A DNA stretch of 61,935 nt from a virus. Made by a program: the position numbers and the translations under genes. The first letter of the stretch is position 1; each line of letters begins with the position of its first letter. Where the stretch lies: IMG/VR virus record IMGVR_UViG_3300021976_000013, positions 1-61,935 of that record; one strand, given 5' to 3'. The notes below the pieces were generated by a model. The model ran no database searches, was not told where the DNA came from, and saw only the letters and a program-made list of their open reading frames with translations. Positions 1 through 61,935 of the stretch are shown here, piece by piece.

Positions 1-26
1 TCTCTCCGAGTTTCTTCCTGCTGGCA

Positions 27-47
27 GGGGGGGATTTTCGATCTTGG
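27..47. repeat. Left-end copy of a terminal direct repeat
   Basis: A G7 run followed by ATTTTCGATCTTG closely matches three G-rich copies at the right end of the window (61832-61841, 61849-61862 and 61865-61882). Its place just before the HNH and terminase genes fits a terminase recognition or cos-flanking element. That role is inferred. Confidence 0.45.
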
Positions 48-143
48 TCGAATCTGTTGGAATATGCGCGCTACCTGGGGATTCTTTGCGAATCCGTCAA
101 GTTCTTGGAACCCTGGTAGCTCATGCCTACCAGTCAAGTCGCG

Positions 144-156
144 TATAATTTCATGT
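144..156 (+). promoter_or_regulatory. -10 box (TATAAT) for a leaderless HNH transcript
   Basis: A perfect TATAAT at 144-149 lies 7 nt before ATG 157, and no Shine-Dalgarno sequence precedes that ATG. Transcription would start at or next to the A of the ATG. No good -35 box is visible at 16-18 bp. Confidence 0.5.
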
Positions 157-771
157 ATGAGAAAGCTTGAGACAGTCGTCTGCCCGTGTGGGTACGTGTT
201 CGACTATGAAAGATCAACTCCGGGCCGACCGCGCCGGTGGTGTGACTACTGCCTGAAGCTCCCGACGAGCCGCAGACATCCGGCGCATCCGGTGGTGTGC
301 TCATGTGGCCAGAAGTTCTCTACCAGCACAGATCACCTGTCATGCCGTCAGTGCCGATACAACCGATTGTGCGAGGGTTGCGGAGTCATGTTCAAGCGGG
401 AGAAGTCGCAGCGGTTCTGCTCGTATGCGTGCGCTTACCACGCGGGCGCGAATCTCGGTGATCGCTTGCCGTACAGTGCCGCTCGGGAACGTGCCAGGCT
501 GCAAGAGAAGGGCCGACGACGCCGGGCGCAAATGGCCGGTAGTCGAACCGGACCGTACACAACGCAAGAGATCGCAGAGCTAGATCGTTTCATCTGTCAA
601 TGGTGGGAGTGCGGCAAACCCGTTGACATGACATTGTCAGGTAGGGACCCGTGGGGGCCTACAATTGATCACACGATCCCACTGGCATGGGGCGGTCCCG
701 ACGTGCGAGAGAATGTGACCTTGATGCACAGACGGTGCAATTCGATCAAGGGCTCAAGGATGCCTGTATGA
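157..771 (+). CDS. HNH endonuclease next to terminase
   Basis: A 204-residue protein with a Cys-rich N-terminal half and an HNH nuclease domain at the C-terminus. CxC/CxxC pairs lie near residues 9-32, 48-66 and 72-92 and probably bind zinc. The HNH core shows DH at 171-172, Asn187, His191 and Cys194 in the context HRRCN. In HK97-like cos phages an HNH protein beside the terminase stimulates cleavage of the packaging site, and the position here suggests the same job. Start 157 is chosen because the -10 box just upstream gives a leaderless transcript. An ATG at 64 in the same frame is possible but would lie upstream of that promoter. The stop overlaps the terS start. Confidence 0.85.
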   Translation: MRKLETVVCPCGYVFDYERSTPGRPRRWCDYCLKLPTSRRHPAHPVVCSCGQKFSTSTDHLSCRQCRYNRLCEGCGVMFKREKSQRFCSYACAYHAGANLGDRLPYSAARERARLQEKGRRRRAQMAGSRTGPYTTQEIAELDRFICQWWECGKPVDMTLSGRDPWGPTIDHTIPLAWGGPDVRENVTLMHRRCNSIKGSRMPV

Positions 772-1136
772 GCAGGGAGCCGAGAACAACCCTTCCGGAT
801 GATCCGGTGCCGTCCGGCACGCAAGCGACGAACATCGTCGAACCGTCGGAAGGTGATCAAGCTGTCTGGATTCTTGACGACGGCAGCAAGAGCCCGTTCG
901 GGCCGGTCGAGCGGCAACTACGGGCCGACATCGGTGAACTGAAGCTGGCCGGGCAACTGTCCGGCACCGTGACCGCTACCGCTTTCAACCTGGCACGTAC
1001 TCTTGATCGTGGCGCTGGTATGGCGACGGCGGCCGTAGCTCGTGAGCTACGGGAGTACATCCGTCTCATTGAGGGGGCTGCGGGTGACGACGCTGATACA
1101 AGCTCACACAGGGCTGACCTGTCTACCCCGGTTTAG
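768..1136 (+). CDS. terS: Terminase small subunit
   Basis: A 122-residue acidic protein between the HNH gene and the large terminase, where the small terminase is expected. The central part (about residues 40-105) is alpha-helical with an RxLDRGAxMATAAVARELREY stretch, resembling small terminase oligomerisation regions of actinophages. It should recognise the packaging site and hand DNA to the large subunit. Start 768 overlaps the preceding stop (ATGA). Assignment rests on position and general character, not a diagnostic motif. Confidence 0.7.
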   Translation: MSREPRTTLPDDPVPSGTQATNIVEPSEGDQAVWILDDGSKSPFGPVERQLRADIGELKLAGQLSGTVTATAFNLARTLDRGAGMATAAVARELREYIRLIEGAAGDDADTSSHRADLSTPV

Positions 1137-2571
1137 TACCCCGCGACGTTACGACCGGAAGACCTACGGGCCGCGCGTTGCTCAGGTGGCTGAGAATCTC
1201 GGATACGGATTCATGCCGTGGCAACAGTACGTCTCGGACATCGCGCTTGAGGTAGATCCTTTTACCGGCCTGCTGGCCTACCGCGAGATTTGCCTGACGG
1301 TTCCTCGCCAGTCGGGCAAGACGGTTCTCCTGCTCGCGGTGATGATCCACCGGGCACAAGCGATGATCTCCGCGCGCGAGCCAAGACAGCGGATCTTGTA
1401 TGCGGCTCAGACCCGAATCGCAGCACGTGGGAAGTGGGAAGACGAGCACATCCCGATCTTGAAAGCCAGCCGCTATTCCCGTGACTTCGTGACTCGACTG
1501 GCGATCGGTCAGGAAGCGATCAAGTGGCATAACGGATCGCTGCACGGGATCACGTCGAACAAAGAGACGTCTGCCCACGGCGAGACTCTCGATCTTGGCA
1601 TGATCGACGAAGCCTTCGCGCAAGAGGACGCTCGACTAGAACAGGCGTTCAATCCTGCGATGGCCACCCGTGATCAGCCGCAGATTTGGATCAACTCGAC
1701 GGCTGGCACGCGGAAGTCAGCGTTCCTTCGGGAGAAGGTCAAGACCGGCCGGGAGCTGGCTCTTGCTGAAGAGACTGACGGATCGTGCTATATCGAGTGG
1801 TCGGCACCGAACGAAGCCGATCCCGACGATCATGATGTGTGGGCGCAATGCATGCCTGCTCTCGGGTACACGATCAACATCGCTGCGATCAAGCACGCCA
1901 AGAAAACACTCAAGCTCTCTGAGTTCCGGCGCGCGTACCTGAATCAGTGGCAAGACGAATTCCCTGACGAGTGGTTGGTGATCAAGGAATTCACCTGGAA
2001 AGCCTTGATCGATCCTGGCTCACAGATCGCCGGTCGGATGACGTTCGCAATCGACGTGACTCCCGAGCGCGCTTGGACGTCGATCTCTGTTGCGGGTGCT
2101 CGGGAAGACGGCAGGATCCACGTAGAGACGATCAAACACGGGCCGGGTACGGCGTGGGCCGTGGCCGACATGGTCACGCTGGCAGAGCTTTGGGACGGCC
2201 GTGAGTGGACTGTGCGCGTCGTCATTGATACCGCGAGCGCGGCAGCGTCGCTGATCAGCGAAATCGAGACTCTCGCGGAATCCAAGCGGGTGCGGATAGA
2301 GATCATCAAGACGACGTCCCAAGAGTATGTGCAAGCCTGCGGCATGTTCTACGACAAGGTTGATCAGTCCCAACTGATCCACTTGGGTGAGGCTAGAATG
2401 AATGTCGCGGTAGCAGGGGCGGTTAAGCGTGATCTTGAGGCATCATGGGCATGGGCTCGAAAGGGTCTTTCGGTGGTCATATCCCCGCTGGTAGGGGCTA
2501 CTCTGGCGCTGTGGGGGTTTGTCACCACAGATCCAGGTAGTGATTACGATGTGCTCGATTCGGTTCGTTAG
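1084..2571 (+). CDS. terL: Terminase large subunit
   Basis: A 495-residue packaging ATPase and nuclease. The ATPase domain has a Walker A motif PRQSGKT near residues 74-80 and a Walker B MIDEAF near 173-178. The RNase H-like nuclease domain begins around the AIDVT segment near residue 324. The protein pumps DNA into proheads and cuts concatemers. GTG 1084 is preceded by a GAGGGGG ribosome-binding site and overlaps the end of terS by 53 nt, suggesting translational coupling. An upstream start at 1042 is less likely because it lacks such a site. Confidence 0.93.
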   Translation: MTTLIQAHTGLTCLPRFSTPRRYDRKTYGPRVAQVAENLGYGFMPWQQYVSDIALEVDPFTGLLAYREICLTVPRQSGKTVLLLAVMIHRAQAMISAREPRQRILYAAQTRIAARGKWEDEHIPILKASRYSRDFVTRLAIGQEAIKWHNGSLHGITSNKETSAHGETLDLGMIDEAFAQEDARLEQAFNPAMATRDQPQIWINSTAGTRKSAFLREKVKTGRELALAEETDGSCYIEWSAPNEADPDDHDVWAQCMPALGYTINIAAIKHAKKTLKLSEFRRAYLNQWQDEFPDEWLVIKEFTWKALIDPGSQIAGRMTFAIDVTPERAWTSISVAGAREDGRIHVETIKHGPGTAWAVADMVTLAELWDGREWTVRVVIDTASAAASLISEIETLAESKRVRIEIIKTTSQEYVQACGMFYDKVDQSQLIHLGEARMNVAVAGAVKRDLEASWAWARKGLSVVISPLVGATLALWGFVTTDPGSDYDVLDSVR

Positions 2572-2579
2572 GGGCTTGT

Positions 2580-3866
2580 GTGGGCATGTTCCGGGACTTC
2601 GGGAGAGATCTCTATCGAGCGATCTTCAACCGACCGGCCGAATCGCGAGCGATCACGTCGGTGCCGTGGCGACCGTTCAATGTTGGGCCTGATCGCGATT
2701 ACGGATCTTCCGGTGATGCTCTGTCCTTGATCTCCTACTTCGCATGTGTCCGGGTGCTGGCGGAACAGATCTCCGCGCTGCCTCTCCAGACCTTTCGCGA
2801 AGACGGAGACATCTCCAAACGGATCACCGATCCGCAACTGATCAAAAAGCCTGCGGCTGTGGTCGATAAGATCACGTGGACGCGGCAGATGGTTATCTCG
2901 CTGGCCATGCGCGGGAACGCCTACGGGATCATCACAGAGATCGATGGATTTGGGTTCGCGGTCAGTATCGAGTGGCTACATCCTGATCATGTGTGGGTTG
3001 ACGAGACTCACCCGACGCGACCGATTTATTATTGGACGAATCCAGATGGCGGTTACGGTGAGATCCCCCGTGACCGGGTGATCCACATCGGTTGGTTCGT
3101 TCCTCCGGGTGGCGTCGTCGGTCTCTCGCCGGTCAAGGCGTTCGCACGGTCCATCGGGTTCGGGCTGGACGCTCAGGAGTACGGCGCGAATTGGTTCGGC
3201 AATGGCGGCGTGCCACCGAGCACGTTCAAGAACAAAGAGAAAGTGATCTCTGACGAGCAAGCCGACGAGATCACCGAGCGGCTTGTAAGATCTCTTCGCT
3301 CCGGACGGCCGCTTACGTATGGTGCCGACTGGGATTTCTCTGCCGTGTCCATTGACCCTGAAGAGTCACAATTTATCCAGACCATGAAGATGAATGCGAC
3401 GCAGATCGCGGCGATCTTCGGCATTCCTCCCGAGTGGGTCGGTGGTGAGACGGGCGGATCGCTGACGTACAACTCCCCGGAGCAGAACGGGTTGCACGTC
3501 TACAAGATCGTTCTACTCCCGTGGACTACCTTGATCGAAGGCGCGATCTCCCGCATCTTGCCAGAGCGGCAGTTCGTTCGGTTCAACCCGGATGGGATCT
3601 TGCGCGGTGATCTCAAGACTCGTTACGACGCTCACGCGGTAGCGATCGACGCGGGTTTCCTGACGATCGATGAAGTTCGCGAGATCGAGAACCGACCACC
3701 GTTGCCCAAGCCCAAGGTCCAGAAGCAGCCGATCATTCCCATACTCGTTACTGACCCGAGCCAAAAGCCACCGGATCCGAACCCGGTTCCGGCGAAGCAA
3801 GATCCGAAGCTGACCGGAGGGTCTAACGGCCGTCGGGTACCGGCGATTCACACGATCCGGATCTAG
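2580..3866 (+). CDS. Portal protein, HK97/SPP1 type
   Basis: A 428-residue protein of usual portal length, directly downstream of terL. It has typical features of the Phage_portal family: an N-terminal SALPLQTF-like strand, the central GNAYG segment, and IFGIPPEWVG followed by SLTYNSPEQ, the conserved C-terminal region of HK97-type portals. It forms the dodecameric ring through which DNA enters and to which the neck attaches. GTG 2580 has an AGGGG site 5 nt away; ATG 2586 is the alternative. The last 50 residues are Pro/Lys-rich and probably flexible. Confidence 0.92.
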   Translation: MGMFRDFGRDLYRAIFNRPAESRAITSVPWRPFNVGPDRDYGSSGDALSLISYFACVRVLAEQISALPLQTFREDGDISKRITDPQLIKKPAAVVDKITWTRQMVISLAMRGNAYGIITEIDGFGFAVSIEWLHPDHVWVDETHPTRPIYYWTNPDGGYGEIPRDRVIHIGWFVPPGGVVGLSPVKAFARSIGFGLDAQEYGANWFGNGGVPPSTFKNKEKVISDEQADEITERLVRSLRSGRPLTYGADWDFSAVSIDPEESQFIQTMKMNATQIAAIFGIPPEWVGGETGGSLTYNSPEQNGLHVYKIVLLPWTTLIEGAISRILPERQFVRFNPDGILRGDLKTRYDAHAVAIDAGFLTIDEVREIENRPPLPKPKVQKQPIIPILVTDPSQKPPDPNPVPAKQDPKLTGGSNGRRVPAIHTIRI

Positions 3867-3878
3867 GAAGGAAAGGCG

Positions 3879-4547
3879 ATGTCAGAGACGACGCCTGAAC
3901 GCCGGTACACCACATGGCCGGTCGAGTATCGCTCCAGGGGCGACGGTAACAAGATCGGTGGGTACGCGGCTGTCTTCAGCACGCTCTCACGCAATCTCGG
4001 CGGATTCGTCGAAGAGGTCAAGCCGGGATTCTTCAATAAGTCTCGCGGCGACGGTTGGCCAGGCGTGGTTGCTCGGTTCAATCACGATGACAACATGCTC
4101 CTAGGAACGGTCGCGGGCGGCTCTCTACGGCTCTCTGTGGACGAGACGGGCCTTGACTACGTGGTGGAACCCCCGGCAGCACGCGCGGACATCACAGAGC
4201 TTGTCCAGCGCGGCGACGTGCGGCAAAGCTCATTCGCCTTCATGACCTTTGAGGACGAATGGGGTGTCACAGAGCAGGGCTTCCCGATGCGGTCTCTCAT
4301 CTCGGGAAAGCTGGTGGACGTCGCACCGGTCGTCAGTCCGGCCTACCTCGATACGACCGCAGGAATGCGTTCGCTCGCGGCCAAGGTTGGTGCTGATCTT
4401 GAAGAGGTTCGGAAGCTCGCGGGAGAGAACGAGCTTCGGAAATTCTTCGTCAAGACTGGCGTTCCGTCCACTCCGGAAAAGCCAAGGGTCCGTGGCCACA
4501 GCGCCATTGCGGCATTGCTGGCCAAGAAAGACGGTCCGGCTGGCTAG
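3879..4547 (+). CDS. Prohead maturation protease
   Basis: A 222-residue HK97 prohead protease-family protein (S78/U35). FNHDD holds the probable catalytic His69 and RQSSFAF the probable nucleophilic Ser117 or Ser118. It cleaves the capsid delta domain and itself during head maturation, which fits the capsid protein immediately downstream carrying an N-terminal delta domain. A GGAAGG ribosome-binding site precedes ATG 3879. The C-terminal 50 residues are basic and charged and may act as a scaffold segment. Confidence 0.9.
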   Translation: MSETTPERRYTTWPVEYRSRGDGNKIGGYAAVFSTLSRNLGGFVEEVKPGFFNKSRGDGWPGVVARFNHDDNMLLGTVAGGSLRLSVDETGLDYVVEPPAARADITELVQRGDVRQSSFAFMTFEDEWGVTEQGFPMRSLISGKLVDVAPVVSPAYLDTTAGMRSLAAKVGADLEEVRKLAGENELRKFFVKTGVPSTPEKPRVRGHSAIAALLAKKDGPAG

Positions 4548-4556
4548 GTGATACCT

Positions 4557-4740
4557 TGGGTCCGGCAGGTAGGCAGACCGAAAGTCACCGACTGCCGGAC
4601 CGACAACTACATGATCAATCCAGAAGGGCAGCCTGCTCGGCACCCTCTGACACGTAAGAGACAACCGTGATCACTACCGGTTGAGACACGGTGGGCAGAC
4701 CGACAGTCACCCCCAATCCATGATCAATCTGGAGAGGGTG
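4557..4740 (+). repeat. Imperfect tandem repeat in the capsid-gene leader
   Basis: The 200-bp gap before the capsid gene holds two diverged copies of a unit. One has GGCAGACCGAAAGTCACC followed by CATGATCAATCCAGAAGGG; the other has GGCAGACCGACAGTCACC followed by CATGATCAATCTGGAGAGGG, whose end is the capsid ribosome-binding site. Copy 1 encodes only a 19-codon open frame from the ATG near 4612. A TCCGGCAG/CTGCCGGA hairpin at about 4560-4597 may be a terminator or attenuator. Near 4648 lies a one-mismatch copy of the TGAC-N8-GTCA palindrome. Confidence 0.55.
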
Positions 4741-4747
4741 GGCGGCT

Positions 4748-6010
4748 ATGGCTGGCACCATCGTTGAACGGCTTCGCGAACGACGCATGCGCGTCTGGGA
4801 CGAAGCTAAGGGCCTGGCAGACGTGGCGGCTGACGAGAACCGCGCTTTCTCTGCCGAAGAGCAAGGCAAATGGGACTCTCTGAACGAAGAGATCGATGCC
4901 CTAGACACGCGCATGACGTCCGCTCTGGAGACGGAGAAGCGCGCCAAGGACACTGACGAGCTGTTCGACTCGATTCGCGGGCCGGTCAAGAACGCCAAGA
5001 CTCCCGAGAGCAAGCAGGCTGAAGATCGTTCAACCGAACTTCGCAAGTTCCTGCTCGGACAGTCCGGCCGGACGTACGACGTCAAGCCCGACAAGCCTGT
5101 TGACTTCCGTGTCCTCGGTAAGGTCGTCGCGGGCAACATCACCACTGCGGCAGCAGTCACGGTCCCGACGTCGTTCTATGACCGGCTGGTCGCTCACTTG
5201 ATCGAGGTCAGCGCGGTCATGCAAGCTGGCGCGACGGTGCTCTCTACCAGCTCGGGTGAAGTGATCCAGGTCCCCAAGACGACCGCTCACGGCTCGGCGG
5301 CACTGGTCGCGGAAGGTGCGGCTATCGGTGCGGGTGACCCGGCATTCGGGCAGATCTCTCTTGGCGCGTTCAAGTACGGCACGCTGATTCAGATCTCCCG
5401 CGAACTGATCGAAGACACGGGCGTCGATCTTGAGGGGTACCTCTCGATGCAGGCGGGCCGCGCGATCGGTAACCTCTTCGGCTCGCACGTGATCACCGGC
5501 ACCGGTACGACTCAGCCACGCGGAATCACGCTGGACTCGACTCTTGGCGTCACGTCAGCAACGACGGTCGCGGGTGTTCCCAACGGAGACAACCTGATCG
5601 ATCTCTTCTACTCGGTGATCGCTCCCTACCGGGCATCGTCGGCCACGAAGTGGATCGTCAAGGACTCGACCGTTGCGGCGCTCCGGAAGATCAAAGACAA
5701 CAGCGGCGGCGCTGGCATCGGAAACTACCTCTGGCAGCCTGGCCTCACGGCCGGTGCTCCTGACACGATCCTGGGCAAGCAGGTACTCACGGATCCGGGT
5801 GTCGCGGCCACCGGGCTCAACGCAAAGTCGATCATCTTCGGCGACATCTCGCAGTACTTCATTCGGATCGCGGGCGGAATCCGGTTCGAGCGGTCTGACG
5901 ATTTCGCGTTTAACACGGACATGGTCACCTTCCGGTGCCTCTTCCGTGCAGACGGCGCACTGGTGGACCTCACCGGCGCGGTTAAGCACTTCGTCGGTGC
6001 TGCCACGTAA
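4748..6010 (+). CDS. Major capsid protein, HK97 fold
   Basis: A 420-residue capsid protein. The first ~105 residues are charged and helical, a typical HK97 delta (scaffolding) domain that the upstream protease would remove. The rest matches the HK97 fold: VPTSFYDRLV, a GEVIQVPKT segment, the E-loop region around residues 170-200, and a C-terminal half ending in VRLFRADGALVDL-like sequence. A strong GGAGAGG site precedes ATG 4748. It should be among the most highly expressed genes, in line with its long leader and following terminator. Confidence 0.94.
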   Translation: MAGTIVERLRERRMRVWDEAKGLADVAADENRAFSAEEQGKWDSLNEEIDALDTRMTSALETEKRAKDTDELFDSIRGPVKNAKTPESKQAEDRSTELRKFLLGQSGRTYDVKPDKPVDFRVLGKVVAGNITTAAAVTVPTSFYDRLVAHLIEVSAVMQAGATVLSTSSGEVIQVPKTTAHGSAALVAEGAAIGAGDPAFGQISLGAFKYGTLIQISRELIEDTGVDLEGYLSMQAGRAIGNLFGSHVITGTGTTQPRGITLDSTLGVTSATTVAGVPNGDNLIDLFYSVIAPYRASSATKWIVKDSTVAALRKIKDNSGGAGIGNYLWQPGLTAGAPDTILGKQVLTDPGVAATGLNAKSIIFGDISQYFIRIAGGIRFERSDDFAFNTDMVTFRCLFRADGALVDLTGAVKHFVGAAT

Positions 6011-6023
6011 TCGGATCAAGAAC

Positions 6024-6067
6024 TACCGGCCGGAAGCGTGTTCTCGGGTCATTCTTTCCGGCCGGTA
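6024..6067 (+). terminator. Hairpin after the capsid gene
   Basis: Perfect 12-bp arms, TACCGGCCGGAA and TTCCGGCCGGTA, with a 20-nt loop, lie between the capsid gene and the next gene. There is no U-tract. It could be an attenuator lowering downstream expression or an mRNA-stabilising stem. Confidence 0.6.
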
Positions 6068-6096
6068 CCCGATCAAGAGAGAGAGGGTGAAAGATC

Positions 6097-6501
6097 ATGA
6101 AGGTTACGCTTCTAACGGATGTCACGGGAACGCGCGACGGCGTTGACTGGCCGCCGCGTTACTCCGTCGTAGATCTCCCAGAAAACGAAGCGAAGGACAT
6201 GATCCGCTCGGGCATGGTTCGAGAGGCTACGTCCGAAGATCAAGAACGAGCCGACAAGCTGGACGAAGTCCACAGCGATCTGGCCAAGGCCAATGATGAG
6301 GCGTTCGAGGCGCAGCAGGATGCCGATCTCAAGGCTTGGGAAGCTCAAGACGAAGCGGACGCCAAGGCTCGGGAAGCTCTCGCGGCGGCTGAGACGGCGC
6401 GTCAGGCCAAGTCCGGCAGGGTTGAGACGGCAACCACGCGGAAGCCTTCCAGCACCAAGAGCGGGCTCACGACCAAGAACGCACCGACGGGCGGCAAGTA
6501 G
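6097..6501 (+). CDS. Head-associated protein of unknown function
   Basis: A 134-residue protein between capsid and connector genes. The first 50 residues look folded (WPPRYSVVDLPENEAKDMIRSGM). Residues 55-105 are a long Ala/Glu/Asp/Lys helix, probably a coiled coil, and the tail is Lys/Ser/Thr-rich. Actinophages often have a similarly placed small protein with unknown role. A GAGAGGG site supports ATG 6097. Function is not recognised. Confidence 0.7.
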   Translation: MKVTLLTDVTGTRDGVDWPPRYSVVDLPENEAKDMIRSGMVREATSEDQERADKLDEVHSDLAKANDEAFEAQQDADLKAWEAQDEADAKAREALAAAETARQAKSGRVETATTRKPSSTKSGLTTKNAPTGGK

Positions 6502-6504
6502 TCA

Positions 6505-7134
6505 GTGACGATCACCAACGGATACGCAACCGTGGCCGATGTGCGCGGGCACATCGACGATGAGTCATCCGTGGTGTCCGACGTTCTGATAGAGCGGGCG
6601 ATCAACGCGGCGAGCAGGGCTATCGACAACTTTTGCGGGTTCCCTAAGCGAAAGTTCTGGAAAGATCCGGTAGCCACTGCCCATACGTACGTGATCTATG
6701 ACTACCAGTGCGTTTACATTGACGATCTCGCGTCCACCGTGGGCCTGGTCGTGGCCACCGACGACGGCACGGGCACCTTCCCGACGACGTGGGCAGCGAG
6801 CGACTACCGCCTAGGGCCGATGAACGCGGCCGTCAACAATCTGGCGTATGCGTACACCAAGATCGATGTCAGCGGATCAAGATTCTTCCCGACGCTCGAC
6901 TACGGCCGACCAGGGTTGAGGATCACCGGCTTGCACGGCTGGTCGGCTGTTCCTGACGAAGTCAATGAAGCGTGCATTCTCAAGGCAACGTCTCTGCTCA
7001 AGCGGAAGGATGCTCCCTTCGGCGTCGCAGGCTTCGGAGAGTTCGGCACGGCGGTCCGGATCCGCGCTGAAGATCCTGATGTGGTCGAGCTACTCAAGAG
7101 CAAGATTCGATATGGGGCGGGGACCACCGGATGA
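6505..7134 (+). CDS. Head-tail connector, HK97 gp6-like
   Basis: A 209-residue protein placed where the portal adaptor normally lies. Its N-terminus (YATVADVRGHIDD, then an INAASRAIDNFCG helix) is characteristic of the gp6-like adaptor family, which forms a ring under the portal and serves as docking platform for the neck. It starts with GTG, 3 nt after the preceding stop, and overlaps the next gene by 4 nt. Confidence 0.75.
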   Translation: MTITNGYATVADVRGHIDDESSVVSDVLIERAINAASRAIDNFCGFPKRKFWKDPVATAHTYVIYDYQCVYIDDLASTVGLVVATDDGTGTFPTTWAASDYRLGPMNAAVNNLAYAYTKIDVSGSRFFPTLDYGRPGLRITGLHGWSAVPDEVNEACILKATSLLKRKDAPFGVAGFGEFGTAVRIRAEDPDVVELLKSKIRYGAGTTG

Positions 7135-7550
7135 CGGACGTACAAGGGGTCATGACGGCTCTGAGAGCGCGTCTCAGCCTGGTAGACGGGCTGTCCGTCC
7201 AGATGGCTCAGACCGGCAATATCAACCCGCCATACGCGTTCCTAGGGCCGCCCGTGGTGGACTCCTACCGCAAGTCGTTCGCCGGTAACAAGATGAACAT
7301 CTCGCCGACGATCACGATCCTGACATCATCGGCGTTCGATGAGATCGGCGTCCGTCGGCTGATCGAGTACATGGCACCGACCGGCGACAAGTCGATCGTG
7401 GCGATCATCGAAGCTGACCGAACCTTGGGTGGCGTGGTCGAGGACACGAGAGTGATCGACTTCCAGCCGTACGGGCCGCAGGAATACGGCGCGGTGGGGT
7501 TCTACGGCGGGACGTTCAATCTGGAGATCATGGCCAGGGGTGACGGCTGA
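7131..7550 (+). CDS. Neck or tail-completion protein (putative)
   Basis: A 139-residue protein in the connector cluster, translationally coupled on both sides (ATGA-type overlaps). It starts with a helical MTALRARLS segment and then alternates short beta strands, ending in a VGFYGGTFNLEIMA strand like tail terminator or tail completion proteins of siphoviruses. Position fits a stopper or tail terminator. The family is not identified with certainty. Confidence 0.6.
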   Translation: MTDVQGVMTALRARLSLVDGLSVQMAQTGNINPPYAFLGPPVVDSYRKSFAGNKMNISPTITILTSSAFDEIGVRRLIEYMAPTGDKSIVAIIEADRTLGGVVEDTRVIDFQPYGPQEYGAVGFYGGTFNLEIMARGDG

Positions 7551-7996
7551 TGGCGGTCTTCAAGCGGACGTCCGGGACAGAGGAACTTCGGAAGTTCGTT
7601 CGACAGTTTCCGAAATTCCCGGCAGAGATCAGGCGCGAGATCCGGCCGATGCTCCGGAAGATCGGGCAACCTGCTTTGACGGCCGCGCGTCAAAACGCTT
7701 CGTATTCGACTCGAATTCCCAAAGCGACAAAGCTCTCTGTCCTGCTCTCGAAAAAGGGGGCTGGACTTCGGCTGACTACCAGCATCGCGGCGGCCGACGA
7801 CTCCCGAGCGCTTGAGCACAGAGGACAACCGGGCATGTTCCGGCACCCCGTCAATCCGAGTAAGACGGTTTGGGTCAATCAGAAAGCGCGTCCGTTCCTT
7901 TGGCCTGCGGTCGAACCGATCACCAAATCAGTCGATAACGAGATCGGGACGATCGTAGATCAGGTTGCCCGCGCTCACGGATTCAGAGGGAGATGA
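7550..7996 (+). CDS. HK97 gp10-like neck protein
   Basis: A 148-residue protein with the HK97 gp10 pattern: an N-terminal helix rich in Phe/Arg (LRKFVRQFPKFPAEIRREI), a central basic TAARQNA segment, and a C-terminal RPFLWPAVE motif followed by a final amphipathic helix. The family takes part in head-to-tail joining. Its ATG overlaps the previous stop. Confidence 0.8.
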   Translation: MAVFKRTSGTEELRKFVRQFPKFPAEIRREIRPMLRKIGQPALTAARQNASYSTRIPKATKLSVLLSKKGAGLRLTTSIAAADDSRALEHRGQPGMFRHPVNPSKTVWVNQKARPFLWPAVEPITKSVDNEIGTIVDQVARAHGFRGR

Positions 7997-8000
7997 CGGG

Positions 8001-8510
8001 ATGCCACTAAGCACGCAAACACTGATCCAAGTGAATGCGTTCCTGTCGAACACGGGAGCGGATCTTACGGTCCCGTCGGCAAACATCGTGTTCGCGCAAC
8101 AGCTCAATCTCGACACGGGAACGGGCGCTGGCCAGGCGGACAAGGTCTATGTGGACACGAACACGCTCGGCGCGTCAGGCACGGTGGATATCGACTTGGC
8201 GGGCTCGCTGACCGATGCTCTCGGCGCGGCGTTGACCTTCGTCCGGGTGAAAGGGATCTTCATTCGCGCGGCGGTTGGCAACACTAACAACGTCGTACTA
8301 GGTGGCGCGGCGGCGACTCAGTTCGTCGGCCCGTTCGGTGCGGCAGCGCACACGATCGCAGTCCGGCCGGGCGGATTCTTCGGGATCATGTCGCAGGATG
8401 CTACCGGTTGGACGGTCGGCGCTGGCGCGTCGGACTTCCTTCGGGTGGCGAACAGTGCCGCAGGTACGTCAGTGACCTACGACATCCTGATCATCGGCGC
8501 GAGCGCGTAG
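8001..8510 (+). CDS. Structural protein, first of a tandem pair
   Basis: A 169-residue Gly/Ala/Thr-rich, beta-strand-rich protein. It is paralogous to the gene immediately downstream: they share NTNNVV-GGAAATQF, GAAAHT, VRPGG and the C-terminal YDI-IGASA signature. Candidates are a capsid decoration or tail-tube-associated protein, given its place between the neck and tail-tube genes. Start 8001 is preceded by a GAGGGAG site; an upstream in-frame codon at 7965 overlaps the previous gene and is less likely. Confidence 0.75.
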   Translation: MPLSTQTLIQVNAFLSNTGADLTVPSANIVFAQQLNLDTGTGAGQADKVYVDTNTLGASGTVDIDLAGSLTDALGAALTFVRVKGIFIRAAVGNTNNVVLGGAAATQFVGPFGAAAHTIAVRPGGFFGIMSQDATGWTVGAGASDFLRVANSAAGTSVTYDILIIGASA

Positions 8511-8520
8511 GGGGGAAACG

Positions 8521-9036
8521 ATGCCACTCGATACACAGTTCGTTACCTCGCTGGCAGCGAATCAGACGGCTACTCCGCTTGACATGTCAGTGTCACCCGT
8601 AGCAGCGCTGGCGTACACCAAGACGATCTCGCTAACCACCGGTACCGGGTTGAACCAAGCCGATCAGATTTTCTTTGATCAGCGAACGATCGCGATCTCC
8701 GGTACGGATGATCTCGATCTGGCAGGCGGCGTCACGCACTCGATCACCGGTGCCGCATTCTCGTTCGCGAGGATCAAAGGGATCCTGATCTATGCGGCCA
8801 TCGCGAACACGAACAATGTGGTCGTCGGTGGCGCGGCGGCGACTCAGTTCGCTACGTGGGTCGGTGCGGCAGCACATACGGTCACGGTCCGTCCGGGCGG
8901 GATGTTCATGCTCTTCGCCCCCGATGCCACGGCGTACGCGGTCACGGCCGCAACGGCTGATCTGCTCCGGATCGCCAACTCTGGCGCGGTCTCGACTGTC
9001 CTGTACGACATCATCCTTATCGGCGCGAGCGCATAG
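8521..9036 (+). CDS. Structural protein, second of a tandem pair
   Basis: A 171-residue paralogue of the preceding gene, more similar in its C-terminal two thirds than in its N-terminus. The pair therefore arose by duplication followed by N-terminal divergence. If these are decoration proteins, the pair could occupy different lattice sites. A GGGGGG-containing site precedes ATG 8521. One TGAC-N8-GTCA palindrome (8580-8595) lies in its 5' part. Confidence 0.75.
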   Translation: MPLDTQFVTSLAANQTATPLDMSVSPVAALAYTKTISLTTGTGLNQADQIFFDQRTIAISGTDDLDLAGGVTHSITGAAFSFARIKGILIYAAIANTNNVVVGGAAATQFATWVGAAAHTVTVRPGGMFMLFAPDATAYAVTAATADLLRIANSGAVSTVLYDIILIGASA

Positions 9037-9047
9037 GAAGGTTGATC

Positions 9048-9350
9048 ATGGAAATGGTGTGGATGTGCCATCCGAACCTTCCTGGTCAGGAGACGGAAGT
9101 ACCGGCATCGGCGATGCCCACTTACGGCATGTCCGGCTGGCTACTCATGGACGGGCCGCCAGAGCCGAAGCCGGATCCGGAAGTCGCTCGCGCGAGTGTG
9201 CACAGCGAGCCACGCGAAGAGCCGAGCGACTCCGAGAGCATGAAGCCGAAGGATCGCAAACCGGCCGACAAATCCACTGACACTAAAGAGTCAACCGGCG
9301 CTAAGGGATCTTCCAAGAGCGCTTCTAGCGCGAAAGGAAGTGATCACTAA
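9048..9350 (+). CDS. Small neck/tail protein with disordered tail
   Basis: A 100-residue protein. The first 45 residues contain a short MVWMCHPNLPG segment; the remainder is a highly charged Lys/Ser/Asp/Glu tail that is surely unfolded. ATG 9048 is preceded by GGAAG and a GATC; a TTG at 9042 is less likely. It overlaps the tail tube gene by 1 nt. No family recognised. Confidence 0.65.
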   Translation: MEMVWMCHPNLPGQETEVPASAMPTYGMSGWLLMDGPPEPKPDPEVARASVHSEPREEPSDSESMKPKDRKPADKSTDTKESTGAKGSSKSASSAKGSDH

Positions 9351-9838
9351 TGGTCGCGACTCCGATCACTGCCGTCAACCGGTATTGGCCGGTCGGCACG
9401 ACGAAATGGCTATGGGTTCCAGCGGTAGCGAACTACACCGTTGCGATCACCCGAGCCGAGATCAACGCGGGTACCGATCTATCCGGCGAAATCAATGACA
9501 TCGCAGGCTGGACGGTCACGTCCAATCAGATCGACACGCCCGACGTCAACAGCCGATTCCGCTCCAAGATCCCTGGCCCGATCGAGGCGGAAGACAGTTC
9601 ACTCACTCTGTACGCGGACCCGAGCACGACCGACGTCCGGCAACTCTTGCCCCGTGACACGGCGGGCTATGTGGTCCGGCTCGACGGTGGCGACGTGGCC
9701 GGTCGGCGTTGTTCGATCTTCCCCGTGAAGGTCGCGAGCCAGAACAAGATGATGGGGACCGACGAAGAGGCGGGCCGCATCGAGATCAGCTTCACCATCA
9801 CGCGTGTGCCTGCGGAAGACCTGGTCATTCCTGCGTAA
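9350..9838 (+). CDS. Major tail (tube) protein
   Basis: A 162-residue protein directly ahead of the tail-assembly chaperones and tape measure, the conserved place of the tail tube gene. Strands such as GWTVTSNQIDTPDV and the C-terminal RIEISFTITRVPAED segment match the beta-sandwich of siphovirus tube proteins. It polymerises into hexameric rings forming the tail tube. ATG overlaps the upstream TAA. Confidence 0.82.
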   Translation: MVATPITAVNRYWPVGTTKWLWVPAVANYTVAITRAEINAGTDLSGEINDIAGWTVTSNQIDTPDVNSRFRSKIPGPIEAEDSSLTLYADPSTTDVRQLLPRDTAGYVVRLDGGDVAGRRCSIFPVKVASQNKMMGTDEEAGRIEISFTITRVPAEDLVIPA

Positions 9839-9858
9839 GCGTGAGTGCATGGGCGTTC

Positions 9859-9883
9859 ATGATCGGGACATTGCTCCCGATCA
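9859..9883 (+). terminator. Hairpin after the tail tube gene
   Basis: Inverted repeat ATGATCGGGA/TCCCGATCAT in the 89-bp gap between tube and chaperone genes, without a U-tract. It may attenuate transcription so that the tube protein exceeds downstream products. Confidence 0.5.
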
Positions 9884-9927
9884 TGTGCGTCATACCCGAG
9901 GGACGACGAGTTAGGAAGATCAACATC

Positions 9928-10344
9928 ATGGGAAGTCTGCTCAAAAAAGAAGACCTTTGGCAGATCACGGCCGACCTTCCGGCCGAAGAGGTCGAGGTGT
10001 TCGACTCTAACGGCAAGCTCGCAGGCGTGATCAAGGTTCGCGGACTCACCGGATCGGAGCTGACCAAGTATCAGGAGTCTCTGACGATCCGGCTGTCGAG
10101 CGGGCAGACCAGGCCAAACGTGAGATTCGCGATGGCCAAACTGATCGTCCTGACGGCGATCAACGACGACGGATCTCCGTATTTCGAGGTCAGCGACACA
10201 AAGCATCTCGACGACGCACCGGCCAAGATCCTGGTCCCGCTGTTCGAGTCGGCGCAGAGACTCTGCGGACTCACCGAGGACACGTTCAAGGAGATGACCG
10301 AGGGTTTCGAGCCAATGCCGAGCGAAGGTTCCGATTCCGACTAG
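9928..10344 (+). CDS. Tail assembly chaperone, upstream frame (G-like)
   Basis: A 138-residue protein between the tube and tape measure genes. Position and the frameshift site make it the lambda G equivalent: a chaperone that keeps the tape measure soluble during tail assembly and is not part of the virion. The C-terminal ~20 residues are acidic. A GGAAG site supports ATG 9928. A slippery heptamer lies 36 nt before its stop. Confidence 0.8.
   Translation: MGSLLKKEDLWQITADLPAEEVEVFDSNGKLAGVIKVRGLTGSELTKYQESLTIRLSSGQTRPNVRFAMAKLIVLTAINDDGSPYFEVSDTKHLDDAPAKILVPLFESAQRLCGLTEDTFKEMTEGFEPMPSEGSDSD
10302..10308 (+). other. Programmed -1 frameshift site GGGTTTC
   Basis: G GGT TTC in the zero frame of the upstream chaperone is a canonical X XXY YYZ slippery heptamer. 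A -1 slip here enters exactly the frame of the downstream ORF (10347-10592), and no stop lies between them. This would make a fused chaperone, as lambda GT. Confidence 0.8.
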
Positions 10345-10346
10345 CC

Positions 10347-10592
10347 ATGGCGCTCGGCAAGTCCATCTCCGAAGTCAACCAAATGTCCGCGTGGGAGATC
10401 AAGGAATGGGAAGCGTACGAGCGGGTAACCGGGCAGTTCGGACAGGAACGTAACGATCAGCTCGCGGCGATGCTGGCAAAAACGATCGTGAACCTCTTCC
10501 GGAGCAAGGGCAGCAAGACGGCAGTGACAACGGACTTCATACCGAAGTGGGGTTTCGAGGAGGTGAACGGGGATGGCCGGGAGCATCCGTAA
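10347..10592 (+). CDS. Tail assembly chaperone, downstream frame (T-like)
   Basis: An 81-residue frame expressed mainly as the C-terminal extension of the upstream chaperone through the -1 frameshift at 10302-10308. MSAWEIKEWEAYE and the following helix resemble the small T-like/DUF4035 domains that bind the tape measure. ATG 10347 lies 2 nt after the upstream stop but has no good ribosome-binding site, which favours frameshift expression. It overlaps the tape measure start. Confidence 0.8.
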   Translation: MALGKSISEVNQMSAWEIKEWEAYERVTGQFGQERNDQLAAMLAKTIVNLFRSKGSKTAVTTDFIPKWGFEEVNGDGREHP

Positions 10593-13500
10593 TCTCATGG
10601 TCCGGCTCGGCGTTGAAGTGGACGACCGGGGAGCCAAGAAATTTGGATCTTCGATGGACCGGCTGACCGGGCAGGCCAAAAGCTTCGGTATCGCTATGGG
10701 TCTGGCGTTCGGCGCGTCCACGGTGATCGACTTCGCTCGCGACTCGATCAGGGCAGCGAGTGATCTTTCTGAATCGATGTCCAAGACGAACGTGGTGTTT
10801 GGATCTTCGTCTAAGGCGGTGACGGATTTCTCTCGGAATGCGGCCACGGCCATGGGTCAGAGCCAGCAAACGGCTTTGGAAGCCACAGCCACATTCGGAA
10901 ACTTGTTCGTATCTATGAAGATCGGTCAGCCTGCGGCGGCCGGTATGTCCATGAAGATGGTTCAGCTCGCGTCCGATCTTGCGTCGTTCAACAACGTCAA
11001 GCCGGAAGAGGCGCTCTTGGCCCTTCGCTCTGGTTTGGTCGGCGAGACGGAGCCTCTTCGGAAGTTCGGGATCAACCTGAACGAATCGACGCTCAAGGCC
11101 GAAGCGATGCGGCTCGGACTCGGCAAGATCGGGCCGACCCTGACGCCACTGCAAAAGGCTCAAGCGTCCTATTCGCTGATCTTGCAGCAGAGCAAGACAG
11201 CTCAGGGCGACTTCGCACGCACGTCCGGAGGGCTGGCCAACCAACAGCGGATCTTGAACGCACAGTTCATGGACGCCAAGGCGGCCATTGGGGAGGCGCT
11301 GCTTCCTGCGGCGCTGGCGCTCACGAAATGGGCGACCGGTTCATTCATCCCTGCTCTCAAGTCGTCGGTGCAATGGGCTAAGGAGAATTCCGGCACGATC
11401 AAGACGCTGGCTATCGCGGTCGGCGTGCTGGTCGGCGCGTATGCATTGATCAAGGGGACCATGCTTGCGGTCAATGGGATCATGATCGTTAGCAAGGGAG
11501 TCATGCTTGCGTGGGCCGCCGCGACGAAGATCGCTCAAATGATCTCTACCGGGTTCGGATCCAAGATCAGCGCGCTGTCCGGAATCTGGGACAGTGTACG
11601 GCTAAAGACCATGTACGCGACGGAAGCGGTCAGCAAGGCCGGTGGGCCTATGAAGGCTCTCAACAGCTCGATCGGTGGCATGAGCGGTGCTGCCAGTAAG
11701 GCCAAGGGTGCACTGTCGAGCGTCGGCGGGATGCTCGCTTCGGGCGGTCCGTGGGGGATCGCTATTGGTGCGGCTATCGCGGCCGTCGGTTGGTTCGCCA
11801 CCCGGAACGACGAAGCGGAAGCGCGGGTGTCGGCGCTCTCGGACGCGATCAAGGAAGACTCGGGAGTGCTCGGCACCAACACCCGAGCCAAGATCGCTAG
11901 CACGCTCCAGACTCAGGGCATGCTCGACGCAGCGAACAAGCTCGGGCTCAGTTCAAAGGTCGTTACTGACGCGGTGCTCGGCGAGGGCAACGCTATGAAG
12001 ATCGTTGACGCGCGGCTGAATTCGCTGGCTACCGCGACGGTCGTTTACGGCGGTCGAGCTGGCCAGGGTACGACCGCGACGAAGCAACTGACCGGCGCGG
12101 CCGACGAGCTTTTCAACATGATCCATGGTGGTAACTCCGAACTGACCGAAGCGCAGCGCAAGCAGAAGCAACTGAACGACGCTTTGGGGATCACTACGAC
12201 CACCGGCAAGGATGCGACCAAGACGATCGGCGGGCTCGGTGACGAAGCGGTCACGACGGCCGGTGGGGTGGGCAAGCTCAATGACAAGCTGTCCAAGTTC
12301 AACAGCTTGACCGGAGATGCTGATCAAGCCGGGATCGACTTCCGGAACACGATCGATGACATGACGTCCGCGTTCAAGAAAAACGGGCTGGCGATCGACA
12401 AGCGAACCGGCTCGTTCAACCTGAACACCCGGAAGGGCCGCGACAACAACTCGATGTTGATCGACGCTATCCGCAAGGCGGGCGATCACGCGGATAAGGT
12501 CTTTAAGGAAACTAACTCTGTCAAGCTGGCTAACAAGACCTTTGACGCAGAGATCAAGATGATCCGTGGAGTGATCACCAAGCACGGCGAGTCGTCGCGA
12601 TCTGTACAGAAGTTGATCGACAAGTACGTTGACGCCAAAAACAAGATCAATAGCGCTACCAACGGGATCAAGAACAAGACGGTGCGGATCGAGGTCAAGG
12701 CCGGTGGGACTCTGATCGGCTACCACGTGCAGGGTGGAACCCTGCTCAAGGCGTCCGGTGGCGTGCTGCCTGGTTACTCGCCTGGCCGAGATGTGCATAT
12801 GTTCCAGAGCCCTACTGGCGGCACGCTTGGGCTGTCTGGTGGCGAAGCTGTCATGCGTCCGGAGTGGACGCGCGCGGTCGGCGAGCAGAACGTCAACCTG
12901 ATGAACGCGGCAGCACAGACAGGCGGACCGAATGCGGTTCGACGCATGCTCGCTGGCGGGGTGGGCCGGTACGGGCTCGGTGGCGAAGGTGCGTACTTCG
13001 CTCAGGGCGGGATCATCTCAAAGGGGTCGGTCACCGGAGTCTCGTCTGTCCAGAACATGGCCACGAAAGCGAGCGCGCTCTACTCCATGTGGGCCAAGAA
13101 CATCGGTACGAGCCTTTCTAAGGCGCTTAGCAAGCTCTTGGGTGTCGGTGGTCCCAAGGTGCAAAAGGCGCTCGCATGGGCCAAGTCACAGAGCGGCAAG
13201 CCCTACATCTGGGGAGGTGTCGGACCGCGCGGTTACGACTGCTCCGGATTCATGAGTGCGATCACCAACGTGATCCACGGGAAGTCTCCGTACTCCCGGC
13301 TTTTCAGCACACACAGTTTCGGATCAAGTGGTCCGTCCGGGTTCGTCAAGAATCTCCAGAGTGGTTTCAAGGTTGGTGTCACCAACGCGGGTGTCGGGCA
13401 CATGGCCGGAACACTTGGGAAGACCAATGTGGAGTCAAACGGATCACAAGGCGTCCACTACGGGAGCGGCGCTCGCGGATGGAACAACGGCCTGTTCGGA

Positions 13501-13788
13501 TCTCACTACGGACTCAAGATGTCTCGCGGTGGCGTTCTACAGCCGTTCACGATGGACAACGGTGGGATCTTGACGCCGGGATCGTCGGCCGTCAACGGCA
13601 CGCGCGAACCGGAAGCGGTCTTCACCCGTAAGCAATGGGACGGGCAGGGACGCGGCGGCGGTGATACGTACAACATCACCGTGCTTGCGACTCCCGGCAC
13701 CGACAAGGCAGCGCTCGGCAAGGAAGTGTACGAGCTACTCAAGGAATACAAGCGGCGCTCTAAGAACGGCGGGAGTCTAGATCTATGA
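10573..13788 (+). CDS. Tape measure protein with NlpC/P60-like domain
   Basis: At 1071 residues this is the longest gene of the window. Residues 1-260 resemble the TMP N-terminal domain of siphophages; hydrophobic helices lie around residues 275-315 and 385-410; a Gly-rich part follows. From about residue 860 comes an NlpC/P60-like peptidase domain with Cys890 in YDCSG and candidate His943 and His962. The tape measure sets tail length and the peptidase domain probably opens peptidoglycan during DNA entry. GGAGG upstream supports ATG 10573. Encoded tail length would be roughly 150 nm if 1.5 Å per residue applies (general rule, not measured). Confidence 0.92.
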   Translation: MAGSIRNLMVRLGVEVDDRGAKKFGSSMDRLTGQAKSFGIAMGLAFGASTVIDFARDSIRAASDLSESMSKTNVVFGSSSKAVTDFSRNAATAMGQSQQTALEATATFGNLFVSMKIGQPAAAGMSMKMVQLASDLASFNNVKPEEALLALRSGLVGETEPLRKFGINLNESTLKAEAMRLGLGKIGPTLTPLQKAQASYSLILQQSKTAQGDFARTSGGLANQQRILNAQFMDAKAAIGEALLPAALALTKWATGSFIPALKSSVQWAKENSGTIKTLAIAVGVLVGAYALIKGTMLAVNGIMIVSKGVMLAWAAATKIAQMISTGFGSKISALSGIWDSVRLKTMYATEAVSKAGGPMKALNSSIGGMSGAASKAKGALSSVGGMLASGGPWGIAIGAAIAAVGWFATRNDEAEARVSALSDAIKEDSGVLGTNTRAKIASTLQTQGMLDAANKLGLSSKVVTDAVLGEGNAMKIVDARLNSLATATVVYGGRAGQGTTATKQLTGAADELFNMIHGGNSELTEAQRKQKQLNDALGITTTTGKDATKTIGGLGDEAVTTAGGVGKLNDKLSKFNSLTGDADQAGIDFRNTIDDMTSAFKKNGLAIDKRTGSFNLNTRKGRDNNSMLIDAIRKAGDHADKVFKETNSVKLANKTFDAEIKMIRGVITKHGESSRSVQKLIDKYVDAKNKINSATNGIKNKTVRIEVKAGGTLIGYHVQGGTLLKASGGVLPGYSPGRDVHMFQSPTGGTLGLSGGEAVMRPEWTRAVGEQNVNLMNAAAQTGGPNAVRRMLAGGVGRYGLGGEGAYFAQGGIISKGSVTGVSSVQNMATKASALYSMWAKNIGTSLSKALSKLLGVGGPKVQKALAWAKSQSGKPYIWGGVGPRGYDCSGFMSAITNVIHGKSPYSRLFSTHSFGSSGPSGFVKNLQSGFKVGVTNAGVGHMAGTLGKTNVESNGSQGVHYGSGARGWNNGLFGSHYGLKMSRGGVLQPFTMDNGGILTPGSSAVNGTREPEAVFTRKQWDGQGRGGGDTYNITVLATPGTDKAALGKEVYELLKEYKRRSKNGGSLDL

Positions 13789-16226
13789 GCGTCCCTGTGC
13801 TGATCGCTGAGATCATGTTCGATGATCCAACGTGGACCGACGTGAGCGCGTACGTACGCTCTGCCAGCGTCCACAGAGGGTCAAGCCGGGTGGACTCCCC
13901 CACCCTTCGCTATGAGGCCGGTACGGCCACTCTCAAGCTCGACAACAGGGACCGTAGGTTTGACCCGACGAATCTCGCGGGACCGTACGTCTCGGGCGGC
14001 GGTGGCGCTGGCACGTCCGGCTTGATCTATTTCGACAACACGCTGAATCAGGTGTTCGGCGTAGGGCTCACGGTTGACATTAAGAGCGTGAGTTCTTCGG
14101 TCGCGGCGTCGGTGGTCAACGTGACCAGCAAAGCGACCGGTACGACCGGATCTTTTTCGGTGAACAAACCGACGGGCACCGTGAGCGGCCACCGGGTGAT
14201 GATCATTCACTTCTGTGACATCGGCGATCTCTCGGATATGGGCACGCCCACGGGCGGCGCATCGTGGGGAACTGTGCTGGCGTCCGACTCCCAAGGCAGC
14301 GATGCTTTCCAGTGCAAGATATGGATCAAGACGGCTGGTGGATCCGAGCCGAGCACGTACGCCATGACGCAAAACTCCGGATCGGACGGAGTGGTGTTCG
14401 TGATCACTATCCGGGATGCGGACAATGCAGCTACTCCGGTGTTCGCGTTCACCGACAACAACGAATCGAGTACGTTCGAGACTCCGAGCACAACGCCGGT
14501 CGGCACCAACGCGCTGGAGATCCGCGCGTGTGGCGGATCGACCTACGGAGACAGTCCATCATCGTGGACAGCGGATCCGGCCGACGGGTTTTCAGAGCTT
14601 GGCGACAAGCAATCCAACAGCTTCACGTGCGGTGGTCTGTTCTCGAAATCGCTCAGCGGAGTGTCGTCCGGTGTTGGTACCGGCACGCGAGTGCTTCCCA
14701 TGCGACCAATCCGGTTGCGTGCCACATGGCCCTTCACCGCGACAACCAACCTGATCCAAAATCCGTCGTTCGAGGTGGACACCACCGGCTGGACCAACAT
14801 CACCAACAGCGGGATTGCGCGTGTCACAAGCGTCTCGTGGATCGGTGGCGCTGCCCTAGAAGTCCGACGTACGGCGTCGGCTACGAACTTCGCTTACGCC
14901 GGTCGAGCTACCAGCGTAGCCGCTGGCGGCGCGACCGTGGGAGTCACGGTCAGTCTGTCGGCCTACGTCTATGTTCCGGCAGCGAGCTTTTCCAAGGTCA
15001 CCGGGATCAAGGTCGGAGCTGTTGGGATGGCTCAGGCGTTCGTAGACATCTCCGGACTGGTCGCTGACCAGTGGTACCGGGTGACCCGCTCGGCGGCGCT
15101 CTCGACGACTCTGGACGACGTAGAGGTACAGTTCTGGACCGACGACACGCACGCGGATGGCCAGGTAGTCGGCTACGTTGACGCGGTCCAAGCGGAAGTC
15201 AAGCCAGCGCCTACCGGATACTGCGACGGCGATCAACCGGCCTGCTCGTGGACGGGCACCGCACACAACAGCTCGACGACGCGGCCAAGCACGTTCACGT
15301 TCCCGATCTTCCGAGGGTTCATCGATCAGTGGGACATCTCGTGGACGGCCGATGTTGACTCTGAAGTGTCAGTGCCGTGCACCGACGGTTTCAAGGTCAT
15401 GGGCTCGATCGATCGCGTTGCGCTTGGCGCGCCGGTCGGAGTCGGTGAGCTGTCCGGCGCACGTATCACACGGATCTTGAATTCCATCGGCTGGCCAATC
15501 GGCGAACGAGTGATCGGCACTGGTGGATCAACAGTCCAAGGAACCACGCTCGCGGACAACGGACTGACGGAGCTGTTCCTAGTTTCTGACTCCGAGCTTG
15601 GTGAGTTCTACATGGACGCGTCAGGACTCGCCACCTTCCGAAGTCGATCGGCGCTCTTCAGTGACACGCGATCGGTCAATGTGCAAGCTGACTTCGGAGA
15701 CGGAGGAACCGGAGCAGGAGAACTTCCGTACCATGACGTCGTGATCAGCTATGACGACGTGCAGCTCTACAACGATGCGCACATAGCTCGGACCGGTGGC
15801 ACGTCGCAGACCTGGCAAGATGCTGATTCGATCACTGAATACCTGACACACACGTTCGAGCGTACGGATCTTGTACTTCAATCTGATGCGGAGTCTCTCA
15901 GCTACGCACAGTGGATCGTCTACATCTCGAAAGATCCAGAACTGCGGTTCGATCAGCTCGTGATTCGTCCGCAGAAGCAAGAGGATGATCTTTTCCCACA
16001 GGTCTTGGATCGCGAGATTGGGGATCGGGTAAAGATCACCCGACGGCCACCGGGCGGCGGATCTCCCGTGGTCCGAGAGGTATTCGTCCGTGGGCTGGAG
16101 CTGAATATCGAACAATACTTCTGGGAGATCACTTACAATCTTCAGTCAGCGACCAAGGTCGGATCCTTCCTGACTCTTGGTCATCCGATCCTTGGCAAGA
16201 TCGGGCTCAACGGATTGAGGTTCTGA
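13785..16226 (+). CDS. Minor tail protein with carbohydrate-binding-like module
   Basis: An 813-residue protein overlapping the tape measure stop (ATGA). The N-terminus (VLIAEIMFDDP, then LDNRDRRFDPTNLAGPY) is the hallmark of the large minor tail proteins following the tape measure in actinophages, which combine distal-tail and baseplate roles. Residues ~320-460 begin with NLIQNPSFE and GWTN, typical of a CBM4/9-like jelly roll that could bind host surface glycans. The C-terminal part carries tail-hub-like strands (WQDADSITEY, DREIGDRVKITRRPPGG). Confidence 0.88.
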   Translation: MSVPVLIAEIMFDDPTWTDVSAYVRSASVHRGSSRVDSPTLRYEAGTATLKLDNRDRRFDPTNLAGPYVSGGGGAGTSGLIYFDNTLNQVFGVGLTVDIKSVSSSVAASVVNVTSKATGTTGSFSVNKPTGTVSGHRVMIIHFCDIGDLSDMGTPTGGASWGTVLASDSQGSDAFQCKIWIKTAGGSEPSTYAMTQNSGSDGVVFVITIRDADNAATPVFAFTDNNESSTFETPSTTPVGTNALEIRACGGSTYGDSPSSWTADPADGFSELGDKQSNSFTCGGLFSKSLSGVSSGVGTGTRVLPMRPIRLRATWPFTATTNLIQNPSFEVDTTGWTNITNSGIARVTSVSWIGGAALEVRRTASATNFAYAGRATSVAAGGATVGVTVSLSAYVYVPAASFSKVTGIKVGAVGMAQAFVDISGLVADQWYRVTRSAALSTTLDDVEVQFWTDDTHADGQVVGYVDAVQAEVKPAPTGYCDGDQPACSWTGTAHNSSTTRPSTFTFPIFRGFIDQWDISWTADVDSEVSVPCTDGFKVMGSIDRVALGAPVGVGELSGARITRILNSIGWPIGERVIGTGGSTVQGTTLADNGLTELFLVSDSELGEFYMDASGLATFRSRSALFSDTRSVNVQADFGDGGTGAGELPYHDVVISYDDVQLYNDAHIARTGGTSQTWQDADSITEYLTHTFERTDLVLQSDAESLSYAQWIVYISKDPELRFDQLVIRPQKQEDDLFPQVLDREIGDRVKITRRPPGGGSPVVREVFVRGLELNIEQYFWEITYNLQSATKVGSFLTLGHPILGKIGLNGLRF

Positions 16227-16228
16227 TC

Positions 16229-16750
16229 ATGCCCTTCAAAACGTTCGTTGACGGGCAGGTACTCACGGGCGCTGACGTCATGAAGTACTGGATTCAGCAG
16301 TACTCGATCGTCAAGCAAGCAGACGAAGTCTTGATCAGCTCCGCGACGGTCCAGAATGATAACGAGTTGATCGCTCCCTTGCTGGCTAACTCCGTCTACT
16401 GGATCGAGATCTTCGTGATCTACGAAACGATCCAAGCGGCTGATCTCAAAGTGGGCTGGTCGGTGCCCGCTGGCGCGGCGATCCATTGGTGTCCGAACGG
16501 TCAGGATGCCGCTTCAACATCGACAGTGTGGGACATTCTCAAGCGGGAGCGATCGGAAGCTAATACCGAAATCATTGGAGGTCCGGGCGCGGCGCTCGGT
16601 ACTGACGCGATCATGCCGGGCGAAGGATACGTGACGACGGCAGGAACCGCAGGAAACCTGACGTTTCAGTGGGCGCAAGGAACATTGACCGCGACCAACA
16701 CAACCGTCATGGCTAACTCTTGCTTGATCGTTCAAAGGTTGACGACCTGA
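16229..16750 (+). CDS. Tail protein, first of three tandem paralogues
   Basis: A 173-residue protein whose N-terminus (MPFKTFVDGQVLTGADV) matches the next two genes (TFVDG/TFAVG, then a short loop and a WIQQY/YFMQQ/YLIQG helix). The N-terminal patch resembles attachment segments of fibre proteins and the C-terminal two thirds are beta-rich. It probably forms or caps the tail fibre or baseplate. It starts with ATG preceded by TGATC. Confidence 0.75.
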   Translation: MPFKTFVDGQVLTGADVMKYWIQQYSIVKQADEVLISSATVQNDNELIAPLLANSVYWIEIFVIYETIQAADLKVGWSVPAGAAIHWCPNGQDAASTSTVWDILKRERSEANTEIIGGPGAALGTDAIMPGEGYVTTAGTAGNLTFQWAQGTLTATNTTVMANSCLIVQRLTT

Positions 16751-17268
16751 TGCCACTTCGTACGTTCGTAGACGGCGAGTCACCGAGTGCGGCTGACTTC
16801 AACCGCTACTTCATGCAACAGATCATGATCCGCAAACTGGTTACGGAGTCGGTGAGCCTTAACGCTACGGCACAACCGGATAACGAGCTGTTCTGTACGG
16901 TTAACGCTGGAGAGACGTACTTTGTCAACATGTTCTTGCTGTACGACGGGCTGGCGGCGGCTGACATTGAAGTGTCATTCACTGGTCCGGCTGGTGCAAC
17001 GTTCGATTATGTCTCTGACGGAGTGATCCAATCAGCGGCGGCAACTATAGATCGTTTGAGTCGAACGCATCAAGTCCTGACAACCAGCTTTCCGACTGGC
17101 GGCTGCTTTGGAGTCGGCACTAGCGTTGCCATGCTGCTTAAAGGGATCTTGATAGTGGACACGACCCCCGGAACCTTCCAATTCAATTGGTCACAGTTCG
17201 TATCGAACGCGACAGCTACCCGAGTGCTGGCCGACTCGGTAATGATGTTGAGGAGGTTGACGGACTAG
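16750..17268 (+). CDS. Tail protein, second of three tandem paralogues
   Basis: A 172-residue paralogue of its neighbours, starting at ATG 16750, which overlaps the previous TGA. The conserved parts are the first ~35 residues and a C-terminal QF/QW plus RRLT-like end. The middle differs strongly, as expected when a receptor-binding surface diversifies. It carries palindrome TGACATTGAAGTGTCA at 16962-16977. Confidence 0.75.
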   Translation: MPLRTFVDGESPSAADFNRYFMQQIMIRKLVTESVSLNATAQPDNELFCTVNAGETYFVNMFLLYDGLAAADIEVSFTGPAGATFDYVSDGVIQSAAATIDRLSRTHQVLTTSFPTGGCFGVGTSVAMLLKGILIVDTTPGTFQFNWSQFVSNATATRVLADSVMMLRRLTD

Positions 17269-17786
17269 TGGCGACAACGATCAAGACATTCGCGGTCGGT
17301 GCTCCTCCGACTGCGGCAGATCTCAACACATACTTGATCCAAGGTTCGTACATCATCAAACCGTCTGACGAGTCACGGATCACTACCACGCTGTCCAACG
17401 ATTCAGCGTTGGTGCTTCCGGTGCAAGCCAACACGCGTTACTGGCTTCAATGTCTCTTCATTACGAGTGGAGTCGCAGCATCGGACATGTCATTCAAGTT
17501 CATCGCACCAACCGGAACGACCATGCAATGGGTGTCTGATGCGCTCGGCTCAGCGGCTACGACATTCTTTGGGATCATCTCCCGGTCAGTCCAGCCGATC
17601 AGTGGAAACCCATCGTTCGGCCTAGCTACGGCCGCCGCGTTTTGTATCGCATCGTCCAAGGGGTTCATTAATGTCGGAAGCACCGGGGGGAACCTTCGGC
17701 CACAATGGGCACAAGCTGTTGTGGACGCGGGTAATCCTACGTTCATGCGAGCAGGCTCAATGATGGCAATCCGAAGGATCATGTAA
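17268..17786 (+). CDS. Tail protein, third of three tandem paralogues
   Basis: A 172-residue paralogue starting at GTG 17268, which overlaps the TAG of the previous gene (TAGTG) and is preceded by GAGGAGG. Like its siblings it has a short attachment-like N-terminus (TIKTFAVGAPPTAADL), a variable centre and a conserved RRI end. Three such copies in a row may give heteromeric fibres. Confidence 0.75.
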   Translation: MATTIKTFAVGAPPTAADLNTYLIQGSYIIKPSDESRITTTLSNDSALVLPVQANTRYWLQCLFITSGVAASDMSFKFIAPTGTTMQWVSDALGSAATTFFGIISRSVQPISGNPSFGLATAAAFCIASSKGFINVGSTGGNLRPQWAQAVVDAGNPTFMRAGSMMAIRRIM

Positions 17787-18016
17787 TGGGTAGTGGCGGT
17801 GAGCCGCAAGAGCCAGGCGCGACCCTGATATGGAAGCAAGGGTTCCCGACGGCAACGGACTTCAGCGAAGCGTGTGACACTGCACTGTCAACGGCGCGTG
17901 GGCAGGGGGTCACTGATCCACTCATGCACCCTGGCACCAAGATCGAAACTCAGGCGCATATCGACGCGGGAGAGTACTTGGTCCGGCTCGTGTTCGGGAA
18001 CGCTCCGGAAGAGTAG
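17786..18016 (+). CDS. Small tail-region protein
   Basis: A 76-residue protein coupled to the last tail paralogue (ATG overlaps the stop). It contains WKQGFPTATDF and a C-terminal EYLVRLVFG segment and is acidic overall. It closes the first structural block. No family recognised; a small virion or assembly protein is likely from context. Confidence 0.6.
   Translation: MGSGGEPQEPGATLIWKQGFPTATDFSEACDTALSTARGQGVTDPLMHPGTKIETQAHIDAGEYLVRLVFGNAPEE
17875..17890. repeat. Copy of the dispersed 16-bp palindrome
   Basis: TGACACTGCACTGTCA, one of 20 exact TGAC-N8-GTCA sites, here inside a coding sequence (see findings). Confidence 0.7.
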
Positions 18017-18093
18017 CGTAAAGTAGCGATAGAAACAGCCCTACATGGATCTTGACGAGAGGCTCATGATCGGGCTGACAAGATCAATATACC

Positions 18094-18218
18094 CTCTGAC
18101 CTGGGGAAATCCCTATCTCGGGTAGGGTGGCATACGGGTACCCAACCTAGGGTTGAAGCCCTTAGCGTGGCTCTCAGGGCCGTCTAGGGGCAATCGCCTT
18201 TTCACTACGGAGCGTGAC
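18094..18218 (+). repeat. Dispersed intergenic repeat, copy A
   Basis: This 125-bp element begins with TGACCTG-GGAAAtCCC, continues with CGGGTA and a GGGTTgaaGCCC hairpin, and ends with the shared core CTCAGGGCCGTCTAGGGGCA. Related copies lie at 34233-34347 (+), 42146-42262 (+), 52866-52978 (+), 22227-22330 (-) and 47333-47449 (-). Here it is the leader of the lysis-region gene starting at 18221. The upstream part 18017-18093 holds no gene that I can see. Confidence 0.7.
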
Positions 18219-18220
18219 TT

Positions 18221-18574
18221 ATGAGTGAGTCTCCCGAGACGAATCGGGATGCGTACGCGCGTGGGAAGATCGCGGGGGAGATCGCGGGGGAGATCAGCGC
18301 TCGGCTGGCCGATCATGACCGGCATTTCGCAGCGATCAACGGGCACCTAGGAGATCTTGCGGGAGAATTTCGCGAACTGCGGCTGTTGGTCCAGCAGCTA
18401 AAGGATCAAGCAATCGCTCGGGATGCGATGACGGAGAAATCGCTCTCGAACACAGAAGCGATTCGCTGGCAAGCTGCTAATGATCGCTGGTTTCCGTGGG
18501 CGCGGCTCTTCGCGGTGATCTCGGCTCTTGCGCTGGCTGTTTCGATCATCCTCGCTGTGCAGGGGTTGAACTAG
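18221..18574 (+). CDS. Membrane-anchored coiled-coil protein, lysis region
   Basis: A 117-residue protein: a charged N-terminal part with long helices (residues 10-85, probable coiled coil) and a single C-terminal membrane segment (LFAVISALALAVSIILAV, about 97-114). This single-helix, C-in layout occurs in accessory holin-type proteins near actinophage lysis genes. The next gene overlaps its stop. Confidence 0.6.
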   Translation: MSESPETNRDAYARGKIAGEIAGEISARLADHDRHFAAINGHLGDLAGEFRELRLLVQQLKDQAIARDAMTEKSLSNTEAIRWQAANDRWFPWARLFAVISALALAVSIILAVQGLN

Positions 18575-18870
18575 TGGAGTGGGTCGGTCTTCCTTTTGTC
18601 CAAGGCGGCTTCATGCTGGTCGTGATCGCCTTCGTTCTCGCGATGTTAAGTGGCCGACTCCTGCCACGGTCCTACGTCCAAGCGCTCCGGAAAGGTGATG
18701 AACTGACAGTTGAGCGTCAACGGGAAGAGATCAAGGAGTGGCGCACCGCTTGGATAGCGGCTGATCTTGCCAAGCGGGAGCTTGCCAACCAAGTCGGGGA
18801 GCTGGCCGAAACCGGCAAGATCACTGTCCAACTCCTCCGGGCGGTAACGGAGGATGGACGTCGATCATGA
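18574..18870 (+). CDS. Small membrane protein with cytoplasmic helix
   Basis: A 98-residue protein from GTG 18574, which overlaps the preceding TAG. Residues 11-27 form a membrane helix (FMLVVIAFVLAMLSG); the rest is a charged amphipathic helix. It is probably a holin-associated or regulatory component. It contains palindrome TGACAGTTGAGCGTCA at 18704-18719. Family unknown. Confidence 0.6.
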   Translation: MEWVGLPFVQGGFMLVVIAFVLAMLSGRLLPRSYVQALRKGDELTVERQREEIKEWRTAWIAADLAKRELANQVGELAETGKITVQLLRAVTEDGRRS

Positions 18871-19097
18871 AGTTCTGGCCCTGGTCGAAGTCAGACGATC
18901 TTCATAAGATCATTCCCGAAGACATGGACGAAGCTCGGGAAGCGCGTAAGAAATCAGAACGAGATCTCCATGAGGTCCGAGGACAGCGACACGAAGTAGA
19001 TCGAATCGCTAGCAAGCTTCGCGAGATCCGACAAGAGAATCATCTGGCCGAAATTCTTGAACGCTCGATCAAGCCAAAGGAAGATCCGGATGAGTGA
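18867..19097 (+). CDS. DUF7620-like helical protein, lysis region
   Basis: A 76-residue protein with a hydrophobic MKFWPW start and a long charged helix containing KSERDLHEVRGQRHEV and LREIRQENHLAE. This pattern is common in a small actinophage family found beside holins. The aromatic N-terminus may insert in the membrane interface. It overlaps both neighbours by a few nucleotides. Confidence 0.65.
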   Translation: MKFWPWSKSDDLHKIIPEDMDEAREARKKSERDLHEVRGQRHEVDRIASKLREIRQENHLAEILERSIKPKEDPDE

Positions 19098-19407
19098 CGC
19101 GCTCCTACGAACCGTCGGCGATGTGCTGGTCATCTGGACCTTCGTAGCTTCGCTCGCGTTCGTAGTCTCCTACCACATCACGGCGCGTTGGTGGGAATCA
19201 GCTTTCGGCAAGTCCCTGATGATCTACCAGATCGCGATGACGCTCGTGCTCGGGCTGACCATTCCCCGGATCATCATCGGAGTTGATCACATCGCATTCG
19301 CGACCTTGAGATTCATCGTCTTCGCGGTGGTTCCGCTGGCTCTGACGTGGCGGATCTCTGTGCTGATCAGGGTCCAGCACAAGAGCCGGAAGGACAAGCA
19401 GCCGTAG
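19090..19407 (+). CDS. Three-helix membrane protein, possible holin
   Basis: A 105-residue protein with about three membrane segments (residues ~10-28, 40-60, 68-90) and a basic C-terminus RVQHKSRKDKQP. Topology and position directly upstream of the endolysin fit a holin or antiholin. ATG 19090 lies within the end of the preceding gene. Confidence 0.6.
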   Translation: MSDALLRTVGDVLVIWTFVASLAFVVSYHITARWWESAFGKSLMIYQIAMTLVLGLTIPRIIIGVDHIAFATLRFIVFAVVPLALTWRISVLIRVQHKSRKDKQP

Positions 19408-19420
19408 GCGTACTCTGGAC

Positions 19421-19449
19421 TTGACAACACGACAGACAGGAACAAGATC
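19421..19449 (+). promoter_or_regulatory. Possible endolysin promoter
   Basis: A perfect TTGACA at 19421-19426 is followed, after 17 bp, by AAGATC. The -35 box is ideal but the -10 box is weak. The ATG at 19453 has an AGGAA ribosome-binding site. Confidence 0.35.
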
Positions 19450-19452
19450 TCT

Positions 19453-20286
19453 ATGACGGTCCAGTGGATCACTAGAGCCGATCTTGGGTGGCCGTCCGAG
19501 CCGCGCGGCGGCTGGACGAACACCAACACGAACCTAGGCATGATCGCCCACTATGACGGCTCACGCGGCCTGCTCAGTCGGCACGCGGCGTCGGGGCACG
19601 CGGCGTGTGTGAGTTATTGGGAGGGCGCTCGGAACGCCCACATCAACGGCAACGGCTGGTCCGACATCGGGTATGCCTACTTCGTCTGTCCAGACCGGAA
19701 AGTCTTCGTCGGCCGGGGCTACGGTCACCAGCAGGCGGCCGAGCTTCCGACGTCGGGCAAGCTCCAGAACGGCAACGTCCGCTACATCTCGGTAACCTTC
19801 GGTACCGGGCCGGGCGAACGGCCGACCGATGACCAGCTCAAGGCATGGGCGGATCTTCGCGAGTGGTACCTGACGGAGAAGAACGGGCTACAGACCGTCT
19901 ACGGTCACCGAGACTTCACGTCCACCGACTGTCCGGGCGATGTGATCTTCCACATGACCCGAGATGGAACGCTCAAGGCGACGGCCATTCCGGACGTCAC
20001 GCCTACCCCGGAAGGTGATCTCTTGTCCAGCATGCCCATGCTCAAGGTCGGCGACCGAAGCACGGCCGTGCTCTCGCTTCGCGCTCTGCTCTTTGAGCGC
20101 TGGCTTTCCGCTCGGTGGGCCAACGATTCCACCGGGCTCTACACGTGGCTACGCGAGCAGGCGTTCACTCCGGATCTCCGGGTAGACGTGATCGCATACC
20201 AGAAAGATCGGTTCCCTGACGACTCCTCCCAATGGGATGGAATCGTGGGACCTCTCACATGGGGCAAGTTGCTCCAGGTGGTCTAG
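19453..20286 (+). CDS. Endolysin, N-acetylmuramoyl-L-alanine amidase
   Basis: A 277-residue lysin. Residues ~10-170 form an Amidase_2/PGRP zinc amidase: probable zinc ligands are His33 (MIAHYDG), His152 (YGHRDF) and Cys160 (TDCPGD). Residues ~185-277 resemble a peptidoglycan-binding domain (LKVGDRSTAVLSLRALL, then a IVGPLTWGKLLQ end). It cleaves the amide between MurNAc and the stem peptide and lyses the host together with nearby holin candidates. There is no signal peptide, so holin-dependent release is expected. Confidence 0.92.
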   Translation: MTVQWITRADLGWPSEPRGGWTNTNTNLGMIAHYDGSRGLLSRHAASGHAACVSYWEGARNAHINGNGWSDIGYAYFVCPDRKVFVGRGYGHQQAAELPTSGKLQNGNVRYISVTFGTGPGERPTDDQLKAWADLREWYLTEKNGLQTVYGHRDFTSTDCPGDVIFHMTRDGTLKATAIPDVTPTPEGDLLSSMPMLKVGDRSTAVLSLRALLFERWLSARWANDSTGLYTWLREQAFTPDLRVDVIAYQKDRFPDDSSQWDGIVGPLTWGKLLQVV

Positions 20287-20300
20287 GAAGGATCATCCTC

Positions 20301-20498
20301 ATGTGGCTTGCCACAGTCAAAAAGGCTCTCGCGGGCGCAATCGCGGCCGGGCTCGCTGCGCTCGGCACGTCGGTAGCTGACGGAGTCGTCACCGGTGCTG
20401 AGTGGGGCATCGTGTTCGCGGCCGTAGTCGGCGGATTCGCGGTCGTCTATCTCACCCCGAAGAACACGAACGACTCGACGGCGGGCCGACGGCTCTAG
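20301..20498 (+). CDS. Holin
   Basis: A 65-residue protein right after the endolysin with two predicted membrane helices (ALAGAIAAGLAALGTSVA and WGIVFAAVVGGFAVVYL) joined by a short acidic turn, and a hydrophilic C-terminus. This is the common class II holin layout of actinophages. ATG 20301 has a GGAAGG site. Confidence 0.8.
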   Translation: MWLATVKKALAGAIAAGLAALGTSVADGVVTGAEWGIVFAAVVGGFAVVYLTPKNTNDSTAGRRL

Positions 20499-20502
20499 GG
20501 GT

Positions 20503-20537
20503 TTGTCAGTAGGTCAAGGTCGTGAGATGATCGGTAC
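20503..20537 (+). promoter_or_regulatory. Early promoter with operator, leaderless start
   Basis: TTGTCA (20503-20508), a 17-bp spacer and GATGAT (20526-20531), then 6 nt to ATG 20538. The start lacks a Shine-Dalgarno sequence, so the mRNA is probably leaderless. The -35 box forms one arm of the inverted repeat TTGTC-N5-GTCAAG seen at other promoters in this genome. Confidence 0.65.
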
Positions 20538-20777
20538 ATGACTATGACCCGCATGACTAACGATGAGTTCGGCGACAAGGTGGGTTGCGACTTCACCATG
20601 GCGTCTCGACTCAAGAACGGTCAGCGGCTACCGTCTCGGGAACTTCTGGAGCGGATCGTGGAAGCGTACGATCTTGACGCGAACGAAGCTCTTGCGGCCA
20701 CCCGAGCCGGTAGAGCCGCATTCAAGGAATACCTTCGGGCGAACGTGTTCGAGGCTTCCACACGAACGGACCCCTGA
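20538..20777 (+). CDS. Small HTH regulator
   Basis: A 79-residue helical protein with an XRE-like helix-turn-helix: TNDEFGDKVGCDFTMASRLKNG fits helices 1-3, with an LPSRELLERIVEAY extension. Its own promoter carries the operator-like inverted repeat, so autoregulation is plausible. It is a candidate binder of the genome-wide operator family. It is too short for a classic repressor with dimerisation domain. Confidence 0.65.
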   Translation: MTMTRMTNDEFGDKVGCDFTMASRLKNGQRLPSRELLERIVEAYDLDANEALAATRAGRAAFKEYLRANVFEASTRTDP

Positions 20778-20790
20778 TCCCTTCTAGCTG

Positions 20791-20827
20791 AAACCCCTTC
20801 CGGTTACATGGGGACCGGGAGGGGTTT
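20791..20827 (+). terminator. Rho-independent-type terminator
   Basis: Long inverted repeat AAACCCCTTCCGGT/ACCGGGAGGGGTTT ending in TTTC, after the small HTH gene. Confidence 0.8.
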
Positions 20828-20828
20828 C

Positions 20829-20857
20829 TTGACGTCTGGTCAAGGCAGTGAGATCAT
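20829..20857 (+). promoter_or_regulatory. Promoter with operator for the whiB-like gene
   Basis: TTGACG (20829-20834), a 17-bp spacer and GATCAT (20852-20857). The -35 box lies in the inverted repeat CTTGAC-N5-GTCAAG. A leader of about 27 nt with AGGGAGGG leads to ATG 20891. Confidence 0.6.
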
Positions 20858-20890
20858 ATGAGGAGGTCAACACGAAGGGAGGGTGATCAT

Positions 20891-21439
20891 ATGTCACGCG
20901 CGTTGGTCTTCTATCTCGATCTTCCGAAGGACGACAAGCGGATGCCCGCTTGCCGTGATATGGATCCGGGGATCTTCGTGGGTCCGGACGGCGAGGCCAA
21001 CTCCGATCGCGAATTTCGCGAGACGGAAGCCAAGCTCGTTTGCGTTGGGTGTCCGTTGCGCGAAGAGTGTCTATCGTGGGCTGTAGATCTTAAAGAGGTT
21101 GGGATCTGGGGCGGCACGAACGACGAAGAGCGGAAGGTGATCCGCGACTCGGATCCGAATCGTCCGCTCAGAACGCAGTCTCGCGTTCGACTTGAACGCG
21201 AGCGGACAGCTTGGGTGCTCGCGACCGAAGAGGGACTCACCCGGATCGAGATCGCGAAGCGGCTCGGCGTCACCGAACCGACTGTGTCCGAGTACATGAG
21301 GTCTCAGAAGCGGAAAGTGGATCAGAATGTCCAAGCAGACCAAGATCCAGATCAGGCATCGGCCGACGAAGCGGGACACGAGTCTAGATCTTCGGACTCC
21401 GTCCGGGAGTCGGCGACTGCCGTACTAGGGGCAGCATGA
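20891..21439 (+). CDS. WhiB-family regulator fused to a C-terminal HTH
   Basis: A 182-residue protein. Residues 18-90 are a WhiB domain: Cys21, Cys51, Cys54 and Cys60 (CxxC-x5-C pattern) would hold a 4Fe-4S cluster, and GIWGG at 71-75 is the signature turn. Ordinary WhiB proteins end soon after. Here residues ~103-140 form an extra HTH (LTRIEIAKRLGVTEPTVSEY), and residues 140-182 are acidic and disordered. WhiB proteins bind sigma factor and redirect transcription; phage versions can repress the host whiB. ATG 20891 is preceded by AGGGAGGGTGATCAT. Confidence 0.88.
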   Translation: MSRALVFYLDLPKDDKRMPACRDMDPGIFVGPDGEANSDREFRETEAKLVCVGCPLREECLSWAVDLKEVGIWGGTNDEERKVIRDSDPNRPLRTQSRVRLERERTAWVLATEEGLTRIEIAKRLGVTEPTVSEYMRSQKRKVDQNVQADQDPDQASADEAGHESRSSDSVRESATAVLGAA

Positions 21440-21678
21440 GCAACTTCCATGGGAACGGGAGTGACATCTCGCACGATGAGATCATTCCTCCCAGCAGAGC
21501 CGGTACCAAGATCGGAACTTCTGGTGAGTCGGATTACCCGTTCCTCACCGAAGAAGAGATCATCGAGCGCATGCTTGCTTGGATAGATCATCTCAAGCGG
21601 CACGCGGGTACTATGCGGCTCGGCGTGATCACCGACAAGGAAGAGCAAGATCTCTTGAGCATGCTCTTGGATCTCTGA
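21436..21678 (+). CDS. Small acidic protein of unknown function
   Basis: An 80-residue protein, translationally coupled to the WhiB-like gene by a 4-nt overlap. The N-terminal half is polar, and residues 38-80 form amphipathic helices (FLTEEEIIERMLAWIDHLKRH). The close coupling suggests a partner of the WhiB-like protein. No family recognised. Confidence 0.65.
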   Translation: MSNFHGNGSDISHDEIIPPSRAGTKIGTSGESDYPFLTEEEIIERMLAWIDHLKRHAGTMRLGVITDKEEQDLLSMLLDL

Positions 21679-21728
21679 CTCTTAAGAGCCAAGCGTCCTC
21701 TTGCCTTAGGCGGGGGGACGCTTGCTAT

Positions 21729-21758
21729 TTGACAGGGTGGCAAGCTGTCGAGTACCGT
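21729..21758 (+). promoter_or_regulatory. Operator-type promoter before the lipoprotein gene
   Basis: TTGACA (21729-21734), 18 bp, TACCGT (21753-21758), with the operator half-sites TTTGAC-N5-GGCAAGC. A second -10-like TAGGAT (21798-21803) lies 7 nt before ATG 21811, which has no clear Shine-Dalgarno sequence. Confidence 0.45.
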
Positions 21759-21810
21759 TCGGAGTAAGAAGATCGACTAGCGAAATACCAGGTCAGGTAG
21801 GATAAACCCC

Positions 21811-22185
21811 ATGAAGATCACCCTCACTCTCGCAACGGTCCTGACGGCTCTGGCACTTGCCGGATGTGGCGCTTCCGAGCCCGTCAACGCGGCGCAGACA
21901 AGATCAGTGACCCCCGTCGGTGCCGTGGTCCCGAATGCGTGTCTTCAGGCACTCAACCACGCGGACGACGTCAAGTCGCTGTCCAGTGGTTTCGCTGATC
22001 AAGTCGTCAAAGAGAACACAGCTCTGCACGCGTGGCTGACCGGACAGATCACCGAGACGGAGCTAGCCGACACGCTCGACGGCTACACGACCACCGTTGA
22101 TCAGATAGCCAGCGACATGGGTCCGGCAGTGACTCAGTACAACGCGACCAGCGCGGAATGCCGCAAGCTGTCCAACGCGCGATAG
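21811..22185 (+). CDS. Secreted lipoprotein
   Basis: A 124-residue protein with a lipoprotein signal: basic MK, hydrophobic LATVLTALALAG, and lipobox ALAGC with Cys19. The mature part is helical with one Cys near residue 42 and one near 119, perhaps a disulfide. A surface lipoprotein made from an early-type promoter could act in superinfection exclusion, as known for some phage lipoproteins. That role is inference. Confidence 0.75.
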   Translation: MKITLTLATVLTALALAGCGASEPVNAAQTRSVTPVGAVVPNACLQALNHADDVKSLSSGFADQVVKENTALHAWLTGQITETELADTLDGYTTTVDQIASDMGPAVTQYNATSAECRKLSNAR

Positions 22186-22198
22186 TTCAAGATCTAAC

Positions 22199-22226
22199 AG
22201 CCCTGGTCGGCCGACCAGGGCTTTTT
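22199..22226 (+). terminator. Terminator after the lipoprotein gene
   Basis: Perfect 12-bp hairpin AGCCCTGGTCGG/CCGACCAGGGCT followed by TTTTT. Confidence 0.9.
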
Positions 22227-22330
22227 CATGGGCAGGGTCGGACCCCACATGCCCCTGGACGGCTCTGAGAGCCACGCTAACAAGATCCACCCCCGTCTGG
22301 TCACCCGGCTATCAACCCTGTCGAGATAGA
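22227..22330 (-). repeat. Dispersed intergenic repeat, copy E (inverted)
   Basis: Reading the minus strand, it shares GCTCTATCTCGA-AGGGTTGATAG and the core GCGTGGCTCTCAGAGCCGTC followed by CAGGGGCA with copy F at 42146-42262. The core contains the palindrome GGCTCTGAGAGCC. No gene is visible in 22227-22445. Confidence 0.7.
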
Positions 22331-22386
22331 GCCCTGACGACCCCTTGCAGCGCGATCGTTTTCAGGATGATCAGCTCTTAGCCGCT

Positions 22387-22415
22387 TTGACGTACCGGCA
22401 AGCAGGGTAGAGACT
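22387..22415 (+). promoter_or_regulatory. Operator-type early promoter
   Basis: TTGACG (22387-22392), 17 bp, GAGACT (22410-22415), with half-sites TTTGAC-N5-GGCAAGC. It would drive the genes from 22446. Confidence 0.55.
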
Positions 22416-22445
22416 GGACAAGAGGGCCGAGAGTCGGAGAAGATC

Positions 22446-22685
22446 ATGAAATCAGCCACAGAGGTGTTTGTGTGGGCCTGGTCGGCAGACAAGGGGAACG
22501 AGCGGATAGCCTTCCCCAACGCGACCGAAGCATGGGGGTTCTGCGCGGATCATCCGAACGATTGGATTCGGATCGAGCAGGTCGAAACCACCGTGATCTT
22601 CGACAAGCAAGATCCTCTCGGACTCGATCTAGGTCAGCCAGAACCGATCATCAAGAAAGGGAATCATGGATCAGAACGATCATGA
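22446..22685 (+). CDS. Small protein of unknown function
   Basis: A 79-residue protein with aromatic VFVWAWSADKG start and a mixed alpha/beta pattern. It is first in a three-gene group behind an operator-type promoter. ATG is preceded by AGATC. It overlaps the next gene by 20 nt. No family recognised. Confidence 0.65.
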   Translation: MKSATEVFVWAWSADKGNERIAFPNATEAWGFCADHPNDWIRIEQVETTVIFDKQDPLGLDLGQPEPIIKKGNHGSERS

Positions 22686-23037
22686 GCCGACCGAGCCGGA
22701 GATCGCAGAGTACGACGCGATGGATCCGCACCGAAGGATCTGCTATCACGGGCTGTCCCTCTTCGGCGTCGTCGCAGGCAACGGCCAACACCTGATGGCC
22801 ATGCGGCTCTTCGGCCACCCGTGGGAGCGCGACGAAGATGATCCGGACGTCGGACCAGCCGACGATATCAGCGAATACGTGATGGACGCTCGGGACTGTG
22901 CGGAGCTGATCAACGGGCTCACTCACGGGTACCGGCAGATGGCTGCAGAAGATCGGGCTCGGATCGGCGAGGACAACCCGGAAGCGGCCAAGCTGCTAGA
23001 GATGATCTCCGAGAGCCAGCAAGGCACGCTCAACTGA
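22666..23037 (+). CDS. Acidic protein of unknown function
   Basis: A 123-residue, strongly acidic (Asp/Glu-rich) and mostly helical protein. It contains YHGLSLFGVVAGNGQHLMAM and a C-terminal amphipathic helix. It lies in the same transcription unit as its neighbours. The charge would suit a DNA mimic, but nothing proves this. Confidence 0.65.
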   Translation: MDQNDHEPTEPEIAEYDAMDPHRRICYHGLSLFGVVAGNGQHLMAMRLFGHPWERDEDDPDVGPADDISEYVMDARDCAELINGLTHGYRQMAAEDRARIGEDNPEAAKLLEMISESQQGTLN

Positions 23038-23058
23038 TCTAGAAAGGCGACAACAGCC

Positions 23059-23406
23059 ATGGATCCCATCAAATTGGATCTCATGGACTACCTCAATCAG
23101 CGATCCGTATGGATCAAGGTTGACGGTAATCCGGAAAAGATCTCAGGCATGGAACCGTTGCACCGACGGAACGCGGCGCGATGGATGATCAAGAACGCGA
23201 CCCTACTCTTGATCAACTACCAGTTGGTAGAGATGCGGCGTACGGCGCAATGGGCAGAGTCGGCAGGCAACGGAACGGACCTTCGTCGAACGCTGGCCAA
23301 CATCAGTCGGCCGGAGCAGTGGATCAAGGGCACGACGCTGTTCCTCGCACTCACCGACGGAGATGATCTCGCTTCCGGGTACGCGCTCCCACGAGCGCAC
23401 CAATGA
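23059..23406 (+). CDS. Helical protein of unknown function
   Basis: A 115-residue basic protein (RRNAARWMIKNATLLLINYQLVEMRRT) with a conserved-looking WIKGTTLFLALTDGDDLASGY end. A GAAAGG site precedes ATG 23059. It is last of the rightward group before two terminators that face a leftward operon. Confidence 0.65.
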   Translation: MDPIKLDLMDYLNQRSVWIKVDGNPEKISGMEPLHRRNAARWMIKNATLLLINYQLVEMRRTAQWAESAGNGTDLRRTLANISRPEQWIKGTTLFLALTDGDDLASGYALPRAHQ

Positions 23407-23453
23407 TCAGGTAGGGTTGATCCCGAGGGTGTGATCCCACGGGAGGGAACACG

Positions 23454-23492
23454 AAAGAGCCGATGGAACCGTTTGGGTTCCATCGGCTCTTT
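23454..23492 (+). terminator. Strong terminator
   Basis: 17-bp hairpin AAAGAGCCGATGGAACC/GGTTCCATCGGCTCTTT, ending in TTT on both strands. It is one of two stems in the 225-bp gap between convergent operons. Confidence 0.9.
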
Positions 23493-23572
23493 CCGTTGTA
23501 GTCGGGGCTGTTGCTCAAGTCCCCGCTTGACCCGATGCCACGTCCACCTGACGGAAGCACCGGCGCTTGGTC

Positions 23573-23624
23573 CCGGTCTGATCACCGGCAGTGTCCGCGC
23601 TACGGATACCAGTGATCAGACCGG
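23573..23624. terminator. Bidirectional terminator
   Basis: 13-bp arms CCGGTCTGATCAC/GTGATCAGACCGG around a 26-nt loop, between convergent gene ends. Confidence 0.65.
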
Positions 23625-23631
23625 CTCTTTA

Positions 23632-24216
23632 TCACTCGAAAGGATTGTCATCCTCTTCGGGAGCGTTGTCGTCGGCGGAAGTGTCGGCCGGAAGCTCCGA
23701 TGCCCACGTGGGCGGCTTGTCGGCCGGGTACCAAACCGCTTCGTACACCTTGGGCGCGGTCATGTTCTTGTTCGCTTTCTTGCCGTCCGAGACGTACTTG
23801 ATCGAACCGAACTGGTCGGCGTCGATCTTTCGGATACCAGCGGCTTTGCACGCATCCTTGACAGCGTCCATGAGCGAACCGGGGGCCTTGCGTCCCCTGA
23901 TGAAGATCCGACGCAAGCCGTCATCCTCACCGAATGCACGCTCAGCGTTGCTGACTCCCTCCCACTTGCGGAAGGTGGTCTGAACGGTGAGCACGGGGTC
24001 TAGCGCGGGCTGTGCTGACTTGGTCGTGGTGACCTTGCCATCGTTCCAGTACAGAAGATCCCCCTGCACGTATTTGTTGGCGGTCGCGTCGTACTTGACC
24101 TCTCGCCGATGCTGCGCGGTATGGGTCACGAGCCGGAACCGGACTTCAGTCCCCTTGGTGTCGAAGGACATCGCGGCGGCAGCGGATCCGAAAAGCAGGG
24201 AGTTGGCATCAGCCAT
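23632..24216 (-). CDS. Single-stranded DNA-binding-like protein
   Basis: A 194-residue protein. The N-terminal two thirds look like an OB-type beta barrel with basic strands (VRFRLVTHTAQHRREVKYD), and the last 20 residues are acidic and end DDNPFE. That tip is typical of SSB proteins, which use it to recruit repair and replication partners. Its place downstream of a Cas4/RecB-like nuclease fits replication or recombination. Start 24216 has AGGAG 5 nt before ATG. Confidence 0.65.
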   Translation of the reverse strand: MADANSLLFGSAAAAMSFDTKGTEVRFRLVTHTAQHRREVKYDATANKYVQGDLLYWNDGKVTTTKSAQPALDPVLTVQTTFRKWEGVSNAERAFGEDDGLRRIFIRGRKAPGSLMDAVKDACKAAGIRKIDADQFGSIKYVSDGKKANKNMTAPKVYEAVWYPADKPPTWASELPADTSADDNAPEEDDNPFE

Positions 24217-24251
24217 GATCACTCCTAGTGATCTAGTTGTGGCGTGTTGTG

Positions 24252-24300
24252 GGTCCGGAGAGTGTCGTAACGCTGCGAAACGGTTGGATCACTCTCCGGA
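24252..24300. terminator. Hairpin in the leader of the SSB-like gene
   Basis: 12-bp arms GTCCGGAGAGTG/CACTCTCCGGAC. It lies in a 203-bp gap (24217-24419) between two leftward genes. Near 24399-24413, CTTGACCTACAGGCAATG resembles the operator inverted repeat of the early promoters. Confidence 0.5.
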
Positions 24301-24419
24301 CGATCGAGCCGTCCGATCTTGCATGCCCCGTGGGGTCGGATCGAGCCCTGAATCAAGACCCGCCTACCGGAAGATCTCTAGGTTCCTCCGGGCAACTGCT
24401 TGACCTACAGGCAATGCTA

Positions 24420-25382
24420 TCACCTTGACCGGGGTCGGCGGGTGACGATTCCTTGATCCTTTCTCCATTCCCGGATCTTTACGCTGGCTTTGGCGTACTG
24501 CCAGCCCTTCCGTAGATCTACGTCGATGATCTCGGCCACGCCGGGCTGTGTGGCCGGGGTCCAGATCACCACACCAAGATCCTTGTCTACTTCCGGCATC
24601 TTGATCCATGTCCATGGTTCGGTGGATTGGTCGAGCATGTATTCAGCGTTCGCGTAGCACGCGAGCTGAACAGCAAGCGAGATGTGGCCGAAGTCCATGG
24701 ATGCCTGCGACTTGACGTCACCGATGCGCGGCACGCCATGATCCGTAACGATCCGGTCGAGCCGACCGGCGAGACCGAGCGACGGAATCGCGATCACCCG
24801 CTCGATCATGTTCGGGATCATCTTGATCTGTTCGGCTTTGATCAGCTCAGCGTACGCGTCGATCATGAGGGCGTCATCTTCGGTGATCGTATCCCTGTCG
24901 ATCATGTCTCCGGCGTCGATCACTTCCATCAGGGTGTGGAAGGCAGTGCCGACAGCCGCACCCTCATAACTCCCTGCTCCGTCCATGGCTTGATCAGCGA
25001 TGGCATTGATCAGGTCCTTGGTGCGCTTGGGCATGGGCGTTACCCGATGCTGATCAACGTGCTTGAGCATGCGCTCGGTGATCCCGTCCAGCAGTTCAGG
25101 CTTTCGCTTGATCCCGATCACTACCTGACGTCGCTTCCAAAGATCCAGGAAGTACGTATCGTCAAGCACCTTTCCGACCGTGGTTACCCGTGTCCAAGGC
25201 TGTACGCCACATACGCCGGGTATCGCGGGCAGGTTGGCATACCGTCCCCACCGGTCGTAATGGATCGCCTTAGGGTCCTCTTCAGGGACGTCGTACGCGT
25301 CTCCAAAGGGATTGTCGGACTCGGGAGACTCGGACGGCTTACCGGCCGGACCTAGCGCGGCCGACCCTGTGACTTCGCTCAT
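24420..25382 (-). CDS. PD-(D/E)XK exonuclease, Cas4/RecB-like
   Basis: A 320-residue protein. LAGRLDRIV followed by PRIGDVKSQ gives the D...DxK catalytic core (about residues 205-226), and VQLACYANA about 20 residues later is the RecB-family QxxxY motif. The N-terminus has GVCGVQPWTRVTTVGKVL, as in actinophage Cas4-like nucleases. Probable role is recombination or replication-end processing together with the SSB-like protein. Its ATG overlaps the upstream gene stop (ATGA). Confidence 0.82.
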   Translation of the reverse strand: MSEVTGSAALGPAGKPSESPESDNPFGDAYDVPEEDPKAIHYDRWGRYANLPAIPGVCGVQPWTRVTTVGKVLDDTYFLDLWKRRQVVIGIKRKPELLDGITERMLKHVDQHRVTPMPKRTKDLINAIADQAMDGAGSYEGAAVGTAFHTLMEVIDAGDMIDRDTITEDDALMIDAYAELIKAEQIKMIPNMIERVIAIPSLGLAGRLDRIVTDHGVPRIGDVKSQASMDFGHISLAVQLACYANAEYMLDQSTEPWTWIKMPEVDKDLGVVIWTPATQPGVAEIIDVDLRKGWQYAKASVKIREWRKDQGIVTRRPRSR

Positions 25383-25621
25383 GTGATCTCCTGACTCGCG
25401 GCCGTTGACTCTTCAGTGTCAGTCCAGCATCCCGCGTTAGCGATCTCTTTCTCAACACAAGATCGGCATTCCCACCCGCCCATCCCGTCAGCGCGAATAG
25501 GATCACCGGAGTCGAACCGCTCACGGCCGCGAGCGCATTCACCGGACGCGCTGGCCGGTAGATACGGGCTCGGCAGGACCCACGAATTTCGTGGATCACC
25601 GGGCGCGAAATGGTTACTCAT
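25379..25621 (-). CDS. Zinc-finger microprotein, paralogue 1
   Basis: An 80-residue protein with GECARG, then GDPIRADGMGGWECRSCVEKEI. A paralogous segment occurs in the next upstream gene. The spaced cysteines suggest a small zinc-binding fold. ATG 25621 is chosen because GAGAGG lies 6 nt away; the GATC before the ATG matches many starts here. Palindrome TGACTCTTCAGTGTCA (25406-25421) lies near its 3' end. Confidence 0.65.
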   Translation of the reverse strand: MSNHFAPGDPRNSWVLPSPYLPASASGECARGRERFDSGDPIRADGMGGWECRSCVEKEIANAGCWTDTEESTAASQEIT

Positions 25622-25623
25622 GA

Positions 25624-25839
25624 TCATCCTCTCCACATGTGATCGTTATGCTGGCCAGGGTCGAGATCAAAGAGATCGCCATCGTCCTCCAAGATCGATT
25701 CGATCTGCTCTTCTACGCACTCCCGGCACTCGAATGATCCGTCTCCGTCGGCGCGAATCTCCGCACCTTCAGTGATCGTCTCACCACCGGCCGAGCACTC
25801 GCTCTCGAAACCGGCAGGGAACCATGGGCCGACACTCAT
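25624..25839 (-). CDS. Zinc-finger microprotein, paralogue 2
   Basis: A 71-residue acidic protein, paralogous to its downstream neighbour: SECSAGGETITEGAEIRADG and FECRECVEEQIE align with the same segment there. Residues after 50 are acidic. It is probably a zinc-binding adaptor that arose by tandem duplication. The start is preceded by CGATC. Confidence 0.65.
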   Translation of the reverse strand: MSVGPWFPAGFESECSAGGETITEGAEIRADGDGSFECRECVEEQIESILEDDGDLFDLDPGQHNDHMWRG

Positions 25840-25860
25840 GATCGTTTCCTTTCGTGACGA

Positions 25861-25887
25861 AACCGGCTCGGGATCTTCCGAGCCGGT
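25861..25887 (-). terminator. Terminator after the helicase gene
   Basis: Hairpin ACCGGCTCGG/CCGAGCCGGT between the helicase stop and the next leftward gene. Confidence 0.65.
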
Positions 25888-25897
25888 CTGTGATCTA

Positions 25898-27487
25898 TTA
25901 CGCGTTCTTCGGCAACTTGTGGTCCAGCCGACGAGACGCCACCCGCACCGTGATCAGATCCGAGAGCACTGCCTTGGTTGTATCAGTCGGCACCGGGATC
26001 CGCAGACGTTCGGCGTAGTCGAGCTGTGCGGGGCTCGGCGGCTGCTTGCGCTTGCGCCACGTCGCGCGGCGGTTGGTCAGCGTCTTCTGATCAAGAGCCT
26101 TGACCTCTTGCTCTGCCCATGCCATCGCGTCCGAGAGCTGAAGATCCTTCCGGATCCATGATCCGCCAGAGTCGCGAGTCGGGCAGATTCCGATGTGGAA
26201 CAGACCGGCATCACTGCCAGGCCAGAGGAACACGAGCCTGTCGGCGAGTGCCACGAACCACAGTCCGGCATCCGTCCGAAGCCACATGCTGACCGACTGG
26301 TGGAAGAGATCGACTTGGGTGTGATCCACGTAACCAGTGAGCGCGGGGTGTCCGGCTTTCTTGAGCCGACGGGCCGCACCGGTCAGCGTCTCGCCGGGCT
26401 CGACCTTGTCAACCCTCTTGCTGGACAGGTCGGCGAGGGTAGCAAGATCATGCTCTTCACTGGCACCAAGCACGTCCAGCACCAAGCAGTCGGTCTTACC
26501 AGGGAAGATCCGCAAGCCACGGCCAACCATCTGGACGTACAGAGCCGCTGACGTCGTCGGCCGGGCGATCACGACGCAGGAAGCGAAGGGAGCGTCATAG
26601 CCTTCGGTCAAGATCATGCAATTGGCGAGGACCTGAAGATCACCTTTCTCGAACCGCTTGAGGGTAAGTCGGCGATCTTCGTCGCTCATGCCATCCCATA
26701 CCGCGCCGGTCGAGATGCCTGCGGCGTTGAACGCATCGGCGAACGCGCGAGCGGCGGCCTTGGTCGGCGCGAACAAGATCCCCTGACGATCGCTGGCGTG
26801 CTTCACGTACGCGTCCGCGACGATCTTCTGTGCGTCAGCGTCCAGCATGAGATCGCTAAGGCTGGTAGCCGAGAGGTCGCCGCGCGTCCGCTTGACGTCC
26901 GCGAGGGACAGACCGTCCACCGTGACCTTGATCCCTTTGGGATCCACGAGCCATTCGGGGATCATGTCGAGAATGTCGATGTGCTGAACAACCTTCTGCC
27001 AGACGTCGCCAAGCGATAGCTTGTCCCCACGAACGAGAGTGGCCGAGAAACCGACGGCGGGAGTGCCGTGATCGTCGTAGCAGCCGAGCCCAGTCATGAT
27101 CTCTACGTACGACTTGGCGGCGGCGTGGTGCGCTTCGTCAACGATCACCAGGTTGATCTTCGGGAGCATGGCCAGGCGCATCGGGTTCCGGAGGGTCTGC
27201 ACGGATCCCACGATCACGTCATGCCCGACGTCGTTCCGGGCGGCCTTGACGATGCCGATCGAGAGGGCAGGCTTGATCGCGGTCAGCTTCGCGACTGCCT
27301 GGTTAACCAGCTCGTCACGGTGGACCAAGATCAAGGTTCCAGCGGTCGCCATGTGAGCAAAGATCACAGTCTTTCCGCCACCCGTGGGGATCACGACGGC
27401 CGGGCGCTGAACACCGGACAGGAGTGCGGCATGCACTCGCGTGATCGTCTCTTGCTGGTAGTCCCGGAGGGGAAGGCTGGAGATCAT
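25898..27487 (-). CDS. DEAD/DEAH-box helicase (superfamily 2)
   Basis: A 529-residue helicase. Motif I PTGGGKT lies at residues 34-40, motif II DEAH at 117-120, motif III SAT near 145, and motif VI QMVGRGLR in the second RecA-like domain near 315. The N-terminal RDYQQET is a Q-motif-like RecG/UvsW-type start. The C-terminal ~150 residues are specific. It probably unwinds branched DNA or R-loops in replication or repair. It heads the leftward operon behind an operator-type promoter. Confidence 0.9.
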   Translation of the reverse strand: MISSLPLRDYQQETITRVHAALLSGVQRPAVVIPTGGGKTVIFAHMATAGTLILVHRDELVNQAVAKLTAIKPALSIGIVKAARNDVGHDVIVGSVQTLRNPMRLAMLPKINLVIVDEAHHAAAKSYVEIMTGLGCYDDHGTPAVGFSATLVRGDKLSLGDVWQKVVQHIDILDMIPEWLVDPKGIKVTVDGLSLADVKRTRGDLSATSLSDLMLDADAQKIVADAYVKHASDRQGILFAPTKAAARAFADAFNAAGISTGAVWDGMSDEDRRLTLKRFEKGDLQVLANCMILTEGYDAPFASCVVIARPTTSAALYVQMVGRGLRIFPGKTDCLVLDVLGASEEHDLATLADLSSKRVDKVEPGETLTGAARRLKKAGHPALTGYVDHTQVDLFHQSVSMWLRTDAGLWFVALADRLVFLWPGSDAGLFHIGICPTRDSGGSWIRKDLQLSDAMAWAEQEVKALDQKTLTNRRATWRKRKQPPSPAQLDYAERLRIPVPTDTTKAVLSDLITVRVASRRLDHKLPKNA

Positions 27488-27518
27488 TTCTTGACCCTTT
27501 CGATTGGTTCTTGCTCCG

Positions 27519-27546
27519 ATCCTATCACCCCTTGCCTAGTGGTCAA
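27519..27546 (-). promoter_or_regulatory. Leftward operator-type promoter
   Basis: Minus-strand TTGACC (27546-27541), 16 bp, TAGGAT (27524-27519). The -35 is in CTTGACCACTAGGCAAGG, again CTTGAC-N5-GGCAAG. It would drive the helicase operon. The same palindrome lies 80 bp before the rightward parB-like gene and could control both directions. Confidence 0.65.
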
Positions 27547-27626
27547 GGGTGTCCGCGAGGGTGTATGGTGGTATTCACCCCTAAGAACGGGGCTACCGAT
27601 CATCACCCCAACCCGAGAGGATGATC

Positions 27627-28601
27627 ATGTACGGAACGCTCAAGGTTCACCCGTTCGCGGACAAGTTTCCGCTGATCGAAGGCACCGAGCTGGACGAGCT
27701 GGCCGAAGACATCAAGGTCAACGGGCTCCGCGAGGCGATCTTGGTTTCCAACGACGGAACCACGATCATCGACGGCCGGAACCGCTACCGCGCTTGCGAG
27801 GTTGCCGGGGTCGAGCCCAAGATCAAGCCGCTCGCCAAGACGGTCAAAGAGTCTGACGTCATCGAGCTGATCATGTCGGTCAACGTCCAGCGGCGTCACC
27901 TTTCGCAGTCTCAGCGGGCCGTGCTCGGCACCGAGTACCTGGAGTTCACCGCGAAGATCGCGGCGGAAGCCAAGCTCGCTGGCCAGAAGAAAGGAGCGGC
28001 TACCACCAACGCCAAGGCGAACGGCAACGGCGACGGTGACGAGTCGGATGGCACGCAAGCGGACGGCGACAAGCCCAAGCGCAAGCGTGGCGTTCGCGCC
28101 ACCGACCAGGCGGGCAAGCTGGTCGGCACGTCGGGTCGTTCGGTCGCTCGCGCGGCTCGGGTGAAGGCAGTGGATCCCGATCTTGCCGACGACGTTCTCA
28201 AGGGCACCGTGACTCTCGCGGGCGCAGAGGACAAGGTCCGTCGGGCGACCGGTGGTGGCGCGAAGCGCAAGCCGCGCGTGGCCACCGACCGCAGCGAGAA
28301 GCCGCTTGAGGCTCGGGCTCTGTACGAGCTGAACGCGCGCATCGGCGGTCTTGCTCGGTTCATCGAAGACCACAACGGGCTCGGCGCGTCGGTCACTTCG
28401 GCAATCGCTGGAGAGGCCGTGTTCGGTCAGAACATGCGCGCTCTGCGAGTGGCGCTTCGGGATTTCCAGCAGGAGATCAGCGAGCGCGCGGCCGAAGGTA
28501 GCGAGAGCAAGACGGACGACGGTCAGCCGACCGGCACCGACGACCAGCCGACCGGCACCGAGCCGACCGGCGACGAGAACCCGGAGATCACGACCGCATG
28601 A
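27627..28601 (+). CDS. ParB-domain protein with HTH
   Basis: A 324-residue protein. Residues 5-95 are a ParB/sulfiredoxin N-terminal domain (LDELAEDIKVNGLREAILV, GRNRYRA at 50-56, then NVQRRHLSQSQRA). A Lys/Gly/Asp-rich linker follows, then an HTH-like segment (AGKLVGTSGRSVARAARV, about 165-185) and a helical part. The tail repeats PTGTDDQ. ParB N-terminal domains bind CTP or act as nucleases and the HTH binds specific DNA. It is the prime candidate for binding the dispersed palindromes. There is no parA gene nearby. Confidence 0.88.
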   Translation: MYGTLKVHPFADKFPLIEGTELDELAEDIKVNGLREAILVSNDGTTIIDGRNRYRACEVAGVEPKIKPLAKTVKESDVIELIMSVNVQRRHLSQSQRAVLGTEYLEFTAKIAAEAKLAGQKKGAATTNAKANGNGDGDESDGTQADGDKPKRKRGVRATDQAGKLVGTSGRSVARAARVKAVDPDLADDVLKGTVTLAGAEDKVRRATGGGAKRKPRVATDRSEKPLEARALYELNARIGGLARFIEDHNGLGASVTSAIAGEAVFGQNMRALRVALRDFQQEISERAAEGSESKTDDGQPTGTDDQPTGTEPTGDENPEITTA

Positions 28602-29437
28602 CCGACGTGGGAATCACCCTCAAAGGAACCGAGCCGACATGGATCGCGCTCGGCAAGCTGATCGTAGATCAGCGCGTTCAACGGCAGGCGCTGAACATGG
28701 CGCACGTGTACAAGATCGCCGAAAGCTTCGATCCGGAAGCGTTCAAGCTGGTCGCGGTCAACTACCGGCCGAAGGATGAGATCTACGGCGACGGTTCGTA
28801 CGCGATCATGGACGGGGCTCACCGATGTGAGGCTCTCCGAGAGATCGGGTTCGGACCTGACCAGCTCGTGCCGTGCGACCTTCACAGCGGGCTCACGCTG
28901 GCCGAAGAGGCGGCGATGTTCGACGAGCTGAACCATGTCAAGGTCGTCGGTGCGGCCGACCGGTTCCGGGTGTCTGTGATGGCGGGCGACCCGCTGGCGA
29001 ACGAGATCGACAAGATCGTAACGGCGCTCGGCTGGAAGATCGGCCGGGCACACACCAAGGATCCGATGATCTCCTGTGTCACAGCTCTCAAGGCTGTGTA
29101 CAGCGGACCGACCGGCGACGAGCCGATGCCGGGTGTCCTGTACGACACGCTGAACACGATCACCCGAGCGTGGGGGCATGATCCTCGCGCTGTGCGGGGC
29201 TCGCTGGTATTGGGGCTCGGCAACCTGATCAGGCGGGATGCCACGAACAAGAACCTTGATCTTAAGGGGCTCGTCCCACGGCTGGCCGCTTACAAGGGCG
29301 GTTACGACGGGATCATAGGCACCGCTCGCGCGGTCGCTTCGGGATCGAAGAAGATCAACGACGCGGTTTCATTCGTGATCGCGGACGTCCACAACAAGGG
29401 CCGCCAGACCAGAAAGCTTGATCGCTGGCTGGTCTGA
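28598..29437 (+). CDS. ParB-like protein, DUF6551 type
   Basis: A 279-residue protein overlapping the previous stop (ATGA). WIALGKLIVDQRVQR, FDPEAFKLV, IMDGAHRCEAL and CDLHSGLTLAEEAAMFDELN match the ParB-related family common in actinophages. The rest is helical. A role in DNA maintenance or replication is likely from family and context; direct activity is not established. It forms one unit with the ParB-HTH and XRE genes. Confidence 0.82.
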   Translation: MTDVGITLKGTEPTWIALGKLIVDQRVQRQALNMAHVYKIAESFDPEAFKLVAVNYRPKDEIYGDGSYAIMDGAHRCEALREIGFGPDQLVPCDLHSGLTLAEEAAMFDELNHVKVVGAADRFRVSVMAGDPLANEIDKIVTALGWKIGRAHTKDPMISCVTALKAVYSGPTGDEPMPGVLYDTLNTITRAWGHDPRAVRGSLVLGLGNLIRRDATNKNLDLKGLVPRLAAYKGGYDGIIGTARAVASGSKKINDAVSFVIADVHNKGRQTRKLDRWLV

Positions 29438-29455
29438 TCATAGATCAAACTCATA

Positions 29456-29483
29456 CCGGGCTGACTCTTCGGAGTCAGCCCGG
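29456..29483 (+). terminator. Terminator whose stem contains the dispersed palindrome
   Basis: Perfect 12-bp stem CCGGGCTGACTC/GAGTCAGCCCGG with a TTCG tetraloop. The stem includes TGACTCTTCGGAGTCA (29462-29477), one of the 20 palindrome sites. Confidence 0.85.
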
Positions 29484-29504
29484 ATCGGTATCGAAGGAAA
29501 AGAC

Positions 29505-29729
29505 ATGACCATGACTGCCGTGAAAGTCAAGAAATTCGATCACCGAAAGATCGGTGATCTTCGCCGCGCGCGTGGCTGGACTCAGGTTCAGCTCGCGGAT
29601 GAGTCGGGCATTCATATCGATTCGATCAGGGAGTACGAGCGCGGTCGGTCGTATCCGAGCGTGCCCCGGCTGCTGATCTTGGTTGAGGCTCTCGGCTGTC
29701 AAGTCGAAGATCTCACTACGGTGGCCTGA
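29505..29729 (+). CDS. XRE-family regulator
   Basis: A 74-residue Cro/C1-type HTH protein: IGDLRRARGWTQVQLADESG (helices 1-2) and HIDSIREYERGRSYPSV (recognition helix and turn). It is a DNA-binding domain only, about the size of Cro. It lies between the ParB genes and the primase and is another candidate for operator binding. GAAGG precedes ATG 29505. Confidence 0.85.
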   Translation: MTMTAVKVKKFDHRKIGDLRRARGWTQVQLADESGIHIDSIREYERGRSYPSVPRLLILVEALGCQVEDLTTVA

Positions 29730-29731
29730 TC

Positions 29732-32215
29732 ATGGGCGACGCCACTCTAGATCGCGATGCCGTGCGTGCGTGGTTCGTGCGGCTATACGGAGACATGGAC
29801 GGTGGTGAGCTGATCAACATCGTCCCCGTGGGTGACGATTGGTCCGGCAACACCGGATCGTGTTGGGATCTTGACGGCGTCGTGGACTTGATCACTCGGC
29901 TGGACGCTGGCAAGCCCGTAGGGATCTACCACCGGATCACCACTGTGATCAATCCTCCGGAACCGTACAAGAGGGGGGTAGCCAGAGATTCCCACATGCT
30001 CCCTGGTCTGTGGGCTGACATCGATATTGCCGGGCCTGGCCACAAGAGCAAGAAAGGAACCCTACCGGCCGACGAAGCGGCAGCTAGGAAGATCGTCGAA
30101 AACTCCTGCCTGCCTGCTCCGACGCTGTGGGTTCACTCGGGTGGCGGACTCTACCCGTGGTGGCTCTTCGATCACGCGGCCGAAGTCACCGATGACTCTT
30201 ACGAGTCAATCGCCAAGCTGTCCGTAGATCTTCATGCGGAGCTGAAGCGGTCGGCCGAAGAATTGGGCATGGCGTGCGAGCCCATGGCCGATCTTGCTCG
30301 GGTGCTTCGGGTGCCTGGCACAGTCAACCGAAAGGATGGACTGGCGCGGCCGTGTCGAGTGATCGACGATCACGGGCACACGTACGCGATCGAGGACATC
30401 CGCGAGGCAGTACCGGGCGGGGGTCAGATACCCATCGTGCTGGCCCCACAGGACATCTATGAGGACCTACCGGCTGGTCCCCCTTGCCGGGCTATGGATC
30501 GGAAGCTAGCGGCCGTTACAGGGGCTCTCAGGGACGCTGAGACGGGGTCCAGACATCGGACCGCGTTGTCTGCGGTCGGTTCGCTGGTCTGGCTCGGCAA
30601 CGTCGGGCACGCCGGTGCTCGGGAAGCGCTCGATCAGCTCGGTGAAGTGTTCGAGGAGATCAAGCCGTCGGTAGAGCAGGGCTCGAAAGGTAGTTCCTGG
30701 CAAGGGATGATCAGTTACGTCATCTCGCGGATCGAGGTCAAGGAAGATCGCCACTGCTGTGGAGAGTGGGCGTTCACCGAATCGCACATGGCCAACCGAG
30801 CGGCCGAAGAGATCTTGATCGGAACCTTCCGTTGGTCTGGCGGAATGAATTGGGTTCGGTGGACGGGCAAGATCTGGCGTCGGGTAGAAGATGCCGAGCT
30901 GTTCGAGGTGCTCAAACAATGGTTGCTTGACGGTTTCAAACGATCAAACCTCGCGTGGGCATCGAACCCTGCCGACAAGGCACTAGAAGGGGTCATGAAG
31001 GGGTGGCGTTCGATGTTGAGTCAGAACGCTATCGCGCACATCCTCAAGCTGGCTCAAGGTGTGCCAGGGGTGATCTTTGACGCGGCCGACATGGACGCTG
31101 ATCCGGATCTTCTGAACGCTCAGAACGGGGTAGTCGATCTCCGTACCGGTGAGCTGCTTGAGCACGATCACGGGCGGCTCATGTCCAAGATCGCTACATG
31201 TGCTTACGTGCCAGGCGCAACGCATGAGGACATGATCAAGGTCTTGTCCGCACTGCCGGAAGACGTTCGCGGTTGGATGCAAGATCGCATCGGGCAGAGC
31301 GCGACCGGGCACATGACGCCAGACGACCTCTTGTGCATCTTGCAGGGCTCAGGCCAGAACGCGAAATCGACGCTGTTGGAAGGGATCAGTACGGCGCTCG
31401 GCAGCTATCACACGATCGTCTCGGACCGCGTGGTCATGGGCGATATCACCCGAGACGAGATCATGGCTCTGCAAGGCGCGCGGTCGGTCTGGCTAGAGGA
31501 GACTCCCGAAGCTGCACACCTTGACATCGCCAAGCTGAAAAAGATCATCGGAACGTCGGACATCACCGGTCACCACCTGTACAAGTCTTCAGTCACATGG
31601 AAAGCGACACACTCTCTGTTCATCACCACCAACTATGTCCCCATGGTCAGCGAGACGGATCATGGAACATGGCGACGGCTGGCGCTGATCCGGTTCCCGT
31701 ACACCTTCACCAAAGATCCCGTAGGGGAATTCGAGCGGCTCTCGGATCCGACCCTTCGGCTAAGAGTCACCCGCGACGTCAAGATCCATGAAGCGTTCCT
31801 CGCATGGATCATCGAAGGCGCTCGGGAGTTCTACATGCGAGACATGGTCACGATGGACTGGCCGACCACTGTCCGGCGAGACACAGACGACTGGCGGGCC
31901 GATGTCGATCTAGTGATGGGCTACTGGCGTGATCGGCTCACTCATGATCCGACTCGTTACATCCTTTCAACGGACCTTCGTGCGGACTTCAACGAATGGA
32001 CCGAGCGGAAGGGTCATAAGGGCCTGTCCGAGAAAGTGTTCAACGCGAGATTTGCTGATCATACGGAGACGACTCGGGCGCACGTCCGGAAGGAGAGGAT
32101 CCGGACTAACGCTCCCGGACTGTCTAGGCCACACGAAAATGGGCCGAAAGCTCCCGAAAAGGCCATGACGTGGCAGGGTGTCCGTTTCCAAGACGACGAA
32201 GATCCGTTCAAATGA
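29732..32215 (+). CDS. Primase-helicase (AEP primase plus D5-like SF3 helicase)
   Basis: An 827-residue replication protein. Residues ~85-240 look like an archaeo-eukaryotic primase-polymerase core (WADIDI acidic motif near 94, VHSGGGLYPWW, then RVLRVPGTVNRKDG). From about residue 350 a D5_N/P4-type region precedes an SF3 ATPase with Walker A GSGQNAKST near 541-549, acidic WLEETPEA near 587, and FITTNYVPM. It opens and primes the origin. The primase-helicase plus family A polymerase pair indicates self-sufficient replication. It carries a palindrome at 30193-30208. Confidence 0.92.
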   Translation: MGDATLDRDAVRAWFVRLYGDMDGGELINIVPVGDDWSGNTGSCWDLDGVVDLITRLDAGKPVGIYHRITTVINPPEPYKRGVARDSHMLPGLWADIDIAGPGHKSKKGTLPADEAAARKIVENSCLPAPTLWVHSGGGLYPWWLFDHAAEVTDDSYESIAKLSVDLHAELKRSAEELGMACEPMADLARVLRVPGTVNRKDGLARPCRVIDDHGHTYAIEDIREAVPGGGQIPIVLAPQDIYEDLPAGPPCRAMDRKLAAVTGALRDAETGSRHRTALSAVGSLVWLGNVGHAGAREALDQLGEVFEEIKPSVEQGSKGSSWQGMISYVISRIEVKEDRHCCGEWAFTESHMANRAAEEILIGTFRWSGGMNWVRWTGKIWRRVEDAELFEVLKQWLLDGFKRSNLAWASNPADKALEGVMKGWRSMLSQNAIAHILKLAQGVPGVIFDAADMDADPDLLNAQNGVVDLRTGELLEHDHGRLMSKIATCAYVPGATHEDMIKVLSALPEDVRGWMQDRIGQSATGHMTPDDLLCILQGSGQNAKSTLLEGISTALGSYHTIVSDRVVMGDITRDEIMALQGARSVWLEETPEAAHLDIAKLKKIIGTSDITGHHLYKSSVTWKATHSLFITTNYVPMVSETDHGTWRRLALIRFPYTFTKDPVGEFERLSDPTLRLRVTRDVKIHEAFLAWIIEGAREFYMRDMVTMDWPTTVRRDTDDWRADVDLVMGYWRDRLTHDPTRYILSTDLRADFNEWTERKGHKGLSEKVFNARFADHTETTRAHVRKERIRTNAPGLSRPHENGPKAPEKAMTWQGVRFQDDEDPFK

Positions 32216-32220
32216 TCTTC

Positions 32221-32304
32221 TGGGCAGGGTGGGCAGGGTCTATCAGAACTTATTCATACGCCCGCGCGTGAGCAAGTCTGTGTAGACCCTGCCCACCCTG
32301 CCCA
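32221..32304. repeat. 22-bp perfect inverted repeat between primase and polymerase
   Basis: Arms 32221-32242 and 32283-32304 are perfect reverse complements. Each arm carries two tandem GGGCAGGGT units, so four units flank an AT-richer 40-bp loop containing TTATTCATACG. It may be a large terminator, but iterons around an AT-rich loop would also suit a replication origin. The downstream part up to 32406 includes a TACTAT -10-like box and CATGAC-N5-GGCAAG (32365-32381). Confidence 0.7.
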
Positions 32305-32406
32305 CGGATAGCCTAACTCGACCTATTTGGACAGGCTCATCTTACCCGTTGGTTACTATGGATCCATGACATGATGGCAAGGTAATCCCTCCCGAGAGGA
32401 ACGATC

Positions 32407-34152
32407 ATGCGACACTTGGCATTCGACCTTGAGACGTGGCAGGCCGACGAGATCTTTCGTCAGCCTGACTTCGTCCGGCTCGGTGCGTACGGCACCGCTA
32501 AGTGGCATCGCATGTCCACCGACGGCAACGTGATCGTAGACGCACTACACAAGGGCATCGCGGACGGCCGCGTTCTGACCGGTCACAACATCTGTGATTT
32601 CGATCTTGTGGCGCTGGCTCGCTGGCACGGGCTCAAGCTTCCAGAGCTTCGTGATCACATTGCCGATACCTACCTGCTCGCGTTGATCAACGATCCCCCG
32701 TTGTCTGGTGTGGAGGGCCGTTCGATGATGCCGCGTGGGTACTACGGGCTGAACGAGACGTGCGAGCACTACGGGATGCCGGGGAAGACCGACTCGGCTA
32801 AGCGGCTGGCCAAGCAATGGGGCGGGTTCGAGAAGATCCCTACCGATGATCCGGAGTTCCGGCATTACCTCGCGGGTGACATAAGCGCGTCAAGCCGCTT
32901 GATCCAGGCCATGCCACCGATGACCGACTACGCCAAACGGGATATGAACGTCGGGCTGATCATGTCTCAGATGAGACTGAACGGCTTTCGGGTGGACGTC
33001 GAAGAGTTGCATCACGCGCTGGCCGACCAGGTAATCCGTAAGACCGGACACATAGCCGAGCTTGCCGAGATCACCGGTATGCCTACCGGCCGGACGGTCG
33101 GCGTGCGCAACCCGCGTTACGAAGAGTTCGCCTCTCCGCTGGCCACTGACGTGGGCAAGCAGGCGATCATCAAGGCGTTCTTTATCGAGGGGATCAAGGA
33201 AGGTGCGCTTCCGACCACTCCAGGTACCGGCAAGCTGGCTACCGGCCGGGAGCCGATGCTTGAGCTGAAAGAGAAGATCATCAAGTACGGCGGCAACCCG
33301 AAGCTTGAGCGGATGATCGATCTGATCATCTCCGTCGTCGGTGAGCGGACCGTGTACGACACGATCAACAGCACGCGAGTGGACGATCGAGTGCATCCGT
33401 CGATCAAGCCGTCTCAGGCTTCCGGCCGGTGGTCCATCACCGGGCCTGGCCTGACGGTGCTCGGCAAGCGCGGCGGCCGTCATGTCGAACGTCGGGTGTT
33501 GCTTCCCGAGATCGGTCACTCGAATATGTCGGTTGACCTTCGTCAGGTGGACGCGCGAGCGGTGGCAGCACACAGCCAAGATCGCAACTATATGCGGATC
33601 TTCCAAGAGGGTAGAGATCTTCATACGGCTAACGCGATCACCGCTTTCGGAGACGGGAGCAGGCGAGAGGACGCCAAGCCGGTCGGTCACGGATGGAACT
33701 ACGGTCTGTCGATCCGGCGCATGATCGAGATGGGGCTCACCGAGTTAGCCGCTTGCGCGTTCGACGAGAACATGAGGGCGAATCATCCGGGTGTGATCCG
33801 CTGGCAGAACAACGTTCGGCAGATCGCTCGCGACGGCGGCTTGCTCGACAACGGGTGGGGACGGATGATGCGCCCCGATCCCCGCTTCGCCTACACGCAA
33901 GCTCCGGCTCTGGTCGGCCAAGGGTGTACGCGGGACATCTTGGCCGAAGGTCTGCTCAGGCTTCCGGTGGAGATCTGGCCGATGCTTCGGGTTGTCGTGC
34001 ATGACGAGATCGTTATGTCGGTGCCGACCGAGAGCTATCACGACGTCGCGGAAGTGGTTCGAGAGGCACTCTCGTTCGATTTCCGGGGGGTCCCGATCGA
34101 GTGTGACGTCTCAAAGCCGGGCTCGACGTGGGCAGCGGTATACGACAAGTGA
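32407..34152 (+). CDS. Family A DNA polymerase with 3'-5' exonuclease domain
   Basis: A 581-residue polymerase. N-terminal DnaQ-like exonuclease motifs: FDLETW (Asp7/Glu9) and TGHNICDFD near 58-66. The polymerase domain has motif A SVDLRQVDARAVA near 374-386, motif B around AKPVGHGWNYG near 422-432, and motif C VVHDEIV near 530-536. It is shorter than Pol I and matches compact phage polymerases. It should copy the genome together with the upstream primase-helicase. Palindrome TGACATAAGCGCGTCA is at 32877-32892. Confidence 0.92.
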   Translation: MRHLAFDLETWQADEIFRQPDFVRLGAYGTAKWHRMSTDGNVIVDALHKGIADGRVLTGHNICDFDLVALARWHGLKLPELRDHIADTYLLALINDPPLSGVEGRSMMPRGYYGLNETCEHYGMPGKTDSAKRLAKQWGGFEKIPTDDPEFRHYLAGDISASSRLIQAMPPMTDYAKRDMNVGLIMSQMRLNGFRVDVEELHHALADQVIRKTGHIAELAEITGMPTGRTVGVRNPRYEEFASPLATDVGKQAIIKAFFIEGIKEGALPTTPGTGKLATGREPMLELKEKIIKYGGNPKLERMIDLIISVVGERTVYDTINSTRVDDRVHPSIKPSQASGRWSITGPGLTVLGKRGGRHVERRVLLPEIGHSNMSVDLRQVDARAVAAHSQDRNYMRIFQEGRDLHTANAITAFGDGSRREDAKPVGHGWNYGLSIRRMIEMGLTELAACAFDENMRANHPGVIRWQNNVRQIARDGGLLDNGWGRMMRPDPRFAYTQAPALVGQGCTRDILAEGLLRLPVEIWPMLRVVVHDEIVMSVPTESYHDVAEVVREALSFDFRGVPIECDVSKPGSTWAAVYDK

Positions 34153-34185
34153 GCACGCAGCGTGCCTGACGGCACGTGACCGATC

Positions 34186-34223
34186 AAGAGGGCAAGTAAG
34201 ACACGCGTCTCGCTTGCCCTCTT
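34186..34223 (+). terminator. Terminator after the polymerase gene
   Basis: 11-bp hairpin AAGAGGGCAAG/CTTGCCCTCTT. Confidence 0.8.
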
Positions 34224-34232
34224 CGCACCCCT

Positions 34233-34347
34233 TCTGACCTGCGGAAATCCCTATCTCCAAGGGGGCCATCCGGGTATACCTAACTAGGGGTGTAACCCCA
34301 CACAGAGCATCTCAGGGCCGTCTAGGGCTAAATCACGGAGAGTGACA
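34233..34347 (+). repeat. Dispersed intergenic repeat, copy B
   Basis: TGACCTGCGGAAATCCCTATCTC as in copy A, then CGGGTATACCTAACTAGGGG with a GGGGtgtaaCCCC hairpin, and core CTCAGGGCCGTCTAGGGC. It ends in ACGGAGAGTGAC, matching copy A just before its gene start, so both act as leaders of the next gene. Confidence 0.7.
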
Positions 34348-34349
34348 AA

Positions 34350-34520
34350 GTGGAGATCGTCCAACTGCTAGAGATCATTCTGGTCATGCTCTGCACGTTG
34401 GAGGTGATCATCCTGATCAAGATCCTAATTCTCCTGATCAAGATGGAGAAACCGATAGAGATCATTCAGACCCCGTTCAAGATCCACACCACCGAAGATC
34501 GGACAGAAAATGATCTGTGA
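34350..34520 (+). CDS. Small membrane protein
   Basis: A 56-residue protein starting at GTG 34350, right behind repeat copy B. Residues 4-34 are an uninterrupted hydrophobic stretch rich in Ile/Leu (LLEIILVMLCTLEVIILIK), enough for one or two membrane helices; the tail is polar. The stop lies within the start of the next gene. Function unknown. Confidence 0.55.
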   Translation: MEIVQLLEIILVMLCTLEVIILIKILILLIKMEKPIEIIQTPFKIHTTEDRTENDL

Positions 34521-34833
34521 AGTGTGCGCGTCAGCGGCTGACTTGATCAGCAACGTCGCCCATCCCGAGGTGCCGATGATCGTCATGCTGGCGGAAGATC
34601 TCCACTCGAAATGTAAAGGTGGATCATGGTGCGACTGCCAGCACCAACTGACACGTAAGAGTCAGCCGACGGTGCGAGTCCTGACGGTTCCGGAATATCG
34701 GGTGATCTCTGAAGAGGTCCTCGACGAAGCTGTTGCGCTCGGCGTCAAGGTCCGGAAGTTTCTCGACGGCGAACGCGACCGGATGATACTGGACAACCGA
34801 GTAGATCAACTCAAGCTGGACGGAGGAATCTGA
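34510..34833 (+). CDS. Cys-containing protein of unknown function
   Basis: A 107-residue protein. The N-terminal half has CEVCASA and CKGGSWCDCQH, a possible zinc site; the C-terminal half is a VPEYRVISEEVLDEAV helix bundle. ATG 34510 overlaps the previous gene. Palindrome TGACACGTAAGAGTCA is at 34649-34664. Confidence 0.65.
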   Translation: MICEVCASAADLISNVAHPEVPMIVMLAEDLHSKCKGGSWCDCQHQLTRKSQPTVRVLTVPEYRVISEEVLDEAVALGVKVRKFLDGERDRMILDNRVDQLKLDGGI

Positions 34834-34835
34834 TC

Positions 34836-35357
34836 ATGGGAGCACGCGGTGAGCGGTCACCGGATCTCAACCGATACGCGAAGGGAGCGCGGTTCGAGCA
34901 CAAGATCATGGATCACCTGGTGGGTCTCGGCTACTCCTGCATTCGAGCCGCAGGATCGAAGGGCGACACAAAGATCGACATCGTCGCCTTCAAAGAGGGC
35001 TTCCCGATCATGCTGATCCAGGCCAAGACCGACGGCAAGATCAGTAAGGCTGAGTGGGATCGGGTGTTCGAGGTTTCGCAGTGGTACGGACACGGCGTGT
35101 GCGTCCCTGTGCTGGCCGCTAACGGGCCGAAGGGCGTGGGGGTCACCTATACCCGCATCCTTGGCCAGAGGGTCCTGTACGCACGCTCACAGCCGTGCAG
35201 ACCCTATAGGCCGGGGGTCGTCGAAGTGCCACGGGTGCGTATCGGGTGGGTACCGAACATCAGGGCAGCAGCAGGGGATCCGGAAGTCGTCGATATAACG
35301 TCGCTGGTATCGAGCGTTGATCTCGGGACGGCTGATCTCCCGGAGATCGAATCATAA
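34836..35357 (+). CDS. Holliday junction resolvase-like nuclease (Hjc type)
   Basis: A 173-residue protein. KGARFEHKIMDHLVGLGY, GSKGDTKIDIVAF and IMLIQAKTD give the E...D...QxK pattern of archaeal-type Hjc resolvases in the PD-(D/E)XK superfamily. The C-terminal 60 residues are an extension. It should cut branched replication or recombination intermediates before packaging. ATG 34836 is preceded by CTGATC. Confidence 0.82.
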   Translation: MGARGERSPDLNRYAKGARFEHKIMDHLVGLGYSCIRAAGSKGDTKIDIVAFKEGFPIMLIQAKTDGKISKAEWDRVFEVSQWYGHGVCVPVLAANGPKGVGVTYTRILGQRVLYARSQPCRPYRPGVVEVPRVRIGWVPNIRAAAGDPEVVDITSLVSSVDLGTADLPEIES

Positions 35358-35358
35358 C

Positions 35359-35393
35359 TTGACCAGTCGTCAAGGTAGAGGCATGCTGGCGGT
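35359..35393 (+). promoter_or_regulatory. Operator-type promoter with leaderless start
   Basis: TTGACC (35359-35364), 17 bp, CATGCT (35382-35387), 6 nt, ATG 35394. The -35 sits in CTTGACCAGTCGTCAAG, the clearest copy of the inverted repeat. No Shine-Dalgarno sequence is present. Confidence 0.7.
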
Positions 35394-35627
35394 ATGCCTC
35401 TACCAGAGATCGAATACCACGAGAACAACGGCACCACCGAAGAGCCGGATGGGTATCTGTACTTCACCGACGGCGCTCGGTTGATCTTTGAGCCGGGTAC
35501 GTCCGGCATGGGGAACCCGTTCGGGCTGTTTCCGGGCGGATGGATGTTCGAGACAGATGATCATTACCGAGCCGCTGGCGAATACTTGATCGCTAACGGT
35601 CTGACCGGATGGCAGGCGAGATCATGA
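35394..35627 (+). CDS. Small protein of unknown function
   Basis: A 77-residue protein, acidic at the start (PEIEYHENNGTTEEPDG), then GARLIFEPGTSGMGNPFGLFPGGWMF, which looks like a compact Gly/aromatic-rich fold. It heads a new unit from a leaderless promoter. No family recognised. Confidence 0.65.
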   Translation: MPLPEIEYHENNGTTEEPDGYLYFTDGARLIFEPGTSGMGNPFGLFPGGWMFETDDHYRAAGEYLIANGLTGWQARS

Positions 35628-35749
35628 GTTGCCACTGCAAGCCAGGCAAGATCTGTACATGCCCACCGTGCGCTGACACGCACGCGAGCAAGCATTGGAA
35701 GACGGTCGAGAAAGCAGACAAGAAAGCGATCAAGCGCAAGCGTAAGTGA
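35624..35749 (+). CDS. Cys-rich basic microprotein
   Basis: A 41-residue protein: MSCHCKPGKICTCPPC (five Cys and one His in 16 residues), then a basic KKAIKRKRK tail. A zinc site with nucleic-acid-binding tail is plausible. ATG overlaps the previous TGA and is preceded by GAGATC. Confidence 0.55.
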   Translation: MSCHCKPGKICTCPPCADTHASKHWKTVEKADKKAIKRKRK

Positions 35750-35756
35750 TCTACAC

Positions 35757-35785
35757 AGAGCCCTGGCCGACCGGCCAGGGCTCTT
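35757..35785 (+). terminator. Terminator
   Basis: Hairpin AGAGCCCTGGCCG/CGGCCAGGGCTCT with trailing TTG; similar in sequence to the one at 22199. Confidence 0.85.
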
Positions 35786-35807
35786 GTCATGGGTACAAGA
35801 ATGTGCC

Positions 35808-35842
35808 TTGACCAGGGGGCAAGGATAGGAGAGGATACGGGT
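35808..35842 (+). promoter_or_regulatory. Operator-type promoter with leaderless start
   Basis: TTGACC (35808-35813), 17 bp, GAGGAT (35831-35836), 6 nt, ATG 35843. It has the same geometry as 20503 and 35359, with half-sites CTTGAC-N5-GGCAAG. Confidence 0.65.
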
Positions 35843-36139
35843 ATGGACGAAGAGTTGCTCAAGATCCCGTCCGGGATGTGTCCGGCTCACCACATGGTGG
35901 CGCTTTCGTGGCGGAACAACTTCTACGACCCTCGCCACCCGTGCGAGTGGCCGGGTAAAGCGATCATCATGGACGCGCGGACCGATCATGCGGACCGTGA
36001 CAAGAGCTGGACCAAGCGCAACCACGAACAGATCATGATCGTCGCGAACATCTGCAACAACGGCAAGGGCCTGGCTTGTCCGGCCGAGTCGGAATGGGCT
36101 TCCATCCGGCAAGAGATCAACAGGAGGTATCTCGGATGA
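35843..36139 (+). CDS. Cys/His-rich protein of unknown function
   Basis: A 98-residue protein beginning right at the predicted transcription start. It has MCPAHHMVALSWRNNFYDPRHPCEWPGK and a later CNNGKGLACPAESEW, a pattern that could hold zinc. It is first of a chain of about ten overlapping small genes. No family recognised. Confidence 0.65.
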   Translation: MDEELLKIPSGMCPAHHMVALSWRNNFYDPRHPCEWPGKAIIMDARTDHADRDKSWTKRNHEQIMIVANICNNGKGLACPAESEWASIRQEINRRYLG

Positions 36140-36237
36140 CGACTCAGACTCGCGTTCTCATGATCGTGGTGATTGTCCTGCTCATGATCAATCTCGGCAT
36201 CTCGATCTACAACGTAGTTGTGACGGTCACGTCATGA
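36136..36237 (+). CDS. Single-helix membrane microprotein
   Basis: A 33-residue protein: MTTQTR followed by a hydrophobic segment VLMIVVIVLLMINLGISIY, then VVVTVTS. ATG overlaps the preceding TGA and the stop overlaps the next ATG (ATGA), so it is embedded in the operon. Confidence 0.55.
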   Translation: MTTQTRVLMIVVIVLLMINLGISIYNVVVTVTS

Positions 36238-36470
36238 GCGCCCACATCACCGGCCGGGAGTGCTCGGCGGCGTGTTGCGCCGGTAGAGATCCTTACGTCG
36301 ATTTCGAGATCATCGTCAAGGTCCGGGTTCATGAAGATCTTGCTGACTCCGGTCGTCCGATCACGCCGAATTCGGTGGTCAATTCGATCTTGGAAGAGAT
36401 CAGCGAGCTGGCTACCGGTGACTTGGTGATCATCACTCCTTCGCTCAAGATCGAGGAGAACGAATCATGA
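36234..36470 (+). CDS. Small protein of unknown function
   Basis: A 78-residue protein with RECSAACCAGRDPYVDFEIIVKVRV and a C-terminal strand LVIITPSLKIEE, a ferredoxin-like alpha/beta pattern. It resembles the 55-residue protein at 55980 (MIVTLKIDVK... DLAEIVISNVV), though similarity is only in overall shape. Confidence 0.6.
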   Translation: MSAHITGRECSAACCAGRDPYVDFEIIVKVRVHEDLADSGRPITPNSVVNSILEEISELATGDLVIITPSLKIEENES

Positions 36471-36613
36471 TCACGGATTCTGACGGTATCCGCATGCTGA
36501 ACGCGATCAGGGGACTCACGTCCGCTCTTGAGCTTCACACCACACAGATCAACAGCCTGACCGCTCGGATCGAGCGGCTCGAAAACAAGATTGAAGATTT
36601 GGAGGGATCGTGA
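36467..36613 (+). CDS. Coiled-coil microprotein
   Basis: A 48-residue protein with heptad-like LNAIRGLTSALELHTTQI and LTARIERLENKIEDLE, a probable coiled-coil dimer. Overlaps both neighbours (ATGA and GTGA). Confidence 0.55.
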   Translation: MITDSDGIRMLNAIRGLTSALELHTTQINSLTARIERLENKIEDLEGS

Positions 36614-37284
36614 GCAACCTGCCTGCTCTGCCGGATCCGGACGATGCTCGGGAGATCGACTCTCCGCATGGTCCGGATCTGTCTCGGCTCGATGACGGAT
36701 ACGGCGGCTACTCGGACTTCGTCGATGAGTTCCATTTCTGGGACAACGACGGTAGTGACTTCGTCCGGGACTTTCCGACCCGTCGGCGCGAAAGGTGGAT
36801 CACCGATCGGCTGATCGATTGGGCCGACGACGATGATCCGGATCCGGGCGATGCCGAGCCGATCGAGCCGAGCAGCGATCTTGAGATCACCGTGATCCGG
36901 ATCATGCCGAGCGGTGGCCACATGATCAACAACGGTCCGGACGAGATCGAGCTACGTGGGCCGACCAAGCGTGTCGTAGTGATCTACGGCCGGTGGTCGC
37001 TGCCGGTGGTCGGCCGGAAGGGCTACACGTACGAGACGGATCTTGGTCTTCAGGTCGGAGACATCGTGATGGTCCCTCCGACGGCCATCTGTCGGGAACC
37101 GCAGGAAGCGACTGTGGTCCGGCTTGGCTCGGACTACTCCGGTTACGTCCACAAGATCACGGAGCTGGTGGCCCGTAAGCCGATGCATGATCAGGATCGA
37201 GCCATGATCCATGGGGAGCCTAGCGATCACCCGTGGTACTGCCAATGCCGCGTGTGCGACGACGAAGGGGAAGGCGTTCGATGA
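36610..37284 (+). CDS. Acidic protein of unknown function
   Basis: A 224-residue protein from GTG 36610, which overlaps the preceding TGA. Residues 1-95 are highly acidic (Asp/Glu); residues 100-185 look like a beta-barrel domain (RVVVIYGRWSLPVVG, GLQVGDIVMVPPTA, SDYSGYVHKI); the end has WYCQCRVCDDE, a possible metal site. The GDIVMVP turn is seen in small-barrel domains. Function unknown. Confidence 0.65.
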   Translation: MSNLPALPDPDDAREIDSPHGPDLSRLDDGYGGYSDFVDEFHFWDNDGSDFVRDFPTRRRERWITDRLIDWADDDDPDPGDAEPIEPSSDLEITVIRIMPSGGHMINNGPDEIELRGPTKRVVVIYGRWSLPVVGRKGYTYETDLGLQVGDIVMVPPTAICREPQEATVVRLGSDYSGYVHKITELVARKPMHDQDRAMIHGEPSDHPWYCQCRVCDDEGEGVR

Positions 37285-37439
37285 GCACCAAAGATCCACT
37301 GCTCGACCGACTCGATCGGGTAAACGTGCTGGGTCGCAATGCCGATGCTCAGGTGGTGGGCGCGCTGGCTGTGCTTCACCCCCAGATCTTGGAAGAGATC
37401 ATCGGTCTCCTCCTGAAAGAGCAGGAAAAAGGGTCATGA
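37281..37439 (+). CDS. Small helical protein
   Basis: A 52-residue protein of amphipathic helices (LLDRLDRVNVLG, AVLHPQILEEIIGLLLKEQ). ATG overlaps the previous stop and the stop overlaps the next ATG. Confidence 0.55.
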   Translation: MSTKDPLLDRLDRVNVLGRNADAQVVGALAVLHPQILEEIIGLLLKEQEKGS

Positions 37440-37768
37440 TCCTCGATACCGAAGTTGATCAGATGTTCCGAGTGGTCGTCACGCTGGACGTGACAGAGAC
37501 TCCCCCGACGTCTGCGAACGGCGTCCACTACCTGATCAAGCCGGATCGGCTGGTCGCGACGTGGGTGAAGGTCAACAACGATCCGAAGTGGCACGTGGAC
37601 ATGATCCGGGTTCGAGGGCCGAGGATCTTGAAAGGTGACCTGCTCTCGGACGCGGTCAGCGGTTCCAAGCATTGGACGATCACGGGGGATCACAAGACGG
37701 ATCCTCCGTCGTGGGTCCTCTCGATCATCGGAGAGATCAAGCCGAACGGATGGGAGCTGACCACGTGA
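37436..37768 (+). CDS. Protein of unknown function
   Basis: A 110-residue alpha/beta protein (FRVVVTLDVTET, LVATWVKVNND, RVRGPRILKGDLL). Start ATG 37436 overlaps the upstream TGA. No family recognised. Confidence 0.6.
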   Translation: MILDTEVDQMFRVVVTLDVTETPPTSANGVHYLIKPDRLVATWVKVNNDPKWHVDMIRVRGPRILKGDLLSDAVSGSKHWTITGDHKTDPPSWVLSIIGEIKPNGWELTT

Positions 37769-37989
37769 ACCGCATGGGTGGCAAGGCGATGCGCCAGATG
37801 TACGAGTCTGGCTACGGCATAGAAGCGATCATCGGCTACACGAACATGACCTACATGGAAGTGATCGAGAGGCTTCGTACGGCTGGCACCAACTTGATCA
37901 CTGGTGGCCCTCACGACACAGAGACGTGCCGACACAACCATTTCGAGATCATGGATCTTCAGGGATCTGGGGAGCTGGAAAGTGCCTAG
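37765..37989 (+). CDS. Small HTH-like protein
   Basis: A 74-residue protein from GTG 37765. GGKAMRQMYESGYGIEAIIGYTNM followed by TYMEVIERLRTAGT fits a resolvase- or homeodomain-like HTH (two helices, short turn, recognition helix). It may bind DNA. Weak support beyond the helix pattern. Confidence 0.55.
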   Translation: MNRMGGKAMRQMYESGYGIEAIIGYTNMTYMEVIERLRTAGTNLITGGPHDTETCRHNHFEIMDLQGSGELESA

Positions 37990-38134
37990 AAAAGATCGCG
38001 CGTTCGGAGTGCATCACAGCTCAGCGCACAAGGGTGGAAGCCAGCGGCGCAAGATCAAGGTCCGTAAGCCGGGTAAGCAGAAGATCGTCAGCTCGTACAA
38101 ATCCAAGGTGAGCAGGCGGCGCGACGATGAGTAG
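37982..38134 (+). CDS. Basic microprotein
   Basis: A 50-residue Lys/Arg-rich protein (RRKIKVRKPGKQKIV) from GTG 37982. It is likely a nucleic-acid binder by charge. Overlaps both neighbours. Confidence 0.5.
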   Translation: MPRKDRAFGVHHSSAHKGGSQRRKIKVRKPGKQKIVSSYKSKVSRRRDDE

Positions 38135-38447
38135 GCCGACGGAAGATCTCTTCCGGCAGGCTCTCCGGGAAGCGCTCGGCGTCAAGAGGGTCAAGTATCC
38201 GGGGATCAAGCTGGTCGTGCTGTCAGTGATGGTGCTCTTCGTCGTCGCTGGTATGGTCGTGATCTTTACGATCTTGCTTCACCGGTGGTGGCCGCTCGTT
38301 CCAGTGATCGACTACTGGACGGCGTTCCTGCTCACCGCGCTTTACCGAATCGATATGGCGCTACTCAAGCTGATCGCCAAGTCCGCGAATACGTACGCGG
38401 AAGCGGGCAAGCGGCAAGCGGATATGAGGAGAGGCGGGAGTAAGTGA
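38127..38447 (+). CDS. Two-helix membrane protein
   Basis: A 106-residue protein with membrane segments near residues 29-50 (LVVLSVMVLFVVAGMVVIFTI) and 58-80, and basic ends. ATG overlaps the previous stop. Function unknown. Confidence 0.6.
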   Translation: MSRPTEDLFRQALREALGVKRVKYPGIKLVVLSVMVLFVVAGMVVIFTILLHRWWPLVPVIDYWTAFLLTALYRIDMALLKLIAKSANTYAEAGKRQADMRRGGSK

Positions 38448-38518
38448 AGAAGATCATCAGGAAGCTGATCGTTCCGGTTTGTCCGGGATGCAAGCGCGTC
38501 AGGTGCATCTGCACCTAG
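38444..38518 (+). CDS. 24-residue Cys-rich peptide
   Basis: GTG 38444 overlaps the preceding TGA. The peptide ends VCPGCKRVRCICT: a CxxC plus CxC pair in a 24-residue chain, like a minimal zinc ribbon. Conserved gene coupling is the main support; it could be a chance frame. Confidence 0.4.
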   Translation: MKKIIRKLIVPVCPGCKRVRCICT

Positions 38519-38528
38519 AAAGGTGATC

Positions 38529-38588
38529 ATGGCCAGGACGAACAAGCCTAAGATCAAGCCCCAACGGCCGAAGCCTAAGGGCAAGTAA
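38529..38588 (+). CDS. 19-residue basic peptide
   Basis: ATG preceded by AGGTGATC, the genome's usual start context. The product is almost only Lys, Arg, Pro (NKPKIKPQRPKPKGK). Very short, so low confidence. Confidence 0.35.
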   Translation: MARTNKPKIKPQRPKPKGK

Positions 38589-38598
38589 GAAAGATCAG

Positions 38599-38621
38599 GG
38601 TCCGGGTGTCGAGCCCGGACC
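38599..38621 (+). terminator. Hairpin
   Basis: GGTCCGGG/CCCGGACC stem. The flanking TGACTCTTAAGAAACA (38624) is a two-mismatch relative of the 16-bp palindrome. Confidence 0.6.
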
Positions 38622-38655
38622 TTGACTCTTAAGAAACAATCGAAAGCAGGGAATC

Positions 38656-38829
38656 ATGCCCGGACCTCTGGCCACGAACCGGCTCACCAAGGCACCGGCT
38701 CAGGCCAAGCACACGAGCAAGCACATGCGCCGACTGGCGAAGCGGATCAAGCTCCGTCTTGAGAGCTTCAACATGATCAAGGACCGTTCGGGCTACCACC
38801 GGCCGGGCTCAGAGAACCGCAAGAAGTGA
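38656..38829 (+). CDS. Basic microprotein
   Basis: A 57-residue Lys/Arg/His-rich protein (KHTSKHMRRLAKRIKLRLE). A GCAGGGAATC sequence precedes ATG 38656. Probably binds nucleic acid or membrane; family unknown. Confidence 0.5.
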   Translation: MPGPLATNRLTKAPAQAKHTSKHMRRLAKRIKLRLESFNMIKDRSGYHRPGSENRKK

Positions 38830-38831
38830 TC

Positions 38832-39203
38832 ATGAGCCTCCTTAGCCTGCTCGAATCGTTCGCCTTACTCGCGCTGGCGCTGATCGTCGGATTCGTCTAC
38901 GCCTGCATCCGGATCAAGCGTCGTGATCGTCGGACGGCGGCTGAGATCAAGGCGGGTCACGGGATCATCCCTCCCGAGATCTTGGCTGACGCGCACAGAG
39001 AGATCCGCAGGGAAGAGAGTTGGCAACGTGACCTTCGGTCCGACCGGCTCGCGCGGATCTCCCGAAGTGCCGTAGCGGCAAGCTCGCGAGATAATGAATC
39101 TTCCGAGCCGGAAGACACGCAACCGATACCGGCTCATGACGAGATCGAAGCACATGGGGAAGCACGAAAGATCGAAGCGACGGCCGGACTCTCCGAAGAG
39201 TGA
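38832..39203 (+). CDS. Single-pass membrane protein
   Basis: A 123-residue protein with an N-terminal membrane helix (LESFALLALALIVGFVYACI, about 7-27), then a basic and finally an acidic cytoplasmic tail. ATG 38832 is preceded by TGATC. It overlaps the next gene by 50 nt. Confidence 0.6.
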   Translation: MSLLSLLESFALLALALIVGFVYACIRIKRRDRRTAAEIKAGHGIIPPEILADAHREIRREESWQRDLRSDRLARISRSAVAASSRDNESSEPEDTQPIPAHDEIEAHGEARKIEATAGLSEE

Positions 39204-39783
39204 TCCACCCGAGCTGACAGCGTTCCACGTGGGTACCCCACCGGATCCAGAGGAGGAGGATTTCCCGAGTGAGCCGACCACTGGTGACCTCTGGGAAGAT
39301 GATCCTTTTTACGAGCCGGATCATAAGGGCGGCCGACTACGGGCAACCGTGGCGGTCGCTCTTTGTCTTGTGGTCGTGGCGCTGGTCGGTTCACTCGGAT
39401 GGATGTTCGGCACCGGGAACGCGGAAGAGCGTCGGCCCAAGATCGTGAAGACGGTCACGGAGACGAACGGGCCGACCGAGCGGATCACGGAGTACCTGGC
39501 ACAGCAAGGGGATCACATAACGATCACTAAGAAAGGCGGTAAGGTCACTGCGGTCAAGACGATCAAAGCCACCGTGACACCACCGGCTCGGACGGTCACA
39601 GCTCCCGTGTTGGTGCCGACGGTCCGAGTAACGATCACGGAGGATGCGGAGATCATCACCAAGAAAATCTCGGTACCGGGACCGACAAAAACGATCACTG
39701 TAACATCGATCGAGACGGTTACAAATGATCTCTGTTTCCGGGTGAATCGAGCCGGAGATAAGATCGAAATCGGATGCCCCTAG
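39154..39783 (+). CDS. Single-pass membrane protein with extracellular Thr/Val domain
   Basis: A 209-residue protein: cytoplasmic acidic N-terminus, membrane helix near residues 62-82 (VAVALCLVVVALVGSLGWMF), and a Thr/Val/Ile-rich outer part with repeated KTVTET, KTIKATVT, KTITVTS motifs and two terminal cysteines. It may be a surface-exposed exclusion or adhesion factor; this is a guess from topology. Start 39154 has weak support. Confidence 0.6.
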   Translation: MGKHERSKRRPDSPKSDPPELTAFHVGTPPDPEEEDFPSEPTTGDLWEDDPFYEPDHKGGRLRATVAVALCLVVVALVGSLGWMFGTGNAEERRPKIVKTVTETNGPTERITEYLAQQGDHITITKKGGKVTAVKTIKATVTPPARTVTAPVLVPTVRVTITEDAEIITKKISVPGPTKTITVTSIETVTNDLCFRVNRAGDKIEIGCP

Positions 39784-39892
39784 AAGGGCCGCCAAGGCGG
39801 TTCTAACGAGATCGTTTAGGGGTGCATAGACTGAGTCGTGGCCGAGCTACGGGAGCGCTACGGCTCACCTGTAAGTCCCGGAAGGGGGGATT

Positions 39893-40132
39893 ATGACCGG
39901 CCGACGTTCGGACGTATGGCATCCGGGCTGTTGCCCTGATCTTCACTTCCGGGGTTTGCGCATCGCGCACTGTTCAGCGTGTCACGCTACGTTCGCGGGA
40001 CCTCACGGATTCGATGCACACAAGTTACTCGATGGATGCCGGGAGCCGTCGGCATGCGGGATGATATGCCGTGACGGGATATGGCACTGGCCACCGAGGG
40101 AATCCCTGATCAAGTGGCTCGCCAAGATCTGA
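39893..40132 (+). CDS. FDxHR-type zinc-binding protein
   Basis: A 79-residue protein with HCSACHATFAGPHGFDAHK followed by CREPSACGM, the C2H2-like signature of the FDxHR actinophage family. A GGAAGGGGG site supports ATG 39893. The 109-bp region upstream has TAGACT near 39827, a possible -10 box. Molecular function of the family is unknown. Confidence 0.82.
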   Translation: MTGRRSDVWHPGCCPDLHFRGLRIAHCSACHATFAGPHGFDAHKLLDGCREPSACGMICRDGIWHWPPRESLIKWLAKI

Positions 40133-40142
40133 AAGGATCATT

Positions 40143-40706
40143 GTGAGGAAGATCGCATCCATCACAGCCGCGTTGATCGTCGCGTTCTCGACGATCTTCC
40201 TGGCTCTACCGGCCGGGGCTGACGTCATTCAGACGTTCCCGACGACCGGCACAGTCAAGATCGTTGAGCTGGGCACCGACGCCATGGGCGCGGACACGTT
40301 CCTGAATCGGAACCGTGAGTTCATCGATCTTCAGAACACATCGCCCACCGAGGACGTCAACATCACTGGCTGGCGCACCGAGGACGCATGGGCTTTCGGT
40401 GACAACTCACTGTCAAGCTGCAACACGTTCAAGTTCTCGACAGCCAACACGAATGGGCTCGCGGTCGGTAGTGACGTGATCCTTCCGGCCGGTCACACGG
40501 TCCGGGTGTACACCGGTAGCGGCGTGCCGAGCACGTCGGGCACCTTCCACCGATCGTTCCAGAACAGCCCGGATCACTGCGGCGCTCATGGTCACTACTG
40601 GACCAACAACGCGGATGACGCCTACCTTCGGGACAACACCCCTGATCACAACGTGGTCGCGCACGTCCGTTACAACCGGCTCGGTGGATACGAAGTGGAG
40701 TACTGA
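40143..40706 (+). CDS. Secreted lamin-tail-domain protein
   Basis: A 187-residue protein with a signal peptide (MRKIASITAALIVAF..., cleavage near ALPAGA-DV, residue 26). The mature part matches a bacterial lamin-tail domain: LNREFIDLQNTS, GWRTED, FSFxFP-like and PAGHTVRVYTGSG. Such domains are Ig-like beta folds on secreted enzymes and adhesins. In a phage it may be a host-surface modifier. Palindrome TGACAACTCACTGTCA lies at 40400-40415. Confidence 0.8.
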   Translation: MRKIASITAALIVAFSTIFLALPAGADVIQTFPTTGTVKIVELGTDAMGADTFLNRNREFIDLQNTSPTEDVNITGWRTEDAWAFGDNSLSSCNTFKFSTANTNGLAVGSDVILPAGHTVRVYTGSGVPSTSGTFHRSFQNSPDHCGAHGHYWTNNADDAYLRDNTPDHNVVAHVRYNRLGGYEVEY

Positions 40707-40708
40707 TC

Positions 40709-40852
40709 ATGGGCATCGCGTCGCTGATCGCTCTGATTCTGTTCATCGTCGCGGCCATCCTTGCGGGTATGCAGCGAGCATGGGTTCTCTGTTTCATCGC
40801 GGGCGGGCTCGCGGTCCTGCTTGTCCCCGCTGTGCTTGGTCTGCTTAACTGA
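40709..40852 (+). CDS. Two-helix membrane microprotein
   Basis: A 47-residue, almost fully hydrophobic protein (IASLIALILFIVAAILAG, then WVLCFIAGGLAVLLVPAVLGL). ATG 40709 is preceded by CTGATC directly after the previous gene. It could be a small holin or a membrane regulator. Confidence 0.55.
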   Translation: MGIASLIALILFIVAAILAGMQRAWVLCFIAGGLAVLLVPAVLGLLN

Positions 40853-40900
40853 CCAGCGGGTAGGGGAGTGCAGACAGTTCGGGATCTGTCCGGCACAGGT

Positions 40901-40951
40901 ACGGCCGCTCACGGGGGCTAGCGCACCGGGGGCGGCCGTATCCTTGTCTGT
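40901..40951 (+). promoter_or_regulatory. Hairpin and -10 box before the papain-like gene
   Basis: ACGGCCGC/GCGGCCGT arms form a terminator-like stem (about 40901-40939). TATCCT (39-44 of 40900 block, 40939-40944) is 7 nt before ATG 40952, which lacks a Shine-Dalgarno sequence, suggesting a leaderless transcript. The -35 region is poor. Confidence 0.45.
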
Positions 40952-41767
40952 ATGTCACATCCATACCCCCATGCTCTGGGTCGGCGTGTCGAGCACGACC
41001 CACGATCCCTCTCGTTCGCGGTCGGCGTGCTGCCGAGATCCGCGATCCAATCTGTCTGGTGGACGCGACGGATCCCGATTCTCGATCAAGGTAATCTCGG
41101 CTCGTGCGTAGGCAACGCGATCACCGGCATTCTCGGCACCGACGCGGCTGGTCGAACCGGGTACACCAACGTGACGATCACGCAAGAGTTCTCGATCAAG
41201 ACGAACGGGATCTTCGTCGCCGGTACGTACAAGATCGATGAGCAGTTCGCGATCAAGCTCTACAGCCTGGCTACGGCCGTCGATGAATTCGCCGGTGCTT
41301 ATCCTCCGACCGATACCGGATCAAGCGGCGTAGGCGGTTCCAAGGCTCTTCAGACCCTAGGTCTGTGCCCGACGTATCAGTGGGCGTTCAGCATGGCCGC
41401 TCTACAGTCGGCGCTCATGCTCGGGCCGGTTGCGATCGGGATCCCGTGGTACGAATCGATGTTCTCTCCGTCGGCCGACGGGCGAGTGCGGATAGATCGT
41501 TCCTCTCCTCCCGTCGGCGGCCACGAGCTGGAGATCACCAAAATGGATCTCACGGCTGATCAGTATTGGTTCGCCAATTCATGGGGCGAGTCGTGGGGAA
41601 GATCAGGATGGGGCTACTTCACGTACACGGATCTTTCCACCCTGCTCGCGGAAGAGGGCGACGTCGTCTCTCCGAAGATCGTTACTCCCGCTCCAGTGCC
41701 AGCGGTCACTGATGCGCAGCTCTGGAATACGGCCAAGCTCTGGGCAGCAGGGAAGGGGCTCACGTGA
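40952..41767 (+). CDS. Papain-like (C1A) cysteine protease
   Basis: A 271-residue protein with a complete papain-type active site: Gln46 and Cys52 in DQGNLGSC, His191 in GGHELEI, and Asn209 in FANSWGESWGRSGWGYF. There is no signal peptide and no long propeptide, so it probably acts in the cytoplasm or virion. C1A enzymes are rare in phages. The C-terminal 35 residues (ATPAPVPAVTDAQLW) are a linker. Neighbours are the secreted lamin-tail protein and an unknown gene coupled by overlap. Confidence 0.88.
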   Translation: MSHPYPHALGRRVEHDPRSLSFAVGVLPRSAIQSVWWTRRIPILDQGNLGSCVGNAITGILGTDAAGRTGYTNVTITQEFSIKTNGIFVAGTYKIDEQFAIKLYSLATAVDEFAGAYPPTDTGSSGVGGSKALQTLGLCPTYQWAFSMAALQSALMLGPVAIGIPWYESMFSPSADGRVRIDRSSPPVGGHELEITKMDLTADQYWFANSWGESWGRSGWGYFTYTDLSTLLAEEGDVVSPKIVTPAPVPAVTDAQLWNTAKLWAAGKGLT

Positions 41768-42132
41768 CACACCACATCACCGACCGACGGCTAGAGCTGG
41801 CAGGCATCGTCCATCGGGCGTTGCTGCGCGCGGCGCTCGGCGAGTCGTACACGTACGAGATCATCCCCATGGTCCTGCCGAATCAGGCGGGTGGCGTAGC
41901 CGAGATCGGTTACGTGCTAGCCATCGCGACGAAGTCACCCTTGATCGGGCAGGGCTACATCACGATCATCAGTCAGCCGTTCACCTGGATGGCCGGTGAG
42001 GATCTCGTCACGAACATGATCTCGATCATGCTCACCGAAATCCGCTCGCACGTGAGCAAGATTCTCTCAGAAGCCAACGGCAAGCCAGCTTCCCCGCTGA
42101 TTCCTAGATCACCCGGAAATCCGAGGGGCTGA
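41764..42132 (+). CDS. Protein of unknown function
   Basis: A 122-residue protein from GTG 41764, overlapping the protease stop. It has a mixed alpha/beta pattern with a basic N-terminal helix and a long helix at 80-105. Coupling suggests a partner or substrate of the protease. Confidence 0.6.
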   Translation: MTHHITDRRLELAGIVHRALLRAALGESYTYEIIPMVLPNQAGGVAEIGYVLAIATKSPLIGQGYITIISQPFTWMAGEDLVTNMISIMLTEIRSHVSKILSEANGKPASPLIPRSPGNPRG

Positions 42133-42145
42133 GAGGGGTCGCCAA

Positions 42146-42262
42146 GGCTCTATCTCGAAAGGGTTGATAGGGATGGGTGCAGACGGGGGGTAAGGCCGGG
42201 AGCGTGGCTCTCAGGGCCGTCCAGGGGCATCAGGGGTCCGACCCTCCCGTGCGTATCCGAGG
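42146..42262 (+). repeat. Dispersed intergenic repeat, copy F
   Basis: GGCTCTATCTCGAAAGGGTTGATAG, then CAGACGGGGGG, then core GCGTGGCTCTCAGGGCCGTC followed by CAGGGGCATC. Closest to copy E. It lies between convergent genes, so it is not simply a leader. Confidence 0.7.
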
Positions 42263-42290
42263 GTGAATCAGACAAAACGGATTTGGACAC

Positions 42291-42330
42291 AAAAATGCCC
42301 CGTTCCTCCGAAGAGGGACGGGGCATCTTC
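42291..42330. terminator. Bidirectional terminator between convergent operons
   Basis: Stem AAAATGCCCCGTTCCTC/GAGGGACGGGGCAT with A-run before and T after. Confidence 0.85.
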
Positions 42331-42334
42331 ATGA

Positions 42335-42697
42335 TCAGTCCTTGGCGCATGCGGTCCAGCGGGCACCGGGATTGCAGTCGGTGAATCGATCTTCGTCATA
42401 CGCGAAGAACGTCTGTTGCCAGCAACCACCGTTCGGGTAGTTCTTGATCGCTACCCACCGGAGAATGGCGATCATGTCTTGTCCGTTGTGCTGCACCACG
42501 AACTGATCTTCCACAGTTCCTTGGTTGGCTGGACAGCCCGGCAGGCTGAAAGCCGTCTCGGACGGCTTGGCCGGTCGGCCGGTGCTCTTGTGCTTGCTCG
42601 GCTGATTGGTCGGCGTGGCCTGCTCGGCGCATGCGCTGGCGAACGCGATCGGTGGGAGCAGGGCGAGGGAGAGGGAGAGAACGATCTTTGTGATCAT
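42335..42697 (-). CDS. Secreted protein or lipoprotein
   Basis: A 120-residue protein with a signal peptide (MITKIVLSLSLALLPPIAFASA) and Cys23 next to it; the site ASAC is a weak lipobox. A Pro/Ser/Lys/Thr linker follows, then a small domain with four cysteines (LPGCPANQG, GGCWQQ, FTDCNPG, TACAKD), probably two disulfides. Exported; target unknown. Confidence 0.7.
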   Translation of the reverse strand: MITKIVLSLSLALLPPIAFASACAEQATPTNQPSKHKSTGRPAKPSETAFSLPGCPANQGTVEDQFVVQHNGQDMIAILRWVAIKNYPNGGCWQQTFFAYDEDRFTDCNPGARWTACAKD

Positions 42698-42819
42698 CTG
42701 TGGATCCCGTTCCAGAACGTGATCAGGGGGTCGGCGAACGCATCCCATCCTTGGGAGCAGACGAAGATCCCCGCGAAGATCAGCAGGGCAAGCAGGAAAA
42801 GAATGATCTTACCGATCAC
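42694..42819 (-). CDS. Small membrane protein
   Basis: A 41-residue protein from GTG 42819 with one membrane helix (MIGKIILFLLALLIFAGIFV) and a polar WDAFADP end. Its stop overlaps the start of the secreted protein, so they are coupled. An AAAGGTGG site lies upstream. Confidence 0.55.
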   Translation of the reverse strand: MIGKIILFLLALLIFAGIFVCSQGWDAFADPLITFWNGIHR

Positions 42820-42904
42820 GGTCCCACCTTTCCAGGAAGCCTAGGAAGATCAGGTAGAGCACGATCGTGCCGATGATCGCGGCTACCCACAGAACGTCAG
42901 ACAT
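42809..42904 (-). CDS. Small membrane protein
   Basis: A 31-residue protein, one helix (VLWVAAIIGTIVLYLIFLGFL) and a WDRDR end. Start preceded by GGAGTGATC. Overlaps the next gene by 11 nt. Confidence 0.55.
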   Translation of the reverse strand: MSDVLWVAAIIGTIVLYLIFLGFLERWDRDR

Positions 42905-42912
42905 GATCACTC

Positions 42913-43209
42913 CTATCCGAAGCAATCGCAGTCGTCCGCGTGGCCGGGCTGTTCGGTCGAGCCGTTGATCAGCGAGTCCACGAACGCGAATGCGTTCTCG
43001 GGAGAGTCGTCGTCCGGCCAACACTCGGGAGCCTGGTTAAGGATCTTCTGGAGCGCGTCGTCGTGCCGAGCCTGAAGATCGCTCAGGAGGTCGTACTTGA
43101 TCGCGAGGGTGTTGAGCCGGAACTGAAGATCGAGATTCTCGCTGGCAAGCTCTCGGATCTTGTCGGCAGCGAGAGTCTTGTAAGCCACGTAATCACTGTC
43201 AGAGATCAT
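42913..43209 (-). CDS. Coiled-coil protein
   Basis: A 98-residue protein. Residues 10-58 are helical (KIRELASENLDLQFRLNTL...), a probable coiled coil; the end is acidic with a HADDCDCFG Cys/His motif. Function unknown. Confidence 0.6.
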   Translation of the reverse strand: MISDSDYVAYKTLAADKIRELASENLDLQFRLNTLAIKYDLLSDLQARHDDALQKILNQAPECWPDDDSPENAFAFVDSLINGSTEQPGHADDCDCFG

Positions 43210-43227
43210 GGGGTGTGAGCCTTCCCG

Positions 43228-43252
43228 ACTGCCCCTGACGATCAGGGGCAGT
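43228..43252 (-). terminator. Terminator
   Basis: Hairpin ACTGCCCCTGA/TCAGGGGCAGT in the 72-bp gap between leftward genes. It is followed at 43261-43276 by palindrome TGACGCTTATGTGTCA. Confidence 0.75.
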
Positions 43253-43281
43253 CTGTTGGTTGACGCTTATGTGTCAGTAGG

Positions 43282-43629
43282 TCATGAAGCTTTTTTGATC
43301 TTCCGGTGCCGCTCGATGCGCTCGCGGCGGTTCTCTTCTTTGGTATCCGGCTGGATACATGCCGGGTTGAGGCAGATCGATATCCCACAGCGGTGGGACC
43401 ATTCGCAGCCCTCCGGAAGCGGGCCGTGGAAAGCCTCGCCGACGACCACATGGCCGCGACGGGTGCGCTTGATCTCTTCGACCCATACCGACGGGTAGCC
43501 AGGGTTGCACTGGTTTTGCTTACCGCCACCCCGTGACGTGCCACCTGTCCAGATCCAACAGCCGTCCGGGTTGATCACGCACTTCGCGAAGATCTTTCGC
43601 ATGGTCGGACCTTCGGTTGAGATGATCAT
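43282..43629 (-). CDS. HNH endonuclease-like protein
   Basis: A 115-residue protein with the phage HNH_3 layout: GCWIWTGGTSRGGG, GYPSVWV, EAFHGPLPEGCEWSHRCG and CLNPACIQPD...EEN. The usual NPxH histidine is a cysteine here, so activity may be altered. Start 43629 overlaps the preceding stop (TGATG). A shorter start at 43602 with AAGGT is possible. Confidence 0.75.
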   Translation of the reverse strand: MIISTEGPTMRKIFAKCVINPDGCWIWTGGTSRGGGKQNQCNPGYPSVWVEEIKRTRRGHVVVGEAFHGPLPEGCEWSHRCGISICLNPACIQPDTKEENRRERIERHRKIKKAS

Positions 43630-44018
43630 CACTCGTCCCTGTCGTTGATCCCGTTGGCGTTGTTGTCGGTGACTCCGAACCATGCCAGCGGCGGACCGTC
43701 AGAGCATGGCCCCAGGTCTTCCCACGGGCACGCTGGCGGCCGTTCGGCCGGTGCTTGGTGTCCGAGTAGCCGCTTGAGAACGTGGTCCGTCTTGGGCGTA
43801 CTCAGGGCTTCGGACGCGGCACGGCCGACCTTGGAACCGGCCTTGCCTGCCTCGCGACCGATCGTCTGGTGACCCTCTACCAGAGTGCCGAGATCGTTCG
43901 AGGTCTTGCAGCCTGCGATGAACGCGCCGACGATCAGCATGACCACCGAGAGCCGCTTGAGCTTGCGAGTGATCTTGACCCGGTGGGACTTCGTGATCTT
44001 GGGGAGCTTGATCTTCAT
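43629..44018 (-). CDS. Lipoprotein with acidic tail
   Basis: A 129-residue protein: very basic N-terminus (KIKLPKITKSHRVKITRKLKR), hydrophobic VVMLIVGAFIAGC with lipobox and Cys39, a helix around 60-75, and an acidic NANGINDRDE end resembling a thrombospondin-3-like calcium motif. Start preceded by CTGATC. Confidence 0.6.
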   Translation of the reverse strand: MKIKLPKITKSHRVKITRKLKRLSVVMLIVGAFIAGCKTSNDLGTLVEGHQTIGREAGKAGSKVGRAASEALSTPKTDHVLKRLLGHQAPAERPPACPWEDLGPCSDGPPLAWFGVTDNNANGINDRDE

Positions 44019-44020
44019 GA

Positions 44021-44281
44021 TCAGTTCCACCCCTCGAATCGGAAGCCAAGGTAACCGTTCGCGCGGGTCATCTGCTTGCAGTCGTCGCACGTGAAGATCC
44101 GGAGTTCGGAGCCGGGCCGACCGGTGAAGACCTGCCGACCGAAGCACACAGGGTTGCCACACCTAGCGCTGGCGGTGGCCACGTAGGGAGTCAGCGAGAG
44201 CACGGGGGAGTGCGGGATGCTGGTCGGCGCGTCGGGAAGGTCGGCCGAGTAGCCGTCATGTCCTTGCGGGTGTACATCCAT
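44021..44281 (-). CDS. Zinc-ribbon-like protein
   Basis: An 86-residue protein with RCGNPVCFG and FTCDDCKQM, two Cys pairs about 28 residues apart, probably a zinc ribbon. The N-terminus is disordered. Function unknown. Confidence 0.6.
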   Translation of the reverse strand: MDVHPQGHDGYSADLPDAPTSIPHSPVLSLTPYVATASARCGNPVCFGRQVFTGRPGSELRIFTCDDCKQMTRANGYLGFRFEGWN

Positions 44282-44307
44282 TCTTGATCTCCAGTTCTGG
44301 GAGTCTT

Positions 44308-44347
44308 GATCAATTGGACGTTAGTAGGGGCACCCTCGCGGGTGCCC
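44308..44347 (-). repeat. 40-bp direct repeat with terminator hairpin, copy 1
   Basis: GATCAATTGGACGTTAGTAG followed by GGGCACCCTCGCGGGTGCCC. It is identical over 40 bp to 44585-44624. The hairpin suggests a terminator for leftward genes; identity suggests recent duplication. Confidence 0.85.
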
Positions 44348-44352
44348 GATGA

Positions 44353-44559
44353 TCACTTTCCCTTACGCTCGCGGCGCTTCTGTTCTCTTTCTGCGGCAGC
44401 AGCTCCCCAACGACCGCTACGAAGATCACTTATGCGATCTTGCATTCTCTGGTGATCTCGTCTGAGTTCGGCATCCCAACGGAAGAACATGGTGGCGATG
44501 GCGATGAACGGAACGGAGACGGCGATCAAGACGGAGATAAAAACGATGGTGTCCGACAT
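44353..44559 (-). CDS. Single-pass membrane protein
   Basis: A 68-residue protein with an N-terminal membrane helix (TIVFISVLIAVSVPFIAIATMFF) and a basic cytoplasmic helix (ELRRDHQRMQDRISDLRSG...). Flanked by two identical terminator repeats, so it is a self-contained cassette. Confidence 0.6.
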   Translation of the reverse strand: MSDTIVFISVLIAVSVPFIAIATMFFRWDAELRRDHQRMQDRISDLRSGRWGAAAAEREQKRRERKGK

Positions 44560-44584
44560 GCTGTGATCCTTTCTGTCGGCTGTA

Positions 44585-44624
44585 GATCAATTGGACGTTA
44601 GTAGGGGCACCCTCGCGGGTGCCC
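44585..44624 (-). repeat. 40-bp direct repeat with terminator hairpin, copy 2
   Basis: Identical to 44308-44347; followed by CTTTG. Together they flank the small membrane-protein gene. Confidence 0.85.
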
Positions 44625-44640
44625 CTTTGTCGGCCGTAGA

Positions 44641-45303
44641 TCACTTCAAGGTGATCTTGGGGGCCTTGGCGTAGGTCCATCCGTACTTGTTCGCGCACCA
44701 CTTGCCGAACCCGTTGAAGATCGAGTTCTCATCGGTCAGCGTCTTCGCGCATGCACAGCAGGTGCCGTACAGACAACCGAAAGCCTTGGCTTGCTCAGTG
44801 GTCATCTTGTGCTCGGGACGAAGCCGGGCGACGATGCCGGGAGCGTAGTCGAAATGTGCTTCGGCCGGACGGACGACCTTGCCGTCCTCGAAGATCGCCG
44901 GGACGTCGGTGACCAGGACCTTGGCGTACATCTTGCCGGATCCGTGGACGGCTTTCTGAACCTTGTAGATCTTCATCTCCGGGCCGTTGTCGAGACTGAC
45001 CATGTACATACCAGCCTCAAGATCGGCAGCGGGCGCGGGAGTGGCCGGGTTGCTCGGGAGATTGACCTTGGGCGTGTCGAGCAGGAGCTTGATCATGCGA
45101 CTGGCGTCACGCTTGCTCAGCGTGCTGATCTCGACGACGCTGCCGGACGTGGGGTCTTCCATCTTGTTCCATGCCAGGTCAAGCATCTTCCATCCGCGCT
45201 CGGTGCAGAGCTTGACGATGAAGTTGATCTGCTTGTCGCTGGCGTCCATCGTGTTCGGGCCGAAGGGGTCACTCTCGCGAAGCTGGCGGGTGGCAGTCCT
45301 CAT
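44641..45303 (-). CDS. DUF6011-like protein
   Basis: A 220-residue protein. It starts with ASDKQINFIVKLCTERGW, common in phage DNA-associated proteins, and has a C-terminal metal-binding-like domain (TTEQAKAFGCLYGTCCACAKTL, DENSIFNGFGKWCANKYGW) like DUF6011. The central part is a beta domain. Function of the family is unknown. Confidence 0.75.
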   Translation of the reverse strand: MRTATRQLRESDPFGPNTMDASDKQINFIVKLCTERGWKMLDLAWNKMEDPTSGSVVEISTLSKRDASRMIKLLLDTPKVNLPSNPATPAPAADLEAGMYMVSLDNGPEMKIYKVQKAVHGSGKMYAKVLVTDVPAIFEDGKVVRPAEAHFDYAPGIVARLRPEHKMTTEQAKAFGCLYGTCCACAKTLTDENSIFNGFGKWCANKYGWTYAKAPKITLK

Positions 45304-45331
45304 GATCTTGTCCCTTTCTGGGAATTTTTGG

Positions 45332-45363
45332 CCGACCGACCGGGGGCAGATCCCCCGGTCGGC
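45332..45363 (-). terminator. Hairpin between leftward genes
   Basis: GCCGACCGACCGGGGG/CCCCCGGTCGGC stem. Just beyond it, TGAAGCTTAAGAGTCA (45364-45379) is a one-mismatch palindrome copy at the gene end. Confidence 0.65.
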
Positions 45364-45369
45364 TGAAGC

Positions 45370-45552
45370 TTAAGAGTCAGAGACGGGCGGGTTGATGATC
45401 AGGTTGAATTCTTGATCACGCTCGGCGTCGATCGTGTCGAGGTAGAGATCGTGCTCACAGCGTGCGGTGCACTTGGTGCACCACTGTGTGATCAACACGT
45501 CCCCGTAGTCGGGCAGGTCTTTGATCAGCTCACGAAGCTCGCCGATCTTCAT
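45370..45552 (-). CDS. Small Cys-containing protein
   Basis: A 60-residue protein: MKIGELRELIKDLPDYGDVLI, WCTKCTARCEHD and an acidic end. The first part resembles small phage proteins starting KxxELxxxLxxLPxDxxV. ATG 45552 has a GAAGGTGATCAC context. Confidence 0.6.
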   Translation of the reverse strand: MKIGELRELIKDLPDYGDVLITQWCTKCTARCEHDLYLDTIDAERDQEFNLIINPPVSDS

Positions 45553-45556
45553 GTGA

Positions 45557-45709
45557 TCACCTTCCGTCGCAGCCGTGGCAAGCACAGCTTGTGCAGTTCT
45601 CGCAGTGCTCGCTGAACGGGAAGGTGCATCCCTCGCAGCAGTCACAGAGGAAAGGACCTTGGCCACAGTGCTCGCAGACGGTCCCGATGATGTTCACGCG
45701 CTCTTTCAT
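45557..45709 (-). CDS. Cysteine-rich microprotein
   Basis: A 50-residue protein with 11 Cys and 3 His (VCEHCGQG, LCDCCEGC, HCENCTSCACHGC). The pattern would bind two or more zinc ions, or form disulfides. ATG is preceded by GATC. It was too short to be noted by length alone; its open frame, composition and spacing (stop 4 nt before next start) support it. Confidence 0.6.
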   Translation of the reverse strand: MKERVNIIGTVCEHCGQGPFLCDCCEGCTFPFSEHCENCTSCACHGCDGR

Positions 45710-45730
45710 GATCTCTTCCGATCGTTAGTG

Positions 45731-45755
45731 AGCCGGGAGCCAAACGCTCCCGGCT
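45731..45755 (-). terminator. Terminator
   Basis: Stem AGCCGGGAGC/GCTCCCGGCT with a CAAAC loop after the small wHTH gene. Confidence 0.8.
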
Positions 45756-45762
45756 GATCTTG

Positions 45763-45969
45763 CTAGTTCTTGATCGAGTAGTAGGACTGCTGATCTTCGT
45801 CATTGAAGATCCGCTCGACGAGCCCTTTGCGAAGCAGGGCTTCGGCCGGGCCGATCTTGAATCCGGGGAGCGCGGTCCGAGCGAAGGCGAGGTTGCCACC
45901 GGGGAACGGCTTGCCGTAGCTCCGGAGAGCCTCAAGGCATTTGGTCTGTGCGGGAGTCAGTTCGACCAT
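45763..45969 (-). CDS. Small winged-helix-like protein
   Basis: A 68-residue protein: ELTPAQTKCLEALRSYGKPF, AFARTALPGFKIGPAEALLRKGLVERI and a YYSIKN end fit a winged helix. It lies behind the first copy of the conserved ~140-nt leader and could be regulated through it. ATG 45969 is preferred; GTG 45978 lacks a ribosome-binding site. Confidence 0.6.
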   Translation of the reverse strand: MVELTPAQTKCLEALRSYGKPFPGGNLAFARTALPGFKIGPAEALLRKGLVERIFNDEDQQSYYSIKN

Positions 45970-45990
45970 GGTGATCACTCTCTCTGTTTG

Positions 45991-46134
45991 GATCTTTAGG
46001 GTCTTTCTGGTCGAGCAATTCAGTTAGCCCTGAAAGGGGATCCTTATCGAGTATCCGAGCGGGAGGATCATTCCCGGCTTTCGCTCCGCGTGGCCGGGTG
46101 ATCCGGCCCTTCGGGGCTACTAGCTGTTCTCTTG
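45991..46134 (-). ncRNA. Conserved structured leader, copy 1
   Basis: About 140 nt lying between a good leftward promoter and the wHTH gene. Most of it aligns with 47087-47226. Predicted stems include GGG-GATCC/GGATC...CCC (46036-46043 with 46065-46075), TTCAG/CTGAA with GGCTAA loop, and CCGG-GTGAT-CCGG. One base pair of the first stem changes compensatorily between copies. A cis-regulatory RNA is likely. Confidence 0.6.
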
Positions 46135-46142
46135 TAAGACCC

Positions 46143-46171
46143 AATCTAGTCAGAGCTTGCCAAGGTGTCAA
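46143..46171 (-). promoter_or_regulatory. Leftward sigma-70-type promoter
   Basis: On the minus strand, TTGACA (46171-46166), exactly 17 bp, TAGATT (46148-46143). The -35 is in CTTGACACCTTGGCAAGC, a copy of the operator inverted repeat. The transcript starts about 46136, at the edge of the conserved leader. Confidence 0.8.
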
Positions 46172-46224
46172 GGAGATATGTCCGGTTCAAAAGTCACGGT
46201 CATGTAACGCTTTTAGGGTGAAGC

Positions 46225-46248
46225 TGGGGAGTCCCGAAGGACTCCCCA
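46225..46248 (-). terminator. Terminator after the SprT-like gene
   Basis: Stem TGGGGAGTCC/GGACTCCCCA with CGAA loop. Confidence 0.8.
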
Positions 46249-46253
46249 CAAGA

Positions 46254-47042
46254 TCACACTTCCTCGAAGCTCTTGTCGCATGCTCCGCAAGTAACTTCGG
46301 CCGTCTCGAATGCGGTCCGGCTCATGCGCAAGATCCGAGGCTTGTCGCAGCCGCAGACGGCTTTGATGTTGTTCCGGCTCACGGTGGTCGTGGGGGTCTT
46401 GGCGCGCGGGATCCGGATCGTCGTCCCACCGGTGGTCGTTCCGCCGGTCGTACTGGAGTCTCCGAAGCCGGGGAGGTAGGTCTTGATCGCGGCGTCAAGA
46501 GCCTTGATCTCTGCGGCGTACCGAGCCTTGCCAGCTTCGGTGAAGGTGACCGCGCTGAAACCGTGCGTCGTGTCGGGGTCGAGCACTTCCTTGCCCTTGG
46601 CGTTGACCTTGGTGTGCTGGTAGTCAAGGCCAAGCTCGCGGCAGATCTCGACGAAGATCATGTTGTGGTAGCGGTTGCCCCTGCTCGTGTCCTGCTCTTC
46701 GCGGACAGCGGCGATTGCGTGCGCGGCTTCGTGCAGGAGGCTCTGCATGGTCAGCTCAGCGCCACATGCGAGACGCTCACCGGAGATGAACAGCTCGGCT
46801 CGCTTGCTCTTGTCGTTCTTGTCTTCCCAACGCTCGCGCCAGAAGTGCGCCCACTTCGCGCCCATCAGGTCGAGCCCGGATCCGGTGATCATAAGGACTT
46901 CGGGAACGTCCAGGTTCTTTGCGATGATCGCTTTCCAAGCGGCTTCCAGAGCCTTGATCAGTTCCGATCCGGTCTGCGGGCGGGTCTTACGAACGCGCGG
47001 CTTGCGGGTGGCGGGCTTGCGGGCGGTAGTAGCAGTAGCCAT
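46254..47042 (-). CDS. SprT-like zinc metalloprotein
   Basis: A 262-residue protein. Residues 100-130 hold HEAAH (His104, Glu105, His108) and a candidate third ligand in NRYHNMIF (His126). A Thr/Gly linker (TTGGTTTGGTT) near 200 separates it from a C-terminal zinc ribbon (VCGCDKPRIL, VTCGACDKSF). SprT/Spartan proteins cut DNA-crosslinked proteins; here it may clear replication or packaging blocks. The N-terminus is basic and disordered. It lies behind leader copy 2. Confidence 0.85.
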   Translation of the reverse strand: MATATTARKPATRKPRVRKTRPQTGSELIKALEAAWKAIIAKNLDVPEVLMITGSGLDLMGAKWAHFWRERWEDKNDKSKRAELFISGERLACGAELTMQSLLHEAAHAIAAVREEQDTSRGNRYHNMIFVEICRELGLDYQHTKVNAKGKEVLDPDTTHGFSAVTFTEAGKARYAAEIKALDAAIKTYLPGFGDSSTTGGTTTGGTTIRIPRAKTPTTTVSRNNIKAVCGCDKPRILRMSRTAFETAEVTCGACDKSFEEV

Positions 47043-47086
47043 GATCAGTCCCTTTCTGGGATCTTGCTCGGGTCAGTCTGTCGGTT

Positions 47087-47226
47087 GATCTTTAGTGGTC
47101 GAGCGATTCAGTTAGCCCTGAAGAAGGGGTTCCTTGTCCTTGAATCCGAGAGGGAGGAACGGTCCCCGCTTTGGCTCTGCGCGACCGGGTGATCCGGCCC
47201 TTCGGAGCTACTCACTTGTTCTCTTG
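47087..47226 (-). ncRNA. Conserved structured leader, copy 2
   Basis: It pairs with copy 1 at 45991-46134: the same hairpins, with the GTTCC/GGAAC stem (47129-47133 and 47156-47160) replacing GATCC/GGATC. It lies between the upstream repeat region and the SprT-like gene. A TTGACA-GGTAA-GCAAGC operator-like promoter start is at 47296-47285 (minus), but its -10 box is unclear. Confidence 0.6.
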
Positions 47227-47332
47227 TCTCTTAAGAGTCGCTCATAGCTTGACCCATGGACAATAGCGCCAAGGCTATAGCTTGCTTACCTGTCAAAGTT
47301 CCCTGATCAGGGCATGCGAAGAGCCGCACAGC

Positions 47333-47449
47333 GACAATGCCCCTGTACGGCTCTGTAGTCCACGCTAAGGGGTTCTACCCCTAGTCAGGTATACCCGGAC
47401 CAGTCTTCGACGATCAAGGTGTCCGAGTCTTTGACCTGCGGAAACGTCC
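47333..47449 (-). repeat. Dispersed intergenic repeat, copy C (inverted)
   Basis: On the minus strand: GTTTCCGCAGGTCA, then GGTCCGGGTATACC, then CTAGGGGTAGAACCCCTTAG hairpin, then core GAGCCGTACAGGGGCA. Very like copy D. It fills most of the gap to the next leftward gene, where no ORF is seen. Confidence 0.7.
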
Positions 47450-47454
47450 GGTTC

Positions 47455-48057
47455 CTAGATCTCTCGTCGGCCGAGCGGACCCATGCCATCAAGTCGGCCG
47501 GACCAGCGGTAGAACGATGATCCTTCATGCGGGTCCGAGCTTCCGCGCCATTCGATGTTGGTCCGATTGATCATTCCGACTCCGAACAGTTCCGTGTGCT
47601 GGTAGCCACCCCGGAACATGACCTTCTGCCGGTGAAGATCGTTGATCTCGACGGCACCCGGACCGACGGCGATGATCTCCACTCGCCACGATGCTTGACC
47701 GGGGATCTTGGCGTACATGCCAGCATGATCGGGAACGTATTGCGGCTTGATCTTGTGTTGACAGATCTTGCATCGGTACGTGATCTTCTGGCGGTCCCAC
47801 GGTCCGTCGTCCGGATCGTTCTCGTGAATGATCTTGACGTGCTTGTCGAGCGTCGGCAGCGTGTATTGATCATCTCCGAACGGGTCGTAGCCGAACGCGT
47901 GGAAGTGGCCGGAAGGATCTACGGCCGACCAGTCGGGATCCGGCTTGACTGAACCCATGCTCGGGACGTCGATCATCGGCTGTTCGTAGATCATGGTGAC
48001 GTCGGTCATAAGATCTTTCTCATTGATCAGCGCGTAGTCCATCGAAGCGACTTGCAT
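47455..48057 (-). CDS. Protein with a zinc-ribbon segment
   Basis: A 200-residue protein. ITYRCKICQHKI gives one Cys pair; the latter half (AKIPGQASWRVEIIAVGPGAVEINDL...) looks like a small beta domain. The N-terminal 60 residues are acidic. Function unknown. Start 48057 is preceded by CTGATC. Confidence 0.6.
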   Translation of the reverse strand: MQVASMDYALINEKDLMTDVTMIYEQPMIDVPSMGSVKPDPDWSAVDPSGHFHAFGYDPFGDDQYTLPTLDKHVKIIHENDPDDGPWDRQKITYRCKICQHKIKPQYVPDHAGMYAKIPGQASWRVEIIAVGPGAVEINDLHRQKVMFRGGYQHTELFGVGMINRTNIEWRGSSDPHEGSSFYRWSGRLDGMGPLGRREI

Positions 48058-48059
48058 GA

Positions 48060-48728
48060 TCAGAATCCTCTCGCGAATTGGATGATCTGGTAAGCCAGCG
48101 TGACCAAGATCCCGATCACGACGGCTACGAAAAAGATCTTCTCTCCTGTCTTGCCGGTGGTGAAGAGATCGAGCGTGTACCGGCGCTTGGACAGTGGCCA
48201 GAAGATCGGGCACCCTCGATCGGTGAGGCAGTCACCGGCGATGTGCACGAACGCGCCAAGCATGAGTGCGGCTGGCACGATCCGGAGATCGATATCCGTG
48301 AGCCACACCACCAAGATCACTATGACTGCGGCGGCTATGTCGTCGATCCATCCGGGGATCTTGGCGAGTCGGACCACTGCGGCCACCGAGAGGACCATGA
48401 GCCAGCACAACGCGATCAAGCCAGCGGGTGAATGCCGGTAGATCAAGGCCATTTGCGCGCCGATGCCGAGCACGACCACGAACAAGATCGAATGTGTGCC
48501 ATGCCGGTGCGGGCCGAACACGAAAATGATCAATCTGCTGGATACCCACGAGAGCGGTCCGAGTGATCGCGTCATCGTCGCCTTGTGATGATCAAGGTCG
48601 TTGATCATCGCTGCCCCGGTAGTGATCAGTAGGCCGACCAGAACGCTGGTCATGCCAAGATCCCAAAGCAACGTGGCACCCCCGAATGCGAGGGTGCCAG
48701 TAGCCGCGTGCGTTCGACCAAGAGCCAC
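48060..48728 (-). CDS. YdjM-like membrane-bound metal-dependent hydrolase
   Basis: A 222-residue protein with about five membrane helices. The family pattern is clear: RTHAATG at the start, DLDHHKATMTRSLGPLS, then GPHRHGTHS and a late FVHIAGDCLTDRGC, giving the His/Asp metal site (DUF457/YdjM). The substrate of such proteins is unknown. Starts at GTG right after the previous TAA. Confidence 0.85.
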   Translation of the reverse strand: MALGRTHAATGTLAFGGATLLWDLGMTSVLVGLLITTGAAMINDLDHHKATMTRSLGPLSWVSSRLIIFVFGPHRHGTHSILFVVVLGIGAQMALIYRHSPAGLIALCWLMVLSVAAVVRLAKIPGWIDDIAAAVIVILVVWLTDIDLRIVPAALMLGAFVHIAGDCLTDRGCPIFWPLSKRRYTLDLFTTGKTGEKIFFVAVVIGILVTLAYQIIQFARGF

Positions 48729-49079
48729 TTACGTGGTCTTCAGGATCGTTGGGCCTTCAGAAGCCGGGTTGTGCTCCAGATCCGGGTACGCGCCCGAATC
48801 GAACGAGTCTACGAAGCGCACCACGCTGCGCGGGTAGTCTATGATCACTCCGGCACCGTGGTAGTCGAGATCCAGCCACGCATGACCGGCGAGCACGGTC
48901 CAGTCGGCACCGAGGATGGATCTTGCGAGCCGGGCGATCGGGCACTCTGCGGAGCTGCCCACAAGCCCCTTGATTCCCCTCGCTGCGAGACACCCGGCGA
49001 CGATGTCAGCCGTTTCACCGAGTGAGCCGAGCACTTCGCGAAGGGTCTGGAGCTGGGCGGTCTGAACGTCGGTGAGCAT
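48729..49079 (-). CDS. Protein of unknown function
   Basis: A 116-residue protein: helical first half (TAQLQTLREVLGSLGETADIVAGCLAARG), then a DYHGAGVIIDYPRSVVRFVDSF alpha/beta end. An AGGAG site supports ATG 49079; a longer frame to 49157 is possible. It is upstream of and coupled to the YdjM-like gene. Confidence 0.6.
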   Translation of the reverse strand: MLTDVQTAQLQTLREVLGSLGETADIVAGCLAARGIKGLVGSSAECPIARLARSILGADWTVLAGHAWLDLDYHGAGVIIDYPRSVVRFVDSFDSGAYPDLEHNPASEGPTILKTT

Positions 49080-49156
49080 GGTGATACTCCTGTCCGGGAT
49101 GTGGATCATTGCGGGTGGGTTGAATCTTGGGCCGACACGGAGTGGTGTGATCTTCA

Positions 49157-49444
49157 TCAGTTCTTAGAAGATCGTCCGGTCACGCCGTTGATGTGATCGC
49201 GAAGCTCGTCATGGGACAGCTTGCGCATTTCTGTCGCTTCCTTGATCTTGTCGGCGATCAGCGCAGCCATCTCGGCACGTACCAAGTCGGCACCGTGATG
49301 CTGACCGTAGTGGTACGTGCCAAGTCCCCACGTACCAAGCGCGGCCATCGTCAGGACCACAGTCCAGACCGGGCCGGTTTGGTACGTGGCGGCGGTCGCG
49401 AGCGCGAGACCGATAGCTAGGAGGATCTTGGACATCCTGCACAT
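49157..49444 (-). CDS. Small membrane protein
   Basis: A 95-residue protein with two hydrophobic segments (ILLAIGLALATAATY and VWTVVLTMAALGTWGLG), a His-rich YHYGQHHGAD loop and a charged helical tail. GGAAGGAAG supports ATG 49444. Function unknown. Confidence 0.6.
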   Translation of the reverse strand: MCRMSKILLAIGLALATAATYQTGPVWTVVLTMAALGTWGLGTYHYGQHHGADLVRAEMAALIADKIKEATEMRKLSHDELRDHINGVTGRSSKN

Positions 49445-49481
49445 GATCGAACTTCCTTCCGTTTGAAGACGTACAGTGCCC

Positions 49482-49510
49482 ACTGTTTCACACCCTTGCC
49501 ATCCGGGCAA
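49482..49510 (-). promoter_or_regulatory. Leftward operator-type promoter
   Basis: Minus-strand TTGCCC (49510-49505), 17 bp, AACAGT (49487-49482), with CTTGCC-N5-GGCAAG half-sites. It is weak as a promoter but is adjacent to the divergent one at 49529. Confidence 0.4.
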
Positions 49511-49528
49511 GGTACCTATCAGGTACGC

Positions 49529-49557
49529 TTGACTACAGGGCAAGGGTGATCCATACT
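49529..49557 (+). promoter_or_regulatory. Rightward operator-type promoter for the conjugation-like module
   Basis: TTGACT (49529-49534), 17 bp, CATACT (49552-49557), in CTTGACTACAGGGCAAG. It drives the genes from 49602. Confidence 0.7.
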
Positions 49558-49601
49558 GGAGGCTTACGTACCTGATTGACACACAGACAAGGCGGTGAGC
49601 A

Positions 49602-49898
49602 ATGGCTAAGGATCTTGAGCAGCGGGGGCGTGGCACGGTGGCACCGATCGCTACCGGTGGCGACCAGCTCATGCCCTTCGTACCGGCACCGCGTTCCAGT
49701 GGCTCGGGTGCCACTGATAAGGACTACCTAGCGGTCCGTCCCCCAGCAAACGGGCGTATCCAGGCAAAATGGTCGGCGATCATCACGCCGTACCGGGCTA
49801 CGCTGCACTTCCGGTTGTGGATCACGTTCACCTGGTGGCGAGTGATGCTCTTGGTATCCGTGATCATCGGAGTGATCGTCCTGATCAAGATCGCATAA
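49602..49898 (+). CDS. Small membrane protein upstream of the SpdB-like gene
   Basis: A 98-residue protein, polar for 70 residues (with FVPAPRSSGSG), then one membrane helix (VMLLVSVIIGVIVLIKIA). GGTGAGC precedes ATG 49602. It is part of the SpdB/TraSA-like unit. Function unknown. Confidence 0.6.
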   Translation: MAKDLEQRGRGTVAPIATGGDQLMPFVPAPRSSGSGATDKDYLAVRPPANGRIQAKWSAIITPYRATLHFRLWITFTWWRVMLLVSVIIGVIVLIKIA

Positions 49899-49923
49899 AC
49901 GTTCCAGAAAGGAACACAAGATC

Positions 49924-51060
49924 ATGAGCATTCTCAGCAAGCCGAAGCCCAAGCCGCTATCGGTTAAGATCAAGGAAGCTGCGCAGCTTGCCGAGCTTGA
50001 CGCGGTCGAGCGGGCCGCACAGTTCAAGCGCGAGCAGGAAGAGGCCGAGCGGAACGTCTGGCGTGCGGAGCAGGCCAAAGCGGCACGTACCGAAACGGCC
50101 GAGCTGACCAAGTCGGCACGTGCCGCGCGGCTGGCCGAGATGGTTCCGTACATTCCACTGATCTTGGTGAACGTTGCGGCGATCACCGGTCAGTACGGGT
50201 GGGCGATCGACAACCTGACGGAGATCGGCAGCGACACGCATGATCCCGTTCGGTGGCTGGCCGCCGCTCTGTTCGCCTTCACGGCTGAATCGATCGCTCT
50301 GTTCCTTCAGTACTACGCGAACCGAGCGTTGCGGAACCGGGACAGCGCGTTGACCTTGTACCTGTCGGCCTTCCTGGTCGCCGGTCTGGTCGCGACGGTC
50401 AACTACTCGCACTGGTCAACGCACAGTTCGGACAAAGATCTCTTGGGATCTCCGACTCCGACGGCCGTGATCTTCGCCCTCTGTTCGCTGGCTTCCCCGT
50501 GGCTCTGGCGGATCCACAACCGGGCTGAGTACCGGGAGGTTCTGAAGAAAGCCGGGGAGATCGACACTCGCGCGGTCAAGCTCTCGCTAGCTCGCAAGAT
50601 CATGCACCCGTACCGGTCTTTCATGGTCATCTGGAATTCGTCGTGGAAGGGTGACCAGACTCCGGCCGAAGCGGTCGCGGCATGGGACAAGATCCATGAC
50701 GAGAGGGTCGCTCGCAAGATCGAGCGGAAGCGTCAGGCGCGGGCCGACAAGGCGGCTGAGAGGGCCGCTAAGGCAGAGCCGGTACCGGCAGACCAGGAAG
50801 CCGTGATCAAGCCGCAGGCACCGGCTCAGCGCGCTCCCAAGGCACCTGCGGGCGTAGGCGTGGGACCGAGCCATCCGAAGTGGGCGGAAGGCGTTCGGAT
50901 CTACGAAGCGAGCAAGGCAGGTCCGGGACGTTCGCTCAGTCAGCGTGATCTAGCAGGGCATCTCAACATGAGCAATAGAGATCTTGCTACCGCGATCAAG
51001 AAATTCGTAGACGAAAGAGATCAAAATGCGATCAACAACGTTGCGCCTTCGTCCCCCTGA
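49924..51060 (+). CDS. SpdB/DUF2637-like membrane protein
   Basis: A 378-residue protein. The N-terminal 75 residues form a charged coiled coil (KREQEEAERNVWRAEQAKAA). Three membrane helices follow (IPLILVNVAAITGQYGWAIDNL, WLAAALFAFTAESIALFLQYY, YLSAFLVAGLVATVNYSHW). A basic Ala/Pro linker and a small C-terminal HTH-like domain (LSQRDLAGHLNMSNRDLATAIKK) end it. The layout matches DUF2637/SpdB proteins, which lie beside TraSA in actinobacterial integrative and conjugative elements and plasmids. Here it precedes the TraSA-like gene by overlap. Confidence 0.75.
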   Translation: MSILSKPKPKPLSVKIKEAAQLAELDAVERAAQFKREQEEAERNVWRAEQAKAARTETAELTKSARAARLAEMVPYIPLILVNVAAITGQYGWAIDNLTEIGSDTHDPVRWLAAALFAFTAESIALFLQYYANRALRNRDSALTLYLSAFLVAGLVATVNYSHWSTHSSDKDLLGSPTPTAVIFALCSLASPWLWRIHNRAEYREVLKKAGEIDTRAVKLSLARKIMHPYRSFMVIWNSSWKGDQTPAEAVAAWDKIHDERVARKIERKRQARADKAAERAAKAEPVPADQEAVIKPQAPAQRAPKAPAGVGVGPSHPKWAEGVRIYEASKAGPGRSLSQRDLAGHLNMSNRDLATAIKKFVDERDQNAINNVAPSSP

Positions 51061-52867
51061 TCGGACGACGAAGCGGCAACCGAAGGGCGCTTGGGACGAA
51101 CTGTCCCGAGCGCTGTTTCGCTATCGAGTCGAGTTCTTTCCGATCTTGCTGGCCTTTTGGCTCTATGTGATCACTGCGGTCATGGGACCTCGCCTGCCTT
51201 GGGTAGTACCTGGCACGCTGGCGCTAGGTGCCATCCTGACGTACCAATTCGGTGGCCGGTGGAACCTGCCAAGGTTCCATCTGGCACGCCGGGAGCGTGC
51301 CTATGCGGCGGCCGTGATGGCATGCCTTGGCACGTGGGCATGGTTCGCAGTGGCACTCTCCGAGAGTGCCAAACCGAGCCTGCGATGGACCCTGATCTTG
51401 CTTGGCATGTGCGTGCCACTCTCGATTCCGTGGCTTTGGCACCGACGGATCCAAGGTTCCGTATTGGTCACGTTCGAGCCGATGCGCTCGGGTGCCAGTC
51501 GGCGCGAAAGTCGGGACTGGAATCGCTGGCACCGGGAGATGACCCACCGTGCGCGCGAAGTGGTCGCGTCGTGGGATGGCATGATCCATGGCACGTCCGC
51601 GCTAGGTTCCAAGCTGGTCGCGATCCATTTCGACGCATGGTCTGTGGAGTGCTCCGTCCGTCTGGCACATGCCAGGGTGGCGGAAGACTTCACCGAGCTA
51701 CGGCTACGGCGGCTTGAGTCTGCCTTCATGGCCAAGCGGGACAGCGCTCGGACTGACTACGCGACCGGTAAGGGTGCCAGCGCTCGGGACGCCAAGATCA
51801 AGTTCATGTTCCAGGATCCGCATGCCGAACCGATCATCCCGACGGATGATGATCTCACTCCGGACATGGATCTGACCGTGGACATCGGGCGGTTCGAGAA
51901 CAACATTCACGTGATCATCGACTTGATCCATACGCTGGTGGCCGGTGCTTCCGGAGCTGGCAAGTCGGCGATCATCAACGCGATCATGCGTGGCTTGATC
52001 CGTAAGCCGCACGTGGCGATCGTAGGGATCGATCTCAAGCCGGGCGGCCTTGAGCTTGGCAAATGGGAAGAGGCGATGTACGCGCTCGCGACGACCGGGC
52101 CGCAGGCCAAGACCCTGCTCACGGGGATCTTGAACGGCATCGGCCGACGCGGCGAGATCATGAAAGCTCGCGGGATCCGGAAGTGGGTCGCGACCGAGGC
52201 AGAGCCGTTCGTGGTCTTGATCATTGACGAAGTCCAAGCGCTGAAAGAGTTCCGGCTGTTCGCCACGCTGACAAAGATCAGTGAGCTGAGCAGGGCATAC
52301 GGCTTCGCGATGATCGTCGCTACTCAACACCCGAAAGATTCCAGCGTGCCGACGGGAGCAATCGCGAACTGCACGCAGCGGATCGGACTTCAGTGCAACG
52401 CGAGCACGGCCGAGCGGCTGATCTTCGATGACAACGCGACTCGGGAGGGCTGGCGGTTGACCAAGCTTCCGGGTGATCGAGAGGGAACCTTCCTGGTCAA
52501 GAGCAAGCGGCACCGTAGGCCGATGCGCGCTCGCTGCCACTGGCTTGACGATCACCATGTCGAGCGGGAAGCAAGATCGTTCGCAGCGACGACGACAGCG
52601 ATCGATCCGGGCACGTGGGGGGATGATCTCTTGGCGATCGATCCGCCCGACGAAGGGACGGAGATCATCGATGTTCAGGTGATCGTCGAGAACGGGCCGG
52701 AAGATGTGATCATGACATTGATCGGTTCCGGCCGGGCTCGGACGCCTTCCAAGATCAGTGAGCTGTCTCAGATCCCTGTACGCACAGTGAATGTCCTGCT
52801 CAAAAAGCTGGCGTCCGAGGGAAAGGTGATCCAAGACGGAGCACGGAAACCATGGTCGCTAACGTGA
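51026..52867 (+). CDS. FtsK/TraSA-like DNA translocase
   Basis: A 613-residue protein. N-terminal part has about four membrane segments (residues ~37-75 and ~92-138). The FtsK/SpoIIIE ATPase core has Walker A GASGAGKS at 307-314 and Walker B VVLIIDE at 396-402. A C-terminal winged helix (SKISELSQIPVRTVNVLLKKLASEGKVI, about 575-603) resembles the DNA-reading gamma domain of FtsK. TraSA-type proteins transfer double-stranded plasmid DNA in mycelia. In a phage this may move or resolve DNA for spread or segregation. Confidence 0.85.
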   Translation: MRSTTLRLRPPDRTTKRQPKGAWDELSRALFRYRVEFFPILLAFWLYVITAVMGPRLPWVVPGTLALGAILTYQFGGRWNLPRFHLARRERAYAAAVMACLGTWAWFAVALSESAKPSLRWTLILLGMCVPLSIPWLWHRRIQGSVLVTFEPMRSGASRRESRDWNRWHREMTHRAREVVASWDGMIHGTSALGSKLVAIHFDAWSVECSVRLAHARVAEDFTELRLRRLESAFMAKRDSARTDYATGKGASARDAKIKFMFQDPHAEPIIPTDDDLTPDMDLTVDIGRFENNIHVIIDLIHTLVAGASGAGKSAIINAIMRGLIRKPHVAIVGIDLKPGGLELGKWEEAMYALATTGPQAKTLLTGILNGIGRRGEIMKARGIRKWVATEAEPFVVLIIDEVQALKEFRLFATLTKISELSRAYGFAMIVATQHPKDSSVPTGAIANCTQRIGLQCNASTAERLIFDDNATREGWRLTKLPGDREGTFLVKSKRHRRPMRARCHWLDDHHVEREARSFAATTTAIDPGTWGDDLLAIDPPDEGTEIIDVQVIVENGPEDVIMTLIGSGRARTPSKISELSQIPVRTVNVLLKKLASEGKVIQDGARKPWSLT

Positions 52868-52978
52868 GTTTCCGCAGGTCAGAGACCCGGACCCCTTGAT
52901 CGTCATGAGGTGGTCCGGGTGTACCCAACTAGGGGTGTAGCCCCTTAGAATGCAGCTCAGGGCCGTACAGAGCCATGT
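52866..52978 (+). repeat. Dispersed intergenic repeat, copy D
   Basis: GTTTCCGCAGGTCAGAG, GGTCCGGGTGTACCC, CTAGGGGTGTAGCCCCTTAG hairpin, and core CTCAGGGCCGTACAG. Compared with copies A and B the first CCGCAGGTCAG segment is inverted. No gene is visible to 53059. Confidence 0.7.
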
Positions 52979-52993
52979 GACAGGCTGTAGCGC

Positions 52994-53021
52994 TTGCCAG
53001 CACGGCAAGATGTGAGATGAT
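52994..53021 (+). promoter_or_regulatory. Operator-type promoter
   Basis: TTGCCA (52994-52999), 16 bp, GATGAT (53016-53021), in CTTGCC-N5-GGCAAG. It has the same GTGAGATGAT element as the promoter at 20503. Confidence 0.5.
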
Positions 53022-53059
53022 GAGATCACACGTTCCGATCCCGAGGGAAAGAGTCGATC

Positions 53060-53569
53060 ATGGGCATAACAAAGATCGTTCTGGACATCCGCAACCTGGC
53101 TGACCGGTGGTCGTACGATTCCCAGAATCACGCGGAGACCAAGATCTCCGTAGTCAAGGCGGTCGGCGAGCTTCGTCAGCTCGCGTATGACATCGAGTAC
53201 GGCATCAAGATCGATTCGGTGGACTGGGACGGGTCCATCCCCGAGCCGGTCAAGATCGCGTGGTGGCAGCGCCAGCTCGTCTCAAAGGATCTTGGCCTTA
53301 GCGTGGGGTCGGCCATCGGATTCACGATCTTCACAGTCTTCGTGATCATGGGCTTTAAGATCGACACTGCCTTCCTGGCCTTCGCGATCATTGCTCTGAT
53401 CATGGCCGAGAAAATGTTCGGGATCTGGGAGCCGGAGAACGACGAGATCGATTCAGGTCCGATCTTGAGCCGAGAGCAAGTGATCATGCTCGGTGGCTGG
53501 CTCAACGACAAGATCAGCCAGGCCAAGAGCAAGATCAAGCCTAAGAAATCCGATCTTGAGGAGGAGTAA
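53060..53569 (+). CDS. Membrane protein with coiled-coil tail
   Basis: A 169-residue protein. A helical soluble N-terminus (1-80) is followed by two membrane helices (SVGSAIGFTIFTVFVIMGF, TAFLAFAIIALIMAEKMF) and a charged tail rich in Lys. ATG is preceded by TCGATC. Function unknown. Confidence 0.6.
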   Translation: MGITKIVLDIRNLADRWSYDSQNHAETKISVVKAVGELRQLAYDIEYGIKIDSVDWDGSIPEPVKIAWWQRQLVSKDLGLSVGSAIGFTIFTVFVIMGFKIDTAFLAFAIIALIMAEKMFGIWEPENDEIDSGPILSREQVIMLGGWLNDKISQAKSKIKPKKSDLEEE

Positions 53570-53575
53570 TCGATC

Positions 53576-53653
53576 ATGAGTTCTGTTGCCTCGCGCGGGC
53601 GTGCGCACACGCACGCTCGTGCAGGCGCAAGCGCAAGCGCACGCAATATGTGA
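53576..53653 (+). CDS. Possible 25-residue low-complexity peptide
   Basis: ATG preceded by GAGGAGGAG...CGATC. Product RGRAHTHARAGASASARNM is encoded by alternating GCGCA/GCACG repeats. The DNA repeat may matter more than the peptide. Confidence 0.3.
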   Translation: MSSVASRGRAHTHARAGASASARNM

Positions 53654-53660
53654 CGCGCGC
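53585..53660. repeat. GC-alternating simple sequence
   Basis: Runs such as GCGTGCGCACACGCACGC and GCGCAAGCGCAAGCGCACGC followed by GACGCGCGC give a purine-pyrimidine alternation able to form hairpins or Z-DNA. It sits between two genes with clear ribosome-binding sites. Confidence 0.6.
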
Positions 53661-53759
53661 ATGACGTGGGAAAATGACCGGAAATAAGCGCAAATGATCT
53701 TGAAACAACTGATCGCTTGCGCTTATTTTGATCAAGAAAATCGGGGCTGGAGGATCAAG

Positions 53760-53912
53760 ATGATCTTAAAGAACAGGAGTCAGCAGCCCGAGCACCAACA
53801 TTTTGTGATCACGTGCGGACCCTGCGGCTATCAGTTCCCATCGTGCGGGATACCGTGTTTCGCGATCTGTCCGGCATGTGTGACGATCTTGACTCTCTGG
53901 GAGGATTCGTGA
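53760..53912 (+). CDS. Zinc-ribbon microprotein
   Basis: A 50-residue protein with CGPCGYQFPSCGIPCFAICPAC: six Cys in 22 residues. GGAGG six nt upstream supports ATG 53760; a longer frame from 53694 exists. Probably binds zinc. Confidence 0.6.
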   Translation: MILKNRSQQPEHQHFVITCGPCGYQFPSCGIPCFAICPACVTILTLWEDS

Positions 53913-54154
53913 TCGAAACGATCTTGAGTAGGCTGGCTCGGCGAATCCACATCTGGTGGATCTTCCGGAAGCGGCAACGGACCAACATCGAAGGACCTGG
54001 CCAAATGATGTGGATCATGGGCCGATGGTATGTGATCACGATGATCGAATCTGATCGTCGGCTCGGTGAAGCAAGCTTGGTGACCGTAAGAGGTCAAGAT
54101 CCTATGAGTTACTACGACCGGCATTGGATCAAGAGGAGTGATCTTCGTGGGTGA
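53909..54154 (+). CDS. Basic protein of unknown function
   Basis: An 81-residue basic protein from GTG 53909, overlapping the previous TGA. It contains MGRWYVITMIESDRRLGEASLVTVRG, a strand-rich small domain. It contains palindrome TGACCGTAAGAGGTCA (54081-54096). Confidence 0.6.
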   Translation: MIETILSRLARRIHIWWIFRKRQRTNIEGPGQMMWIMGRWYVITMIESDRRLGEASLVTVRGQDPMSYYDRHWIKRSDLRG

Positions 54155-54332
54155 ACACAGCCGCATGCCCGACAGTCGGTGGGATCTGCTCTGGCAGATC
54201 ACGCAGAATCCGATGAAGGCTCAGACAGCACGTACCAAGATCGAATATTGGTGCCGTCTCGGTACGCTGGTGGCACTGATCGTTATCACTCTGGCACTCG
54301 GTACCTACGGAGTGGTACAGACATGGCTGTGA
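54147..54332 (+). CDS. Small membrane protein
   Basis: A 61-residue protein from GTG 54147 (AGGAG 8 nt upstream). One C-terminal membrane helix (LGTLVALIVITLALGTYGVV). Its stop lies 10 nt inside the next gene. Confidence 0.55.
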   Translation: MGEHSRMPDSRWDLLWQITQNPMKAQTARTKIEYWCRLGTLVALIVITLALGTYGVVQTWL

Positions 54333-54544
54333 TCGGCGAGCGGGCCAAGCTGGCACGTGCCATCAGAGAGCTAGACACGTTCCTCCGTATGTGCCTCGCG
54401 GAACGTACCAAGACGGAGGATCCGGTACGTAGAGCCGAAGTGGTACGGCAGATAGATGCCGCTTTGGATCGCCGGTCACGTGCCATGTGGGCACTCAAGT
54501 GGGACCAATTCAAAGTGGCACACGAGACGGACGTACCAAAATGA
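54323..54544 (+). CDS. Helical basic protein
   Basis: A 73-residue protein of two long amphipathic helices (RAKLARAIRELDTFLRMCL, RRAEVVRQIDAALDRRSRAMW). Overlaps both neighbours. Function unknown. Confidence 0.6.
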   Translation: MAVIGERAKLARAIRELDTFLRMCLAERTKTEDPVRRAEVVRQIDAALDRRSRAMWALKWDQFKVAHETDVPK

Positions 54545-55368
54545 CCCTCTATCCAGAATGGTTCATCGGCGGGCCGTGGCACGGCAAGGACAAGCGAACG
54601 GTCTGCCCGAATCTTCAGGGCATGGTCACGGTGGCTGTGTCGCCAAGTCTTCAGGAGATCTTCAGTCAGCCTGACCCGAACATGGAAATGGGCGTTGATC
54701 ATATCCACTACGTACCGAGATCGTTCGCGGTCTTCGGTCAGCGGCTCATAGTCTGGCTCACCGAAGAGGACGCATCTTCGATCATTGGCACGGCCGGAAC
54801 CGGCGCGCTGGTCAATCCGATAGATCGCGGCCAAGAGCTGATGCGGATGATCGGAGAATTGATCATGGCCCCGCATGCCGTCGTCGGTGGACATGCCGGG
54901 TACGACGTGAGCGCCATAGCCGAGCAACGTTCCAGCGAGTGGCAAGAGCAGATAGATCGGGAACGGTGGGCCGATCAACGGTACGCGGGCACGATCGACG
55001 AGTACCGGCGCACGATCTCTCAGCAGCGGGCTCAGATCGATCAACTCTCCCGGCAGGTTCGGCGGGAGTCCATGGGTGATCAGTGGCGCTACTTCCAAGA
55101 CACAGAGTCGGTACCGGCGATCAAAATGGAGCTGGCGGCCGACGGGTTGTGGTGGGGAGTTGATCAAGCCAACGTTACAACGTATCTCGATCAAGGTGAC
55201 GGTACCGAGGAGTCTCCCCCGGCATGGGTCGCCACGGCACAAACGGATCATGGGCCGATCACCGGCTACGGTACGAACGTGAAAGCGGCGCTGATCGCTA
55301 TGGCGGCCGACGCGTGTCAGGTGTACGCACGCATGATCGACATATCCGAGAAACCGAGGATGCGATGA
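54541..55368 (+). CDS. Protein of unknown function
   Basis: A 275-residue protein. N-terminal 75 residues are a beta-type domain (FIGGPWHGKDKRTVCPNL, YVPRSFAVFGQRLIVWL). The middle is a long coiled coil (REQIDRERWADQR, AQIDQLSRQVRRE). The end is a second beta domain with a WVATAQTDHGPITGYG segment. Three-part layout suggests an adaptor. No family recognised. Coupled by ATGA. Confidence 0.6.
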   Translation: MTLYPEWFIGGPWHGKDKRTVCPNLQGMVTVAVSPSLQEIFSQPDPNMEMGVDHIHYVPRSFAVFGQRLIVWLTEEDASSIIGTAGTGALVNPIDRGQELMRMIGELIMAPHAVVGGHAGYDVSAIAEQRSSEWQEQIDRERWADQRYAGTIDEYRRTISQQRAQIDQLSRQVRRESMGDQWRYFQDTESVPAIKMELAADGLWWGVDQANVTTYLDQGDGTEESPPAWVATAQTDHGPITGYGTNVKAALIAMAADACQVYARMIDISEKPRMR

Positions 55369-55778
55369 TCCAAGAGAAAGAGTGGGTGCTAGCCGAAGAG
55401 TGCATCGAGGTTCATGATCCACGTCTGTACGCTCGGGAGACGGACGGCGGATGGATGGACGACCCACGGAGCATGCATCACCACTGGATGATCTTGCGCC
55501 GACGGAACCCCCACTGCTCGAAATGTGGAGGGCGCGGCGGCGGGCCGTTCGGTCATGAAGCCAGCGAGTGCACATGGACGCATCCGGCCGAGAAGATCGA
55601 AGTAGTTCCGTCCGAAGAGCTGGAGATCAAGTTCCCGATCTTCGTCGCCAATCTCGTGATCGTGGACGCGGGCAGCGAAGAGGTCTTGCTTGACCTTAAG
55701 ATGTCAGGTCGGCATCGGGTAGTTCTCGATCTTCTGACTCTCGCGGCCGACACGGTGAAAGAGGACATCGAAAGATGA
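55365..55778 (+). CDS. Protein with a CxxC zinc motif
   Basis: A 137-residue protein. CSKCGGRGGGPFGHEASECTW (residues ~52-72) gives CxxC plus His/Cys ligands. The C-terminal half is a beta/alpha domain (KFPIFVANLVIVDAGSEEVLLDL). Palindrome TGACCTTAAGATGTCA is at 55691-55706. Confidence 0.6.
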   Translation: MIQEKEWVLAEECIEVHDPRLYARETDGGWMDDPRSMHHHWMILRRRNPHCSKCGGRGGGPFGHEASECTWTHPAEKIEVVPSEELEIKFPIFVANLVIVDAGSEEVLLDLKMSGRHRVVLDLLTLAADTVKEDIER

Positions 55779-55939
55779 TCGTTACCAAGGCGCTGATCAA
55801 GAAAGCCATCTGGGAATTCGACTTCGGAGACTTCGGGCTCGACGAAGCTGAAATGACCAAGGAAGATCCAGGCGCTACCGAGTGGATCGACAAGCTGGCC
55901 GAGAAGATCCACAACAAAATGGCTGGAGCGGAAGAATGA
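55775..55939 (+). CDS. Small acidic protein
   Basis: A 54-residue protein: KALIKKAIWEFDFGDFGLDE and TEWIDKLAEKIHNKM helices. ATG overlaps the previous stop and the stop overlaps the next ATG. Confidence 0.55.
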   Translation: MIVTKALIKKAIWEFDFGDFGLDEAEMTKEDPGATEWIDKLAEKIHNKMAGAEE

Positions 55940-55983
55940 TCACATTCAGGATTCGTGAATTGGGCTTCTGGTGTCAGCCATGA
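55936..55983 (+). CDS. Possible 15-residue coupled peptide
   Basis: Frame MITFRIRELGFWCQP linked by ATGA overlaps on both sides to its neighbours. It may only pass ribosomes on to the next gene. Confidence 0.3.
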   Translation: MITFRIRELGFWCQP

Positions 55984-56147
55984 TCGTTACCCTCAAGATC
56001 GATGTCAAGCGGCAACCGGACGTGAAACCGGCTGATCTTGCCGAGATAGTGATCTCTAACGTAGTCAACTTCGTTCGGGATCGGCACGCGGCGGATGTGG
56101 TCGAGGTTCATTGGACGGCCGACACAAGCGCTCGGGACATCCGGTGA
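55980..56147 (+). CDS. Small protein of unknown function
   Basis: A 55-residue alpha/beta protein (MIVTLKIDVK, DLAEIVISNVVNF, VVEVHWTAD). ATG overlaps the previous TGA. Family unknown. Confidence 0.55.
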   Translation: MIVTLKIDVKRQPDVKPADLAEIVISNVVNFVRDRHAADVVEVHWTADTSARDIR

Positions 56148-56404
56148 GCGGGTTCGACTACTGGACGTGGTTCGTGATCGCGTTCTGCGGCTTGTTCGGC
56201 GCATTCGCGTTCTGGGAGTACGCAGCGATCAAGAGCGGCCACCGGGAGTGGACGTTCACGTTCAAGATCAGAGGGTGGCTCGGTATCGAACCTCCCAAGC
56301 CATGGAAGGCAGTCGCGTCGATCATCTTCGCGTTGGTGCTCGGGATCTTTACCATCTGGTTTATCCCCCACATCACGCTCGGTTGGTGGGGCGGTTGCTG
56401 CTAG
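56144..56404 (+). CDS. Two-helix membrane protein
   Basis: An 86-residue protein from GTG 56144. Two membrane helices (TWFVIAFCGLFGAFAFW, AVASIIFALVLGIFTIWFI) joined by a basic loop, and a WWGGCC end. Holin-like topology, but it is far from the endolysin; it is close to the lysozyme-like gene at 56933. Confidence 0.55.
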   Translation: MSGFDYWTWFVIAFCGLFGAFAFWEYAAIKSGHREWTFTFKIRGWLGIEPPKPWKAVASIIFALVLGIFTIWFIPHITLGWWGGCC

Positions 56405-56409
56405 ACCAC

Positions 56410-56453
56410 ACAGCGTGTGACCCTTCCGGGGTCATGCGCTGTAGTCTTGCCCC
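56410..56453 (+). promoter_or_regulatory. Palindromic hairpin and late-type promoter
   Basis: ACAGCGTGTGACC/GGTCATGCGCTGT is an inverted repeat that may end the previous operon. It overlaps GTGACC (56417-56422), 17 bp, TGTAGT (56440-56445), then 8 nt to GTG 56454, which has no ribosome-binding site. It may be a leaderless promoter under operator control. Confidence 0.5.
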
Positions 56454-56933
56454 GTGGCATGGAAACTGATCGTTTGCTCACTGATGACCAGCGCACCGCA
56501 GGCCATCCCTCCGAATACCTACACGATCTTGAAATTCCCGTTCGACAACGAATCGGCCGACGCACCGAGCTTGCATGATCCCAAGCAACCGGATACCGGC
56601 CTGACGACGACTGCCAGCAACCCGCGTTCCGGCCTGATCTGGCCTGCCCATGTCGGATGGGCACATCTGAACGGGCTGATCTACTGGCAAGGCGGCGACT
56701 ACACCGAGGTTCGAGATCGGTTCGTCAGAGATCCACTGGAGCTGACCACCGGATACGACTCGACGTGTACGGAAGATCACGCCAAGACTCCAGGCGGGCA
56801 GTACCTCGCGAAGAACTGGGATATGTTCGTTCATCCCCTGACGTCGGTCGGCCTGCTCGTCCAGCACAACGGCTCACGATCGGTCAAGGTGGATTTCGCG
56901 GAATTCAAGATGTCCTATTGGGTGGATCTCTGA
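56454..56933 (+). CDS. Structural protein (putative)
   Basis: A 159-residue protein from GTG 56454. IPPNTYTILKFPFDN, HVGWAHLNGLIYWQGGDYTEVRDRFVR and a C-terminal SVKVDFAEFKMSYWVDL suggest a beta-sandwich virion protein. It starts the right-hand structural block. Family not recognised. Confidence 0.55.
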   Translation: MAWKLIVCSLMTSAPQAIPPNTYTILKFPFDNESADAPSLHDPKQPDTGLTTTASNPRSGLIWPAHVGWAHLNGLIYWQGGDYTEVRDRFVRDPLELTTGYDSTCTEDHAKTPGGQYLAKNWDMFVHPLTSVGLLVQHNGSRSVKVDFAEFKMSYWVDL

Positions 56934-57451
56934 TGCTGCCGATCATGGCACCCCCGACGATCCCCCTGCTCACGATCAAGCGGAACGCGATCCGGCTCGA
57001 CGCGTCCGAGTGGTATCTCAAGGCTCTGGTGGCGCTCTGGGACGCTGGCCGCTGGTGGGGTGTGGATCCGCTCGTACTCGCGGCGCAATGCGCTAAGGAG
57101 ACTTCCTACGGCCGCTTCGGTGGCGCTGTGGTTCCCGGCATGGGCAACACATGCGGGCTGAAGATCCGGAACGCTACCGGCGATCTCAAGGATGATCACG
57201 CGGTGTTCCCGATGGCTGACGGCTTCCCGATAATCGGGGCTGTAGCGCACGCTCACCACTTGCGGCTGTATGCGGGCTTCCCGGTACCGATCGATTCCCC
57301 CGATCCGCGAGCGGTCTATCTGGGACCAGGTACGACCAATTTTGGGAGTGCTCCCCTGGTCGCTCTGCTCGGCGGTCGGTGGGCACCGGCACCGAGCTAC
57401 GGCGTGCAAGTTGAGGGGATCATGGCCAAGCTGGCGAGTACGAGTGTGTGA
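56933..57451 (+). CDS. Lysozyme-like (glucosaminidase-type) protein
   Basis: A 172-residue protein. WWGVDPLVLAAQCAKETSYGRFGG gives a catalytic-type Glu near residue 51 in a KETSYG context, followed by GNTCGLKI and HAHHLRLYAG. This matches mannosyl-glycoprotein endo-beta-N-acetylglucosaminidase-like folds. It lies in the tail module, so it probably cuts peptidoglycan during entry rather than at lysis. ATG overlaps the preceding TGA. Confidence 0.75.
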   Translation: MLPIMAPPTIPLLTIKRNAIRLDASEWYLKALVALWDAGRWWGVDPLVLAAQCAKETSYGRFGGAVVPGMGNTCGLKIRNATGDLKDDHAVFPMADGFPIIGAVAHAHHLRLYAGFPVPIDSPDPRAVYLGPGTTNFGSAPLVALLGGRWAPAPSYGVQVEGIMAKLASTSV

Positions 57452-57464
57452 CGCTTAAGCGTCA
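57449..57464. repeat. Perfect copy of the dispersed 16-bp palindrome
   Basis: TGACGCTTAAGCGTCA, fully palindromic and identical to the consensus of the 20 sites. It begins in the stop codon of the lysozyme-like gene and covers the 5' part of the gap before the fibre genes. The gap also contains a CCTGCT/AGCAGG hairpin and no clear promoter. Confidence 0.8.
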
Positions 57465-57506
57465 GCCTGCTACCTTTGAGCAGGGCCGACGTCAGGAGTA
57501 GATCGT

Positions 57507-57893
57507 ATGGCTGACAACCTAACCGACATTGCCGAAGGTCTAGTGATCGACTGGCTGAATCCAGTGCTCACGGCACCGACGCGGCCGACATCCCCGCTCA
57601 AGGCTCGGCTCTATACGATCATCGGGACTGAATCTGCGGCTGGCACTGAAGTAACCGGTGGATCTTACGCGCAACAGACGGCTACGTTCCCTGCTCATAC
57701 CGGTGGCGTCGCGCTCAACACGAACTTGATCTCTTATACGCTCATGCCAGCGTGCACGGTGGTAGCGGTCGAGATCTGGGATAACGCGGGTGTGGGTCGG
57801 CTCTGGTGGGGACCACTCGCGGCTAACAAGGTCGTCAACCTAGGCGATACGTTCACCTTCCCTATCGGCTCACTCTCGATTGCGATCACCTGA
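57507..57893 (+). CDS. Tail fibre-associated protein
   Basis: A 128-residue protein beginning MADNLTDIAEGLVIDWL and GSYAQQTATFP. This is the common short protein in actinophage tail modules that opens a fibre cluster. Beta-rich, with a WDNAGVGRLWWGPLAA segment. It probably joins the baseplate or fibre. Confidence 0.72.
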   Translation: MADNLTDIAEGLVIDWLNPVLTAPTRPTSPLKARLYTIIGTESAAGTEVTGGSYAQQTATFPAHTGGVALNTNLISYTLMPACTVVAVEIWDNAGVGRLWWGPLAANKVVNLGDTFTFPIGSLSIAIT

Positions 57894-58156
57894 TGGCAGT
57901 TCTCAGCACGGATCAAGTGGGGCTTTGCTTCGCTGACGGAACATGCGCGCGTACGGTCCTGCTCTCGGTGAAGAACACGACGGCTGGTGATACGGCCGAT
58001 CTCGCACAGTGGCTCAAGGTGATCAAGCGCTGTGGGCTGGTCAGCGATACCGGGACCACGATCGCATCATGCTCGATCGCCGGTACGGTGATTACCATTC
58101 CGGCTGGACCGTCTAGCGATGGCGTGTGGGTGCTCGCGGTCGGCGTCGCTGTCTAG
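57893..58156 (+). CDS. Small tail-module protein
   Basis: An 87-residue protein (DGTCARTVLLSVKNTTAGDTADL, then a Gly-rich beta end). ATG overlaps the preceding TGA. It is most likely structural by context. Confidence 0.6.
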   Translation: MAVLSTDQVGLCFADGTCARTVLLSVKNTTAGDTADLAQWLKVIKRCGLVSDTGTTIASCSIAGTVITIPAGPSSDGVWVLAVGVAV

Positions 58157-58165
58157 GGAGAGATC

Positions 58166-58600
58166 ATGGCTCGATATTCTTCCGGTATGACTGCGGCCGG
58201 AGCTGGCACTACCGTCCGGCCGATCTTCGGGATCTTGGCGACTGCGGCCGTGACTCCGCTTCTGCGAGAGGTAGCGCTGTGGAATACCACAGCCGTGGCA
58301 TGCACGTATCGGCTGGTCACGTTTACCGGTGGAACCGCAGGCACCGGGCAGGCAGAGCACAAGTACCGGAATGAAGCGCCGACGGCGATCTGTACCACGT
58401 TCGGGCTGTGGACGGCCGACGCGACGGTGGTCGAGGACACGGGATATCGATTCGTGCTTGGTGCGGCAATCGGCTCGGCAGCGATCCTGACATTCGGTGA
58501 TCTTGGTATGGAATGTGCCCTGGGTGCTACATCCGGGCTCGGACTGGTGGCGGTCGGCACCGGTCAAGTTTGTGAGGTCAGCTTCACGTGGGATGAGTGA
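58166..58600 (+). CDS. Tail-module protein
   Basis: A 144-residue beta-rich protein (REVALWNTTAVACTYRLVTF, AEHKYRNEAPTAI). ATG preceded by AGATC. It resembles small decoration-like proteins in fibre clusters of actinophages. Function inferred from context. Confidence 0.62.
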   Translation: MARYSSGMTAAGAGTTVRPIFGILATAAVTPLLREVALWNTTAVACTYRLVTFTGGTAGTGQAEHKYRNEAPTAICTTFGLWTADATVVEDTGYRFVLGAAIGSAAILTFGDLGMECALGATSGLGLVAVGTGQVCEVSFTWDE

Positions 58601-58603
58601 TCT

Positions 58604-59305
58604 ATGCCTGCGGCTTTCGTCAGTTCGGTTAACACGGCTATGGCGGCGACGGCGTCCACTACAGTGGCTAAGCCTGCCAGCGTGGTATCCGGGACGCTCT
58701 TGGTCGCTATGCACAGTGCCACAACGTCTCTTGTGGCGGACATGCTGGTCACTGGTGGCGGGACATGGAACAGCACTCAAGCACTCTCGCTGACCACTAA
58801 TGCACTGTCTTGCCGAATCTCATGGCGGTTCGCTGGTGGATCTGAACCGGCCACATATACCGTGACGCATACGTCTACTAGCTCAAACGGCGTTATGACC
58901 ATGGTCGCTATCTCGGGTGCCAACCCTTCCATGATCAATCCGGTATACGGAACCGTAGCCAGCGCTACTAGCGCAGCGACGACGATCACCTGTCCGACAG
59001 CAACACCGGTTGCGGCGGACGATCTACAGCTCCGGTATGCCTGCGGATCCGGTGGCGCTTCCTGTACATGGTCATTCGCGGCTGAAAGTCCAGTGGCGAC
59101 GTCGCTGACCAATATCCAGGTCGCCACACTCCGGGCTAACCAGCTCGTCTCATGGCGTCAGCTTGCCAGCGGTGCGGCTGTCGGCACCAACGTGGCGACC
59201 AGCACATTCTCACAGACCAACCGGATCGCTCACACGATTTTGATCCCGTCTGCTCCCGCTGCGGCGGCTGTGATCCCGGAACTGATCATGGGCCGGTACT
59301 CATGA
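58604..59305 (+). CDS. Tail fibre or receptor-binding protein
   Basis: A 233-residue Ser/Thr/Ala/Gly-rich beta protein (VSGTLLVAMHSATTSL, CRISWRFAGGSEPATYTVTHT). It resembles the fibre-type segment of the 813-residue minor tail protein (GGSEPSTYAMTQ, there), so the two share a domain. It may bind the host cell surface. Confidence 0.7.
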   Translation: MPAAFVSSVNTAMAATASTTVAKPASVVSGTLLVAMHSATTSLVADMLVTGGGTWNSTQALSLTTNALSCRISWRFAGGSEPATYTVTHTSTSSNGVMTMVAISGANPSMINPVYGTVASATSAATTITCPTATPVAADDLQLRYACGSGGASCTWSFAAESPVATSLTNIQVATLRANQLVSWRQLASGAAVGTNVATSTFSQTNRIAHTILIPSAPAAAAVIPELIMGRYS

Positions 59306-60375
59306 GCATCCGGTATACGCAGAGCCGACCAGCGGCGACGATCACTCCTCGATCTCGGATCATCACCCCACCAAGCACAGGACCGGCAACGATCTCCGGT
59401 GCGGCAACCTTGGTCGGCTCGGGTGCCCTGTCGGCGAGTGCGTTGGATGTTCAAGAGGGCGCGGCAACGATAGCGGGTAAAGGCACGCTCAGTGCCGCCC
59501 CTGTGGACGTCCAGCTAGGCTCTACGGCTCTGTCAGGCATGGGTACGCTCACCGGTACCGGGCTCAATGTTGATCTAGCTAGCGTGGCTCTCAGCGGCGC
59601 GGGAGCCATGATCTCTAGCGGTCTTAATGTTGACGTCGCAGCGTCAACGCTGGCGGGTAAGGGTACGCTCACCGGCTCGGCTCTCGATACGATTCCCGCG
59701 ACGGGTGCCTACTCTGGTGCGGGTACCTTGATCGCTAGTGCTTTGCCGATCATACAAGCCGGATCATCCTTCGCTTCTGCCGGTACCTTGATCGGCACGG
59801 CGCTCGATGTGGTCATCGCGTCCAGCTCCCTGGCCGGTATGGGCACGATGACCGCTTCAAGCTCCGGAGTCACGGGCGCGGCAACACTGGCCGGTGCTGG
59901 CACTCTGACGGCGAACGCTGTCATAATTCAGGTGTCGAGCGCTGACCTCTCTGGGCGTGGCTCGTTCACGTCGGCTGGCTTGATCTCCCAAATCGCAAGC
60001 GTGTTCCTCTCTGGGCGAGGGACACTGACCGGATCAGCGCTCGACACAATCCCGAGTACGGCAACCTTGCTCGGCATGGGCACGCTGGTAGCCAGCGGAT
60101 CCATACCAGGGGCGATCATCGCGGGTGCCGCTACCCTGGTAGGCACCGGGTATCTCACGGCATCGGGCAGTCTTCCGACTGACGCGGTAGCTTACGATCT
60201 GTCCGGCTCGGTAGTGATCACAAGCAGGGTGTCAGGTGTGGTCGTGATCGTCGGCGAGGTGAGCGGAACCCTACTGATCATGGGCAGGGTGAGCGGCTCG
60301 GAAGTGATCACATCTCGGCTGTCCTCTGCGACTCCGGTTGCTGCCTCTCGGATCACTGCGACTGTGGGAGCGTGA
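59302..60375 (+). CDS. Repeat-rich tail fibre protein
   Basis: A 357-residue protein. Residues ~35-300 are about 13 tandem repeats of ~20 residues with consensus xxxLSGxGTLTGSALDVxxx (Ala/Gly/Thr/Leu-rich), typical of a beta-solenoid stalk. Residues 300-345 contain a shorter ~11-residue repeat (GxVSGxxVI). Such stalks hold receptor-binding tips and can change in length by recombination. It carries palindrome TGACGTCGCAGCGTCA at 59631-59646. Confidence 0.82.
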   Translation: MSIRYTQSRPAATITPRSRIITPPSTGPATISGAATLVGSGALSASALDVQEGAATIAGKGTLSAAPVDVQLGSTALSGMGTLTGTGLNVDLASVALSGAGAMISSGLNVDVAASTLAGKGTLTGSALDTIPATGAYSGAGTLIASALPIIQAGSSFASAGTLIGTALDVVIASSSLAGMGTMTASSSGVTGAATLAGAGTLTANAVIIQVSSADLSGRGSFTSAGLISQIASVFLSGRGTLTGSALDTIPSTATLLGMGTLVASGSIPGAIIAGAATLVGTGYLTASGSLPTDAVAYDLSGSVVITSRVSGVVVIVGEVSGTLLIMGRVSGSEVITSRLSSATPVAASRITATVGA

Positions 60376-60376
60376 C

Positions 60377-60721
60377 ATGCCGGTAGCGAGAGATCTCAAG
60401 TTGTACCAAGGGAACCAAGAGATCTTCACGGTCACCGTGACCAAGGATGATGACGGGCTACCGCAGAACCTCACTGGTCTGGTGGTGAACGTCTACCTGA
60501 AAGCCGCTCGGGAGACTGCCGATCTTGACGCGTCCACAGTCAAGCTCAGCACAAGCACGGGAGAGATCGTTCTTACTACCCCGCTGTCCGGACTGTGCAC
60601 GGTCACTGTGCCAGCGTCGGCGCTGGCTACGGCGGGCCGTCGGTGGTGGCGCTGTGATGTGATCATCGGTGGCCAGGCCAAGACTGCGGCGTTCGGCCCG
60701 TTGCTTGTGGTTGACACGTAA
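60377..60721 (+). CDS. BppU-like baseplate protein
   Basis: A 114-residue protein: ARDLKLYQGNQEIFTVTVTK, LTGLVVNVYLKAAR, and VTVPASALATAGRRWWRCDV match the N-terminal domain of phage BppU-type proteins that dock fibres on the baseplate. ATG 60377 lies 2 nt after the previous stop. Confidence 0.72.
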   Translation: MPVARDLKLYQGNQEIFTVTVTKDDDGLPQNLTGLVVNVYLKAARETADLDASTVKLSTSTGEIVLTTPLSGLCTVTVPASALATAGRRWWRCDVIIGGQAKTAAFGPLLVVDT

Positions 60722-60761
60722 GAGCCAATGATCCAGAAGTTTCGAGAGGCCAGGTAACAAG

Positions 60762-60866
60762 ATGATCATGATACTCCAGATCATCGGATGCACCGTGGCA
60801 TGTGCGCTGATCATCGTCGGTGCTATCGCCACGCTGACCTTGATCGATGATTGGCTGAGACGGTGA
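60762..60866 (+). CDS. Small membrane microprotein
   Basis: A 34-residue protein, one membrane helix (IIGCTVACALIIVGAIATLTL). ATG 60762 has AGGTAACAAG upstream; ATG 60768 is possible. Stop overlaps the HNH start. Confidence 0.5.
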   Translation: MIMILQIIGCTVACALIIVGAIATLTLIDDWLRR

Positions 60867-61168
60867 GCGACGCTGGATTGCGGGGTCACGCTTATCGTGA
60901 AATCCGGGTATGGATGAAAGCCAACCTTCCTTGGCAGTGTCATCGATGCGGGCTACCGATCAGCCGAGAGATCACGGCACGCAACCCCCGGCATCGGATG
61001 GCCTGGTCTGCTGATCACTACCCCATCCCACGCAGTGCGGGCGGGCAGAGTACCAAGGACAATCTCATGCCAGCGCACAACGGATGTAACTCTGATGCGG
61101 GTAACGCACTCAAGGCAGAGCGCATCGAAGAGGTTGCTAACCCACGGTCCCGAGTGTGGGGGATCTAG
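60863..61168 (+). CDS. HNH endonuclease
   Basis: A 101-residue protein from GTG 60863. CHRCGLPI, SADHYPIPRSAGGQST, and NLMPAHNGCNSDAG give a classic HNH site: His in ADH, Asn, and His in AHNGCN. It lies 1 kb from the right end; with the one near the left end it could act at the packaging junction or be a homing enzyme. Confidence 0.85.
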   Translation: MSDAGLRGHAYREIRVWMKANLPWQCHRCGLPISREITARNPRHRMAWSADHYPIPRSAGGQSTKDNLMPAHNGCNSDAGNALKAERIEEVANPRSRVWGI

Positions 61169-61212
61169 GTGTATGCGATATCCCGAGAATTTCGAGAGGT
61201 CAGGATTCTAAG

Positions 61213-61596
61213 ATGATCTACGTTAATCATGATCTGGTGGTAGATCGGATCATGCGCAGCATGGAACGCATAGCCCAAGGTCACGAGATCTGCGGGCATC
61301 CGATCATGGTCATCAGTACTCGTGATCTAAGCTGGTCATATGATCCACTCATTGATGAGTGGGCACGTGGTGAAGGTATGGATACAGCCGAAGTGTGGAA
61401 GGTGGAGATCTACCAGACTGATCACCACCTTCACGCTGTGGTGTATCAGTGGGCTAGAGATGATCAGGACCATAGGATGTGGGATGCGGTAGGCAACGAG
61501 CCTGCTTACGTCACATACCACATGACCTTGGTATCCATGCCACCGATCAAGGGTGCGGTGGGATGGGTGAAGGACAGCGAGGTGATCACGTGCTGA
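61213..61596 (+). CDS. Protein of unknown function
   Basis: A 127-residue protein, acidic, with VDRIMRSMERIAQGHEICGHPIMVI and a C-terminal GWVKDSEVITC. Mixed alpha/beta. No family recognised. Weak AGG site. Confidence 0.55.
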   Translation: MIYVNHDLVVDRIMRSMERIAQGHEICGHPIMVISTRDLSWSYDPLIDEWARGEGMDTAEVWKVEIYQTDHHLHAVVYQWARDDQDHRMWDAVGNEPAYVTYHMTLVSMPPIKGAVGWVKDSEVITC

Positions 61597-61826
61597 TGTG
61601 CGAGTGCTGTGCTCACATCAGTGGGCGTGTGCCTACCCCTGCTGAGTACCGATGGGTAGGACCACGCAGTGTGGTCACGTACCTCTGCCTCTCATGCTGC
61701 ACATGGTGGCGCATGCATGCGTGTGATGACCCATCGTTGATGCCGATCAAGGTGACTGGTATCCGCATGCCGATGTTGGAACGTGTGGGGTATCGGCACT
61801 ACCTGAACGAGTGGGTAACGGCATGA
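61596..61826 (+). CDS. Cys-rich zinc-binding-like protein
   Basis: A 76-residue protein: CECCAHISG at the start and YLCLSCCTWWRMHAC in the middle, five or more closely spaced Cys. ATG 61596 overlaps the previous TGA; GTG 61590 is possible. Confidence 0.55.
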   Translation: MCECCAHISGRVPTPAEYRWVGPRSVVTYLCLSCCTWWRMHACDDPSLMPIKVTGIRMPMLERVGYRHYLNEWVTA

Positions 61827-61831
61827 TCATA

Positions 61832-61882
61832 GGGGGTATCGGCATGCTGGGGGTATTCGATCAAGGGGGGTATTCGATCTTG
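61832..61882. repeat. Right-end G-rich direct repeats
   Basis: Three units: GGGGGTATCGG (61832), GGGGGTATTCGATC (61849) and GGGGGGTATTCGATCTTG (61865). The last closely matches the left-end copy at 27-47. A CCGCAGGTCAGAG fragment of the dispersed repeat follows (61889-61901), then TTTTTTAG. The last 110 bp has no gene. Confidence 0.6.
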
Positions 61883-61935
61883 CATACCCGCAGGTCAGAG
61901 GCGTGATTTTTTAGGGGGAGCTGCTGGCGTCCGAC

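Follow-up and report, generated by a model that had tools for sequence, protein, structure and literature searches.

A probable lineage-specific leader RNA in front of two unrelated genes in an operator-controlled regulon of a virus

Two unrelated genes with one leader

Why should two genes that have nothing in common begin with the same untranslated sequence? This question is raised by a locus in the virus record IMGVR_UViG_3300021976_000013, which was analyzed over its entire length of 61,935 nucleotides (the window). In a blastn comparison positions 46135-46008 aligned with positions 47227-47096 at 83% identity across 132 nt (E 7e-33), and a self-comparison of the record gave a repeat of 165 nt at 79% identity (E 1e-30) that occurs exactly twice, both times on the same strand. 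Copy 1 (46008..46135, minus strand; its end falls at 46006-46008 depending on the alignment) is the 5′ UTR of a gene for a winged-helix protein, and copy 2 (47096..47227, minus strand) is the 5′ UTR of a gene for a SprT-like protein. In both cases the strong similarity ends upstream of the ribosome-binding site. An initial annotation of this DNA had described the alignment with its coordinates, its strand and the genes behind it, and all of these were recovered from the sequence, its open reading frames and blastn.

The gene behind copy 1 (45763..45978, minus strand, with an alternative ATG at 45969) encodes 71 amino acids. Its AlphaFold2 model has the order H-H-H-E-E (pLDDT 68) and yielded MarR-like winged-helix proteins as structural matches (best E 0.011). 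The gene behind copy 2 (46254..47042, minus strand) encodes a protein of 262 amino acids that belongs to PHROG 6361 (E 8e-28) and whose relative in phage Samy is named a putative SprT-like metalloprotease. The two proteins are unrelated, in agreement with the initial annotation. Between the SprT gene and the promoter of copy 1 lies a 10-bp GC hairpin without a U-run (46225..46248, minus strand), and the same layout is found at 5729-5752 of the syntenic relative L015.

The reading to which we lean, as the best explanation of the locus, is a lineage-specific, cis-acting leader RNA of about 130 nt, which would form the first bases of two messages in one operator-controlled regulon. It is based on the start of the block at the predicted +1, on the unrelated genes behind it, on the lack of a reading frame conserved as coding sequence and on a long-range helix (P1) that is kept in both copies. 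Counted against it are the availability of only two sequences, the even spread of their substitutions, the fold of the antisense strand, the lack of a homologue and the promoter of copy 2. A small mobile repeat of the MITE type was also considered. For such an element several dispersed copies would be expected, yet exactly two are present on one strand, and the pairwise alignment revealed no obvious terminal inverted repeats or target duplications.

Promoters and a genome-wide operator

Copy 1 is preceded by the promoter that had been proposed for it, TTGACA (46171-46166) and TAGATT (46148-46143) with a spacer of 17 nt (46143..46171, minus strand). It agrees with the consensus in 10 of 12 positions and is the only such site on the minus strand of the region from 42 to 53.5 kb. 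The +1 deduced from this consensus match lies at about 46135, seven bases past the -10 hexamer, and coincides with the first conserved base. More than any other observation, this edge of the block hints that what the two copies share is the transcript rather than the DNA. Copy 2 lacks a consensus promoter and has only a TTGTCC hexamer with an operator, spaced from the block as in copy 1. As no -10 element is recognisable there (the best candidates being GCGACT or CGACTC), its promoter may be weak, may need help or may be misjudged.

The operator is a 15-bp inverted repeat, TTGMC-N5-GKCAA, that recurs throughout the genome and is a candidate site for a binding protein. A perfect copy (TTGAC-N5-GGCAA, 46157..46171, 10/10) covers the -35 element of copy 1. 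Upstream of copy 2 lie a 9/10 site at the copy 1 distance (TTGTC-N5-GTCAA, 47249..47263) and a second 9/10 site (TTGAC-N5-AGCAA, 47282..47296). Scanning the window revealed 11 perfect sites and 10 further sites with one deviation, where 0.14 perfect sites and about 5 sites of both kinds together would be expected. The perfect sites (20829, 21729, 22387, 24400, 27532, 35359, 35808, 46157, 49496, 49529 and 52994) are mostly intergenic, and many of them lie on -35-like hexamers that are followed by a weak -10. L015 likewise carries three perfect sites within 10.7 kb, and its own SprT gene is preceded by a 9/10 site. The equal distance of the operator from both copies, together with the 11 perfect sites, indicates that the leaders belong to one phage regulon. 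Judged from the sequence, both lie behind promoters of this regulon, which is presumably repressor-controlled. This operator set stands independently of how the leaders are read and shows common control of both of them.

Cluster A mycobacteriophages of the L5 type also have numerous repressor-type operator or stoperator sites scattered through their intergenic DNA (PMC9283540). The likeness concerns the control region and not the leader, and the L5-type sites are asymmetric and 13 bp long, whereas the sites in the window are 15-bp inverted repeats on -35 elements. Prophage origins that rely on an RNA, as in cluster A phages (PMC7157519), were considered as well, and no evidence ties them to the leader.

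A long-range helix and a divergent interior

The consensus fold of the two copies comprises 31 pairs, none of which is broken; one pair has changed in a compensatory manner (A-U to U-A) and two have changed from G-C to G-U. When one copy was mutated at random with the same changes, the P value was 0.05 with copy 1 as the starting sequence and 0.002 with copy 2. On the antisense strand, however, the consensus fold comes close to this energy (P = 0.38 and 0.01).

In the ensembles of the single sequences, P1 (UAGCYC-GAA with UUC-GGGCUA) is likely for both copies. In copy 1 the strand UAGCCC.C.GAA (46110..46119, minus strand) pairs with UUC.A.GGGCUA (46025..46034, minus strand) at probabilities of mostly 0.7-1.0, with 0.56 for the outer U-A pair. 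In copy 2 the strand UAGCUC.C.GAA (47201..47210, minus strand), which differs by one G-C to G-U change, pairs with 47113..47122 (minus strand) at about 0.8 for most pairs. Outside P1, a helix of three pairs (GAG/CUC) reaches 0.8 in copy 1 and 0.6 in copy 2; otherwise the two copies fold differently there. For copy 1, another fold is lower in energy than the consensus. Copy 1 is more stable than its shuffled versions (z -2.7), whereas copy 2 is not (z 0.2).

The initial annotation had named three stems. The change from GATCC/GGATC to GTTCC/GGAAC is indeed present and amounts to the one A-U to U-A pair. The stem itself, however, has a probability of about 0 in copy 1, because a competing 12-bp hairpin wins, and of about 0.3-0.4 in copy 2. 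The CCGG/CCGG hairpin is absent from the ensemble of copy 1, where a 12-bp alternative prevails, and reaches 0.95 in copy 2. The UUCAG/CUGAA stem and the better-supported P1 are mutually exclusive. As the sequences of the latter two stems are invariant, they are uninformative for or against pairing.

Taken together, the evidence for folding is modest: a P1 common to both copies is plausible, whereas a more elaborate common fold goes beyond what these models support. The case for selection on a defined fold is weak, with two sequences, a single compensatory pair, a shuffle test of borderline outcome and an antisense strand that does nearly as well. Conservation of the proposed structured RNA so far extends only to the two copies of one genome. 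The initial interpretation is supported in part, a leader that acts as RNA being the best reading. A pseudoknot at the start site, between a loop GAUCAC and GUGAUC at the start codon, is kept as speculation, since GATC is over-represented throughout the phage.

Relatives of the leader

None of the Rfam 15 covariance models scored above its gathering threshold in the whole window, and up to E 10 only chance-level matches appeared. The initial annotation had likewise matched the leader to no riboswitch class that could be named safely. Homologues of its DNA were absent from cultured phages and plasmids. In IMG/VR, four patterns revealed no homologue: 12 matches to the 16-mer TTCAGGGCTAACTGAA were judged to be due to chance, 17 matches to AGTAGCNCCGAAGGNCC were unrelated to the leader, and a gapped two-block pattern and a 21-mer had no matches. 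One gapped pattern likewise found nothing in 84,980 genomes, although such pattern scans would miss strongly diverged relatives.

The downstream genes were also followed. No relatives of the winged-helix protein were found that could have led to leader homologues, a search for SprT in genome contigs gave none, and neither a covariance model nor blastn detected the leader at 80 SprT loci. The covariance model R1, which recovers both copies in the window, found no leader in 47 whole virus records, with the syntenic relatives L015 and L132 among them. A covariance search of the 24 records reached via a neighbouring intergenic repeat family gave none either. The SprT protein of L015 is 61% identical to that of the window; the leaders behind the corresponding promoters of L015 and L132 have a length of about 50 nt, and relatives carry SprT in another position. 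As far as is visible in the collections searched, the leader thus appears to be lineage-specific. The covariance search that the initial annotation had proposed led to nothing beyond the two copies, and the lack of homologues elsewhere, which it had named as an argument against its own reading, holds for every collection searched and counts against that reading.

Alternative explanations

The main rival of the leader RNA is a duplication: as the SprT gene came in by insertion or shuffling, a cassette of promoter and leader would have been copied, and its copies would be drifting without any function as RNA. We regard this as possible, though on balance doubtful. The copies are direct repeats that flank exactly one gene, an arrangement that would permit gain or loss of the SprT cassette via recombination. 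Their substitutions are evenly spread, and the longest identical run is what chance would give. The short leaders and different SprT positions in relatives fit this explanation as well, as do the borderline structure tests with their similar antisense control. It accounts less well for the extent of the block, which runs from the predicted +1 to before the ribosome-binding site and not across promoter or gene, and for the G-C to G-U and compensatory changes, which preserve all consensus pairs. If the leader is a drifting duplication, the finding is an ordinary one.

It is unlikely that the block acts as DNA, as a region downstream of +1 to which the phage repressor or another DNA-binding protein binds. 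In favour of this, the operators nearby belong to a genome-wide set of DNA elements, the block itself contains perfect palindromes (CCGG-N5-CCGG), and the adjacent gene encodes a winged-helix protein. However, parts of the block, unlike the operator, do not recur as motifs anywhere else in the window; a binding site of 130 nt would be long; and the G-C to G-U changes fit only the RNA strand.

A metabolite riboswitch or a strict attenuator, both of which had been suggested initially, is disfavoured and appears very improbable. Long segments are invariant, and P1 and UUCAG/CUGAA, being exclusive, could form a switch. Yet no Rfam model matched beyond chance, no relative turned up in the viral, genome, phage and plasmid collections, and the copies fold differently outside P1. 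Neither leader contains a U-run hairpin, a terminator-like site on the minus strand or an evident sequestered ribosome-binding site, and the downstream genes are not metabolic.

That the leader is a remnant of protein-coding sequence is hardly credible: although the frame VAPKGRITRPRGAKAG... is kept between the copies despite indels, a net indel of 3 restoring it, no start codon follows the promoter, a stop lies directly upstream in copy 2, the excess of synonymous changes is not significant (P 0.16 for the best frame) and tblastn found nothing in phages below E about 2, findings which refute a present-day gene.

A possible role in elongation

Returning to the leader RNA, its nascent chain would fold around P1 (nt ~17-26 with ~102-111), enclosing a domain rich in hairpins, and it would affect expression of the downstream genes after initiation. 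It may act on the elongating polymerase by anti-pausing or processive antitermination. This role is put forward tentatively and we consider it rather doubtful. It is proposed because copy 1 heads a leftward gene block of ~3.8 kb (46.0-42.3 kb) in which strong GC hairpins follow most genes and no further operator-promoter is present. These hairpins (42550-46248, minus strand) have 8-12 bp, lack U-runs and stand behind most of the small leftward genes; several of them are followed by CTAACG. A polymerase modified by the RNA would pass these many hairpins. Antitermination is nevertheless not required by them, as they lack U-runs and L015, which has no such leader, carries similar ones behind SprT and DUF6011. 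Control of mRNA stability or of translation is the main alternative for what the leader RNA might do.

The RNA of the HK022 put sites contacts the β′ zinc-binding domain and thereby causes read-through of distant terminators. It is present in two related copies, putL and putR, downstream of two early phage promoters (PMC9378689). The leader may resemble this arrangement: it too has two related copies in one phage, both within one operator set, but copy 2 lacks a consensus promoter. Like putL (PMC9378689), it would occupy the first bases of its transcript. However, put consists of ~70 nt with two adjacent stem-loops, whereas the leader has 134 nt and a long-range P1 that encloses other helices. 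Its two messages are adjacent on one strand and its host is presumably an actinobacterium.

Leader RNAs that stand first in operons containing internal hairpins are also known from conjugation operons of the pLS20 type (conAn2) and from exopolysaccharide operons (EAR) (PMC8955417), and the leader resembles them in this position. Yet conAn2 works together with its partner protein ConAn1 and acts on canonical terminators, whereas the hairpins in the window have no U-run. No Rfam family matched the leader.

By analogy with put and conAn2, the leader could represent a new class of phage RNA that modifies actinobacterial RNA polymerase in cis from two promoters of one repressor regulon, a proposal that we rate as improbable. 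To our knowledge, few antitermination systems are known in actinobacterial hosts. If true, an RNA that alters elongation in actinobacteria would introduce a regulatory principle new to these phages and provide a useful tool for this host group. Any function of the leader as RNA would make it a cis-acting phage leader of no known class, present twice in one genome and thus self-controlled for experiments.

Other repeats in the window

A second intergenic repeat family, of ~110 nt, has six copies in the window (18092-18189, 34230-34327, 42107-42248 and 52868-52976 on the plus strand; 22231-22372 and 47337-47445 on the minus strand). At least four are present in L015, and most copies lie shortly after a stop codon. 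The core of this family, ~30 nt long (AGCGTGGCTCTCAGRGCCGTMYAGGGGC), occurs in about 20 further IMG/VR records with a G+C content of 38 to 67%, with weak matches in phages of Rhodococcus and Mycobacterium and in plasmids of Nonomuraea; the records carrying the family include L015 and L120-L143. RNAalifold gave no consensus structure for this family, and three of its loci had no Rfam match. The leader was considered as a member via the shared AGGGCTAA and rejected, as no similarity was found beyond about 8 nt. This repeat family is possibly more interesting than the leader.

GATC is over-represented 2.4 times in the whole window (1250 occurrences on both strands versus 519 expected) and often stands directly before a start codon (GATCATG). 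In relatives it reaches 13-18 per kb, and the observation also covers L015, L120 and L132. In the SprT-carrying viruses L021, L026, L045 and L048, the repeats near SprT are strong promoters in several copies with a largely fixed spacer, TTGACACTTCACAGTCAAGCCTGTAANGTT. Finally, positions 8222-8511 and 8748-9037 of the window form a tandemly duplicated coding region within the structural gene cluster, with 67% identity over 290 nt.
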